DNA from: Gammaproteobacteria bacterium
GTDB taxonomy: Bacteria > Pseudomonadota > Gammaproteobacteria > SZUA-140
Reading direction: 5' to 3'
NCBI GenBank assembly: GCA_003230085.1
Contig: QIGV01000070.1
Location: 1-43,815, forward strand
Length of the DNA: 43,815 nt
Position 1 is the stretch's first letter; every line of letters begins with the position of its first letter. The translations under genes were made by a program, and so were the position numbers. This document shows, piece by piece, positions 1-43,815 of this stretch. The notes beneath the pieces are model-generated. The model ran no database searches, was not told the origin of the DNA, and saw only the letters and a list, made by a program, of their open reading frames with translations.

Positions 1-97
1 ATGTATTGTTCAATCGGCTAACCAACAGCATAGTGGAAGCCAGAATAATGATCGTCATCATCACCACGATAACAACACCACGTTGTCGTTGCGGCAT
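1..97 (-). CDS. Minor pseudopilin / PilX- or GspK-like protein, N-terminus only
   Basis: The first 32 codons of a gene that continues beyond the left edge; it is too short for the ORF track. The start is the ATG at 97-95, 19 nt after the mshK-like stop. The product begins with a short basic segment (MPQRQRG) followed directly by a long hydrophobic helix (VVIVVMMTIIILASTMLLV). That is the layout of class III prepilin-type leaders, with the peptidase site expected after the Gly. There is no Glu at position +5 of the helix, as in GspK and PilX-type minor pilins. As the last visible gene of the pilus-like operon it probably encodes a minor pseudopilin at the fibre tip. The exact subfamily cannot be told from this fragment. 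Confidence 0.6.
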   Translation of the reverse strand, partial: MPQRQRGVVIVVMMTIIILASTMLLVSRLNNT

Positions 98-116
98 GGT
101 TAGAAAGTGGCCCTGG

Positions 117-626
117 CTACCTGGCATCATCCGTCTCTGAGCGACTGCTATCCGGCTTCTCGTAGTATTCATGAACCCTACCACTGTCGAGATCCAGAAC
201 CTGTCCCGCCTTCAACAAGATAGAATTACGCTGATCCTTGCGCTGTACCATCACCCAGCCATTTTCAGCCAGACGGGCCCTGGTCCCGGCCGAAACTCTG
301 GCATCTCCTGACGCACTTGCCTTGCCATTCACCCATAGCACTCGGCGCCCATCACTACCCGTAACAATACCGTTAATTTTCAAGTGGGATGTACTAACGG
401 CAGCTGTGGATGATGTTTCTCGTTGCCTCACGTCGCCGTTCTGGCGGCGTAGCATATCCAGCCGGGCACGCTGCTCCGACGTAGTAAATAATCGCTCCAA
501 TCCTTGGGGCGATGCGGCATAGATCGGCACCGGTAATATGATAATACTAACCAGCAGTATACCAACCACCTGATGAAAACAGCGCAGAATACCTGTTGCT
601 GTAAATCTTGCTGAGTGCCTGCTCAC
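117..626 (-). CDS. MshK/PilP-like periplasmic pilus assembly protein
   Basis: A 169-residue protein with a long N-terminal signal or anchor segment (hydrophobic VVGILLVSIIILPVPIYA, cleavage plausible after YAA). It continues into a small domain reading LKINGIVTGSDGRRVLWVNG and ending GQVLDLDSGRVHEYYE. This resembles the beta-rich inner-membrane-to-secretin connector domain of PilP, GspC and MshK, where a short repeat reports on ligand or secretin contact. It overlaps the PilO-like gene by 4 nt (ATGA), so the two are translationally coupled. The assignment rests on gene position and fold-like pattern more than on a signature motif. Confidence 0.6.
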   Translation of the reverse strand: MSRHSARFTATGILRCFHQVVGILLVSIIILPVPIYAASPQGLERLFTTSEQRARLDMLRRQNGDVRQRETSSTAAVSTSHLKINGIVTGSDGRRVLWVNGKASASGDARVSAGTRARLAENGWVMVQRKDQRNSILLKAGQVLDLDSGRVHEYYEKPDSSRSETDDAR

Positions 627-1252
627 ATGAACTCCTCACCCGGTGATCCGCCCACATCCTGGCGAATGGTGTACCAGGACAACTTGCAGTCCGCCCTCAC
701 ATTTGCCTCGTTGGGCTGTACACCGTCGCTCCCCAGACGCTGTATCGTACAACCCCGAATGTCGAGAACGCCAACCCCGGCGTCATAGAGGCGGTCAAGG
801 AATTCCAGTAAATGGCCTTCGTGTAATACGTCCACCTGCAGATCCATGGTGCTGGCATATAGCTGATAATCCCCACCATCTATCAGCGGCCGCTGAGAGT
901 AGGGACGTTGCGCGTGAAGGTGGTATTGCATCGCAATGACACCGCTATTTTCACCCGTGCGGCGCAGTGACTCCAGCCACTGTAATCGTGGTTCTGTGCC
1001 GATAAACCCTGTCTTTTTTAGTATTTTATAACGACCGTAGAGTGTTTCAATAATACGCTCTGAATTTATGAGCGCTTGATAGTCGTTGACCAGCTCCTGA
1101 AGATTTTCTTCCTGATGATGTTTATCTGTAGACATGCTGTTGCGAAATTGCACACTACCAAAGACCAGTGCAATTCCGGTGATGAGCAGCGTGACACTGA
1201 ATAACAGTGGTTTACGCAAAGCGTAGAAATCTAGTTCAAAGGACTTTTTCAC
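623..1252 (-). CDS. MshJ/PilO-like inner-membrane assembly protein
   Basis: A 209-residue bitopic membrane protein. It has a short cytoplasmic stretch (MKKSFELDFYALRKP), one membrane helix at about residues 15-33 (LLFSVTLLITGIALVFGSV), a coiled-coil-like region (HHQEENLQELVNDYQALI) and a periplasmic domain. This is the standard PilO/GspM/MshJ architecture. Such proteins pair with PilN-type partners to tie the cytoplasmic ATPase and platform to the secretin. The start overlaps the end of the upstream PilMN-like gene by 17 nt and the stop overlaps the PilP-like gene by 4 nt, which supports a single operon. Confidence 0.65.
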   Translation of the reverse strand: MKKSFELDFYALRKPLLFSVTLLITGIALVFGSVQFRNSMSTDKHHQEENLQELVNDYQALINSERIIETLYGRYKILKKTGFIGTEPRLQWLESLRRTGENSGVIAMQYHLHAQRPYSQRPLIDGGDYQLYASTMDLQVDVLHEGHLLEFLDRLYDAGVGVLDIRGCTIQRLGSDGVQPNEANVRADCKLSWYTIRQDVGGSPGEEFM

Positions 1253-2834
1253 TATTATTCCTCATCCTGATACTTACGCTGAATTTCGCATTCTCCAGAT
1301 TTTGTTGGCTACCGAAATGGCCCTCGACTGCGGCGTTCTGCTTGACGTTGAGAGGCAGAGTCAAAATTTTTACTGCAGCAACGCCCGGCTGTCTACGCAG
1401 GACATCTGTAAATGCTTCAATATTACTGTGAGCACGCAAATAGTTGCCGTCAAATGGAGAAATTTCGCCTTTAATGACAGCACGCTGAAACCGTTCCTGC
1501 TGATGATCTGCTGAGTCAGGTAAGTTGAAATCTTCCTGATCGATCTCCATGTCATCTACAGTGCTCACACTGTTATCTGTTTCAGAATCGTTATACCAGG
1601 CAATTTCATTAAGCTGAAAATTTGAATACTTGCCCAAACCATGACTTATCTTTAACAGCAGTGGCCGCAGCTGCATGCGCTGGGCATGAATAAAATCAGC
1701 TAGCCTGATCGCTGCAGAAATATCCTCTGCAGCAACCGGGATATCCGGTAAACGGTTGACAACCGTGCTGTAACGGTCCTGAGCCTGTTCGGCAAGATGA
1801 GCCGCCTGATTAGCCTGCTGCCGGTAGATCATGCCATCGCTGATATTGACCCCGCTCCACAACAGTGTGCCAACAATTAGGGCAACCCCGGCGGACTGTA
1901 ACCCTTTGCGAATTCTATGTGTAATGAAATGGCGCTGATGGTGAGGCTGGGCATAACAATTAGGGCGCGAGGATTTCTCTATCAAATATATGAAAATCCG
2001 GTCGCAAAAAGCTTCATCATTGGAATCTTTCTGCCCTAGCTTTTTCGCGATATCATCGATACGTTTAAGCTGATAATATTCCGCGTTGCGTTCAGCAAGT
2101 TGCGTTTCCAGATTTTCCAGGTAACGGCCCCCGCTGATCAAGCAGACATCCAGCTTCTCTTCCGGCGTCAGGAAATGCAATGAACCTAGATAGCGTTTTG
2201 TCTTACTGATTTCGTCGCCAACGAACCGGGCATGTTGCTCCGAATCCGGTGCCTGCACCGGAGACAGGCGACTGAATTTCAGTCGGCCATTTTCAAGATA
2301 GGATTGCCGCAGCCCGCTATTTTTATTTAGTGTCAGCAGCAACACCTTGGTTTTATTAAAGCCGAGAGTACTGGCAAGCCTTTCACTCAATAGCGGTACA
2401 GAATGGATCCCCACCAACGGCATATTATGGGACTGTAGGCATTCCATCCATTGGTCGACGATACCTGGGTTGCCGAGCGCGCTGAAAAGTACATTGTCAT
2501 CACGCCTATTTTCCTTTAAGCGTTCCAGTACCCGGCTATGACGGTAGGTTGTAGTATGAAACAGACGAGAGGAATGGCGTTTATGTAGCGCGATACGGTC
2601 GCGTCCCATAATATGGGGGATTGATTCTACCCGAAATTCTTCTTCTATTAGATCGGTCAGAATGACTACGGGAATCTGACCGACCACACTCAGATATGCA
2701 GCGAAAGCGCCCACACCTTCATCATCGGCCTGAAACGTACCGATTTCATGTATGTCGTGGCCGACTTTTTCATATACCGTCAAACCAAAGCCAGTTAAAT
2801 TTAGAATTAGCTTTGCCACGTTTTTACATCCCAA
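1236..2834 (-). CDS. PilM/PilN-like fusion protein (MshI-like)
   Basis: A 532-residue protein. Residues 1 to about 300 form a soluble cytoplasmic domain without a signal peptide. This is followed by one membrane helix (SAGVALIVGTLLWSGVNI) and a periplasmic tail of about 200 residues with a coiled-coil-like stretch (QQANQAAHLAEQAQDRYSTV). That is the layout of GspL and of MshI: an actin-like PilM-type domain fused to a PilN-type membrane domain, which anchors the assembly ATPase. The tail contains an acidic insertion (DDMEIDQEDFNLPDSADHQQE). The ATG at 2834 overlaps the end of mshG by 11 nt. I see no clear ATP-binding motif in the N-terminal half. Confidence 0.6.
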   Translation of the reverse strand: MGCKNVAKLILNLTGFGLTVYEKVGHDIHEIGTFQADDEGVGAFAAYLSVVGQIPVVILTDLIEEEFRVESIPHIMGRDRIALHKRHSSRLFHTTTYRHSRVLERLKENRRDDNVLFSALGNPGIVDQWMECLQSHNMPLVGIHSVPLLSERLASTLGFNKTKVLLLTLNKNSGLRQSYLENGRLKFSRLSPVQAPDSEQHARFVGDEISKTKRYLGSLHFLTPEEKLDVCLISGGRYLENLETQLAERNAEYYQLKRIDDIAKKLGQKDSNDEAFCDRIFIYLIEKSSRPNCYAQPHHQRHFITHRIRKGLQSAGVALIVGTLLWSGVNISDGMIYRQQANQAAHLAEQAQDRYSTVVNRLPDIPVAAEDISAAIRLADFIHAQRMQLRPLLLKISHGLGKYSNFQLNEIAWYNDSETDNSVSTVDDMEIDQEDFNLPDSADHQQERFQRAVIKGEISPFDGNYLRAHSNIEAFTDVLRRQPGVAAVKILTLPLNVKQNAAVEGHFGSQQNLENAKFSVSIRMRNNSEKVL

Positions 2835-4029
2835 TATTTCCGATAATATCGTAGATAGGTCCCAGCACGGATATCATCAGCCAGCCAAGCAATGCGCCCA
2901 ACACAACTGTCAGTGCAGGCTCTATCAACTTTTGTACCCGTTCGATTGAATCTTTTATCTCGCGATTATAAAAATAGCTGACATTGGATAATGAACTATC
3001 CAGGGCACCGGTATTCTCACCCACTCTAATCATACGTATGATTAGAGTGGGAAACAGCTCGGCTGCCTCAAAGCTGGCGCTCAATCCAATGCCATCCCCG
3101 ATCTGGAGTCGAGCCCGCTCCAGGGCACCTTCGATGACTTTATTATCGACAAGGGTTTCGCTAATCTTGATGCACTCAATGATTGGAATGCCCGTGGAAT
3201 ACATTAAGGCAAAATTATTGGCGAAGCGCGCCAATATTATTTTTCGCAGAATGGGCCCGACAAACCACAAATGCAATTTGAGATCGTCTGTCCAATAGTG
3301 AACTGATGGATTAACACGCTTCAGATATTTAATCAAAGCGACAACTACAACAGGCGTGGCAAGAATCAGATGCCAGAAGCTAGTGAAAATATCAGAGATG
3401 TAAATTAGGGCCCGGGTATGAGCCGGTAATTCATTCCCCATATTCTGGATAAATGAAACCAGCTGTGGTACCAGATAAGTCATCAGAAAAAAAATAACGC
3501 TCAGGACGACAATAGCCACAAAAGCGGGATACATCACGACCTTTTTGGTGTGTGACACTAACTCATCTTGCCATTTCAATGTTTCCGTCAGTTCAGCAAG
3601 AATTTTTGGTAGCGCGCCGCTTAGCTCCCCGGCTCTGACCAGGTGAATAAATACATGGTTAAAAACGCGGGGAAAACGCTCCATAGCCTGGGAGAGCGTT
3701 TTTCCACCCTCGATATCCGTGATCAATGCTGCGATAGTCTCGCGAAACTGCTGGTTGGTCACGCTGTCTCGCAAATCCACCAGGCCTTCCAGCATAGGAA
3801 CACCTGCCCGAATTAACTGCTCGAGATGGAAACAAAAGGTAATCAGCTCAGGCCGCCCCACGCTTCCATGCCTGAATCCGCCACGGCGCTGCCGTGCCGG
3901 ACGATGGCTGATGATGTCCAACCCCATGCACTTTAGACGCTGTTCCAGGTCTGCATCATTGTTTGCATCGATGTGCCCGACGACAGATTTACCCCTGGCA
4001 TCAATCGCCTTGTACTGAAATATGCTCAT
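2824..4029 (-). CDS. mshG: MshG-like platform protein (GspF/PilC family)
   Basis: A 401-residue polytopic inner-membrane protein, the usual length for GspF/PilC/MshG. The N-terminus (MSIFQYKAIDARGKSVVGHIDA) is the family's typical opening. Two T2SF repeats follow, the first with EQLIRAGVPMLEGLVDLRD and AMERFPRVFNHVFIHLVRAGELSG. The second has FALMYSTGIPIIECIKIS and LFPTLIIRMIRVGENTGALD. The last membrane helix is near ALTVVLGALLGWLMISVLGPI. It converts ATPase motion into fibre extrusion. Its start shares one base with the mshE stop (TGATG). A perfect 32-bp palindrome lies in the second repeat without breaking the frame. Confidence 0.9.
   Translation of the reverse strand: MSIFQYKAIDARGKSVVGHIDANNDADLEQRLKCMGLDIISHRPARQRRGGFRHGSVGRPELITFCFHLEQLIRAGVPMLEGLVDLRDSVTNQQFRETIAALITDIEGGKTLSQAMERFPRVFNHVFIHLVRAGELSGALPKILAELTETLKWQDELVSHTKKVVMYPAFVAIVVLSVIFFLMTYLVPQLVSFIQNMGNELPAHTRALIYISDIFTSFWHLILATPVVVVALIKYLKRVNPSVHYWTDDLKLHLWFVGPILRKIILARFANNFALMYSTGIPIIECIKISETLVDNKVIEGALERARLQIGDGIGLSASFEAAELFPTLIIRMIRVGENTGALDSSLSNVSYFYNREIKDSIERVQKLIEPALTVVLGALLGWLMISVLGPIYDIIGNIGM
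3020..3051. repeat. Perfect 32-bp palindrome inside mshG
   Basis: The 16-base arm CCCACTCTAATCATAC is followed at once by its exact reverse complement, with no spacer. It encodes the conserved FPTLIIRMIRVGEN stretch of the second T2SF repeat. Because of the symmetry, the opposite strand encodes nearly the same peptide, and a shadow ORF on the plus strand reads PTLIIRMIRVG as well. As DNA it could extrude a cruciform; as RNA it would form a very strong hairpin in the middle of the operon transcript. Confidence 0.97.
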
Positions 4030-5732
4030 CAGTGAATGCGTGCCGTGAGATCAATGACTCGTGAGACTTCTTCGAGTGTCGTAGAGCCATCAAGAATACG
4101 CCGCACACTGTCCTCGGCAAGCGGACAAAATCCCTTGCTTATGGCTACCTCGGTAATCTCTCTGCGCGTTGCACGCCGCGCCACCAATTCATCAAGCTCA
4201 CTGTCTATCCACAACAGCTCCATGACAGTCATGCGCCCGCGATAACCCATATGATCACAATGCTCACAACCGCATGCGCGGTAAATCACAACAAGCTCGC
4301 TGGCATCAAGGCCAAGCAGCTTACGCTCCATTTCATTGGGGCTGGATTTCTTCTTGCAATCCGGGCAGAGTTTCCGAATCAGGCGTTGGCCTATAATACC
4401 GATAATATTTCCTGCCAGAATATCGGGGACAATGCCAAGATCCAGCAAGCGGGGTATGGCGCCAATTGCAGAGTTGGTATGTACCGTAGAAAAGACCTGA
4501 TGCCCGGTCATAGCAGCCCGTAACGTCATATCGGCGGTGTCCTCGTCACGGATCTCCCCCACCAGGATGACATCCGGGTCCTGTCTCAACATGGAACGGA
4601 TACCGCTGGCAAAATCCAGCTTGACCTGTTGATTTACAGAGGTCTGACGAATCATGGCCATAGGATATTCAACCGGATCCTCCAGGGTCATGATATTGAT
4701 CGCCTCGCTGTTGATATAATTCAACATCGAATACAGAGTGGTCGTCTTACCGCTCCCGGTGGGCCCGGTTACCAAAAGCACTCCCTCAGGTCGTGCCAGC
4801 ATGAGCTTCAGAGCAATCAAAGCCTCGTCCTGCAACCCCAGTTCATCCAGCGCCACTATCCCCTTCTGGCGATCAAGGATGCGCAACACGATATTCTCGC
4901 CGTGAGTAGTCGGTTGCGCCGAGACACGGAAATCTATAGGACGTCCAAACAGGGTTAAAGAAATATGACCATCCTGGGGGGCACGGGTTTCCGCAATATT
5001 CATTCCCGAGATCACCTTGAGACGTACGGCTATTGCCGACCAGTAATTACTATGCAGACTGCGCACCTGTCGTAGGACACCGTCGATTCGATAGCGCACA
5101 CGTAAAAACCCTGCCTCGGGTTCAAAATGGATATCCGATGCACCACGCTTGACCGCATCGGCAAGTAGAGCATCCACCAGGCGCACCATTGGCTGACTGT
5201 ATTCGTCACTGTCGCTCTGGAGAGTGTTGTAATCGACCTCACCCGTTTCTATTTCTTGCAGGATGCCATCGACGGAAAGCTCAAAACCATAAAATTGATT
5301 TATCGCATTTTCAATTTCAGATTCTCCTGCCAGTACCGGTAAAATATGAATACCCTCACCAAGCAAAGCAGCCAGCTGATCAATAGCGACGACATTAAAA
5401 GTATCTGCCATGGCAACGGTAAGTCGCCTGTTAGCACTATCCAGGGACAAGGGTAGCAAGCGGTAGCGACGTGCAACATCCCTGGGAATAAGTTTGAGCA
5501 GCTCGCTATCCAGCACCACTTTGCTCAGATCAACTGATTCTTGTCCTAAGGCCTCACCCAACACATCACGCATGGTAGCTTCTGTGGTAAAGCCCAGAGC
5601 GACAATCACCTGGCCCAGCTTGTGGCCTCGCTTTTTCTGCTCAGTTAGCGCAACCCGTAACTGGTCCTGGGTCAAAATGCCCTTTTCAACCAGGATATCG
5701 CCAATGCGGCGTGGACGTGGCACTGCGCTCAT
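4029..5732 (-). CDS. mshE: MshE-like pilus/secretion extension ATPase
   Basis: A 567-residue GspE/PilB/MshE ATPase. The N-terminal MshEN domain carries the c-di-GMP-binding type repeat: RRIGDILVEKGILTQDQL ending at Q32, with a second repeat starting near KLGQVIVALGF. The motor domain shows Walker A GPTGSGKTT (about 323-331), the Asp box EDPVEY, Walker B (DPDVILVGE) and a His box (TGHQVFSTVHTN). Two CxxC pairs (C456/C459 and C489/C492) form the zinc site typical of extension, not retraction, ATPases. It drives assembly of the fibre through the MshG-like platform. The start overlaps the mshN stop by 4 nt. Confidence 0.93.
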   Translation of the reverse strand: MSAVPRPRRIGDILVEKGILTQDQLRVALTEQKKRGHKLGQVIVALGFTTEATMRDVLGEALGQESVDLSKVVLDSELLKLIPRDVARRYRLLPLSLDSANRRLTVAMADTFNVVAIDQLAALLGEGIHILPVLAGESEIENAINQFYGFELSVDGILQEIETGEVDYNTLQSDSDEYSQPMVRLVDALLADAVKRGASDIHFEPEAGFLRVRYRIDGVLRQVRSLHSNYWSAIAVRLKVISGMNIAETRAPQDGHISLTLFGRPIDFRVSAQPTTHGENIVLRILDRQKGIVALDELGLQDEALIALKLMLARPEGVLLVTGPTGSGKTTTLYSMLNYINSEAINIMTLEDPVEYPMAMIRQTSVNQQVKLDFASGIRSMLRQDPDVILVGEIRDEDTADMTLRAAMTGHQVFSTVHTNSAIGAIPRLLDLGIVPDILAGNIIGIIGQRLIRKLCPDCKKKSSPNEMERKLLGLDASELVVIYRACGCEHCDHMGYRGRMTVMELLWIDSELDELVARRATRREITEVAISKGFCPLAEDSVRRILDGSTTLEEVSRVIDLTARIH

Positions 5733-7386
5733 GGCTGCCCCGCAGAAACACTGGCGGATAATATACGAATACGTTGCCGCGCCGCTTCAATATCAAACTT
5801 CGCAACCTGACCGGCGGCCATATCGATGGCCCACTGATAGTATTGCAGCGCCATCCGGTCTTGATGGAGATGATCCAGACTCACGGCAAGATTAAATAAA
5901 TAATTGGCATTTTGCGGTGCGGCACTGTAGGCACGGAAATAGGACCGCTGAGCCTCCTCCCAGCGCAACTGTGCGGCATAGGCATTACCCAGTGCAAAAC
6001 GGAGATAAGCCGTTTCACCATGCTTGCGCAGCATCTGCTTAATCAGCGATTCATTGGCGCCTGAATCACCTGTAGACAACAGGTTTAGCAGTCCAGTTTG
6101 TGCAGTGCCATCCTTGGGATCAAGTTCCAGCTGACGTCGATACAGGGATTGCGCCTCATCATTATATCCTTGGCGAACAGCAACGGCAGCTAGTCCAAGT
6201 AGAGCATCACGGTTGCGGGGCTGTCTTGTCAGCACCTGCTGATAATAATGCCTTGCATCCAGTATTCTGTTTCCCTGATAGGCCTGATAGGCCGTAGACA
6301 ACAACTGGTAGATAGAGGGAGAATCTGTACGCCGCTGGGGCGAGGGGGATTCCGGTTTCTTCACAGGTGTCCTGGTCACTCTGTTTACTGGCTTATTTTG
6401 CGGTTTTTTTACCGTTTTAATCTGTGGTAGTGCGGCAGCCTGTACAGGTAGCATGGCCTTGTCCGAGCTGTTTGACCGTGGCGACATATTGGTTGCGAGT
6501 ATGACCTCACTATTTGTTGCATCCATCTGGCCCTCTTGCTCCGTATCAAGGGGCTCCGACTGACCAAAAGTCCCGGGCAATTGAGCGCACGCACCCAGAA
6601 ATAATAGCCGACAATCAATATCAGGATGGTGGCTACCAAAATGCCGAGCATCAGGAACTGGCGTTTTCGGGCAACACCCTCACGCTTGCGACTTGCTGCG
6701 AGAATTTTTGCCGCATCTGCGGGCGTGTTAATATCGAGCTGGAAATCCGCAGGATGCACCCGGCCAGAATCAGCAGTGACGGGTTCCCGAAATGGCTGGC
6801 TTTCCCTGCCCGACGTTAATGCCTCCCTTGGCTCATATATAGACAACGCAGGCGTTGCTGTAACGGCCTTACCATCCCCGGATAGTGCGGCTATTTTCAG
6901 CTGCTCGTTACTCGCGGATTGATCACTTGCCTGTAATAAATTTATGGTATCGACCGACGCCGCATCCACGACTTGCAGATCAGACTCGGCTATCCGACTA
7001 TCCGCAGTGATGGTTGCTTCAATTTCTGAAAAATCCAGTTCTGCTGCTAACGGCTCCTCCACAATATCTTCAGCCAATGCCTGTACGATGGGCGAGACGC
7101 CTTCGGTGATTTCACTATCCGTATTTTCAGTTTCCGAAATGCGTAGCTCTACCTCGAATGATTCGTCGGTATTGTGATCATGCACTGGTATAACGTCATC
7201 AGAAGCAGACACCATCGTTTCTGATGGTGGATCCCCGGATGTGCCAATATCTGGAAAATCTGGCGCCTCCTGATGAGCGGCCTGTTCAGGCTTGGGGCCG
7301 GATATTGGTTCTGTAGTGGACTGCCTATCCTTGACCTTGACCTTGTTCTGCTCTGCCTGTTTCAGTGCATCCATCAACAGGCTCAT
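5729..7386 (-). pseudogene. mshN: mshN-like TPR assembly protein, frameshifted
   Basis: Two ORFs in different frames together make one MshN-like protein. The upstream part (start ATG 7386) gives MSLLMDALKQAEQNKVK, a long acidic cytoplasmic linker and one membrane helix (FLMLGILVATILILIVGYYFWV), then runs into nonsense and stops at 6409. The downstream frame, open from about 6590 to 5729, gives a Lys/Pro-rich linker and TPR repeats (GNRILDARHYYQQVLTRQPRN, GYNDEAQSLYRRQLELDPKD, LRWEEAQRSYFRAYSAAPQN). The break lies just after the helix, near GTGCGTGCGCTC, where a duplicated GC dinucleotide would explain the shift. Start and stop overlaps with mshL and mshE (ATGA each) are intact. It is either a recent mutation or a sequencing error. 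Confidence 0.8.
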
Positions 7387-9031
7387 GAATCAGCTCCGTG
7401 TTTTTTTTCTAACGCCGGCTTATCAGTAGACCCAACCGCAGACTGCACCTGGGGCAAATATCGTCGATAGTCAGACAGATCGGTATCAATACTTGCATTA
7501 TGTGTAACGCGTGGACGCAAAAAAATGACCAGTTCTGATTTTTTGGTCGTATTATGGGTATAGGTAAATAACTTGCCTAAACCGGGAATCCGCATTAGAT
7601 AAGGAATACCGCTATCGTTCAAATCGACACTATCCTGAATAAGACCACCTAGCACAGCCGTCTGGCCGTTGTTCACGCGCAGGACAGATTCCATCTCCCG
7701 TACCTGGATCTGCGGTATCCGGCTTATCACATTGGCATCCGCCAGTGCCGGGTTGGGATCATTGACAAAGCCGATTACGCGCGAGATGGTCGGCCTCACG
7801 TTGAGGATGACCATTTCCTCCTCGCTGATCTGGGGCGTCACACTCATCACAAAACCTACCGGCACCGTATGCACAGTACTGGTAAAACTCGTCGTGACCA
7901 GGGTCTGGCCGCTGACGGTGTCCGCCTCTAGCGTAAAATAGACCAGATTGTCGAAAGCAAGGCGGTCTGATTGTTGATGGCCATAATTTTTGGACTGGAT
8001 AAAACCTTGACGTCACCAAATACCTGCAGCGATCGAACGGCCGCGCTGATATCTCCGTACTTCCCATCGATATTGGTAAACTCAAGCAGCGAAAAGGGTG
8101 GATCGGTCAAATTGGCGCCCAGTAATGACTGCGTAAAAGAGAGGCCATCCTTCCCGTCAGTCAACAGTGACCAGTCGACACCCAGCTGATAGTCATCGTT
8201 GAGTTCCACCTCAACCACGGTAGCTTCAATCAGTACCTGGCGCTGTGCATTGACCAGTACTTGATCGAGATAACGCTGAATTTGATCTTGCTGGCGTGAA
8301 TTGGCGCGCACAGTCAAAAGACTGCTCTCGGCATTGACTATGACCGATGAAGATTTATCAGAATCACGATCTTCTCCAAGAATGGCTTGAATATTTTGTC
8401 GTAAAGTTTCCCAGAATCGATTATTTGAGATGCTAGAGACCCGGGTCAGTGAATTATTGTTTCCACCACTGCTGATATTGCTACTTGAACCGCCTGCAGT
8501 GTTTGCAACAGCAGCAGCACCGGTCGTTGCAATCTGGGTGGCGACATTGACGGAGCTGATATTGTCGCGGGACATATTGACATAGTCCACACGGTAGCTT
8601 TGCAGGTAGGGCAGGTCAGGCGCGATTATCAGATTAGGACCATCAAGCACATAACTCAAATCCACCTGATTACTAATTCGCTTAAGAATCTGTGGAAAGG
8701 TTTGTTCCACCACATTAAGCGTCACCCGTCCTTGCACACCGGGATGGATATCCACGTTCAGTTTTGCATCCCGGGACAGGCTGAATAGCAGTTCCTGCAC
8801 AGGGACGTCAGTGACCGAAATATTGAAAGTTTCAATCTCCGGAACGGGCTGTGGCGGTGATAATATCGGGTTGTCGTTCACCGGCGCCGGTATTAATCGG
8901 GCACCTGCAGGCGCTGCCTGCAGGTGCCCTTCCCGGGATATCGGTTCTGACATCGAAGCACAGGCACCCAGCATAGATAGCAGGACAATGATCAGTGCCC
9001 GGCGCGGTATTTCTTTTACTCTCTTGGTCAC
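7383..9031 (-). pseudogene. mshL: mshL-like secretin lipoprotein, frameshifted
   Basis: An outer-membrane secretin in two frames. The first part (9031 to the stop at 7928) has a lipoprotein signal (LIIVLLSMLGAC, lipobox LGAC), an STN/N0-type domain (DVPVQELLFSLSRDAKLNVDI), a Ser/Asn-rich loop and the start of the secretin core (VLSSPKIMAINNQTALL). The frame is lost near 7951-7957. The next frame continues DNLVYFTLEAD and then the core (FVMSVTPQISEEEMVILNVRPTISR, GQTAVLGGLIQDS, IPGLGKLF, ELVIFLRPRV). Compared with other secretins (TALLKVVDN), about 7 nt are missing. Start and stop overlaps with neighbours are intact. If the shift is real, no complete pore protein is made. Confidence 0.85.
8899..8929. 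repeat. Perfect 14-bp inverted repeat inside mshL
   Basis: The arm GGGCACCTGCAGGC, a 3-nt loop (GCT) and the exact reverse complement form a GC-rich hairpin. It lies in the coding region just after the lipoprotein signal of mshL and encodes the linker HLQAAPAGAR. No T-run follows on either strand, so it is not a normal intrinsic terminator. In mRNA it could slow ribosomes or modulate expression of the downstream genes. Confidence 0.93.
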
Positions 9032-10398
9032 GGGTCCTCTCCGGGGGTACTGGCCAATACTTGCGCAGTCTCGCTCCTGATACTGCTCAATGATCTGATG
9101 AACGGCTGATAAACCTGAAACTGTGCCGGTATCTCCTTCAGAGCAACTTGGGCTGCACCATAGCCGGGATAGCTGCCAAACACGACGCTCCAGCGCTCAC
9201 TCCCCCCCACCCGGGTGCGATAGATATAGAGTTGCTTCATTTGTTCCAATGCCGTGTGCTGTAACAGGCGCTCCAGAGGCGCCAGCTCCAGATTATTCAT
9301 CAGCATCACCTGGATCGTGAAGCCCTTGCCTTGAGATTGAAGCCACTTACGAGTTTCTGCAATTCGTTCACCTAAATGTACTGCGATGGTGTTTTGTTGC
9401 GCGGGGACAACGGCTAAAAGGGCTGACGGAAAACCCTCCCGATACTCCTGTACTGATGGCGCAAGTGTAGATATTTTCCCGCCTTGCTTAAGTGCGGGTG
9501 TAAAGGCATAGCTGACCAGTCCCACCAAAGCAAACATCAGCCCTACACCGGCGGGTAGAAAACGCTTCATTGCAGACTTGCCGTTACTGGCATACTCACT
9601 GTCAAAAATTGCACGCCTGACATGTGCTCTAGTGATGCACATTGCACCATCGGCATAGGCCGCCAACAGTGACTTGTCCGCTATTATATGGAGACGGCGT
9701 ATTAAACCTTTACTATGGGAGGCCAGCATGCGCAGAGCCGGTGCACTGAACAGGTCAACACGTGGGCAACCCACTGCATGTAAGCGGAACTGTATATAGT
9801 CGGTGACCTCATCTGCACTCAGTTGTGGCAGGGAGAAATTTTGGGTAATCCGGTCCTTCAACTGACGAATTCCAGACTTGGCCAGCCGCGCGTCCAGTTC
9901 CGGCTGGCCGATGAGCAGGATCTGGAGGAGCTTTTCATTACGGGTTTCAAGATTGGACAAAAAACATAGTTCCTCCAGGGTCTCAAACGGCATACCCTGC
10001 GCTTCTTCTACGATGATCACTACCCGGCAGCCCTTACCATGCAGTCTGATGAGGTGATGCTGGAGATTATTCAGCAGATCGAGGCGGTCAGACGTATTCG
10101 AAACATTAACCAGACCGAGCTCCTGACTGATAGCGCGCAATACCTCGATGCGTGATAGGCTGGGATTGGCAAGATAGGCAATTTCTACTGACAGCGGCAG
10201 GGTGTGAATCAGCGTACGACACAGCATGGTCTTACCACTGCCGACCTCTCCGACCATTTTCACGATACCCTCACCAGACAGGATCGAATATTTTAAGGCA
10301 TCCAGGATAGCGCCTCGGGATGCACCACTGAAAAACTTCCGGGTATCCGGGGTAATCTTAAATGGATGGGAATGCAAACCAAAATATTTGCAATACAT
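9028..10398 (-). CDS. mshM: MshM/ExeA-like AAA ATPase with SPOR-like C-terminus
   Basis: A 456-residue protein. The opening YFGLHSHPFKITPDTRKFF is the hallmark of the ExeA/GspA/MshM family. Walker A is GEVGSGKT (50-57) and Walker B is RVVIIVEEAQ (125-134). One membrane helix (about 280-299) separates the cytoplasmic ATPase from a periplasmic part. The C-terminus (GKGFTIQVMLMNN ... RTRVGGSERWSVVFGSYPGYGAAQVALKEIP) fits a SPOR peptidoglycan-binding domain. The role is probably to help the secretin pass or anchor in the cell wall. It is the first gene of the operon, with a GGAAAG ribosome site before the ATG and a sigma-54-like promoter about 40 nt upstream. Confidence 0.88.
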   Translation of the reverse strand: MYCKYFGLHSHPFKITPDTRKFFSGASRGAILDALKYSILSGEGIVKMVGEVGSGKTMLCRTLIHTLPLSVEIAYLANPSLSRIEVLRAISQELGLVNVSNTSDRLDLLNNLQHHLIRLHGKGCRVVIIVEEAQGMPFETLEELCFLSNLETRNEKLLQILLIGQPELDARLAKSGIRQLKDRITQNFSLPQLSADEVTDYIQFRLHAVGCPRVDLFSAPALRMLASHSKGLIRRLHIIADKSLLAAYADGAMCITRAHVRRAIFDSEYASNGKSAMKRFLPAGVGLMFALVGLVSYAFTPALKQGGKISTLAPSVQEYREGFPSALLAVVPAQQNTIAVHLGERIAETRKWLQSQGKGFTIQVMLMNNLELAPLERLLQHTALEQMKQLYIYRTRVGGSERWSVVFGSYPGYGAAQVALKEIPAQFQVYQPFIRSLSSIRSETAQVLASTPGEDP

Positions 10399-10810
10399 GG
10401 TATCTTTCCGTTTATTAGAGGATCCTGCAAACGGTTAAAGCAATTTTAGTGCCAGTCATACCTTCATGCCTCACAACACGGGAGGCACCACGCTTTTTCG
10501 TAGCAGGAAGCTCGCAAAGAGTTTCACCTGCAAGCCCTGAAACCATCAATAAAATCTCTATCAACTTGATTTTTAATACTATAAAGATAGCCGCACTACA
10601 ATTTTTTTCGCTGCTGGAATGATGTGTCGCCAGCAGCAGCGGCTACGATCCCTCATTGTCGTCGTAAAAAAGGAGGAAAATTGTTGCCTGTAACGAAAGG
10701 TCAATATATTGACTTTTATGTACAGCTCAAGCATTCATTGGGCTAGCTATTAGTAACAGGAGAAGGTATTTTTTGATTATTATCACCTTGTTTTTTCGGA
10801 GAACTAAAAT
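10399..10810. other. Divergent intergenic region between mshM and mscK
   Basis: A 412-bp AT-rich gap that must hold control elements for both directions. The mshM side carries the sigma-54-like element. The mscK side has a perfect AAGGAGG ribosome site at 10670-10676 with only TTG codons after it, and a perfect 14-bp palindrome GTCAATATATTGAC (10700-10713). The palindrome overlaps a TTGACT (10709-10714) that could be a -35 box, although the matching -10 (CATTCA) is poor. An imperfect GCTGCTGG/CCAGCAGC stem lies near 10611-10640. No larger gene is visible. Confidence 0.5.
10438..10454 (-). promoter_or_regulatory. Sigma-54 (RpoN) type promoter of the msh operon
   Basis: On the minus strand the sequence reads TGGCACTAAAATTGCTT. 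This has the -24 element TGGCAC and -12 element TTGC with the required GG-N10-GC spacing. Transcription would start near 10427, giving a leader of about 30 nt before mshM. A 6-bp inverted repeat (TGCCTC/GAGGCA, 10467-10487) lies just upstream. The motif match is very good; activity and the activator are inferred. Confidence 0.65.
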
Positions 10811-13800
10811 ATGCCACTGATCAGGAACCTGATTCAGGCCGTCTGTATTGCATCCCTGGCGCTTATCACGGCAACAGCGCTGGCCACTACGCAACCGGCT
10901 GCACCCACTGTCAGTGGCTCCCAGGCTATTTCCAAAAAAGTTGTTGAAGGGCGACTCAAGGAAATTGAAGCCTCTACGGAATACGATGAGGTAGCCCAAT
11001 CAACCCTCATCAAGCGCTACCACAAAACATTGTCCAGCCTGGAATCCATGCATGCGCACCAGGCATCCACAAAGGAATATAAGCAGGCAAGTGCCAATGC
11101 TCCTGAAGAGATTAAGAAGCTTCGTGCCCAACAGAAACAGGCTAAAGAAAAACAGGCACCACAAACACTGGAATCCCTAAAAATTAGGGCTGATGTACAA
11201 CTGCCTGACATTGAGCGGTTACTGCTCAAGGAAAAAGCGAACGCAACCGCTGTCGAGACCAAGCTTAAGGCGCTCGAAAATCAGCTTGACGCAGAAGATG
11301 GCCGTCCCGAGCAGGCCCGTCAACGCTTAACCGAGGCCAGCGTGCAACTGGATAAAATCAATGCCGAACTCAAGAAATCAAAGCCAAGCGAAGAACCTGC
11401 CGTACTAAACGAGGCCCGCCGCTGGACCCTGATGGCACAAAGACAGGCGTTGACAGCTGAAATCAACATGATCGATCAGGAACTGCTCAGCCAACCTGTA
11501 CGCCTGGAACTACTCAAATATCAGATTGATACGACACGAATAAGTGTGAAAAGAATCGCTGAACGCACCGCACTGCTGGAAAATTTTCTCAACAGGCAAC
11601 GTCGTACTGAAGTCGAGCAGGTGATTGCTGAAGCGGAGACAACACCCGGCGAAACTGCTGATAAACATCCTGTCGTACAGGAACTGGCCAAGCACAATAT
11701 CCAGGCCAGCGAAGCGCTGAGCAAACTCTCCGAGCGCCTGGAACAGGTTTCCTCAGGCGACCAACAGGCCAATGAAATGGCCAAGCGCATCGAGAAGGAC
11801 TTCCGCCGTACCCAACAAAAACTCGATATAGCCGGGCTCAACCAGGCACTGGGACAAGTGCTACTCGAACAACGCCGCCAGCTTCCGGATATACGAAAAA
11901 TTCTCAAACAGGCGCAGCGGAATGAACAACTGATTGCAGCAACAACTTTTAGTCGCATCCAGACCAGCGAGGAACTGCGCAAGTTAAGCGATCTGGAAAG
12001 CTATGTTGATGGGCTAATCGCAAACCTGGATACCACAGAAATTTCTGATGTACGGGAAGACTTGCTGGTGCTGGCAGAAAATCGGCGTACGCTGCTACAA
12101 AAGACCGCTACCCTGAACAACGCCTATTTACGCACCCTCGGTGAACTCGACTATGCGCAACATCAGCTAACCGATGTCGTCAGCAGATATGATGCCTTTC
12201 TCTCCGAACGTCTGTTATGGGTACGCAGCGCACCGTCACCAAACATAGCCCTGTTGCTAAACACGCCGGCGCAGGTACGGAACATCCTTTCACCACAGCA
12301 ATGGTATAATGTACTCAATACGCTTTTTGTACAGATGATCTCGTCGCCTTACCCGCTAATGATTCTGGCGCTGTTCGGCGTGTTACTGTTCAAGCGGGGT
12401 GCCATGAAACGTGCGCTGCTGGAAACCAGCAAATTAATCAACAAGCCACGTACCGACAGCTTTCGCTACACACTGCGAGCGCTGGGACTGACCCTGTTGA
12501 TCGCCATACCATGGCCACTGTTGACATGGGCCCTGGGCTGGGTGCTGTCGAATTCACTGGATGCGGATAACTTCACCACCTCCCTGGCACACGGCCTAAT
12601 GGTCCTTTCACCCGCATTTTTCTACCTCAGCGCTTTCCGTAGTCTATGCCTGCCGCAGGGACTTGCTGGCGCTCACTTCCGCTGGCACGACGCCAGCCTA
12701 CAACCATTACGCCGGCAACTCGATCTGCTGATGATGACCTTTCTGCCAGCAGCACTGGTTGCGGTAATCGGTATTCACCAAGGCTCAATGATTGAAGGTG
12801 CCTTGGGGCGGATCGCCTTTATCGCTGCCATGGCCTCTCTGGCCTGGTACTTCTATCGGCTGCTCGGCCCACGAAACCCAGTACTTGAAGCCGAGCTCAA
12901 ACGCCACCCTGACAGCATGCTGAACCGTTTCCGCTATCTGTGGATGGTATTGGCACTTCTGATACCGTTATTGCACGTCGTACTTGCCATCGGTGGTTTC
13001 CTGTATACGGCAATGACCCTGACCAGTAGCCTGATCGATACCCTGTGGCTGATCCTCGGCTTTCTGGTCATTCACCAGCTGGCTGTTCGCTGGCTGCTGA
13101 TAACCGGACGCAAACTAAGCTTCGAAGCGGCAGTGGAACACCGCAAGGCCGCACTTGCCGCCCACCAGGATGGCGGTGCGACAACGACACCACATGACGA
13201 AGCTGAATCTGAAGAAGACGAGGTCGACTTGGTTGCGCTCAATCAGGATAGCCTCAAGTTGCTGAATAGTGCCATCCTGTTCGGGGCAATTTTCGGCTTG
13301 TGGTTTATCTGGTCGGACGTACTGCCTGCCTTTGGTCGTCTCGAAAATGTCACGTTGTGGCACTATATGGGGATCGCAGAGGGTCAGGAATCCCTGCTTC
13401 CGGTCACACTAGCGGATCTGTTATTGGCGTTGCTTATCGCCACTATTACGGTGGTCACTGCGCGGCGTTTTCCTGCGCTGCTGGAAATCGTGCTACTGAA
13501 GCGCTTCCCCGTCAGCTCCGGCGTACGTTACACGTCTACCACGCTGGCGCGATATATCATTTCCGCCGTGGGCTTACTGCTGGTGTTGAGTACGGTGGGC
13601 GCCAGCTGGTCCCAGGTCCAGTGGCTGGCAGCAGCGCTCGGCGTAGGCATCGGCTTTGGCTTGCAGGAAATCGTGGCAAACTTCATCAGTGGCCTGATCA
13701 TTCTATTCGAGCGGCCCATTCGGGTGGGCGACGTGGTCACGATAGGCGACACCGACGGCACAGTGACACGTATACACATACGCGCTACCACCATCAGGAC

Positions 13801-14215
13801 CTGGGACCGTCAGGAGTTGTTGGTACCTAATAAGGAATTCATCACTGGCCGGCTGCTTAACTGGTCGCTTTCAGATCAGACCACGCGCCTACGCATACCG
13901 GTAGGCATTGCCTATGGCGGCGACGTACAACAGGCTATGGCTTTGATGCGCGCGGTGGCGGAGGAAAATCCACTGGTCTTATCCGATCCTGCTCCGTACA
14001 CCCTCTTCGCCGCCTTCGGCGATAACACACTAAATCTGGAATTGCGCTGTTTCGTTGGGGCACAGGAAGATCGACTACCCGCGGGAACACAACTACATGA
14101 AGCAATCAATGAACAATTTAATCAGTGTGGCATCGTCATCGCCTTCCCACAGCGCGACATCCATTTGGACACGAGTCAGCCCTTGGATATCCGAATTCAA
14201 CGGGACAAGGCGTGA
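10811..14215 (+). CDS. mscK: MscK/KefA-type large mechanosensitive channel
   Basis: A 1134-residue protein of the large MscS family. A signal peptide (IQAVCIASLALITATALA) precedes about 450 residues of periplasmic coiled-coil sequence (e.g. EQARQRLTEASVQLDKINAELKK). Several membrane helices follow from about residue 510. The MscS core lies near the end: LAAALGVGIGFGLQEIVANF (pore helix), the beta domain (IRVGDVVTIGDTDGTVTRIHIRATTIRTWDRQELLVPN), and a cytoplasmic cage ending near residue 1130. It releases solutes during osmotic downshock. A GGAG ribosome site precedes the ATG. It stands alone, divergent from the msh operon and convergent with the amidotransferase gene. Confidence 0.92.
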   Translation: MPLIRNLIQAVCIASLALITATALATTQPAAPTVSGSQAISKKVVEGRLKEIEASTEYDEVAQSTLIKRYHKTLSSLESMHAHQASTKEYKQASANAPEEIKKLRAQQKQAKEKQAPQTLESLKIRADVQLPDIERLLLKEKANATAVETKLKALENQLDAEDGRPEQARQRLTEASVQLDKINAELKKSKPSEEPAVLNEARRWTLMAQRQALTAEINMIDQELLSQPVRLELLKYQIDTTRISVKRIAERTALLENFLNRQRRTEVEQVIAEAETTPGETADKHPVVQELAKHNIQASEALSKLSERLEQVSSGDQQANEMAKRIEKDFRRTQQKLDIAGLNQALGQVLLEQRRQLPDIRKILKQAQRNEQLIAATTFSRIQTSEELRKLSDLESYVDGLIANLDTTEISDVREDLLVLAENRRTLLQKTATLNNAYLRTLGELDYAQHQLTDVVSRYDAFLSERLLWVRSAPSPNIALLLNTPAQVRNILSPQQWYNVLNTLFVQMISSPYPLMILALFGVLLFKRGAMKRALLETSKLINKPRTDSFRYTLRALGLTLLIAIPWPLLTWALGWVLSNSLDADNFTTSLAHGLMVLSPAFFYLSAFRSLCLPQGLAGAHFRWHDASLQPLRRQLDLLMMTFLPAALVAVIGIHQGSMIEGALGRIAFIAAMASLAWYFYRLLGPRNPVLEAELKRHPDSMLNRFRYLWMVLALLIPLLHVVLAIGGFLYTAMTLTSSLIDTLWLILGFLVIHQLAVRWLLITGRKLSFEAAVEHRKAALAAHQDGGATTTPHDEAESEEDEVDLVALNQDSLKLLNSAILFGAIFGLWFIWSDVLPAFGRLENVTLWHYMGIAEGQESLLPVTLADLLLALLIATITVVTARRFPALLEIVLLKRFPVSSGVRYTSTTLARYIISAVGLLLVLSTVGASWSQVQWLAAALGVGIGFGLQEIVANFISGLIILFERPIRVGDVVTIGDTDGTVTRIHIRATTIRTWDRQELLVPNKEFITGRLLNWSLSDQTTRLRIPVGIAYGGDVQQAMALMRAVAEENPLVLSDPAPYTLFAAFGDNTLNLELRCFVGAQEDRLPAGTQLHEAINEQFNQCGIVIAFPQRDIHLDTSQPLDIRIQRDKA

Positions 14216-14290
14216 GTAAATTAAACGGTTTAACCCAGAGCCCCCATAGTCGTTCGAGCTTCCGTGTCTCTCCCTCAAGACCGTTGCAAT

Positions 14291-14995
14291 TCATTTAGTG
14301 AGCACTCTTTGCGCCAGCTGTGACAAAATAGCGCGCAAGACCTGGTTGATTTTATCAAATTTCGCCGGGTTCGAGCTTATTTCATCCGCTGTCTGCACAT
14401 ACGGAGAATCAACAAGTTCCGCCCCGCAGTGTTCCAGCAAGCGACCTGCAGCGGCAAGACTGGTTTCTAGATGGAACTGGAATCCGATAATGCGGCCATC
14501 CAGGATAAAGCCCTGATTCTGGCAGGCTACACTGGAAGCCAGGGGCAAGGCCCCGTCTGGCAGATCGAAAGTATCCCCATGCCAGTGAAACACCTCAATT
14601 GTGGCAGGGAGAACCGGGCCGAGAATGGATAATGCAGCTTCTTCAGATCGCCTGATCTCAAACCAGCCTATTTCAGGGTAAGGGTTTTTCCTGACTGCAG
14701 CGCCCAGTGCCCGTGCAATCAGTTGCGCGCCCAGGCAAATTCCCAAAACTGTTTTACCCGCGTTGATTGCCGCCTTGATAAAGTGGCGCTCCGGTACCAG
14801 CCAGGGATGCCGTGCCTCATCAGCGACACTCATGGGCCCACCCAACACAACCAGCCAGTCGTAGCTATGCTGCGCGGGCAATTGCTCACCGAGATAGAAT
14901 CGCGTGTATGTCATCACATGCCCATGTCTGTCCGCCCAGCATGCTATTTCGGCCGGCCCCTCAAAGTAGACGTGCTGCAAAATATAGATGTGCAT
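14291..14995 (-). CDS. Type 1 glutamine amidotransferase (GMP synthase-like)
   Basis: A 234-residue stand-alone class I GATase domain. The catalytic triad is visible: nucleophile elbow GICLGAQ with C87, and FQFHLE with H175 and E177. The oxyanion region LGGPMSV and the HWHGDTFDLP motif are typical of the GMP synthase-like subfamily often annotated as YfeJ-like or guaA-related. Proteins of this type hydrolyse glutamine or gamma-glutamyl compounds; the real substrate is not predictable here. It lies 27 nt after the MgtC/DUF4010 gene on the same strand and may be co-transcribed with it. Its 3' end converges with mscK. Confidence 0.85.
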   Translation of the reverse strand: MHIYILQHVYFEGPAEIACWADRHGHVMTYTRFYLGEQLPAQHSYDWLVVLGGPMSVADEARHPWLVPERHFIKAAINAGKTVLGICLGAQLIARALGAAVRKNPYPEIGWFEIRRSEEAALSILGPVLPATIEVFHWHGDTFDLPDGALPLASSVACQNQGFILDGRIIGFQFHLETSLAAAGRLLEHCGAELVDSPYVQTADEISSNPAKFDKINQVLRAILSQLAQRVLTK

Positions 14996-15022
14996 ATCGA
15001 ACCCGTCAATGATAGATCATCA

Positions 15023-16279
15023 TCAAAACATCCATGCTGCAACAAGCCCCGTCCCAGCGGCAAACGCCAGCGGCAATATTACCTGCCTCCTCACTCTGCT
15101 GCTGCCGATTGCACCTGCGAGAGCTGCCTTGAGCAGGGTATTGACTGCACCGGCAATCACAATACCTGTCGCTGTCAGTGTGATTGGTAAATCGTCCAGG
15201 CTCATCCTCGACAAGGTGAGGGTGATGGCATCCACATCCATTACGCCTGATATGGCGGCGAGCATATAGATACCGGTTTCGCCCATGAATTCCCTTATCG
15301 CCCTGCCAATCAGGATAATGGCAGCTAACAACACACCGAATAGAAGTGCGAATTTAAGCTGAAAGGGATTTTTAATCAGCAGCGAACGCGCCGGCAAATT
15401 ACCGGCCGGACCCAACCGTCTGAGGAAAATTACCGGCAGTATCGTGATAACGGTCATCACTGTCAATGGGGCCACCAGGCTGCTGAATACGCTGGTGTTG
15501 ATAATACTCGCCACCAGCAGGATACGCGGAAATACGGTGCTACAGGCCAACAATATTCCGGGGGCTAGTAGTCTGTCCAGGCCCGCTTCGGTTCGCGACA
15601 GGCGCGCAAAGTACAGTGTCAACGCCGTGGATGACACCAGACCGGCCAATACCGCGGTCAGCATCACGCCCTTTTCAGCGCCCACGGCCTTCATCGTAAT
15701 GTAGCCGCTGAATGAGAGGCCCGCAATCAGCACCACCATCCACCAGATTTCGTAGGGATTGACCGCCTCCCACGGCCCATAACCGCGATTTGGAAGGATG
15801 GGCAGCACTACAATGGTAATCAACAGCAACTTCAATGCGGCATGAAGGTCCTGTTTCTCCAGTTTCCTCAGCCAGCCGTGCAATACAGGCTTCATTCCCA
15901 GCAGCACTGTTGTAGAAACAGCAGCAGCAGCGGCAATAAAAATATGTCCCAGTGTCGCCATAGCGCCCAGTACAAAGGTGAGCAAGGCAGCTATCAAGCT
16001 GGTGATGCCGATATCCTTTTCACGGGGCAGGTTGACTAGATAGGCCACTGTCACCACCCCCGCCACACCAATAAACATTAATCCCAGCACATAGGCATTG
16101 AAGTGATCCGCCAGCAATCCCCCAAGACCTCCCAGCAAGCCGATCAGACCAAAAGTGCGTATGCCGGCAATGCGCTCACCTTCCTGAGACGCGCGCTGCT
16201 GCCAGCCCCGCTCAATACCGATCAACAAACCGATCGCCAGGGCAACACCAAGAGAAATAAGCTGCTCCAGGGTTACCAT
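15023..16279 (-). CDS. MgtC/SapB family membrane protein with DUF4010
   Basis: A 418-residue protein with about a dozen membrane helices. The first 140 residues match the MgtC/SapB pattern (LGVALAIGLLIGIERGWQQR, RIAGIRTFGLIGLLGGLGG). The rest is the DUF4010 part (GPWEAVNPYEIWWMVVLIAGLSFSGYITMKAVG, LTAVLAGLVSSTALTLYFARLS, ISGVMDVDAITLTLSRM). The fusion is common in proteobacteria and its transport role is unproven. It lies 52 nt after dctM and 27 nt before the amidotransferase gene on the same strand, so read-through from the TRAP genes is possible. Confidence 0.88.
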   Translation of the reverse strand: MVTLEQLISLGVALAIGLLIGIERGWQQRASQEGERIAGIRTFGLIGLLGGLGGLLADHFNAYVLGLMFIGVAGVVTVAYLVNLPREKDIGITSLIAALLTFVLGAMATLGHIFIAAAAAVSTTVLLGMKPVLHGWLRKLEKQDLHAALKLLLITIVVLPILPNRGYGPWEAVNPYEIWWMVVLIAGLSFSGYITMKAVGAEKGVMLTAVLAGLVSSTALTLYFARLSRTEAGLDRLLAPGILLACSTVFPRILLVASIINTSVFSSLVAPLTVMTVITILPVIFLRRLGPAGNLPARSLLIKNPFQLKFALLFGVLLAAIILIGRAIREFMGETGIYMLAAISGVMDVDAITLTLSRMSLDDLPITLTATGIVIAGAVNTLLKAALAGAIGSSRVRRQVILPLAFAAGTGLVAAWMF

Positions 16280-16331
16280 CGCTACTGATTAATTATTCCC
16301 ATTTGGTCTGTGATACAGATTATCCGGCCCC

Positions 16332-17642
16332 TCAAAACCCCTGCATGCGGTCCATCATTTGTGGCAGCCACAGGGTAAGCTGGGGATAAACGACCAGCAC
16401 CACCAGAGTGAGCACCTGTAATATGACAAAAGGGATAATGCCGCGATATATCTGCTGTATTTTAATTTCGGGCGGCGCCACACCAAAAGGCGGGGTCAAA
16501 AACGAAGTCTGCAGATTCATGGCTATCAACACCGCAAACCAGAGTAGATCGATACCCATCAGTTCCGCAATGGGCGCCAATATGGGCACCACGATGAAAC
16601 AGATTTCCAGGAAATCGAGAAAGAAGCCCAACACGAAAATCAATAACATGCTCATGGCCAGAAAACCCCATTCACCCCCGGGCATGGCCAGCATCAAATC
16701 CTCCACCAGCATGTCGCCGCCCATACCACGAAACACCAGACCAAAAGCTGTCGCGCCGATCAGGATCAGAAACACCATACTGGTCAGTCGCGCGGTCTGC
16801 TGCATGGCGGCTCTGAGATTGGCAAGCGTCAGGCGCCGGTTTAGTGCGGCCAACAGCATTGCCCCCAGTGCACCTACCGCAGCAGATTCTGTCGGCGATG
16901 CAATGCCGAAAAAGATCGATCCCAATACCGCCACCACTAACAACAAAGGTGGGACCAGACTAGTGATAACCCGCATCAGCAAACTGACCTGCGGTATACC
17001 TTCTTCCTTTGTGAATACAATAGGTGGTGCGGCGGCCGGGCGTAACCAGCCAATAAATAATACATAAATAATAAATAGCAGGATCAATACCAGGCCCGGG
17101 GTCACTGCCGCCATAAACAGCTGGCCCACTGGCACGCCAATGACGTCGCCCAGTAAAATGAGAATGATACTGGGCGGTATGATCTGGCCCAGGGTGCCGG
17201 AAGCAGCAATCGTCCCGGTCGCCAATGCCGGGCTATAGTGGTGCTTGAGTAGTGCGGGCAGGGCGATGATGCCCATGGTAACCACTGTGGCGCCTACTAC
17301 ACCGGTGGTCGCCGCCAGCAGGGCGCCCACAACGATGATAGAAACCGCCAGCCCGCCTCGCACTCGCCCAAACAGCATGCCCATGGTTTCCAGCAATGCT
17401 TCCGCCATGCCGGATTTCTCCAGTACGACTCCCATAAATACAAACATGGGCACGGCCAGCAGGGTGAAGTTGGTCATGATTCCCCATATGCGCAAGGGCA
17501 GCAGATCAAAAAATTCCAGGCCAAGAAAGACGCCGCCAAACAGCATGGATACCGCACCCAAGGTAAAGGCAACCGGAAATCCTATTAATAGCAGAGCTAT
17601 AGCCACCCCAAACATCGCCAGCGCCCAGGCTTCTATTTCCAT
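16332..17642 (-). CDS. dctM: TRAP transporter large membrane subunit (DctM)
   Basis: A 436-residue polytopic protein of the usual DctM length. The start MEIEAWALAMFGVAIALLLIGFPVAFTLGAVS is typical. Other conserved stretches are AVPMFVFMGVVLEKSGMAEALL, ATTGVVGATVVTMGIIALPALLKHHYSPALATGTIAASGTLGQIIPPSI and NLQTSFLTPPFGVAPPEIKI. It forms the translocation pathway of a sodium-driven TRAP importer with DctQ, whose gene ends 5 nt upstream. Subunits resembling this one often serve mannitol-, keto acid- or taurine-like substrates, but nothing here fixes the substrate. Confidence 0.93.
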   Translation of the reverse strand: MEIEAWALAMFGVAIALLLIGFPVAFTLGAVSMLFGGVFLGLEFFDLLPLRIWGIMTNFTLLAVPMFVFMGVVLEKSGMAEALLETMGMLFGRVRGGLAVSIIVVGALLAATTGVVGATVVTMGIIALPALLKHHYSPALATGTIAASGTLGQIIPPSIILILLGDVIGVPVGQLFMAAVTPGLVLILLFIIYVLFIGWLRPAAAPPIVFTKEEGIPQVSLLMRVITSLVPPLLLVVAVLGSIFFGIASPTESAAVGALGAMLLAALNRRLTLANLRAAMQQTARLTSMVFLILIGATAFGLVFRGMGGDMLVEDLMLAMPGGEWGFLAMSMLLIFVLGFFLDFLEICFIVVPILAPIAELMGIDLLWFAVLIAMNLQTSFLTPPFGVAPPEIKIQQIYRGIIPFVILQVLTLVVLVVYPQLTLWLPQMMDRMQGF

Positions 17643-17647
17643 TAGTG

Positions 17648-18205
17648 CTAGACTTCCTGTTGCTTATCGGCCTTGGCGGCACCCGGTTCTTGACTGCCAG
17701 AGTTGATGCGCTGGAGACTGCGTATCATCATTGCAATCCCCTGGAGTAACAATAGAGAAAACCCCACGATGATCATTGCCTTCAACAGGTAGCGGTAAGG
17801 AAGCCCTCCAGGATCCGGAGAGCCCTCCTGCATGCGATAGGCATTGGCAACAAAAGGGAGGCTGCCGCTGATGACCAGCAGGCAAAAGGGAATGAGGAAA
17901 AACAAACTGCCCAGTAAATCGATCCAGGCACGGCCACGTTCACCCACGCGTCTGCTCTGATAGATGACATCGACGCGGACATGTTCATCATGCTTCAGGG
18001 TATAGGCGGCGCCTAGCAGAAAAATCATCGCAAAGAGATGCCATTCAAGCTCCTGCAAGGCCACCGAACCACTTTGGAATAAATAGCGCATCGCTACGTC
18101 ATACCCGATGATCAAGACCATCAGCAAAACCAGCCATGCACTCAGGCGCCCGCTCCATTCACTGATGGCCTCGATGAGACAAGCGACTTTTTTCAGGAAG
18201 TTCAT
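17648..18205 (-). CDS. dctQ: TRAP transporter small membrane subunit (DctQ)
   Basis: A 185-residue four-helix membrane protein. Conserved DctQ features are visible: SEWSGRLSAWLVLLMVLIIGYDVAMRYLF, then GSVALQELEWHLFAMIFLLGAAYTLKHDEHVRVDVIY. It scaffolds DctM, which follows after 5 nt. No substrate-binding dctP gene lies upstream or downstream in the window; the upstream neighbour is an unrelated SLT-like lipoprotein gene 123 nt away. Confidence 0.9.
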   Translation of the reverse strand: MNFLKKVACLIEAISEWSGRLSAWLVLLMVLIIGYDVAMRYLFQSGSVALQELEWHLFAMIFLLGAAYTLKHDEHVRVDVIYQSRRVGERGRAWIDLLGSLFFLIPFCLLVISGSLPFVANAYRMQEGSPDPGGLPYRYLLKAMIIVGFSLLLLQGIAMMIRSLQRINSGSQEPGAAKADKQQEV

Positions 18206-18251
18206 ACTGCTTTCTCTTTATGCGAAATCAAATGGTGTTGTAAAAGCGCCC

Positions 18252-18301
18252 TCTCCCGATGGGAGAAGGAACCATGTCCTTTAACGACACCCTTCCAAGG
18301 G
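18252..18301. repeat. Two small stem-loops between the SLT-like gene and dctQ
   Basis: TCTCCC-GAT-GGGAGA (18252-18266) and CCCTT-CC-AAGGG (18290-18301) are short perfect inverted repeats in the 123-nt gap. They look like REP-type or transcription-pausing hairpins. Neither is followed by a long T-run in the direction of transcription, so termination is uncertain. Confidence 0.5.
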
Positions 18302-18328
18302 AAAAGGAGCAAAAAACCCCTCTGTTTA

Positions 18329-18970
18329 TCAAAATGGCCAGAACCAGTAACGGCGGTGCTCCAGATCTTTCTTGCAGGCGGCAAGCTGGCGACTAAATCT
18401 TTTTGAATTGGATTCCACTTTGTGCGCAGCGCCAATTAACCATTTTTTTTTGAGGTAACTTTTTTTTCTGTAGCCCCCGTGACCTTCATGATAGGCAAGG
18501 TACTGGTTATAGGCATCCCATTTGGAGATACCCAGGCTGGTGTAACTGAAACGCCCATACCAGCCAATAAAGTCTACGGCATCTGCAAAGTCGTCACGAT
18601 CCCCGCCATAATTGCCGCTCTTGCTCTGGTACCATTCCCAGGTAGCATCCTTAACCTGGCCATAACCATACGCTGAGGTAGGTCGGTTAGCCGGAATGAA
18701 ACCAAGAATTTTATTGCGTGGCGGCCGGGCCTTGGGTTCAAAACGGGACTCCTGATAGACAATAGCCATCTGAATATGGACGGGTACTCCCCATTTCTCG
18801 AAGGACTGCATAGCATCGTGATACCAACCGCGCTTTTCCTTGAAAATAGCACAGATATTCTCACGATTTTCCGGGGGCGACGTGGCGCAGGCAGTGAGTA
18901 TCGTCACCATAATCAAAATGGCTGGCCCAAACCTGGCCAATATACGCCTGCTGGTATTTATCTGTGGCAC
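18329..18970 (-). CDS. Lytic transglycosylase-like (SLT domain) lipoprotein
   Basis: A 213-residue lipoprotein: a basic start, a hydrophobic core and lipobox LTAC (C28). The domain has MAIVYQESRFEPKARPP with the catalytic-type Glu in YQES, PTSAYGYGQVKDATWEWYQ (the SLT G-x-x-Q region) and YLAYHEGHGGY, all features of the goose-lysozyme-like SLT fold. It probably cleaves or binds peptidoglycan from the outer-membrane side. It lies between mnmG and the TRAP genes, all on the same strand. The C-terminal end is very aromatic and basic (KDLEHRRYWFWPF). Confidence 0.82.
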   Translation of the reverse strand: MPQINTSRRILARFGPAILIMVTILTACATSPPENRENICAIFKEKRGWYHDAMQSFEKWGVPVHIQMAIVYQESRFEPKARPPRNKILGFIPANRPTSAYGYGQVKDATWEWYQSKSGNYGGDRDDFADAVDFIGWYGRFSYTSLGISKWDAYNQYLAYHEGHGGYRKKSYLKKKWLIGAAHKVESNSKRFSRQLAACKKDLEHRRYWFWPF

Positions 18971-18995
18971 TGGCAGTTACGTTACAGTTGAATTT

Positions 18996-19013
18996 TAGAC
19001 GCAAAGGCGTCTA
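18996..19013 (-). repeat. Stem-loop overlapping the mnmG stop codon
   Basis: TAGACGC, a 4-nt loop and GCGTCTA form a 7-bp stem that includes the mnmG stop TAG. On the minus strand it is followed by AAAATT, not a T-run, so it is at best a weak or factor-dependent terminator. It could also protect the 3' end of the transcript. Confidence 0.45.
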
Positions 19014-20897
19014 TGCGGATTTGCGCATAGCGCCACGCTTTTTCAGATAGACCAGCATCAGGGAAATAGCAGCCGGTGTAACACCAGGGATGCGGGCCGC
19101 CTGGCCCAGCAGAGCCGGCCGGGCCTCAGCAAGTTTTTGACGAACTTCTGAGGACAATCCCGGTACCTGCTCATAATCCAGATTCTGCGGTAATGGCGTC
19201 TGTTCATGGCGCCGTGTGCGCTCGATTTCATCCTGTTGGCGGTCGATATAACCCGCATATTGGGCCTGTATTTCGACTTGCTCAGCAACTCTGGCATTAC
19301 TTATCCCGGGTCCCATGCCTGTTAAACTGACCACATCACGATAAGAAATACCAGGACGGCGCAGCAAATCCATCAATGTATACTCCCTGGCGAGCGGCCC
19401 ACCCAGGGTTGCAGCATCGCCCTCGGACATAGATTGGGGACGAGCCCAGGTCGTTTCCAGTCTGGACTGTTCGCGTTCGAGCATCTCCCGACGCTGTTCA
19501 AAAATTCTGAAACGCGCCTCATCCACTACTCCCAGCGCATAACCCACCGGCGTCAGACGCAAATCGGCATTATCTTCACGCAACATCAGGCGATATTCGG
19601 CACGGCTGGTAAACATACGATAAGGCTCTTGTGTACCACAAGTCGTTAAGTCGTCGACCAAGACACCCAGATAGGCCTGGTCTCGACCTGGACACCAGGG
19701 CTCTTTATCCTGCACCTTGAGTACCGCATTGATACCGGCCAGCAACCCTTGGGCAGCGGCCTCCTCGTAGCCAGTGGTGCCATTGATCTGCCCGGCAAAG
19801 AAAAGTCCCTGAATAAATCGAGTTTCCAGTGATGTTTTCAAGTCTCGAGGATCAAAGTAATCATATTCAATGGCATAACCGGGGCGCATAATTTGGGCGT
19901 TTTCAAACCCGGGTATGGATTGAACAAGCGCATGCTGCACATCAAAAGGCAGGCTGGTAGAAATCCCGTTGGGATAGACTTCTTTTGTAGACAACCCCTC
20001 CGGCTCAACAAATATCTGATGAGAGGTCTTGTCGGCAAAACGCACGATCTTATCTTCTATCGATGGGCAGTAACGCGGGCCAGCGCCTTCAATAGCCCCG
20101 CTGTACATAGGCGAGCGATCTAGCGCACTACGGATGATGTCATGGGTGCGCTCACAGGTTGCGGTGATATGACAGGACACTTGCTCGGGGTGGTCAGAAA
20201 TGTTGCCCATGAAAGAGAATACTGGACGTTCCGTATCACCCGGCTGCTCGGACAGGCAACTATAGTTTATGCTGCGACCATCAAGACGGGGCGGAGTCCC
20301 GGTCTTGAGACGTCCAACACGGAAAGGGAGTTCGCGCAAACGCCGGGCCAGGGTATTGGCAGGCGGATCGCCTGCACGTCCACCTTCGTGATTCTCAAGA
20401 CCGATATGAATACGCCCGCCGAGAAAGGTTCCCACGGTCAGCACCACGGTCGAGGCATAAAAACTGAGCCCCATCCGGGTCAGTACGCCAATCACCTGTT
20501 CATTTTTGATGATCAGGTCATCGACGCCCTCCTGAAACAGGGCCAGATTGGGCTGAGACTCCAGTGCTCGCCGGATTACCTGCTTATAGCGTACACGATC
20601 AGCCTGTGCCCGCGTGGCCCGAACAGCCGGGCCTTTGCTAGCATTGAGCTTGCGAAAATGGATACCGGCATAGTCAGCTGCCCGAGCCATGATGCCGCCC
20701 ATGGCGTCGATTTCCTTTACCAGATGCCCCTTACCAATACCACCAATAGCAGGATTACAGCTCATCTGACCTAAAGTATCGATGCTGTGCGTCAACAACA
20801 GGGTGCGCGCGCCCATCCGGGCGGCAGCCAGCGCGGCCTCAACACCAGCGTGACCACCACCAACAACAATTACGTCAAATTTTTCCTGATAATCCAT
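19011..20897 (-). CDS. mnmG: tRNA uridine 5-carboxymethylaminomethyl synthesis enzyme MnmG (GidA)
   Basis: A 628-residue FAD enzyme that works with MnmE to modify U34 of tRNAs at the wobble position. The ADP-binding motif [21 protein letters not shown] opens the protein. [34 protein letters not shown]-like sequence, [25 protein letters not shown] and [20 protein letters not shown] follow, all family signatures. The ORF track starts at a TTG (20906); the ATG at 20897 (MDYQEKFD) is preferred because it matches the family N-terminus. Unlike most gammaproteobacteria, no rsmG follows and mnmE is 4.8 kb away. Confidence 0.96.
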
Positions 20898-21032
20898 TTC
20901 TGTCAACCTGTTAGTACAATTGAATATTTAATATTATTTATGTGATGGCAGGGTAGGTAATAAGCAATCAATCCATCTCACCATGAAAGCGAAACATCCT
21001 GCCGCAGGTAAAGTCATGACCCTTCCTAGCCG

Positions 21033-21134
21033 TTAAACATTGCAGCCGTAAGCATGAATTCCAGCCCTGGCGCCGGGTGCTAGTGCGAACGATGTCAATG
21101 AGCAGGATAATATCAAGATCAACAACTTATTCAT
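21033..21134 (-). CDS. Possible small secreted peptide (33 codons)
   Basis: A short ORF too small for the track. It starts at ATG 21134 with MNKLLILILSCSLTSFALA, a convincing signal peptide, then APGARAG and ends IHAYGCNV. There is no clear ribosome site in front of it, and the start almost abuts the divergent moxR ATG. The signal-like shape could be chance. It lies about 140 nt upstream of mnmG on the same strand. Confidence 0.2.
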   Translation of the reverse strand: MNKLLILILSCSLTSFALAPGARAGIHAYGCNV

Positions 21135-21140
21135 ATCAAT

Positions 21141-22094
21141 ATGCATAGATCCAGCGCGACTCTCATCATTAAGGAAGGACAAAAACCCCTCGATAAGGTT
21201 ATCTCCTCAATTAATGGAATCATTCTTGGCAAGGAACCGGTTATCAGGCTAGCCATTGCCTGTATGCTTGCCAAAGGCCATTTGTTGCTGGAAGACCTGC
21301 CCGGTGTCGGTAAAACCACCATGGCCCATGTCCTGGCTCGTTCCCTGGGCCTGGATTTTAATCGCATCCAGTTCACCAGTGACATGTTGCCTGCAGATAT
21401 CCTGGGTGTCTCTGTCTATGATCAAAAAAAGGCCGGCTTTCGCTTTCACCCGGGGCCAATCTTTTCGCAGGTCGTATTGGCCGATGAAATTAACCGCGCT
21501 ACACCCAAGGCACAGAGTGCTCTACTTGAGGCCATGGAAGAATACCAAGTCACGACTGAGGGAGAAACGCATCCCTTACCTGACCCATTTTTCGTCATCG
21601 CCACACAGAATCCCAGCAATCAAATAGGCACCTTTCCGCTACCAGAGTCCCAATTGGACCGATTTTTGATGCGCCTCGGGATCGGTTATCCTGATAGTGA
21701 TGCAGAGCGGGCGCTGCTAAAGGGCTGTGATCGTCGGGATCTGCTCCGGGAACTCGCCCCCGCTATGCAGGCTGTGGAACTGCGCACGCTGCAAGCAGAG
21801 GTATCTAAGGTGCATGTCTCAGATACGCTAATCGATTATATTCAAGCATTATTGGCTCATACTCGTGAGTCGCCGTTGTACCGTCATGGGCTCTCCCCCC
21901 GCGCAGGACTGGCCCTGTTACGATGTTCACAAGCCTGGGCCATGTTGGAAGGTCGCCATCACGTCTTGCCCGAAGATGTTCAGGCTGTACTGCCTAGTGT
22001 CGTCAATCATCGCCTGCAACCATCGCCTGAGAACAGTGCGCAGAGTAGCGATGACCTGGTGAGTTCTCTATTAAATACCGTGCCTGTCTCCTGA
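21141..22094 (+). CDS. MoxR-family AAA+ ATPase
   Basis: A 317-residue ATPase. Walker A is LPGVGKTT (about 53-60) and Walker B is VVLADEINRATPKAQSALLEAMEE, which includes the MoxR signature. FVIATQNPSNQIGTFPLPESQLDRFLMRLGIGYP carries sensor 1 and the arginine finger region, and GLSPRAGLALLRCSQAWA is the sensor 2 lid. MoxR ATPases act as chaperones for metal- or envelope-related complexes encoded beside them. Here it heads a moxR-DUF58-transglutaminase operon, a very common three-gene set. The start at 21141 (MHRSS) is the ORF track choice and the ribosome site is weak. Confidence 0.93.
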   Translation: MHRSSATLIIKEGQKPLDKVISSINGIILGKEPVIRLAIACMLAKGHLLLEDLPGVGKTTMAHVLARSLGLDFNRIQFTSDMLPADILGVSVYDQKKAGFRFHPGPIFSQVVLADEINRATPKAQSALLEAMEEYQVTTEGETHPLPDPFFVIATQNPSNQIGTFPLPESQLDRFLMRLGIGYPDSDAERALLKGCDRRDLLRELAPAMQAVELRTLQAEVSKVHVSDTLIDYIQALLAHTRESPLYRHGLSPRAGLALLRCSQAWAMLEGRHHVLPEDVQAVLPSVVNHRLQPSPENSAQSSDDLVSSLLNTVPVS

Positions 22095-22131
22095 TCCATC
22101 TGGCCGGCTGGTTGGAATACCTGTCATTCAC

Positions 22132-23106
22132 ATGCATTTCTCAATAACAGCACTGCCACACCGTCTCTATCGACTGCTCCGTGTCGAGCGTCGCTCACCA
22201 TCATCCCGCGGTCGCCCGGTCACCCTTTCCCGACAACGGGTCTATATCCTGCCTACCCGCTATGGGCTTGTCTTTGGGCTATTAATTTTTGTTATGGCCA
22301 TCGGGGCAGCCAACTACAATAACAGTGTGGGTTTTATGGTGACATTCTTGCTCGCGAGCCTGGGCCTGGTGACTATCCTGCACACCTATCGCAACCTGGC
22401 CCAGTTGACCTTTCGAACAGGGAAAGCACTACATGTTTTTTGTGGGGAAGCCGCCAGATTCACTATTTATGCCGATAATCCGGGCAAATTACCCCGCGTA
22501 TCCGTGGCCCTGCGACTCGCCAATCAGGCGGCAATCCATAGCGATATAAAAGCTAACGCGACGACGACAATCGAGTTAGACCTGCCTAGTCATCGCAGGG
22601 GCTATCTCCCCATTACCACACTGACCGTATCAACCCGGTATCCGTTAGGTATTTTTTATGCCTGGTCTCATATCAAGCTAGACATGACCTGCCTGATCTA
22701 TCCGCGTCCCAGTGACAGTACCATTGCACCCGAGCTGGCCCGTCGATCGGGTGGCAAACAAACCGCCTTTACCATCGGTAATGATGATTTTCTTGGCTAT
22801 CGTACCTATCAAAGTAGTGATTCACCCCGGCATGTGGACTGGAAGGCCGTTGCACGTGGTAAGGAAATGCTCACCAAGCTGTTTGCCGACAATGAAAGTG
22901 AAGAACAGTGGCTAGACTGGGACAGCCTGGAAAAACTGGATACCGAGGCACGCCTGAGCCAGCTATGCCGATGGGTAATTGATGCCGAAAACGCCAGTTA
23001 CCGTTATGGGCTGTGCATACCTGGCGAGGTCATCCAGATAAGCCGGGGTGATGCCCACAAGCAGCGCTGTCTGGAGGCCCTCGCCCTTTTTGAGGCGCCG
23101 TTATGA
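22132..23106 (+). CDS. DUF58 domain-containing protein
   Basis: A 324-residue protein with two membrane helices near the N-terminus (YGLVFGLLIFVMAIGAANYNN and GFMVTFLLASLGLVTILHTY). A beta-rich segment follows, then the DUF58 core with the signature YRTYQSSDSPRHVDWKAVARG. DUF58 proteins accompany MoxR and are thought to be vWA-like partners in envelope assembly or protein maturation; the exact function is unknown. Its last codons overlap the transglutaminase start by 4 nt (ATGA), showing coupling. Confidence 0.9.
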   Translation: MHFSITALPHRLYRLLRVERRSPSSRGRPVTLSRQRVYILPTRYGLVFGLLIFVMAIGAANYNNSVGFMVTFLLASLGLVTILHTYRNLAQLTFRTGKALHVFCGEAARFTIYADNPGKLPRVSVALRLANQAAIHSDIKANATTTIELDLPSHRRGYLPITTLTVSTRYPLGIFYAWSHIKLDMTCLIYPRPSDSTIAPELARRSGGKQTAFTIGNDDFLGYRTYQSSDSPRHVDWKAVARGKEMLTKLFADNESEEQWLDWDSLEKLDTEARLSQLCRWVIDAENASYRYGLCIPGEVIQISRGDAHKQRCLEALALFEAPL

Positions 23107-25106
23107 ACAGGACCCCGGCAGCAGAAATCCCGCTTGCACCATCAACCATCAAATTGTTGCTAGTCTCTCTTGCCCTGGTCCTGGCCCCTCATCTTACCCA
23201 CCTGCCCATACTGATTAGTTTATTCTGTATTGTATTTGGCCTGTGGCGTTTGATGGCCAGCACCCACGGCTGGCCACTACCGGGGAAAATTTCCCGCCTG
23301 CTGTTGACCCTGCTGGTGATGGCAGTTGTGATCATGACCTATGGAACAATCATTGGGCCAGATCCCGGTACGGCATTGCTGACTGCCATGTTGGGTCTGA
23401 AACTACTCGAAACCAGGCGCCCACGTGATGCGGCGCTGGTAATCACTCTAGGTTACTTTTTGACGGTAACAATGGCCCTCTACTCTCAGTCCATTGCACT
23501 GGCAATCTATATGCTCGTGGTCATTCTGTTACTGACGGCGACACTGATTAAGCTGAACCAGTTTTCATCACATCGTGTGGGTAGCAAACCGATACGCCTG
23601 GCTGCCAAGCTGTTTCTCCAGGCCGTTCCACTCATGATTGTGATGTTCCTCCTGTTTCCGCGCCTACCCGGGCCCTTGTGGGGGTTCCCCCCGGGCGCAA
23701 GCAGTGGAACCACAGGGCTGAGTGAAGAGATGACCCCTGGTAGTATCAGCAATCTAGGACAGTCGGATGCCGTTGCTTTTCGGGTCAAGTTCGATGGCCC
23801 TACACCAAACAATTCCCTGCTCTACTGGCGCGGACCGGTACTGTGGGCGACTAATGGCAAAAGCTGGACGCCAGGTCCCCGTAAATCTACCCATCCGACG
23901 GGCTATCCCATTCCCAAGAGGGTACCTGTGCCCCAGAGGGTACAAGATGGCCTGGTCACCATGGGTCAAGAGGTCAGTTATCAGGTCACGCTTGAACCCC
24001 ATCCACACAATTGGCTCTATGCTCTAGATGTACCAACATCGATTCCAGATGGCGCGATGCGCTCCCCGGATTACCAACTACTCGCCAATGAGCCGGTCAT
24101 GACATTGGTCCGCTACCGGGTAACATCGCATACCCGCTATCGTATGGACAACCTGAGCCCAGATGACCGACAGCAAGCCCTGCAACTGGTTGCCGGATCT
24201 AACCTCAAGGCGCAGGCTATGGGGCGGAAGTGGCGCAGTGAATTCAGTGATGACGCACAATTGGTGCAACACGCGCTGAGTTATTTTCATGATGAACATT
24301 TCTACTATACGCTCAAACCTCCGCTGTTGAAGGGCGACACGGTAGACGAATTCCTGTTCAATACCCGGCGCGGCTTCTGCGAACATTATGCCGCCAGCTT
24401 TACGGTTCTAATGCGCGCCGCCGGTATTCCCACCCGTATCGTCACGGGCTACCAAGGTGGTGAAGCCAACCCGGTAGGCGATTATCTGGTTGTCCGTCAA
24501 AGAGATGCCCATGCATGGACGGAGGTCTGGCTTGGCGATCAGGGCTGGGTACGTATTGACCCCACCGCTGCCGTTGCCCCGGCACGTATTGAAAAGGGCA
24601 TCGACAGCATATTGGAAGAATCCCGGCAGGGTATTTTTAATTACAAGCTCGCCGGGAATGTATGGGGCCAGCTGCGCAATGGATTTGATGTACTCAATAA
24701 CGGCTGGAACCAATGGGTGTTGGGGTACCAGTCATCATTGCAGAACCAGTTGTTAGCCAGCCTGGGTCTTTTAACCTGGCAGGGCAAGACTGTCGGGGTC
24801 ATTTTCGGCCTAGGTCTCTTACTGTCCCTGATTGCAGGGCTGTTATTACGCCATCAGAACGCCCGGCAGGATCCGGTTACTGCGGCTTACCGACGCTTTT
24901 GTTACAAGCTTGCACGGCGAGGTTTGGCGCGCGCACCGACTGAAGGACCTATCAATTATGCCGATAGAATAGTTACTTGGCGACCGGATCTGGCAGAGGA
25001 GGTCGTGGCAATTAACCAGATGTATATTGCTCTGCAATATGGTGAGAATCCGACAACGTCGATCATGCGCCGATTTTACCGCAGGATCAGGGCCTTCAAA
25101 CCTTGA
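23103..25106 (+). CDS. tgpA: TgpA-type membrane transglutaminase-like protein
   Basis: A 667-residue inner-membrane protein. About six helices fill residues 15 to 200 (e.g. LALVLAPHLTHLPILISLF, LFLQAVPLMIVMFLLFPRLPGPLWG). A periplasmic transglutaminase core follows, with the catalytic triad visible as C426 (RRGFCEHYAASF), H470 (RDAHAWTEVW) and D486 (VRIDPTAAVAP). One more helix near 570 and a C-terminal DUF4129-like domain close the protein. The family includes P. aeruginosa TgpA, an essential periplasmic transglutaminase. Context with moxR and DUF58 is the standard one. Confidence 0.92.
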   Translation: MNRTPAAEIPLAPSTIKLLLVSLALVLAPHLTHLPILISLFCIVFGLWRLMASTHGWPLPGKISRLLLTLLVMAVVIMTYGTIIGPDPGTALLTAMLGLKLLETRRPRDAALVITLGYFLTVTMALYSQSIALAIYMLVVILLLTATLIKLNQFSSHRVGSKPIRLAAKLFLQAVPLMIVMFLLFPRLPGPLWGFPPGASSGTTGLSEEMTPGSISNLGQSDAVAFRVKFDGPTPNNSLLYWRGPVLWATNGKSWTPGPRKSTHPTGYPIPKRVPVPQRVQDGLVTMGQEVSYQVTLEPHPHNWLYALDVPTSIPDGAMRSPDYQLLANEPVMTLVRYRVTSHTRYRMDNLSPDDRQQALQLVAGSNLKAQAMGRKWRSEFSDDAQLVQHALSYFHDEHFYYTLKPPLLKGDTVDEFLFNTRRGFCEHYAASFTVLMRAAGIPTRIVTGYQGGEANPVGDYLVVRQRDAHAWTEVWLGDQGWVRIDPTAAVAPARIEKGIDSILEESRQGIFNYKLAGNVWGQLRNGFDVLNNGWNQWVLGYQSSLQNQLLASLGLLTWQGKTVGVIFGLGLLLSLIAGLLLRHQNARQDPVTAAYRRFCYKLARRGLARAPTEGPINYADRIVTWRPDLAEEVVAINQMYIALQYGENPTTSIMRRFYRRIRAFKP

Positions 25107-25137
25107 TCGGCTATACACTTAAATAAGGGGAGAGGAA

Positions 25138-25653
25138 ATGGCTGACTCCAAATCGCACAAATCAGTGCCCGGGTTGCAACAACTTGGAGGTGGTACGGAT
25201 TTTAAAAAAGACGTGGCCGCGATGTTGAAGGGCACCCAGATGTTTGCCGATTTTTTTCAGGATGAAAATGAAGTGATCGCCCAATACATGCATGCGTATG
25301 GCGCCCCCAAAGGAGTCATTATTTTTCGCGAGGGGGAGCGTACTGGACACCTCTGCCTGTTGGTCGAAGGTCGCCTGGAATTGTACAAGGATGATGACCA
25401 GGGTGGTCAAAAAAAACTGGTCGAGATCCGCGCCGGTAAATCTATCGGTGAAATGTCTGTGCTGGATGGCCTGCCATATTCCGCCACAGGTATTACTGCG
25501 ATCCCGTCAAAACTGCTGCTGTTAACGCGCGGCAATCTTAATAGCATAATCGATGAACATCCCCGTCTGGCGGCAAAAGTGTTGTGGAAAATCGGCAACC
25601 TGCTGAGTTTGCGGTTACGCCAGACAACCGGGAAACTGATCGATTTTTTATAA
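25138..25653 (+). CDS. Stand-alone cyclic nucleotide-binding-fold (Crp-like) protein
   Basis: A 171-residue protein with an N-terminal extension of about 45 residues followed by a CNMP-binding domain (GVIIFREGERTGHLCLLVEGRLELYKDD, KSIGEMSVLDGLPYSATGITA). There is no helix-turn-helix, so it is not a transcription factor by itself. In the phosphate-binding cassette the ligand-contacting Arg of CRP is a Tyr (PYSAT, Y114), so cAMP or cGMP binding in the usual way is doubtful. A very good ribosome site (GGGGAGAGGAA) precedes the ATG, 31 nt after tgpA on the same strand. It may be the fourth gene of the moxR operon. Confidence 0.85.
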   Translation: MADSKSHKSVPGLQQLGGGTDFKKDVAAMLKGTQMFADFFQDENEVIAQYMHAYGAPKGVIIFREGERTGHLCLLVEGRLELYKDDDQGGQKKLVEIRAGKSIGEMSVLDGLPYSATGITAIPSKLLLLTRGNLNSIIDEHPRLAAKVLWKIGNLLSLRLRQTTGKLIDFL

Positions 25654-25672
25654 TCAGAATCTATAAGTCAGA

Positions 25673-27082
25673 TTATTTTCCAATACAAAACTCTCCAAAA
25701 ATACGTCCCAGCAGATCATCGGCGGTAACCACCCCGGTAATCTCACCCAGCGCTGTCTGTGCCTGACGCAGGTCTTCCGCTAATAGTTCTCCTGCCTGAT
25801 GCTGTTCCAGCTGTTCTCGGCCACTGGTGATACACTGAATAGCCCGTTGCAGCGCATCTAGGTGGCGCCGCCGCGCCATAAAGTTACCCTCGCCATGACT
25901 GCTATATCCCATACACGCTTTCAGGTGCTGACATAGCAAATCGACACCCTTCCCGGTGCTTGCAGAGAGAAATATTTCTGGTATCCGGCCACTGTCGCAA
26001 AGTGCGGGCGGGTCACCTGTAAGGTCTATTTTATTGTGGATAATCGTCAGTTTGTCAGAATAATCTATACCCTGCCCAAGGGTGCCTGTCCCTGACCCGG
26101 GAGAGCCCAGCCCAGGGTTATCGGTGCGTATAAATTCTTCGATTCCACCGTCTGCCTGCTCCACGCTGCAATCCACCATCATCAGGACCCTGTCAGCTCG
26201 TGCAATCTCTTCCCGTGCGCGTTGAATACCCAGCTGCTCCACAGGGTCGGTGCTATCGCGCAAACCAGCAGTATCGATGATATGTAGAGGCATGCCGTCA
26301 ATCGTAATCTGCTCGCGAAGGACATCGCGTGTTGTGCCGGGTATCCCTGTCACGATGGCGGCTTCACGACGAGCCAACCTGTTAAGTAAACTGGATTTAC
26401 CCACATTGGGCCGACCGGCAATCACCACTGTCATGCCTTCCTGCAATAGATATCCCTGTTGGGCGGACGCAAGAATTCCAGACAGGTCGCTTGTGATCCG
26501 ATCCAGTCTTTCCCGCACGCCACCGTGATTGAGAATATCAATTTCTTCGTCAGGGAAATCAATTGCCGCCTCAATATATAGGCGTAACTCGGTAATACGC
26601 TCCACCAAACCATGAATCAGGGCAGAAAACTCGCCCTGAAGTGAGCGTTGCGCCGAGCGCGCAGCTTGTTCCGATGAACTGTTGATAAGGTCTGCAATCG
26701 CCTCAGCCTGGGCCAAGTCGATCTTGCCATTGAGAAAGGCGCGCTCACTGAATTCACCAGGGCGAGCAGGGCGAGCGCCCAAGTCTATTACGCGATGCTG
26801 GAGCATATCCAGGACAATTGGACCACCGTGGCCCTGCAGTTCCAATACATCCTCGCCGGTAAAGGAAGCGGGACCAGGAAAGTACAGGGCTATACCACGA
26901 TCCAGAACGGTATCATTTGCATCAAAAAAGGGGGCATATTCGGCATAGCGCGCCTGTGGCAGGTAGTGCAGAACGGCTCGGGCGATCTCTGTGGTACGTG
27001 GCCCTGAAACACGGACAATACCAACTCCACCTCGTCCTACAGGGGTAGCAAGTGCGACAATGGTATCCGTATCCATGTGCAT
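25673..27082 (-). CDS. mnmE: tRNA modification GTPase MnmE (TrmE)
   Basis: A 469-residue protein, slightly longer than the usual 450. The N-terminal folate-binding domain begins [22 protein letters not shown]. The G domain has [14 protein letters not shown] (about 223-236), GTTRD, DTAGLR and a NKID-type motif (HNKIDLTG). It ends with FCIGK, the conserved C-terminus carrying the Cys needed for tRNA modification. A Gly-rich insertion ([15 protein letters not shown]) lies between the G3 and G4 motifs. Two in-frame ATGs (27082 and 27076) are possible starts. It is the distal gene of the rpmH operon and pairs functionally with mnmG. Confidence 0.96.
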
Positions 27083-27118
27083 GACCGTGCAGTGGGCAGG
27101 CCTATCAGTAGGGTCCGG

Positions 27119-28789
27119 TCAGGTTTTCGCGTTCGCGGCCGCCTTTTCAATACGGCGGGTAATGTACCACTGCTGGAGGATAGACAAGGCACTGTTGGTC
27201 ACCCAGTACAGCACCAGACCCGACGGGAAAAACGCAAAGAACAGGGTAAAAATAAATGGCAGGGCCATCATGACCTTGGCCTGTATCGGGTCAGGCGGCA
27301 CCGGGTTTAGCTTTTGCTGTATGAACATGGTCGCGCCCATCAACAGCGGCAGGATGTAAATGGGATCTTTCGCTGACAGGTCGTTGAGCCAAAAAATAAA
27401 ATCTGCCTGGCGCAACTCCACGCTTTCCAGCAAGACCCAATACAGAGAGATAAAAACCGGAATCTGAACCAGCATCGGTAAACAGCCACCCATGGGATTG
27501 ATCTTTTCCTTTTTATACATCTCCATCATGGCCTGGCTCATGCGCTGGCGATCATCTCCATAGCGCTCTCTCATGGCGGTGATTTTGGGCTGTAGTTTGC
27601 GCATATTAGCCATCGAGCGATAACTGACTTCTGACAGTTTGTAGAACACCAGCTTGATCAGCAGGGTGAGGAGAATGATCGTAAAACCCCAGTTGCCGAT
27701 AACAGAATGAATATATTCCATTAACCAGAAAATCGGCTTGGCCAACACCGTGAGGATGCCGTAATCCACTGTCAACTCTAGACCGGGCGCTAATTTTTCA
27801 AGGCGGTGCTGCTCCTTGGGCCCCACGAAGACTTTGCTGCTAAAAGTTTTTTGCTGACCCGGCGCTACCGCTGACTGGGCAGAGACCAGGCCCAGGATAT
27901 AGGGACTGCCCTGAGGCGCTTTGGTATAAAAGTGATTGACCTGATCTTCATCCGGAATCCACGCGCTAACAAAATAGTGCTGAATCATGGCGGCCCAGCC
28001 ACCCTTGATATCACGGCTGAGATCACCGTCCTGCATATCATCAAAATCTATTTTTTCGTACTTTTCCGCATCACTGTAGATAACGCCACCAGTGTAGGTG
28101 TATATGAAAGCAGGCTTTTCATTGTCGCCCGGCTCAGTGCGCTGTAACTGGCGGTATTGATGTCCGCGCCATTCCTGCTCAGTGCCGTTGTTGACCGTTT
28201 GAGCAATTTCAATAACATAACTATTACGTTTGAATGTGTAGACCTTGGTGACGGTGACACCGTCTGGTGATGTCCAGCGCAGCGGGACCTGGATCATATC
28301 AGCACCCGCTGGTAAGCGATATTCCGCCTGGTCAGCAGAAAATAGTGCGTGGTGGTCAGGCGCCGATTGCTTGGATAGCAGGCCGCTCTGGGCGATGAAG
28401 ATCCGGGTAGCACTATCTTCCATCAATCGGAAAGGATGGCCGGGCTCATCGGGATTCACCGGGTAAGCAAGCAGGTCGACCTGGCGTATATCGCCGCCAA
28501 TGGTGTCGATTTCTACATCCAGTAGATCGGTCCTAACATGAACACGTTTCCCTTTTTTAAGGACTTCCTGGCTGGCCTGTGCCACAGACAGTATGTCTGT
28601 TTCTACCTGTGACGGACTCTGCGGCGTGAAGGGCACATCTTCTCCCTGCTCCGTCTGCGGTAGCGATACTGCTGACTGTGTTGTGGTTGTAGTGGGCTGT
28701 TGCGTAATATTGTCCTTCTGCCAGGCTTGCCAGATCAGCAGCAATACGAACGACAGCGCAAAAAAGAGGATGACTCTTTGATTATCCAT
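27119..28789 (-). CDS. yidC: Membrane protein insertase YidC
   Basis: A 556-residue Oxa1/YidC protein of the long Gram-negative type. A first helix (VILFFALSFVLLLIWQAWQ) is followed by a large periplasmic domain (about residues 60-340). The conserved insertase core holds YIHSVIGNWGFTIILLTLLIKLVFYKLSEVSYRSMANMRKLQPKI, NPMGGCLPMLVQIPVFISLYWVLLESVELR and a final FPSGLVLYWVTNSALSILQQWYI. It inserts proteins into the inner membrane, with or without Sec. It lies 3 nt after yidD, in the standard operon. Confidence 0.97.
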   Translation of the reverse strand: MDNQRVILFFALSFVLLLIWQAWQKDNITQQPTTTTTQSAVSLPQTEQGEDVPFTPQSPSQVETDILSVAQASQEVLKKGKRVHVRTDLLDVEIDTIGGDIRQVDLLAYPVNPDEPGHPFRLMEDSATRIFIAQSGLLSKQSAPDHHALFSADQAEYRLPAGADMIQVPLRWTSPDGVTVTKVYTFKRNSYVIEIAQTVNNGTEQEWRGHQYRQLQRTEPGDNEKPAFIYTYTGGVIYSDAEKYEKIDFDDMQDGDLSRDIKGGWAAMIQHYFVSAWIPDEDQVNHFYTKAPQGSPYILGLVSAQSAVAPGQQKTFSSKVFVGPKEQHRLEKLAPGLELTVDYGILTVLAKPIFWLMEYIHSVIGNWGFTIILLTLLIKLVFYKLSEVSYRSMANMRKLQPKITAMRERYGDDRQRMSQAMMEMYKKEKINPMGGCLPMLVQIPVFISLYWVLLESVELRQADFIFWLNDLSAKDPIYILPLLMGATMFIQQKLNPVPPDPIQAKVMMALPFIFTLFFAFFPSGLVLYWVTNSALSILQQWYITRRIEKAAANAKT

Positions 28790-28792
28790 AAC

Positions 28793-29146
28793 TTAATTAG
28801 AGATCTCTTGCGGTTTGTCGCGGCGGTCTTGAACTTGGGGATTCCAAAGGGAAGAGCTGCGCTTCATCCCTTTGCTCACCCTTAAGAATCTATATCTCCG
28901 GTACGATCTAATTGGATCAGATTGCGTAGTTTTTTCGGGTACTAGATCAACACCGCCCTGATGCCAGGGATGGCAGCGTGCGATACGTCTAAATGCCAGA
29001 TACATTCCCTTCAAAACACCATGTGTGCGCAAGGAACTCTCGGCATATTCCGAGCATGTGGGATAAAAGCGGCAGGTATGGCCTAAAAACGGGCTTATTG
29101 CCAATCGGTAGGTCCGAATAAATAACATCAGCAAACTTTGCATCAC
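28793..29146 (-). CDS. yidD: Membrane protein insertion efficiency factor YidD
   Basis: A 117-residue protein. The core is LFIRTYRLAISPFLGHTCRFYPTCSEYAESSLRTHG, continuing to RIARCHPWHQGGVDLVP, the whole YidD signature with its three Cys. An extra basic tail of about 35 residues follows (SDPIRSYRRYRFLRVSKGMKR), longer than in many homologues. It overlaps rnpA by 4 nt and sits directly before yidC, which it assists. Confidence 0.94.
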   Translation of the reverse strand: MMQSLLMLFIRTYRLAISPFLGHTCRFYPTCSEYAESSLRTHGVLKGMYLAFRRIARCHPWHQGGVDLVPEKTTQSDPIRSYRRYRFLRVSKGMKRSSSLWNPQVQDRRDKPQEISN

Positions 29147-29475
29147 TCAATACTCATGTAGATTTCATTGACAGCTACTGCCAGCTCGCGTCTCGTTTTA
29201 TCTGATAACGCCGGGCGTGCGACAAAGACCAGGTCATGGGCACCAAGCTCATTTTTATGGTGACGGAAGGCTTCGCGGATGAGACGCTTGACCGTATTGC
29301 GCTGCACCGCACTCTTTGTATACTTGCGTGAAATTGCCAATCCTAGCCGAGGATAATTCCTGTTATTTGCCAGTATTAGTACCGTAAAACATACGTTATG
29401 CAACTTGCGGGCGCCCCGGAATACGCGTTTGTACTCATCTGGCGTTGTTAACCGGCACTTCCTGGTCAGCAGCAA
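29143..29475 (-). CDS. rnpA: Ribonuclease P protein component
   Basis: A 110-residue basic protein. The signature of the RNase P protein is visible as RNTVKRLIREAFR, with RLGLAISRKYTKSAVQ before it and DLVFVARP after it. It binds the RNase P RNA and helps mature the 5' ends of tRNAs. The start is a TTG (29475), 3 nt after the rpmH stop codon; the overlapping arrangement with rpmH is usual. Confidence 0.95.
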   Translation of the reverse strand: MLLTRKCRLTTPDEYKRVFRGARKLHNVCFTVLILANNRNYPRLGLAISRKYTKSAVQRNTVKRLIREAFRHHKNELGAHDLVFVARPALSDKTRRELAVAVNEIYMSIE

Positions 29476-29478
29476 TAA

Positions 29479-29613
29479 TCAGGCACTCAGGCGAATTCGG
29501 CCCTTTGCTCGCCGCCGCCTGATGACTGCCCGACCCGCTGCCGTGCTCATCCGCGCCCTAAAACCGTGGGTACGTTTACGCTTGATATTACTGGGTTGAT
29601 ACGTTCTTTTCAT
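29479..29613 (-). CDS. rpmH: 50S ribosomal protein L34
   Basis: A 44-codon gene missing from the ORF track. The product starts [18 protein letters not shown], continues [20 protein letters not shown] and ends RIRLSA, the highly conserved L34 sequence at its normal length. An AGGAAA ribosome site precedes the ATG at 29613. It heads the rpmH-rnpA-yidD-yidC-mnmE operon. Confidence 0.98.
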
Positions 29614-29693
29614 GACATTTCCTGATCAATTTGATCGCCCGGGAACACTGATCCGCATGCGACCTAAACACTAGCTAAAAAGTAAAGTCGCCT

Positions 29694-29723
29694 AAAATAC
29701 CTATTTTGCACTATGCCTGTCAA
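29694..29723 (-). promoter_or_regulatory. Sigma-70 promoter of the rpmH operon
   Basis: On the minus strand a perfect -35 TTGACA (29723-29718), an 18-nt spacer and a -10 TATTTT (29699-29694) lie about 80 nt upstream of rpmH. No competing site of this quality was noticed in the gap. Confidence 0.55.
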
Positions 29724-29866
29724 TCTCTATATTGACTAATCTTCAGGAAACAACCTGGATACTGTTAACTTAACCCACTTTGACATGAGCCTTTATCAAC
29801 TCTCCTGCGCAAGCTTGTGATCACACTATGATTCCTCCCTATTCTGAATAGTAATGCAGATAACCA

Positions 29867-29875
29867 TGGTATATA
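29867..29875 (+). promoter_or_regulatory. Possible dnaA promoter (extended -10)
   Basis: TGGTATATA matches an extended -10 (TGnTATAAT) with no convincing -35 upstream. It would give a leader of about 85 nt before the dnaA GTG. Weak evidence. Confidence 0.3.
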
Positions 29876-29967
29876 AGGGATAAAAGAGGGTATGGATTAG
29901 CTCTGAAAAGGGGTATACACTCACCCGTCTCATCACCATAATTATAAAACAAGGGGCAGTACTGTAA

Positions 29968-31338
29968 GTGGAGAATAGTCTATGGGAAAAGTGTCTCGAC
30001 CACCTTGAATCTGAGCTAACAGCACAACAATTCAATACCTGGATCAGGCCATTACAGGCCATCGAAGACAATAGCACACTCCGCCTGCTCGCCCCCAATA
30101 GATTTGTTATGGATTGTGTCAGCGAACGCTTTTATAGCAACATATCCGCCATCACCGCCAAGTACATCGATAGCGAAGGCTTCAAGGTCAAACTGGAAGT
30201 TGGTAGCAACGACTGCACTTTTTCCAAAAAAGAAGGAAAGACGGCGCCTCCACAGCCAAGTCGCTCACTCTTTGATACGAATTTCAGTCGTAGAAATGAC
30301 CGATCAGACGTCAATCATGTTAACAATCTGCGCCCTGAATTTACCTTTGAAAATTTTGTCGAGGGTAAATCTAATCAGCTGGCTAAGGCAGCGTCACTTC
30401 AGGTTGCTGATAACCCAGGAGATGCCTATAACCCGCTGTTCATCTATGGTGGGGTTGGCCTGGGCAAAACGCACCTGATGCATGCCATAGGAAACCGTAT
30501 TCTTGAAAAAGACCCTAGTGCTCGAGTCGTTTATATCAACTCAGAACGCTTTGTCGGTGACATGGTCAAGGCGTTCCAACAAAATGCTATCAACGAATTC
30601 AAACGTTATTATCGCTCAGTAGATTCTTTACTAATTGATGATATTCAGTTTTTTGCTAAAAAAGAACGGTCGCAGGAAGAGTTTTTTCATACCTTCAACA
30701 CCTTAATTGAAGGACAGAGTCAAATCATTATGACCTGCGACCGTTACCCGAAAGAGGTGGGAGGGCTCGAGGAACGCCTGCAATCACGTTTCGGATGGGG
30801 CCTGACCGTTGCAGTCGACCCGCCAGATCTGGAAACACGTGTAGCAATCCTGATTAGCAAGGCGGAACAAACAAATATCCAATTATCCAATGATGTTGCC
30901 TTCTTTATCGCCCAGAAAATCCGTTCCAATATTCGCGAACTAGAGGGTACACTGCGGCGGGTCTGCGCAAACTCAAGATTTACCGGACGCCCAATCACCA
31001 TAGACCTTGCAAAAGATGCCCTAAAGGACCTAATTGCACTACAGGAAAAGCAGGTCACCATGGATAATATCCAGAAAATTGTTGCCGATTATTGCAAAAT
31101 TCGTATTTCGGACCTCAAATCCAAACGTCGCTCGCGGTCTGTAGCACGTCCTCGTCAGATGGCTATGGCACTGTCCAAGGAGTTGACCAACCACAGTCTT
31201 CCCGAAATCGGAGAGGCTTTTGGTGGACGAGATCACACCACTGTGATTCATGCTTGCAGAAAAATAAAGGCGCTTTTGGAAACTGATTCACGCATCAGTG
31301 AGGATTATGGAAACCTGTTAAGAATACTGACCACATAG
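29968..31338 (+). CDS. dnaA: Chromosomal replication initiator DnaA
   Basis: A 456-residue AAA+ initiator. Domain I ([29 protein letters not shown]) is followed by a short linker, the ATPase domain with Walker [11 protein letters not shown] (about 161-170) and Walker [11 protein letters not shown]. The DNA-binding domain IV ends with the signature [17 protein letters not shown]. The start is a GTG at 29968 with AAGGGG upstream. It opens the dnaA-dnaN-recF-gyrB run and binds the boxes that follow its stop codon. Confidence 0.98.
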
Positions 31339-31549
31339 TGTGTATAACTTGTGGGTAACAATTGCCTGTGGATAACCCCTATAATTATGCACAGGTAATC
31401 AACATGGACCCCACAACAAAATGGATGTTATATACAGAGCAGAACAGATGTTAATCTATTGAAAAATATAGATTATTTCTGTTTATACACAAACGTGTGT
31501 GTCACTAATAATAACAGATATAAAAAGTAAATCTTAATATTTAAATACA
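31339..31549. other. oriC: Candidate chromosomal origin oriC (DnaA boxes plus AT-rich region)
   Basis: The 211-bp dnaA-dnaN gap holds four matches to the DnaA box TTATnCACA: TGTGTATAA (31339-31347), TGTGGATAA (31367-31375), TTATGCACA (31385-31393) and TTATACACA (31483-31491). A degenerate TGTGGGTAA (31350-31358) also occurs. The first three face one way and the last two the other. The right part is very AT-rich (31500-31549) and could be the unwinding element. An inverted repeat AATCTAT/ATAGATT lies at about 31453-31474. Gene orientation and flanking dnaA/dnaN agree with an origin here. Confidence 0.7.
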
Positions 31550-32653
31550 ATGAAATTTACGATAGACAGAGAAACACTAATAAAACCACTCCAGATGATC
31601 AGCGGTGTCGTTGAACGACGTCAGACATTACCCATACTTTCGAATGTGCTTGTTTCAGTTACTGCCAATAAACTTTCACTGATTGCGACGGATCTTGAAG
31701 TACAGATGAGCACACACACTGACATCCAGGAAACTATCGAAGGTGAGGTAACACTTCCGGCCAGGAAATTTTTGGATATCTGTCGCGCTCTGCCAGAAGA
31801 GGCTAGCATCAAAATCACTGTAGACAAGAAAGAAAAAGCGACGATCCGTTCAGGGAAAAGCCGCTTTACTTTGTCAACACTACCGGCTAGTGAGTTTCCA
31901 AAGATTGAAACTCACCAGGATGTGATCACCTTTGAAATCCCTCAACGCGCACTAAAACACGCGATTGAACATACCCAGTTTGCGATGGCTCAGCAGGATG
32001 TTCGTTATTATCTTAATGGTTTGCTTATGGAAATGGCAGGACAGACCCTACATTTTGTGGCGACTGATGGCCATCGCCTAGCACTATGTGATATTGAGAT
32101 AGATTATAATAACAAAGATAATCAACAGGTTATAATACCAAGAAAAGGGGTGCTCGAACTTTCACGGTTGTTGGGTGACGACGATACTTCGGTGAAAATT
32201 GCTTTGGGGAACAATTTTATCCAGTTAAAGACGGATAAGATGGCATTTGTTTCAAAACTGATTGATGGTCGTTTTCCTGACTATCAAAATGTTGTTCCCG
32301 TCAATAGTGATAAGAAAGTGATTTGTAACCGCGAAGTTTTAAGACAGGCTCTGGCTCGAGTTTCCATCCTGTCCAATGAAAAATTTCGAGGCGTTAGACT
32401 AGAGTTTTCAACGGGATTACTTCACATTCATGCGCATAACCCAGAGCAGGAAGAAGCAGAAGAAGAAGTTCCCATAGATTATGATGGCCCTAATCTGGAA
32501 ATGGGCTTCAATGTCAATTACATTCAGGATGCGCTGGCGGCGTGTGAGACGGAACAGGTCCAATTAATGTTATCAGATCCTAATAGTTGTTGTTTGATTC
32601 ATGGTGTTGATGAAAAGCTATGTCGATATGTCATAATGCCTATGAGGTTGTAG
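31550..32653 (+). CDS. dnaN: DNA polymerase III beta sliding clamp
   Basis: A 367-residue clamp of normal length. It starts MKFTIDRETLIKPLQMISGVVERRQTLPILSNVLV and ends with the conserved SCCLIHGVDEKLCRYVIMPMRL. The three repeated clamp domains are recognisable by LPARKFLDICRALPE, DVRYYLNGLLMEM and MGFNVNYIQDAL. It holds polymerase III on DNA. No good ribosome site is seen in the AT-rich leader. It is separated from recF by 212 nt without a visible gene. Confidence 0.98.
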   Translation: MKFTIDRETLIKPLQMISGVVERRQTLPILSNVLVSVTANKLSLIATDLEVQMSTHTDIQETIEGEVTLPARKFLDICRALPEEASIKITVDKKEKATIRSGKSRFTLSTLPASEFPKIETHQDVITFEIPQRALKHAIEHTQFAMAQQDVRYYLNGLLMEMAGQTLHFVATDGHRLALCDIEIDYNNKDNQQVIIPRKGVLELSRLLGDDDTSVKIALGNNFIQLKTDKMAFVSKLIDGRFPDYQNVVPVNSDKKVICNREVLRQALARVSILSNEKFRGVRLEFSTGLLHIHAHNPEQEEAEEEVPIDYDGPNLEMGFNVNYIQDALAACETEQVQLMLSDPNSCCLIHGVDEKLCRYVIMPMRL

Positions 32654-32865
32654 TTTTTCCTTTCCATATTACTTGATAACACACCACCACAGATTAATCC
32701 TAACTTCAACAGACGCCTGACATGGCGGATATGGTCAATTAACAGTCGTTCGCCCTCTCTGAATCATTTTTTAATCGGTATTTAATGTTTGAATTCCTTA
32801 TTTCGTATTTGGGGCACCGATATAAATCTATGTTGGGCTGTGGGCGATGATATGGGTGGAGAGCC

Positions 32866-33945
32866 ATGCGAGTTAGCCGACTTCAAATATTGAATGTACG
32901 TAATCTGCGTGAAATCGCGATAGAGCCTGCAGAACGCCTCAATTTGATTTACGGAAAGAATGCGAGCGGAAAAACCAGCTTGCTTGAATCGCTCTATGTC
33001 TTATCGAGAGGAAAGTCTTTTCGTACCAATCAAATACGCCACCTGGCCCGGAAAGGACAGACAGAATTTACTATTTTTGGGCAAGTCAGGGATCGCGACG
33101 ATCAAAAAATCGATATCGGTGTAAGTTATCAAAATAAGCGGATTAGGCTACAAGCCTATGGCAGGCCAGTCAAAAAGGCCTCACAACTAGCTAGTTATAT
33201 ACCCTTAGTTGTTATTCATCAGGAAAGCCACCGGCTTTTATTAGATGGCCCCGGTAATCGGAGAAAATTTTTAGATTGGGGCTTGTTCCACGTGGAACCT
33301 TCCTTTTATGCATTGTGGCATCGTTATGCCAGAGCGCTGAAACAAAGGAATCTTTCGCTCCAGCGAGGCGTCTGCAGACGTGACTGTGAGATATGGAATG
33401 ATGAGCTCGTCGCTGCTGCATTGGCGATCCATCAGCTCAGAATGCAGTTTCTTGGCAAGCTGAGGCCGCTCTTCAAGCGGTTTATTGATACGTTATTACC
33501 GGCCATCAGTGAAATTACGATGGAGTATGGTTCTGGGTGGCCTGATAAAGCAGATTTTGCGACGGTGTTGAAAGAGGCTTATTCTAGCGATCGTGTCTAC
33601 GGTTACACTCGTTATGGGCCGCACCGTGCTGATATGACACTGTCTATTCAGGGCATATCATTGAAGGAGAGAGTATCACGCGGCCAACAAAAATTATTGG
33701 TCTGCGCCTTGTACCTTGCTCAATCCCGTGTTTTTACAGAAAAAACAGATAAACCCTGCGTTGTCCTTATCGATGACATTGCGGCAGAGCTTGATCTGGA
33801 GCACCGCGACTTATTGCTAGGCTTGATTAATCGATTGGATATACAGGTGTTTATAACGGCTACAGATCCCTTGGAGGGTGTTCCTGGCGCGCTGATCCAG
33901 AAAAAGTTCCACGTGGAACACGGGGTGGTCAATCAGGTGCTATAA
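32866..33945 (+). CDS. recF: DNA recombination/repair protein RecF
   Basis: A 359-residue SMC-like ATPase. Walker A is YGKNASGKTSLLE (about 29-41), the ABC-type signature is VSRGQQKLLVCALYLAQS and Walker B is VVLIDDIAAELD. RecF loads RecA at gaps together with RecO and RecR. A GGTGGAGAG ribosome site precedes the ATG. The coding sequence contains two parS-like sites, each giving the tetrapeptide FHVE in the same frame; the second is close to the C-terminus. Confidence 0.97.
   Translation: MRVSRLQILNVRNLREIAIEPAERLNLIYGKNASGKTSLLESLYVLSRGKSFRTNQIRHLARKGQTEFTIFGQVRDRDDQKIDIGVSYQNKRIRLQAYGRPVKKASQLASYIPLVVIHQESHRLLLDGPGNRRKFLDWGLFHVEPSFYALWHRYARALKQRNLSLQRGVCRRDCEIWNDELVAAALAIHQLRMQFLGKLRPLFKRFIDTLLPAISEITMEYGSGWPDKADFATVLKEAYSSDRVYGYTRYGPHRADMTLSIQGISLKERVSRGQQKLLVCALYLAQSRVFTEKTDKPCVVLIDDIAAELDLEHRDLLLGLINRLDIQVFITATDPLEGVPGALIQKKFHVEHGVVNQVL
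33284..33299. promoter_or_regulatory. parS: parS site 1 (ParB-binding centromere) within recF
   Basis: TGTTCCACGTGGAACC matches the widely conserved 16-bp parS palindrome TGTTCCACGTGGAACA at 15 of 16 positions. It lies about 1.8 kb from the candidate oriC, where ParB-bound centromeres are expected. Confidence 0.85.
33905..33920. promoter_or_regulatory. parS: parS site 2 (ParB-binding centromere) within recF
   Basis: AGTTCCACGTGGAACA matches the parS consensus at 15 of 16 positions. It is 621 bp from site 1, near the recF stop codon. The parA and parB genes are not in this window. Confidence 0.85.
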
Positions 33946-33971
33946 TGACGATTTTCCGCAGGTATATGTAG

Positions 33972-36389
<2,418 letters not shown>

Positions 36390-36759
36390 GTTGGGTTGTG
36401 GGGTGTGCTTATCAAAAGGGTGCTGTTGTTTCAGGATGTGAGAGCAGTTTTGACCTACCCAGATTATTGAAAACCTCGCCTTTCTATATTTAACGTATTG
36501 ATTATATTGAATATTATAGGCGTTCTAATGAGATGAGTTAGGTTTTTCATGTTTCGGGGTTGCCTGTAGTCGCAATGTCATGCAACATGGCTAAGAGACG
36601 CCAGAAAAATAAACTTTTTCAAGCAGAGGTGGGCAGTCGCACCAAGTGGGCCTAGGACGTAGGTAAGAAAATCCGGGGTGTGGTGTTAGTCACAGCAAGC
36701 CATAAGAATATAGCTTGCCCAGGCATTCAATTAAGAATAATAGATAGCGCTAGGGGGAA
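36390..36759. other. 370-bp gap between gyrB and the ZapG-like gene
   Basis: No gene of convincing quality is visible. It contains an inverted repeat GCAAGC/GCTTGC with a 12-nt loop at about 36692-36719, and a short ORF at about 36587 reading MAKRRQKNKLFQAEVGSRTK without a ribosome site. No clear promoter or terminator was found. Confidence 0.3.
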
Positions 36760-37470
36760 ATGATGGAATGGATTTTAGCGATTGGCGGATTTGCATTAGG
36801 CATAGTGGGCGGTATTTTTCTCGGGCAAGGTTCTGGTGGTTCTGAAAAAATCAGAAAACAGGTCGAGGAGGATCTTCAGGCGGTTCAGGATGAACTGAGC
36901 AGTTACCGTAATGAAGTCACTATGCATTTTTCCACGACTGCTGGCTTGTTCAATGCTGTAACCTCGGATTACCAAAAACTATATCAGCATCTAGCAGATG
37001 GTGCGCAGCAGTTTAGCCAGCCAGACGCTTTGCTGCCTGATGCGGTGACAAAATTAGTGCCCCTGGCCTCACCCGTTGAATCAGGCGAGCAAAATAAAAG
37101 CGACGATGTAGATTCCCTGGAACAGGTAGATGAGCAGGCGACTTCTGTTGCTGAAGAAGGCGACAGCCTGGAAGAGCAACAGGCTGGGGAGACGGCAGTC
37201 TCCGCAGCAGATGAAGTGAAAACTGGGCAGGCTGAAGGAGAGGCAAACAAAACAGCTGGTGACACTGAAGTTAAAAATGTTGACAGTGAAGCGGTTACCG
37301 GGCAGTCGAAATCTGAAAGTGTAGAAACTCAGGTTGGCTTACAAGAAGAGGTCATTGCAGCATCAGGTAAAAAAGCAGAGGAGTCTGCCGCGTCGCAGCC
37401 AAGCAGTGATACGGATACTTTTACGGTGCCGGTCTCGGAGAAGGAAACAACTGAAAAGCGGATCCACTAA
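36760..37470 (+). CDS. zapG: ZapG/YhcB-like (DUF1043) envelope protein with acidic tail
   Basis: A 236-residue protein. The N-terminal membrane helix (WILAIGGFALGIVGGIFLGQ) is followed by a coiled-coil (EKIRKQVEEDLQAVQDELSSYRNEVTMHFSTTAGLFNAVTSDYQKLYQHL) that is diagnostic for DUF1043. E. coli YhcB/ZapG is about 132 residues; here residues 105-236 are an extra low-complexity tail rich in Glu, Ser, Ala and Val. YhcB links cell division, envelope growth and rod shape. It stands alone, convergent with folA. Confidence 0.85.
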   Translation: MMEWILAIGGFALGIVGGIFLGQGSGGSEKIRKQVEEDLQAVQDELSSYRNEVTMHFSTTAGLFNAVTSDYQKLYQHLADGAQQFSQPDALLPDAVTKLVPLASPVESGEQNKSDDVDSLEQVDEQATSVAEEGDSLEEQQAGETAVSAADEVKTGQAEGEANKTAGDTEVKNVDSEAVTGQSKSESVETQVGLQEEVIAASGKKAEESAASQPSSDTDTFTVPVSEKETTEKRIH

Positions 37471-37524
37471 ATTTTTCTTTAAAGCGCAGTGACGGGGGGC
37501 GTTGCCATGGAGGACAATCCCTTA

Positions 37525-38016
37525 TTAATTGCGTTTCCTCTGTAATGTGATAAAGCTGTAGGCATGAGGGTTGATTTTATCGGCGGGGCAATCCTGCCGC
37601 TCTATCTCAACCCACTCACTTTCATCAAAGTTTGTAAAGTAGGCGTCGCCTGCGAAATCGTAATGGATCAGGGTGAGATACATACAATCAGCCTGGGGTA
37701 GCATGGCTGTATAGATCGACGCACCACCGATTACCATGAGTTCCTCATGTTCTGCTGCTGCACGGATGCCTTCTGAAATGGTGCTGACGACTATCCCACC
37801 TGGCACACGAAAAGCCGGGTCATGACTGACGATAATATTGATACGTCCAGGCAGCGGCTTACCAATGGATTCAAAGGTCTTACGACCCATCAAGACGGGT
37901 TTGCCCATGGTGATGCTACGGAAATGGCGCATATCTGCGGGCAGTTTCCAGGGCAGCTGGTTTTCGAATCCGATCACCCGATTTTGAGACATTGCCGCAA
38001 TCAGGGAAATCAACAT
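37525..38016 (-). CDS. folA: Dihydrofolate reductase
   Basis: A 163-residue enzyme of usual length. It begins MLISLIAAMSQNRVIGFENQLPWKLPADMRHFRSIT, with the catalytic Asp in LPADMRHF, then MGRKTFESIGKPLPGRINIIVS for NADPH binding and VIGGASIYTAMLPQAD. It regenerates tetrahydrofolate, which the neighbouring thymidylate synthase oxidises. It is the last gene of lgt-thyA-folA, 5 nt after thyA. Confidence 0.97.
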   Translation of the reverse strand: MLISLIAAMSQNRVIGFENQLPWKLPADMRHFRSITMGKPVLMGRKTFESIGKPLPGRINIIVSHDPAFRVPGGIVVSTISEGIRAAAEHEELMVIGGASIYTAMLPQADCMYLTLIHYDFAGDAYFTNFDESEWVEIERQDCPADKINPHAYSFITLQRKRN

Positions 38017-38021
38017 AGAGA

Positions 38022-38816
38022 TTAAACTGCGACGGCGGCCCTGATGTGGGAATGCGCTTGATAGTTGGTCAATTCAAAATCGTCATAGCTGAATTCTAAA
38101 AGTGTATCGATGGCAGCGTTTACCTGCATGTGGGGAAGTGGAAAAGGTGTTCGTTGTAGTTGCAAGTCTGCCTGTTCCAGATGATTCAGGTAGAGGTGTG
38201 CATCCCCTAAAGTATGTATGAAATGACCGCATTGCAGACCTGTCACTTGGGCAACCATCATGGTCAGCAATGCATAGGACGCAATATTAAACGGTATTCC
38301 GAGAAAAATATCAGCGCTACGCTGATAGAGTTGACAGGACAGCTTCCCTTCAGCGATGTAAAACTGGAAAAAAGTGTGGCAGGGTGGAAGTGCCATCTTC
38401 TCTATGTCACCCACATTCCATGCGCTGATGATCAGACGGCGTGAATCAGGATTTACCCGGATGTTTTCTATGAGCTGGGTAATCTGGTCGATAGATGACC
38501 CATCAGCAGTTGGCCATGAGCGCCACTGGTGACCATACACAGGGCCAAGGTTGCCGTCATCGTCGGCCCATTCATCCCAGATTGTAACGCCGTTGTCATG
38601 CAAGTACTTTACATTAGTATCACCAGACAGGAACCAGAGGAGTTCATGGATGATGCTGCGGAGGTGAATCTTTTTAGTAGTGACCAGCGGGAAACCCTGA
38701 GCAAGATCGAAGCGCATCTGATATCCGAATACGCTTAGCGTTCCGGTGCCGGTGCGATCGTCTTTGCGAACACCGTGGTTGCGTACATGTCGAATCAATT
38801 CCAGATATTGTTTCAT
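38022..38816 (-). CDS. thyA: Thymidylate synthase
   Basis: A 264-residue enzyme, the exact E. coli length when started at ATG 38816 ([11 protein letters not shown]). The ORF track extends 21 codons further, into the lgt gap and end, without family support. The nucleophile is in [43 protein letters not shown]-type and [14 protein letters not shown]-type stretches bind dUMP and folate. It makes dTMP with methylene-tetrahydrofolate and feeds folA. It begins 10 nt after lgt. Confidence 0.97.
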
Positions 38817-38826
38817 ATTGAACTTA

Positions 38827-39618
38827 TTATTTTGTGGAATGTTTTTTATAGGCCCACCACAACAGGCTGCCACCGGCAAGTACCATCGGAGCGGATAATA
38901 GCTGTCCCATGGTTAGCCAGTCAAAAGCTATGTAGCCGATATGGGCGTCAGGCATACGCGTAAATTCCACCACGAAACGGAACAGTCCGTAAAACAGTAA
39001 GAACAGGCCTGAAACGGCCATGGTCGGGCGCGGTTTTTTCGAATAGATCCATAAGATAAAAAACAGGACCAGACCCTCCAACAAGGCTTCATAGAGCTGG
39101 GAGGGATGGCGTGGTAATAGTCCTGCACGTGGGTCGGGGAAAACCATCGCCCAGGGAGCATCCGAAACTCTCCCCCACAGCTCACCATTAATAAAATTGC
39201 CTATCCGGCCTGCACCGAGGCCGATGGGCACCATGGGCGCAATAAAATCTGTTATCTGGAAAAATCCCTTGCGTGTTTTGTACCCATACAGGGCCAGAGC
39301 CACAAGGACGCCGACCAAACCACCATGAAAGGACATGCCGCCCTGCCAGATTTTGAAGACGTTTAGCGGTTCGGCTATATATGCTGGCAAGTCATAAAAA
39401 AGGATATACCCCAAACGACCCCCTAGTATTGTTCCGAGGGCACCATAAAAGACTAGATCAGCAATCTCTTGCGGATTCCACAATGGATTCTTTTTGGCGC
39501 GCAGGTTCCCTAGCCACCATAGGGCAGCAAAACCAATCAAATACATAATGCCGTACCAGTGGACCTGGACCGGACCTAGACTGATAGCAATGGGGTTGAT
39601 TTCAGGATATTCGAGCAT
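38827..39618 (-). CDS. lgt: Prolipoprotein diacylglyceryl transferase
   Basis: A 263-residue membrane enzyme. The signature [16 protein letters not shown] is present, together with [23 protein letters not shown] and [12 protein letters not shown]. It transfers diacylglycerol from phosphatidylglycerol to the lipobox Cys of prolipoproteins, for example the MshL-like and SLT-like lipoproteins in this window. It heads lgt-thyA-folA. A TGCTATACT extended -10 lies only 11 nt upstream of the ATG and no ribosome site is seen, so the message may be nearly leaderless. Confidence 0.97.
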
Positions 39619-39628
39619 ATTGGCGGCG

Positions 39629-39637
39629 AGTATAGCA
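39629..39637 (-). promoter_or_regulatory. Possible lgt promoter (extended -10)
   Basis: On the minus strand TGCTATACT fits an extended -10 element (TGnTATAAT, 8 of 9 with n free). No good -35 lies upstream. Transcription would start within a few bases of the lgt ATG. Confidence 0.3.
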
Positions 39638-40096
39638 TCCGGCTGTTTGTTTAGTGAGAATCTATGAGTTGAGATAGGAGAGGAAAAGGGCTTCGTGCCT
39701 ATAGAATAATATCATTCCTGGCATTACATACAGCGCCTGGTACCTGCCCTATCTTGCCTCTAAGTTTGTTACAAACCTGCTTGTCTTCTATGGGCGGCCC
39801 AAAATCATATTTATTGTTTAAAGGCTCTGAATTTTCTCTGGTCGTGCGGAATATAATTTTGCGTAATGCGGCGCCGTTAAATAAAATATGATTCTATGAT
39901 TTAAAGGATCGACCTCGTAGCGGCTATGCAAGGTACTAAAAGATAGTTTCAGATAAAATCTGCATTCAAATTATAAGGTGGTAAGCTAAATAAGCTGATA
40001 GCGGAATCAAACCCGAATTTCTAACCCGTTTCCAGCGAAGCATTGGAGGCGGGATGTCTGAGTCGTGGAAGATAAAGATTCACTCCTTACCAGGCG

Positions 40097-40126
40097 TGGA
40101 CCTGTAAAGACACTATTTATTATAAT
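40097..40126 (+). promoter_or_regulatory. Possible fbp promoter
   Basis: TGGACC (40097-40102), an 18-nt spacer and a perfect -10 TATAAT (40121-40126) lie just upstream of fbp. The leader would be only about 12 nt, barely enough for the AAGAGGAAAA ribosome site, so the call is tentative. Confidence 0.35.
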
Positions 40127-40144
40127 ATTAAAGAGGAAAACGTA

Positions 40145-41146
40145 ATGCAACTAGGCCAAACTATTACACAGTTTATAATTGAGGAACAGCGCCGCACCGG
40201 TGGTAGTGGTGACTTTACATCGCTTTTGAATGATGTGCTGGTGGCTTGTAAGAATATTTCCAGCGCAGTGAATAAAGGCGACTTGATCGGTGTGCTAGGG
40301 AGTGCAGGCATTGAGAATGTTCAGGGTGAAACCCAGAAAAAGCTCGATATCATTTCTAATGACATGATGCTGGATGCCAATGTATGGGGTGGCCACTTGG
40401 CCGCAATGGCGTCAGAGGAAATGGAAGAGGTTTTTGAGATTCCGGGGAAGTACCCGCGGGGAAAATATTTGCTGGTATTTGATCCCCTGGACGGTTCTTC
40501 CAATATCGATGTCAATATTTCTGTGGGGACCATATTTTCCATATTGCGCTGTGCGGATGGAGTGAGTAATCCCACTGAAGCGGATTTCCTGCAGCCGGGA
40601 ACCCGCCAGGTGTGTTCTGGCTATGCCCTGTATGGTCCTTCCACCATGATGGTGATGACCACTGGACACGGGGTTAACGGCTTTACGCTGGATCAGAACG
40701 TAGGCGAATTCATTCTGACTCACCAGGATATGAAAATCCCGTTAGATACCAGCGAGTTTGCCATTAATGCCTCCAATAGCCGCTTCTGGGAGGCACCAGT
40801 CAAGCGCTATGTCGATGAATGCCTGGCAGGAAAGGAAGGGACGCGTGGTCGAGATTTCAATATGCGCTGGGTTGCTTCCATGGTCGCTGAAGTACACCGT
40901 ATTCTTACCCGTGGTGGTATCTTTATGTATCCCCGAGATACCAAAGACGCCAAGAAGGCGGGCAAGCTGCGCCTGATGTACGAGGCCAATCCCATGTCAT
41001 TTATTGTTGAGCAAGCTGGGGGCGCAAGCACTACCGGTCGTGAGCGTATCATGGATATCCAGCCCGAAGAGCTGCATCAGCGTGTGCCCGTAATACTGGG
41101 CTCAAAAAATGAAGTAGAGCGAGTCGTCGACTACTATCAACAATAG
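40145..41146 (+). CDS. fbp: Fructose-1,6-bisphosphatase, class I
   Basis: A 333-residue enzyme of normal length. The metal-binding signature [22 protein letters not shown] is present, as are [45 protein letters not shown] and [25 protein letters not shown]. It hydrolyses fructose-1,6-bisphosphate in gluconeogenesis or the Calvin cycle. A good ribosome site (AAGAGGAAAA) precedes the ATG. No other carbon-metabolism gene is adjacent. Confidence 0.97.
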
Positions 41147-41180
41147 ATTACCCGAACCTTTACGCAAAGTATTACTCCTC

Positions 41181-41217
41181 GTTAACCCCCCTGGCCCGAT
41201 CTGGGCCGGGGGCTAAC
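41181..41217. terminator. GC-rich hairpin after fbp
   Basis: GTTA and TAAC flank a strong imperfect stem, CCCCCCTGGCCC against GGGCCGGGGG, around the loop GATCT. It begins 34 nt after the fbp stop. There is no T-run after it, so termination may be incomplete or need a factor, but it separates fbp from the Fur-controlled fbpA promoter. Confidence 0.5.
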
Positions 41218-41258
41218 CCTCAGCTGGTTGAGAGTAGAGCCGAGAAATTCGGGAATGC

Positions 41259-41287
41259 TTGATTTCTTTAATGAGAATAATTATCAT
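41259..41287 (+). promoter_or_regulatory. fbpA promoter with overlapping Fur box
   Basis: TTGATT (41259-41264), a 17-nt spacer and TATCAT (41282-41287) form a good sigma-70 promoter. TGAGAATAATTATCA (41272-41286) matches the 7-1-7 Fur consensus TGATAATnATTATCA at all but one position and covers the -10 region. Iron-loaded Fur bound here would block transcription of the iron importer. Confidence 0.8.
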
Positions 41288-41341
41288 TACGTAATTCCAG
41301 TGAATTATATGGGTCTTTTTAAGAAGGGAGTTAAGCAAGTG

Positions 41342-42352
41342 ATGAAAACGGGTATTTTACTGAGATTTTTGGCGTTGGTAGTGTTTGTTAGTAGTAGCGC
41401 GGCGTTTGCTGACAGTGATGATCTGGTTATTTATTCCGGGCGTAGCGACAAGTTTATTAAGCCTGCGATAGATGCCTTTACACACGATACTGGCATCAAA
41501 GTGATCTTGCACAGCGCCAATTCCACTGCACTGCTCAACAAGTTGCGCATTGAGGGCAAGCGCACCCAGGCGGATCTTTATGTCAGTAATGATGCCGGTA
41601 ATTTGCAGCTAGGCAGTAATCTAGGGTTGTTTGAGGCGCTTGTACCAGAAATTGTCACTGTGATTCCCCCCAATCTGCGTGCCCCTGATAATACCTGGGT
41701 TGGCTTATCAGCCCGTGCCCGGGTGCTGGTTGTCAATACCGCTCAGGACCGGACAGATTTTGTACATTCGGTGTTTGACCTGGCTGATCCGCGGCTGCAC
41801 GGACGCCTGGGCATTACCAACAGTAGCAATGAAAGTTTTATTGCCGGCGCCACAGTCTATATGGAGTTGGCCGGTGTTGACGCCACCCGCAAGTGGCTGG
41901 CGCTTATGAAGACCAATACTGATGGCCAGGTCTTCAACAAGCACAGCAAGATTGTCGCAGCTGTAGCTGCAGGAAAACTTGATATTGGCCTGGTTAATCA
42001 CTACTACATTTATCGTCATCTGGCGAAATCACCTGATGCGCCGATCAAGATTCTGCTGCCAGATCAGGGCGCAGACGGGATGGGTGTGGCCTGGAACGTG
42101 GCGGGTGTCGCCATTAGTAAATACAGTAAAAAGAAGAAGCAGGCCGAACGCCTGGTTCGTTTCCTGGTTTCTGAGCAAGGCCAGAAGATTTTTGCTAACG
42201 TAAATTTTGAATACCCGACCCGTAGCGATGTTGAAACCGATCCAGCCATTCCACCGGTATCCAGCTACAAGGTTGCCGATGTTCCAATGGCCGAACTGGC
42301 CTTCCAGAGAAACGCCACTATCGATCTACTTGAAGAAGTAGGCATGCCGTAA
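41342..42352 (+). CDS. fbpA: Ferric iron ABC transporter periplasmic binding protein
   Basis: A 336-residue precursor. The signal peptide MKTGILLRFLALVVFVSSSAAFA precedes DSDDLVIYSGRSDKFIKPAIDAF, the usual FbpA/FutA opening. The paired iron-ligand tyrosines appear in VNHYYIYRHL (Y221-Y222 of the precursor). The ORF track begins 38 codons earlier, but that start lies upstream of the Fur-controlled promoter and adds a non-signal extension, so ATG 41342 is preferred (GTG 41339 is an alternative). AAGAAGGGAG is the ribosome site. The permease gene follows after 63 nt. Confidence 0.93.
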   Translation: MKTGILLRFLALVVFVSSSAAFADSDDLVIYSGRSDKFIKPAIDAFTHDTGIKVILHSANSTALLNKLRIEGKRTQADLYVSNDAGNLQLGSNLGLFEALVPEIVTVIPPNLRAPDNTWVGLSARARVLVVNTAQDRTDFVHSVFDLADPRLHGRLGITNSSNESFIAGATVYMELAGVDATRKWLALMKTNTDGQVFNKHSKIVAAVAAGKLDIGLVNHYYIYRHLAKSPDAPIKILLPDQGADGMGVAWNVAGVAISKYSKKKKQAERLVRFLVSEQGQKIFANVNFEYPTRSDVETDPAIPPVSSYKVADVPMAELAFQRNATIDLLEEVGMP

Positions 42353-42415
42353 TCCTGGCCTCCGCTGTTGGGCGCTTAGGGGGTATAGTTAGTATGTTGA
42401 TGTATTTAATGTTTT

Positions 42416-43815
42416 ATGGTTTTTCGTAAGGATCACCTGCTGCCCTATGCCGCAGGGGGAATTGTCGCGTTGGCGTCAATTCCCTTGCTATTTGTCGTCT
42501 ACACCAGCTTGCAGTTATCGCTTGGCGACTGGGCGGGACTATGGTCGACGCGAATGCCGGGGCTGCTGTGGAATACTCTCCTGTTGGTGATCCTGGTAGC
42601 AGTCGGTTGTTTGGTCCTCGGCGTTTCATCGGCATGGCTGATTGCACAGCGCCAATTCCCGGGACGGCGCTTAGCCTTATGGCTGATGGTGTTGCCGCTC
42701 ACCATTCCCACCTATGTATTTGCCTATATATACACCTCAATGCTGGAGAGCAACGGTTGGCTAGGGCGTCTGTGGCAGAGCCTGTTTAACGGTACTGTAG
42801 CGGTGCCGGATCTGTATAATGCTGGTGGCACTGCCCTGGTGCTTTCCCTGTCTGGATTTTCCTATGTCTTTCTGATGGCCTATTCGGCCTTGCGGCGCAA
42901 CAACCCCCATCTAGAAGAGGCGGCACGTATTCAGGGAGCCACTTCGCGGGAAGTTTTCTGGCGCATTACCCTGCCGATGTTGCGCCCAGCTATTGCTGCG
43001 GGACTAGCGGTCGTCACACTCCATGTGCTTTCTGATTTCGGAGCAGTGAGCGTGTTGCGCTATCAGACCTTTACCCTGAGCATTTATTTGCAGATGACGG
43101 GACGCTTTGATTACCAGGCCGCAGCAGGTTTGAGTCTAATATTGGTGCTGCTGGCGTTGACTTTTCTTGTCTTTGAAAGGTTTTTCCGCAAACGTCAGCG
43201 ATATTATTTTGGTAGTCGCATGAAGTTGGTTGAGCCCAGGTGGGCGACAAGGTCTGAGCGGATTTTGATCTGGTCCTGGTTAGGCCTGATTTCATTGCTG
43301 GCCTTCATATTGCCCTTGTGCTGGATGGTGTCATGGAGCTGGTTAGCGTGGTCACAGCAGGCCATCGGTATGGAATTTTGGGGTTATCTCGGCAATTCTC
43401 TGGTCGTCGCCTTTGCTGCAGCAACCATTGCAATATTTGTTGCCCTGCCCATTGGTTATTACTACAACCGGGTGCGCTCATGGTTGAGTGCTATCTACCT
43501 GCAAATGTCCAGTATCGGTTTTGTGCTGCCCGGCCCCGTCGTTGCATTGGGTGCCCTGGCTTTTATTCTGATGGTGATGCCTTTCATGTATGGTAGTTTG
43601 CTGGCCCTGGTGATGGTACTGGTGATTCGCTTTTTGCCCTTAGCAGTGCAGTCCCAGGAGTCTGCGTTGCAACAATTGACGCCTTCCATCGAAAATGCCG
43701 GGCGGATACTGGGCGCCGGTCCGCTGGAGAACCTGCGCCGGGTGGTGTTGCCCATGATCCGAGGCGGCATGGTCAGTGCCTTGGTACTGGTTTTTATTGA
43801 TGTTATGAAGGAGTT
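42416..43815 (+). CDS. fbpB: Ferric iron ABC transporter permease, 3' end outside window
   Basis: An open frame of 466 codons running off the right edge and absent from the ORF track. It starts MVFRKDHLLPYAAGGIVAL and has many membrane helices. The two EAA loops that contact the ATPase are visible: LEEAARIQGATSREVFWRITLP and IENAGRILGAGPLENLRRVVLP. This double-permease layout is typical of FbpB. The ATG is the only one in frame after a stop, with a weak ribosome site. The fbpC ATPase gene, if present, would lie outside. Confidence 0.93.
   Translation, partial: MVFRKDHLLPYAAGGIVALASIPLLFVVYTSLQLSLGDWAGLWSTRMPGLLWNTLLLVILVAVGCLVLGVSSAWLIAQRQFPGRRLALWLMVLPLTIPTYVFAYIYTSMLESNGWLGRLWQSLFNGTVAVPDLYNAGGTALVLSLSGFSYVFLMAYSALRRNNPHLEEAARIQGATSREVFWRITLPMLRPAIAAGLAVVTLHVLSDFGAVSVLRYQTFTLSIYLQMTGRFDYQAAAGLSLILVLLALTFLVFERFFRKRQRYYFGSRMKLVEPRWATRSERILIWSWLGLISLLAFILPLCWMVSWSWLAWSQQAIGMEFWGYLGNSLVVAFAAATIAIFVALPIGYYYNRVRSWLSAIYLQMSSIGFVLPGPVVALGALAFILMVMPFMYGSLLALVMVLVIRFLPLAVQSQESALQQLTPSIENAGRILGAGPLENLRRVVLPMIRGGMVSALVLVFIDVMKE

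Follow-up and report, generated by a model that had tools for sequence, protein, structure and literature searches.

Within the window, by which we mean the whole stretch of 43,815 nucleotides analysed, positions 3020–3051 form an exact palindrome inside a gene for an MshG-like pilus platform protein. We propose, with a probability of about 0.55, that it arose by quasipalindrome correction, i.e. replication template switching on a palindrome-prone peptide, and that it is a mutational product rather than a control element. The two 16-bp arms (CCCACTCTAATCATAC and GTATGATTAGAGTGGG) are 100% complementary and separated by 0 nt, as the earlier note had described, and the 16-mer half-site matches only these two arms within the window. 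The palindrome starts at a codon boundary in open reading frame (ORF) 2824–4029 of the minus strand and encodes PTLIIRMIRVG, with the Gly codon contributing its first two bases (protein context ...ELFPTLIIRMIRVGENTGAL...); the further statement that it codes, in frame, for a conserved stretch of the platform protein also stands. The T2SSF ORF is intact. The search of the own genome that had been suggested as a check places it as a single copy in the 2.9 Mb draft, allowing up to 3 mismatches, and no exact copy elsewhere was found in the GTDB genome contigs or viral contigs searched. Folded as RNA together with its flanks, the site reaches −33.8 kcal/mol (z −5.0).

The gene that carries the palindrome has a T2SSF domain, adjoins an ATPase gene with MshEN and T2SSE domains, and has an MshL-like secretin gene upstream; we therefore call it mshG-like and its surroundings an msh-type operon (Table 1). 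Its best NCBIfam models are GspF/PilC, with scores under those models' cut-offs, and no viral relatives of the protein were found by search. The mshL-like gene is split by a frameshift into 7928–9031 and 7383–7874, with the junction at about 7953, where there are 7 bases fewer than in the congener; either the secretin is broken, and the pilus would then be disabled, or the assembly is in error at this point.

Table 1. Features of the msh-type operon, with positions in the window.
Feature	Position	Strand	Remarks
Perfect zero-spacer palindrome, 16-bp arms	3020..3051	-	Codes PTLIIRMIRVG
mshG-like inner-membrane platform protein gene (GspF/PilC superfamily), 401 aa, frame intact	2824..4029	-	Pfam T2SSF (PF00482), E=5.8e-46
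mshE-like pilus ATPase gene	4029..5732	-	MshEN and T2SSE domains
mshL-like secretin gene, 5' part, frame broken near 7953	7928..9031	-	
Second perfect coding hairpin within the 5' part of mshL (arms 14 bp, loop 3 nt)	8899..8929	-	3' arm rewritten relative to congener

The chance expectation first attached to the palindrome, about once in 100 windows of a million bases, is wrong, since 4^-16 corresponds to one per 4.3 Gb, and it also overlooks the pairs fixed by the peptide. About 11 of the 16 pairs follow from PTLIIRMIRVG itself: random synonymous recodings with the genome's own codon usage average 11.2/16, and 13% of them reach at least 13/16. The probability of all 16 pairs given the peptide is ~2.0e-4. 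With the right arm and the peptide fixed, the free codon choices of the left arm match with a P of about 3.7e-4, and the left arm draws on less common codons, among them CTA (9% of Leu) and ATA (19% of Ile). Once the peptide is allowed for, the palindrome is therefore still unusual, though far less so than the raw figure implies. Similar or larger palindromes and hairpins are present in the own and related genomes, some of them within coding sequence; elsewhere in the own and congener genomes there are perfect palindromes without a spacer that have arms of 22 and 24 bp, and these lie at gene ends or in intergenic DNA.

Within the genus we compare one other genome, G001, whose protein is 80% identical. 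Its corresponding codons read CCGCCCCTGATCATCCGCATGATCAGGGTGGG, a near-palindrome (CCCTGATCAT-CCGC-ATGATCAGGG) with 13/16 pairs, 10-bp perfect arms, and a 4-nt loop; that a relative should have an imperfect inverted repeat at the corresponding position is what quasipalindrome correction predicts. All eight differences between the two genomes at the site lie in pairs that are Watson–Crick in the own genome, and the three pairs that are mismatched in the congener are Watson–Crick there too. Two pairs differ on both sides (own A-T vs G-C, and own T-A vs C-G), and these double differences arise at third codon positions: CTA/ATT in the own genome against CTG/ATC, and ACT/AGA against CCC/AGG, the latter with a Thr/Pro difference as well. 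As for the remaining pair changes, one C.C of the congener is A-T in the own genome, and two mismatches are mended from one side. The nearest outgroup, L004 (60% identity), already reads CCC AC in this part of the left arm, which makes the polarity of the Pro/Thr difference uncertain. At one column pair, the own genome, the congener, and L004 have three different Watson–Crick pairs.

At 8/32, divergence between the two genomes at the site is in line with the 27% found across the gene, and 3020–3051 is therefore not conserved as a sequence; the synonymous-site conservation that was to be looked for is absent. The arms differ from those of the congener at 5 and 3 positions, with no excess over the gene average, and for this reason no single clustered event is visible in mshG. 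Among 81 further mshG homologues (at most 60% identity), pairing and RNA folding are at the level that codon usage predicts for each (mean z −0.19), with P<0.05 on the codon null in 5% of them; the codon-null z is −3.1 for the own site and −2.5 for the congener, the fold of which (−19.1 kcal/mol) has a P of 0.01 on its own codon null. The genus has Ile at a position where 78 of the 81 homologues have Val, and this substitution creates inner pairs. The earlier note had held that relatives which code for this peptide with unrelated codons and without the symmetry would speak against a function for the palindrome; all relatives are of this kind except the congener, which keeps 13 of the 16 pairs.

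Perfect coding hairpins, defined by perfect arms of at least 12 bp and loops of 0–8, were counted in stretches from seven genomes of the bacterial family, which together contain 1.5 Mb of coding sequence (ORFs 200 aa or longer, with trimmed ends), against a null in which synonymous codons were permuted. The count was 15 observed vs 1.5 expected, an approximately tenfold excess (Poisson P about 1e-10), and 5 vs 0.2 for arms of at least 14 bp; some counted ORFs may be spurious, e.g. that at L127:11164, which probably sits at a dinB gene end and not inside a real gene. An excess of coding hairpins over what codon choice yields is also what template switching predicts. The case just named, L127:11164–11211 of the congener, is a 48-bp perfect zero-spacer palindrome that overlaps the 3' end of a dinB-like (DNA polymerase IV) gene. 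Confinement of the excess to the genus was considered, since the msh neighbourhoods of ~79 other genomes contain only one hairpin with arms of at least 12 bp, and then rejected, as G005, G009, and G010 of the same family have such hairpins.

Most of the coding hairpins examined are not conserved. Four other long ones in the own genome, in mshL (8899–8929) and in genes for an RND-type transporter, a flavoprotein oxidoreductase, and a solute-binding protein (the names of these last three come from their sequences and not from a family search), retain just 5–9 pairs in the congener. Differences from the congener are concentrated in one arm in mshL (1 vs 7), more clearly than in mshG, and in the flavoprotein gene (2 vs 6), in tests that are weak for each individual hairpin (P 0.05–0.5); one arm near-identical to the congener's and the other not is the pattern expected had one arm been copied over the other. 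The mshL hairpin lies in the same operon as the mshG palindrome, 5.9 kb from it; the congener has the same 5' arm and a different 3' arm, and the hairpin is likely to be a template-switch scar that altered the encoded residues from ALPR to AGAR. Close to the beginning of an RND-type transporter gene, L144:7940–7976 is a perfect hairpin with 16-bp arms and a 5-nt loop, the 5' arm of which codes the conserved DSIIIA, and the 3' arm of which (SNDDGI) is unlike the congener and other relatives. Between genes of the own genome, inverted repeats with the common sequence CGGGGTCAGACTTCAGTTT and arms of up to 45 bp (L117:13095–13186, L122:994–1065, and L122:13354–13402) look like REP/RAYT-type mobile palindromes.

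The course of events that we propose starts from the peptide LIIRMIR, which can be coded almost as its own reverse complement and would thereby have given rise to an imperfect inverted repeat (a quasipalindrome), probably in the ancestor of the genus and still present in the congener. A replicating polymerase that briefly copied one hairpin arm instead of the normal template would have turned the other arm into its exact complement, and one or more such switches in this lineage could have produced the 16 perfect pairs. As to the cost, the changes would have been synonymous for the most part, with no more than one mild replacement (Pro/Thr), so that the perfect sequence is probably neutral or nearly so. 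That template switching made the mshG palindrome, and which arm was the template, we infer from sequence comparison; the partial upkeep of the hairpin in the congener would also be explained by selection for the hairpin. Quasipalindrome correction by template switching is an established mechanism in Escherichia coli (PMC7202029), repeated switching is stated to be common in proteobacteria (PMC8604942), and template switching can mimic compensatory change (PMC8794818).

The alternative to which we give most weight, while regarding it as unlikely, is chance: ordinary synonymous drift would have completed the palindrome on a near-palindromic peptide, with no special mutation or selection. The pairs supplied by the peptide alone, and the 13% of recodings that reach at least 13 pairs, are in its favour, as are the lower GC at third codon positions in this genome (0.52) than in the congener (0.75) and the fact that the palindrome was picked as the extreme of a large scan. 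Against this, all 16 pairs remain improbable given the peptide, coding hairpins in general are about tenfold over the synonymous null, and a second long hairpin is present in the same operon.

Rather more doubtful is an mRNA hairpin specific to the genus: formed in the msh operon transcript, it would slow ribosomes or RNA polymerase, or shield an mRNA end, and would in this way set the ratio of upstream to downstream genes. The strong fold at the own site, the unusually good fold of the congener, the two double differences that preserve pairing, and the three different Watson–Crick pairs at one column pair would all fit such a hairpin; the 81 other homologues without a signal, the lack of synonymous conservation, the missing U-run, and the similar but non-conserved hairpins in unrelated genes do not. 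A hairpin in coding sequence would, moreover, be melted by translating ribosomes. As a structure conserved at the family level, the hairpin was rejected, only the congener departing from the codon null; the suggestion in the earlier note of a hairpin that sets pilus gene ratios thus finds no support outside the genus and has a small residual probability within it. We consider it slightly more doubtful still that the hairpin has been under selection in the genus, tuning pilus subunit ratios from inside the coding sequence, as the pairing in the two genomes (16/16 and 13/16) and the pairing-preserving double changes might be read to say. Its proposed action as an attenuator finds no support, and an intrinsic terminator or attenuator, which would require a U-run after the stem, was rejected: the terminator scan gave no terminator-like match at 3020–3051, and the sequence downstream of the stem, TGAGAATACC, has no T-run.

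A role for the DNA itself, as an operator, another kind of protein-binding site, or a cruciform, is very improbable. The dyad symmetry is perfect and a promoter-like match overlaps the site on the opposite strand, at chance level for the region (3 found vs 2.4 expected); on the other side, the site lies about 1 kb inside the gene, and the half-site is not conserved as a sequence in the congener. An operator should recur, yet this sequence is unique in its own genome and absent from the GTDB and viral contigs searched, and the operator proposed earlier was rejected. With no sequence conservation and with the homologues at the codon null, there is therefore no conserved operator or attenuator. 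Least probable of all is an assembly or amplification artefact, which the draft state of the genome (241 contigs, 81% complete) and the frameshift in the neighbouring mshL might suggest, but the frame and the conserved peptide continue through both arms, and the separate assembly of the congener has a near-palindrome at the same codons.

If quasipalindrome correction is the right reading, the mshG palindrome is a fresh instance of an already known mutational phenomenon, namely a bacterial example of a palindrome-prone peptide driven to a perfect DNA palindrome in a conserved gene stretch. The roughly tenfold excess of coding hairpins in the family points to a measurable imprint of template switching on protein-coding genes, and the case cautions that a striking coding palindrome need not be an operator.

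The closest parallels are the E. coli thyA hotspot and lacZ quasipalindrome reporters (PMC7202029), in which an imperfect inverted repeat in a gene is perfected by copying one arm, the congener here representing the imperfect form; unlike those mutations, the mshG case is deduced from a species comparison and was not seen as a mutation, and both of its arms have changed since the split from the congener. In yeast, homogenised inverted-repeat arms have changed proteins, dozens of protein genes being altered (PMC8604942). Perfect coding inverted repeats, a second arm unlike that of relatives, and occasional amino-acid changes are common to that study and ours, and one gene listed there has 16-bp arms; the mshG case differs in being bacterial, in having zero spacer, and in drawing its polarity from one close relative only. 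Mitochondrial genes of Nematomorpha contain long palindromes, i.e. perfect inverted repeats in conserved coding sequence, with arms that change together and paired changes that preserve perfection (PMC6649704), but theirs are numerous and reach 284 bp, whereas mshG offers a single 32-bp case on a modest background. Finally, the template-switch RNA hairpins of PMC8794818 concern structural RNAs and mshG is a protein gene, and the likeness between them is that pairing-preserving double changes can come from one copying event.
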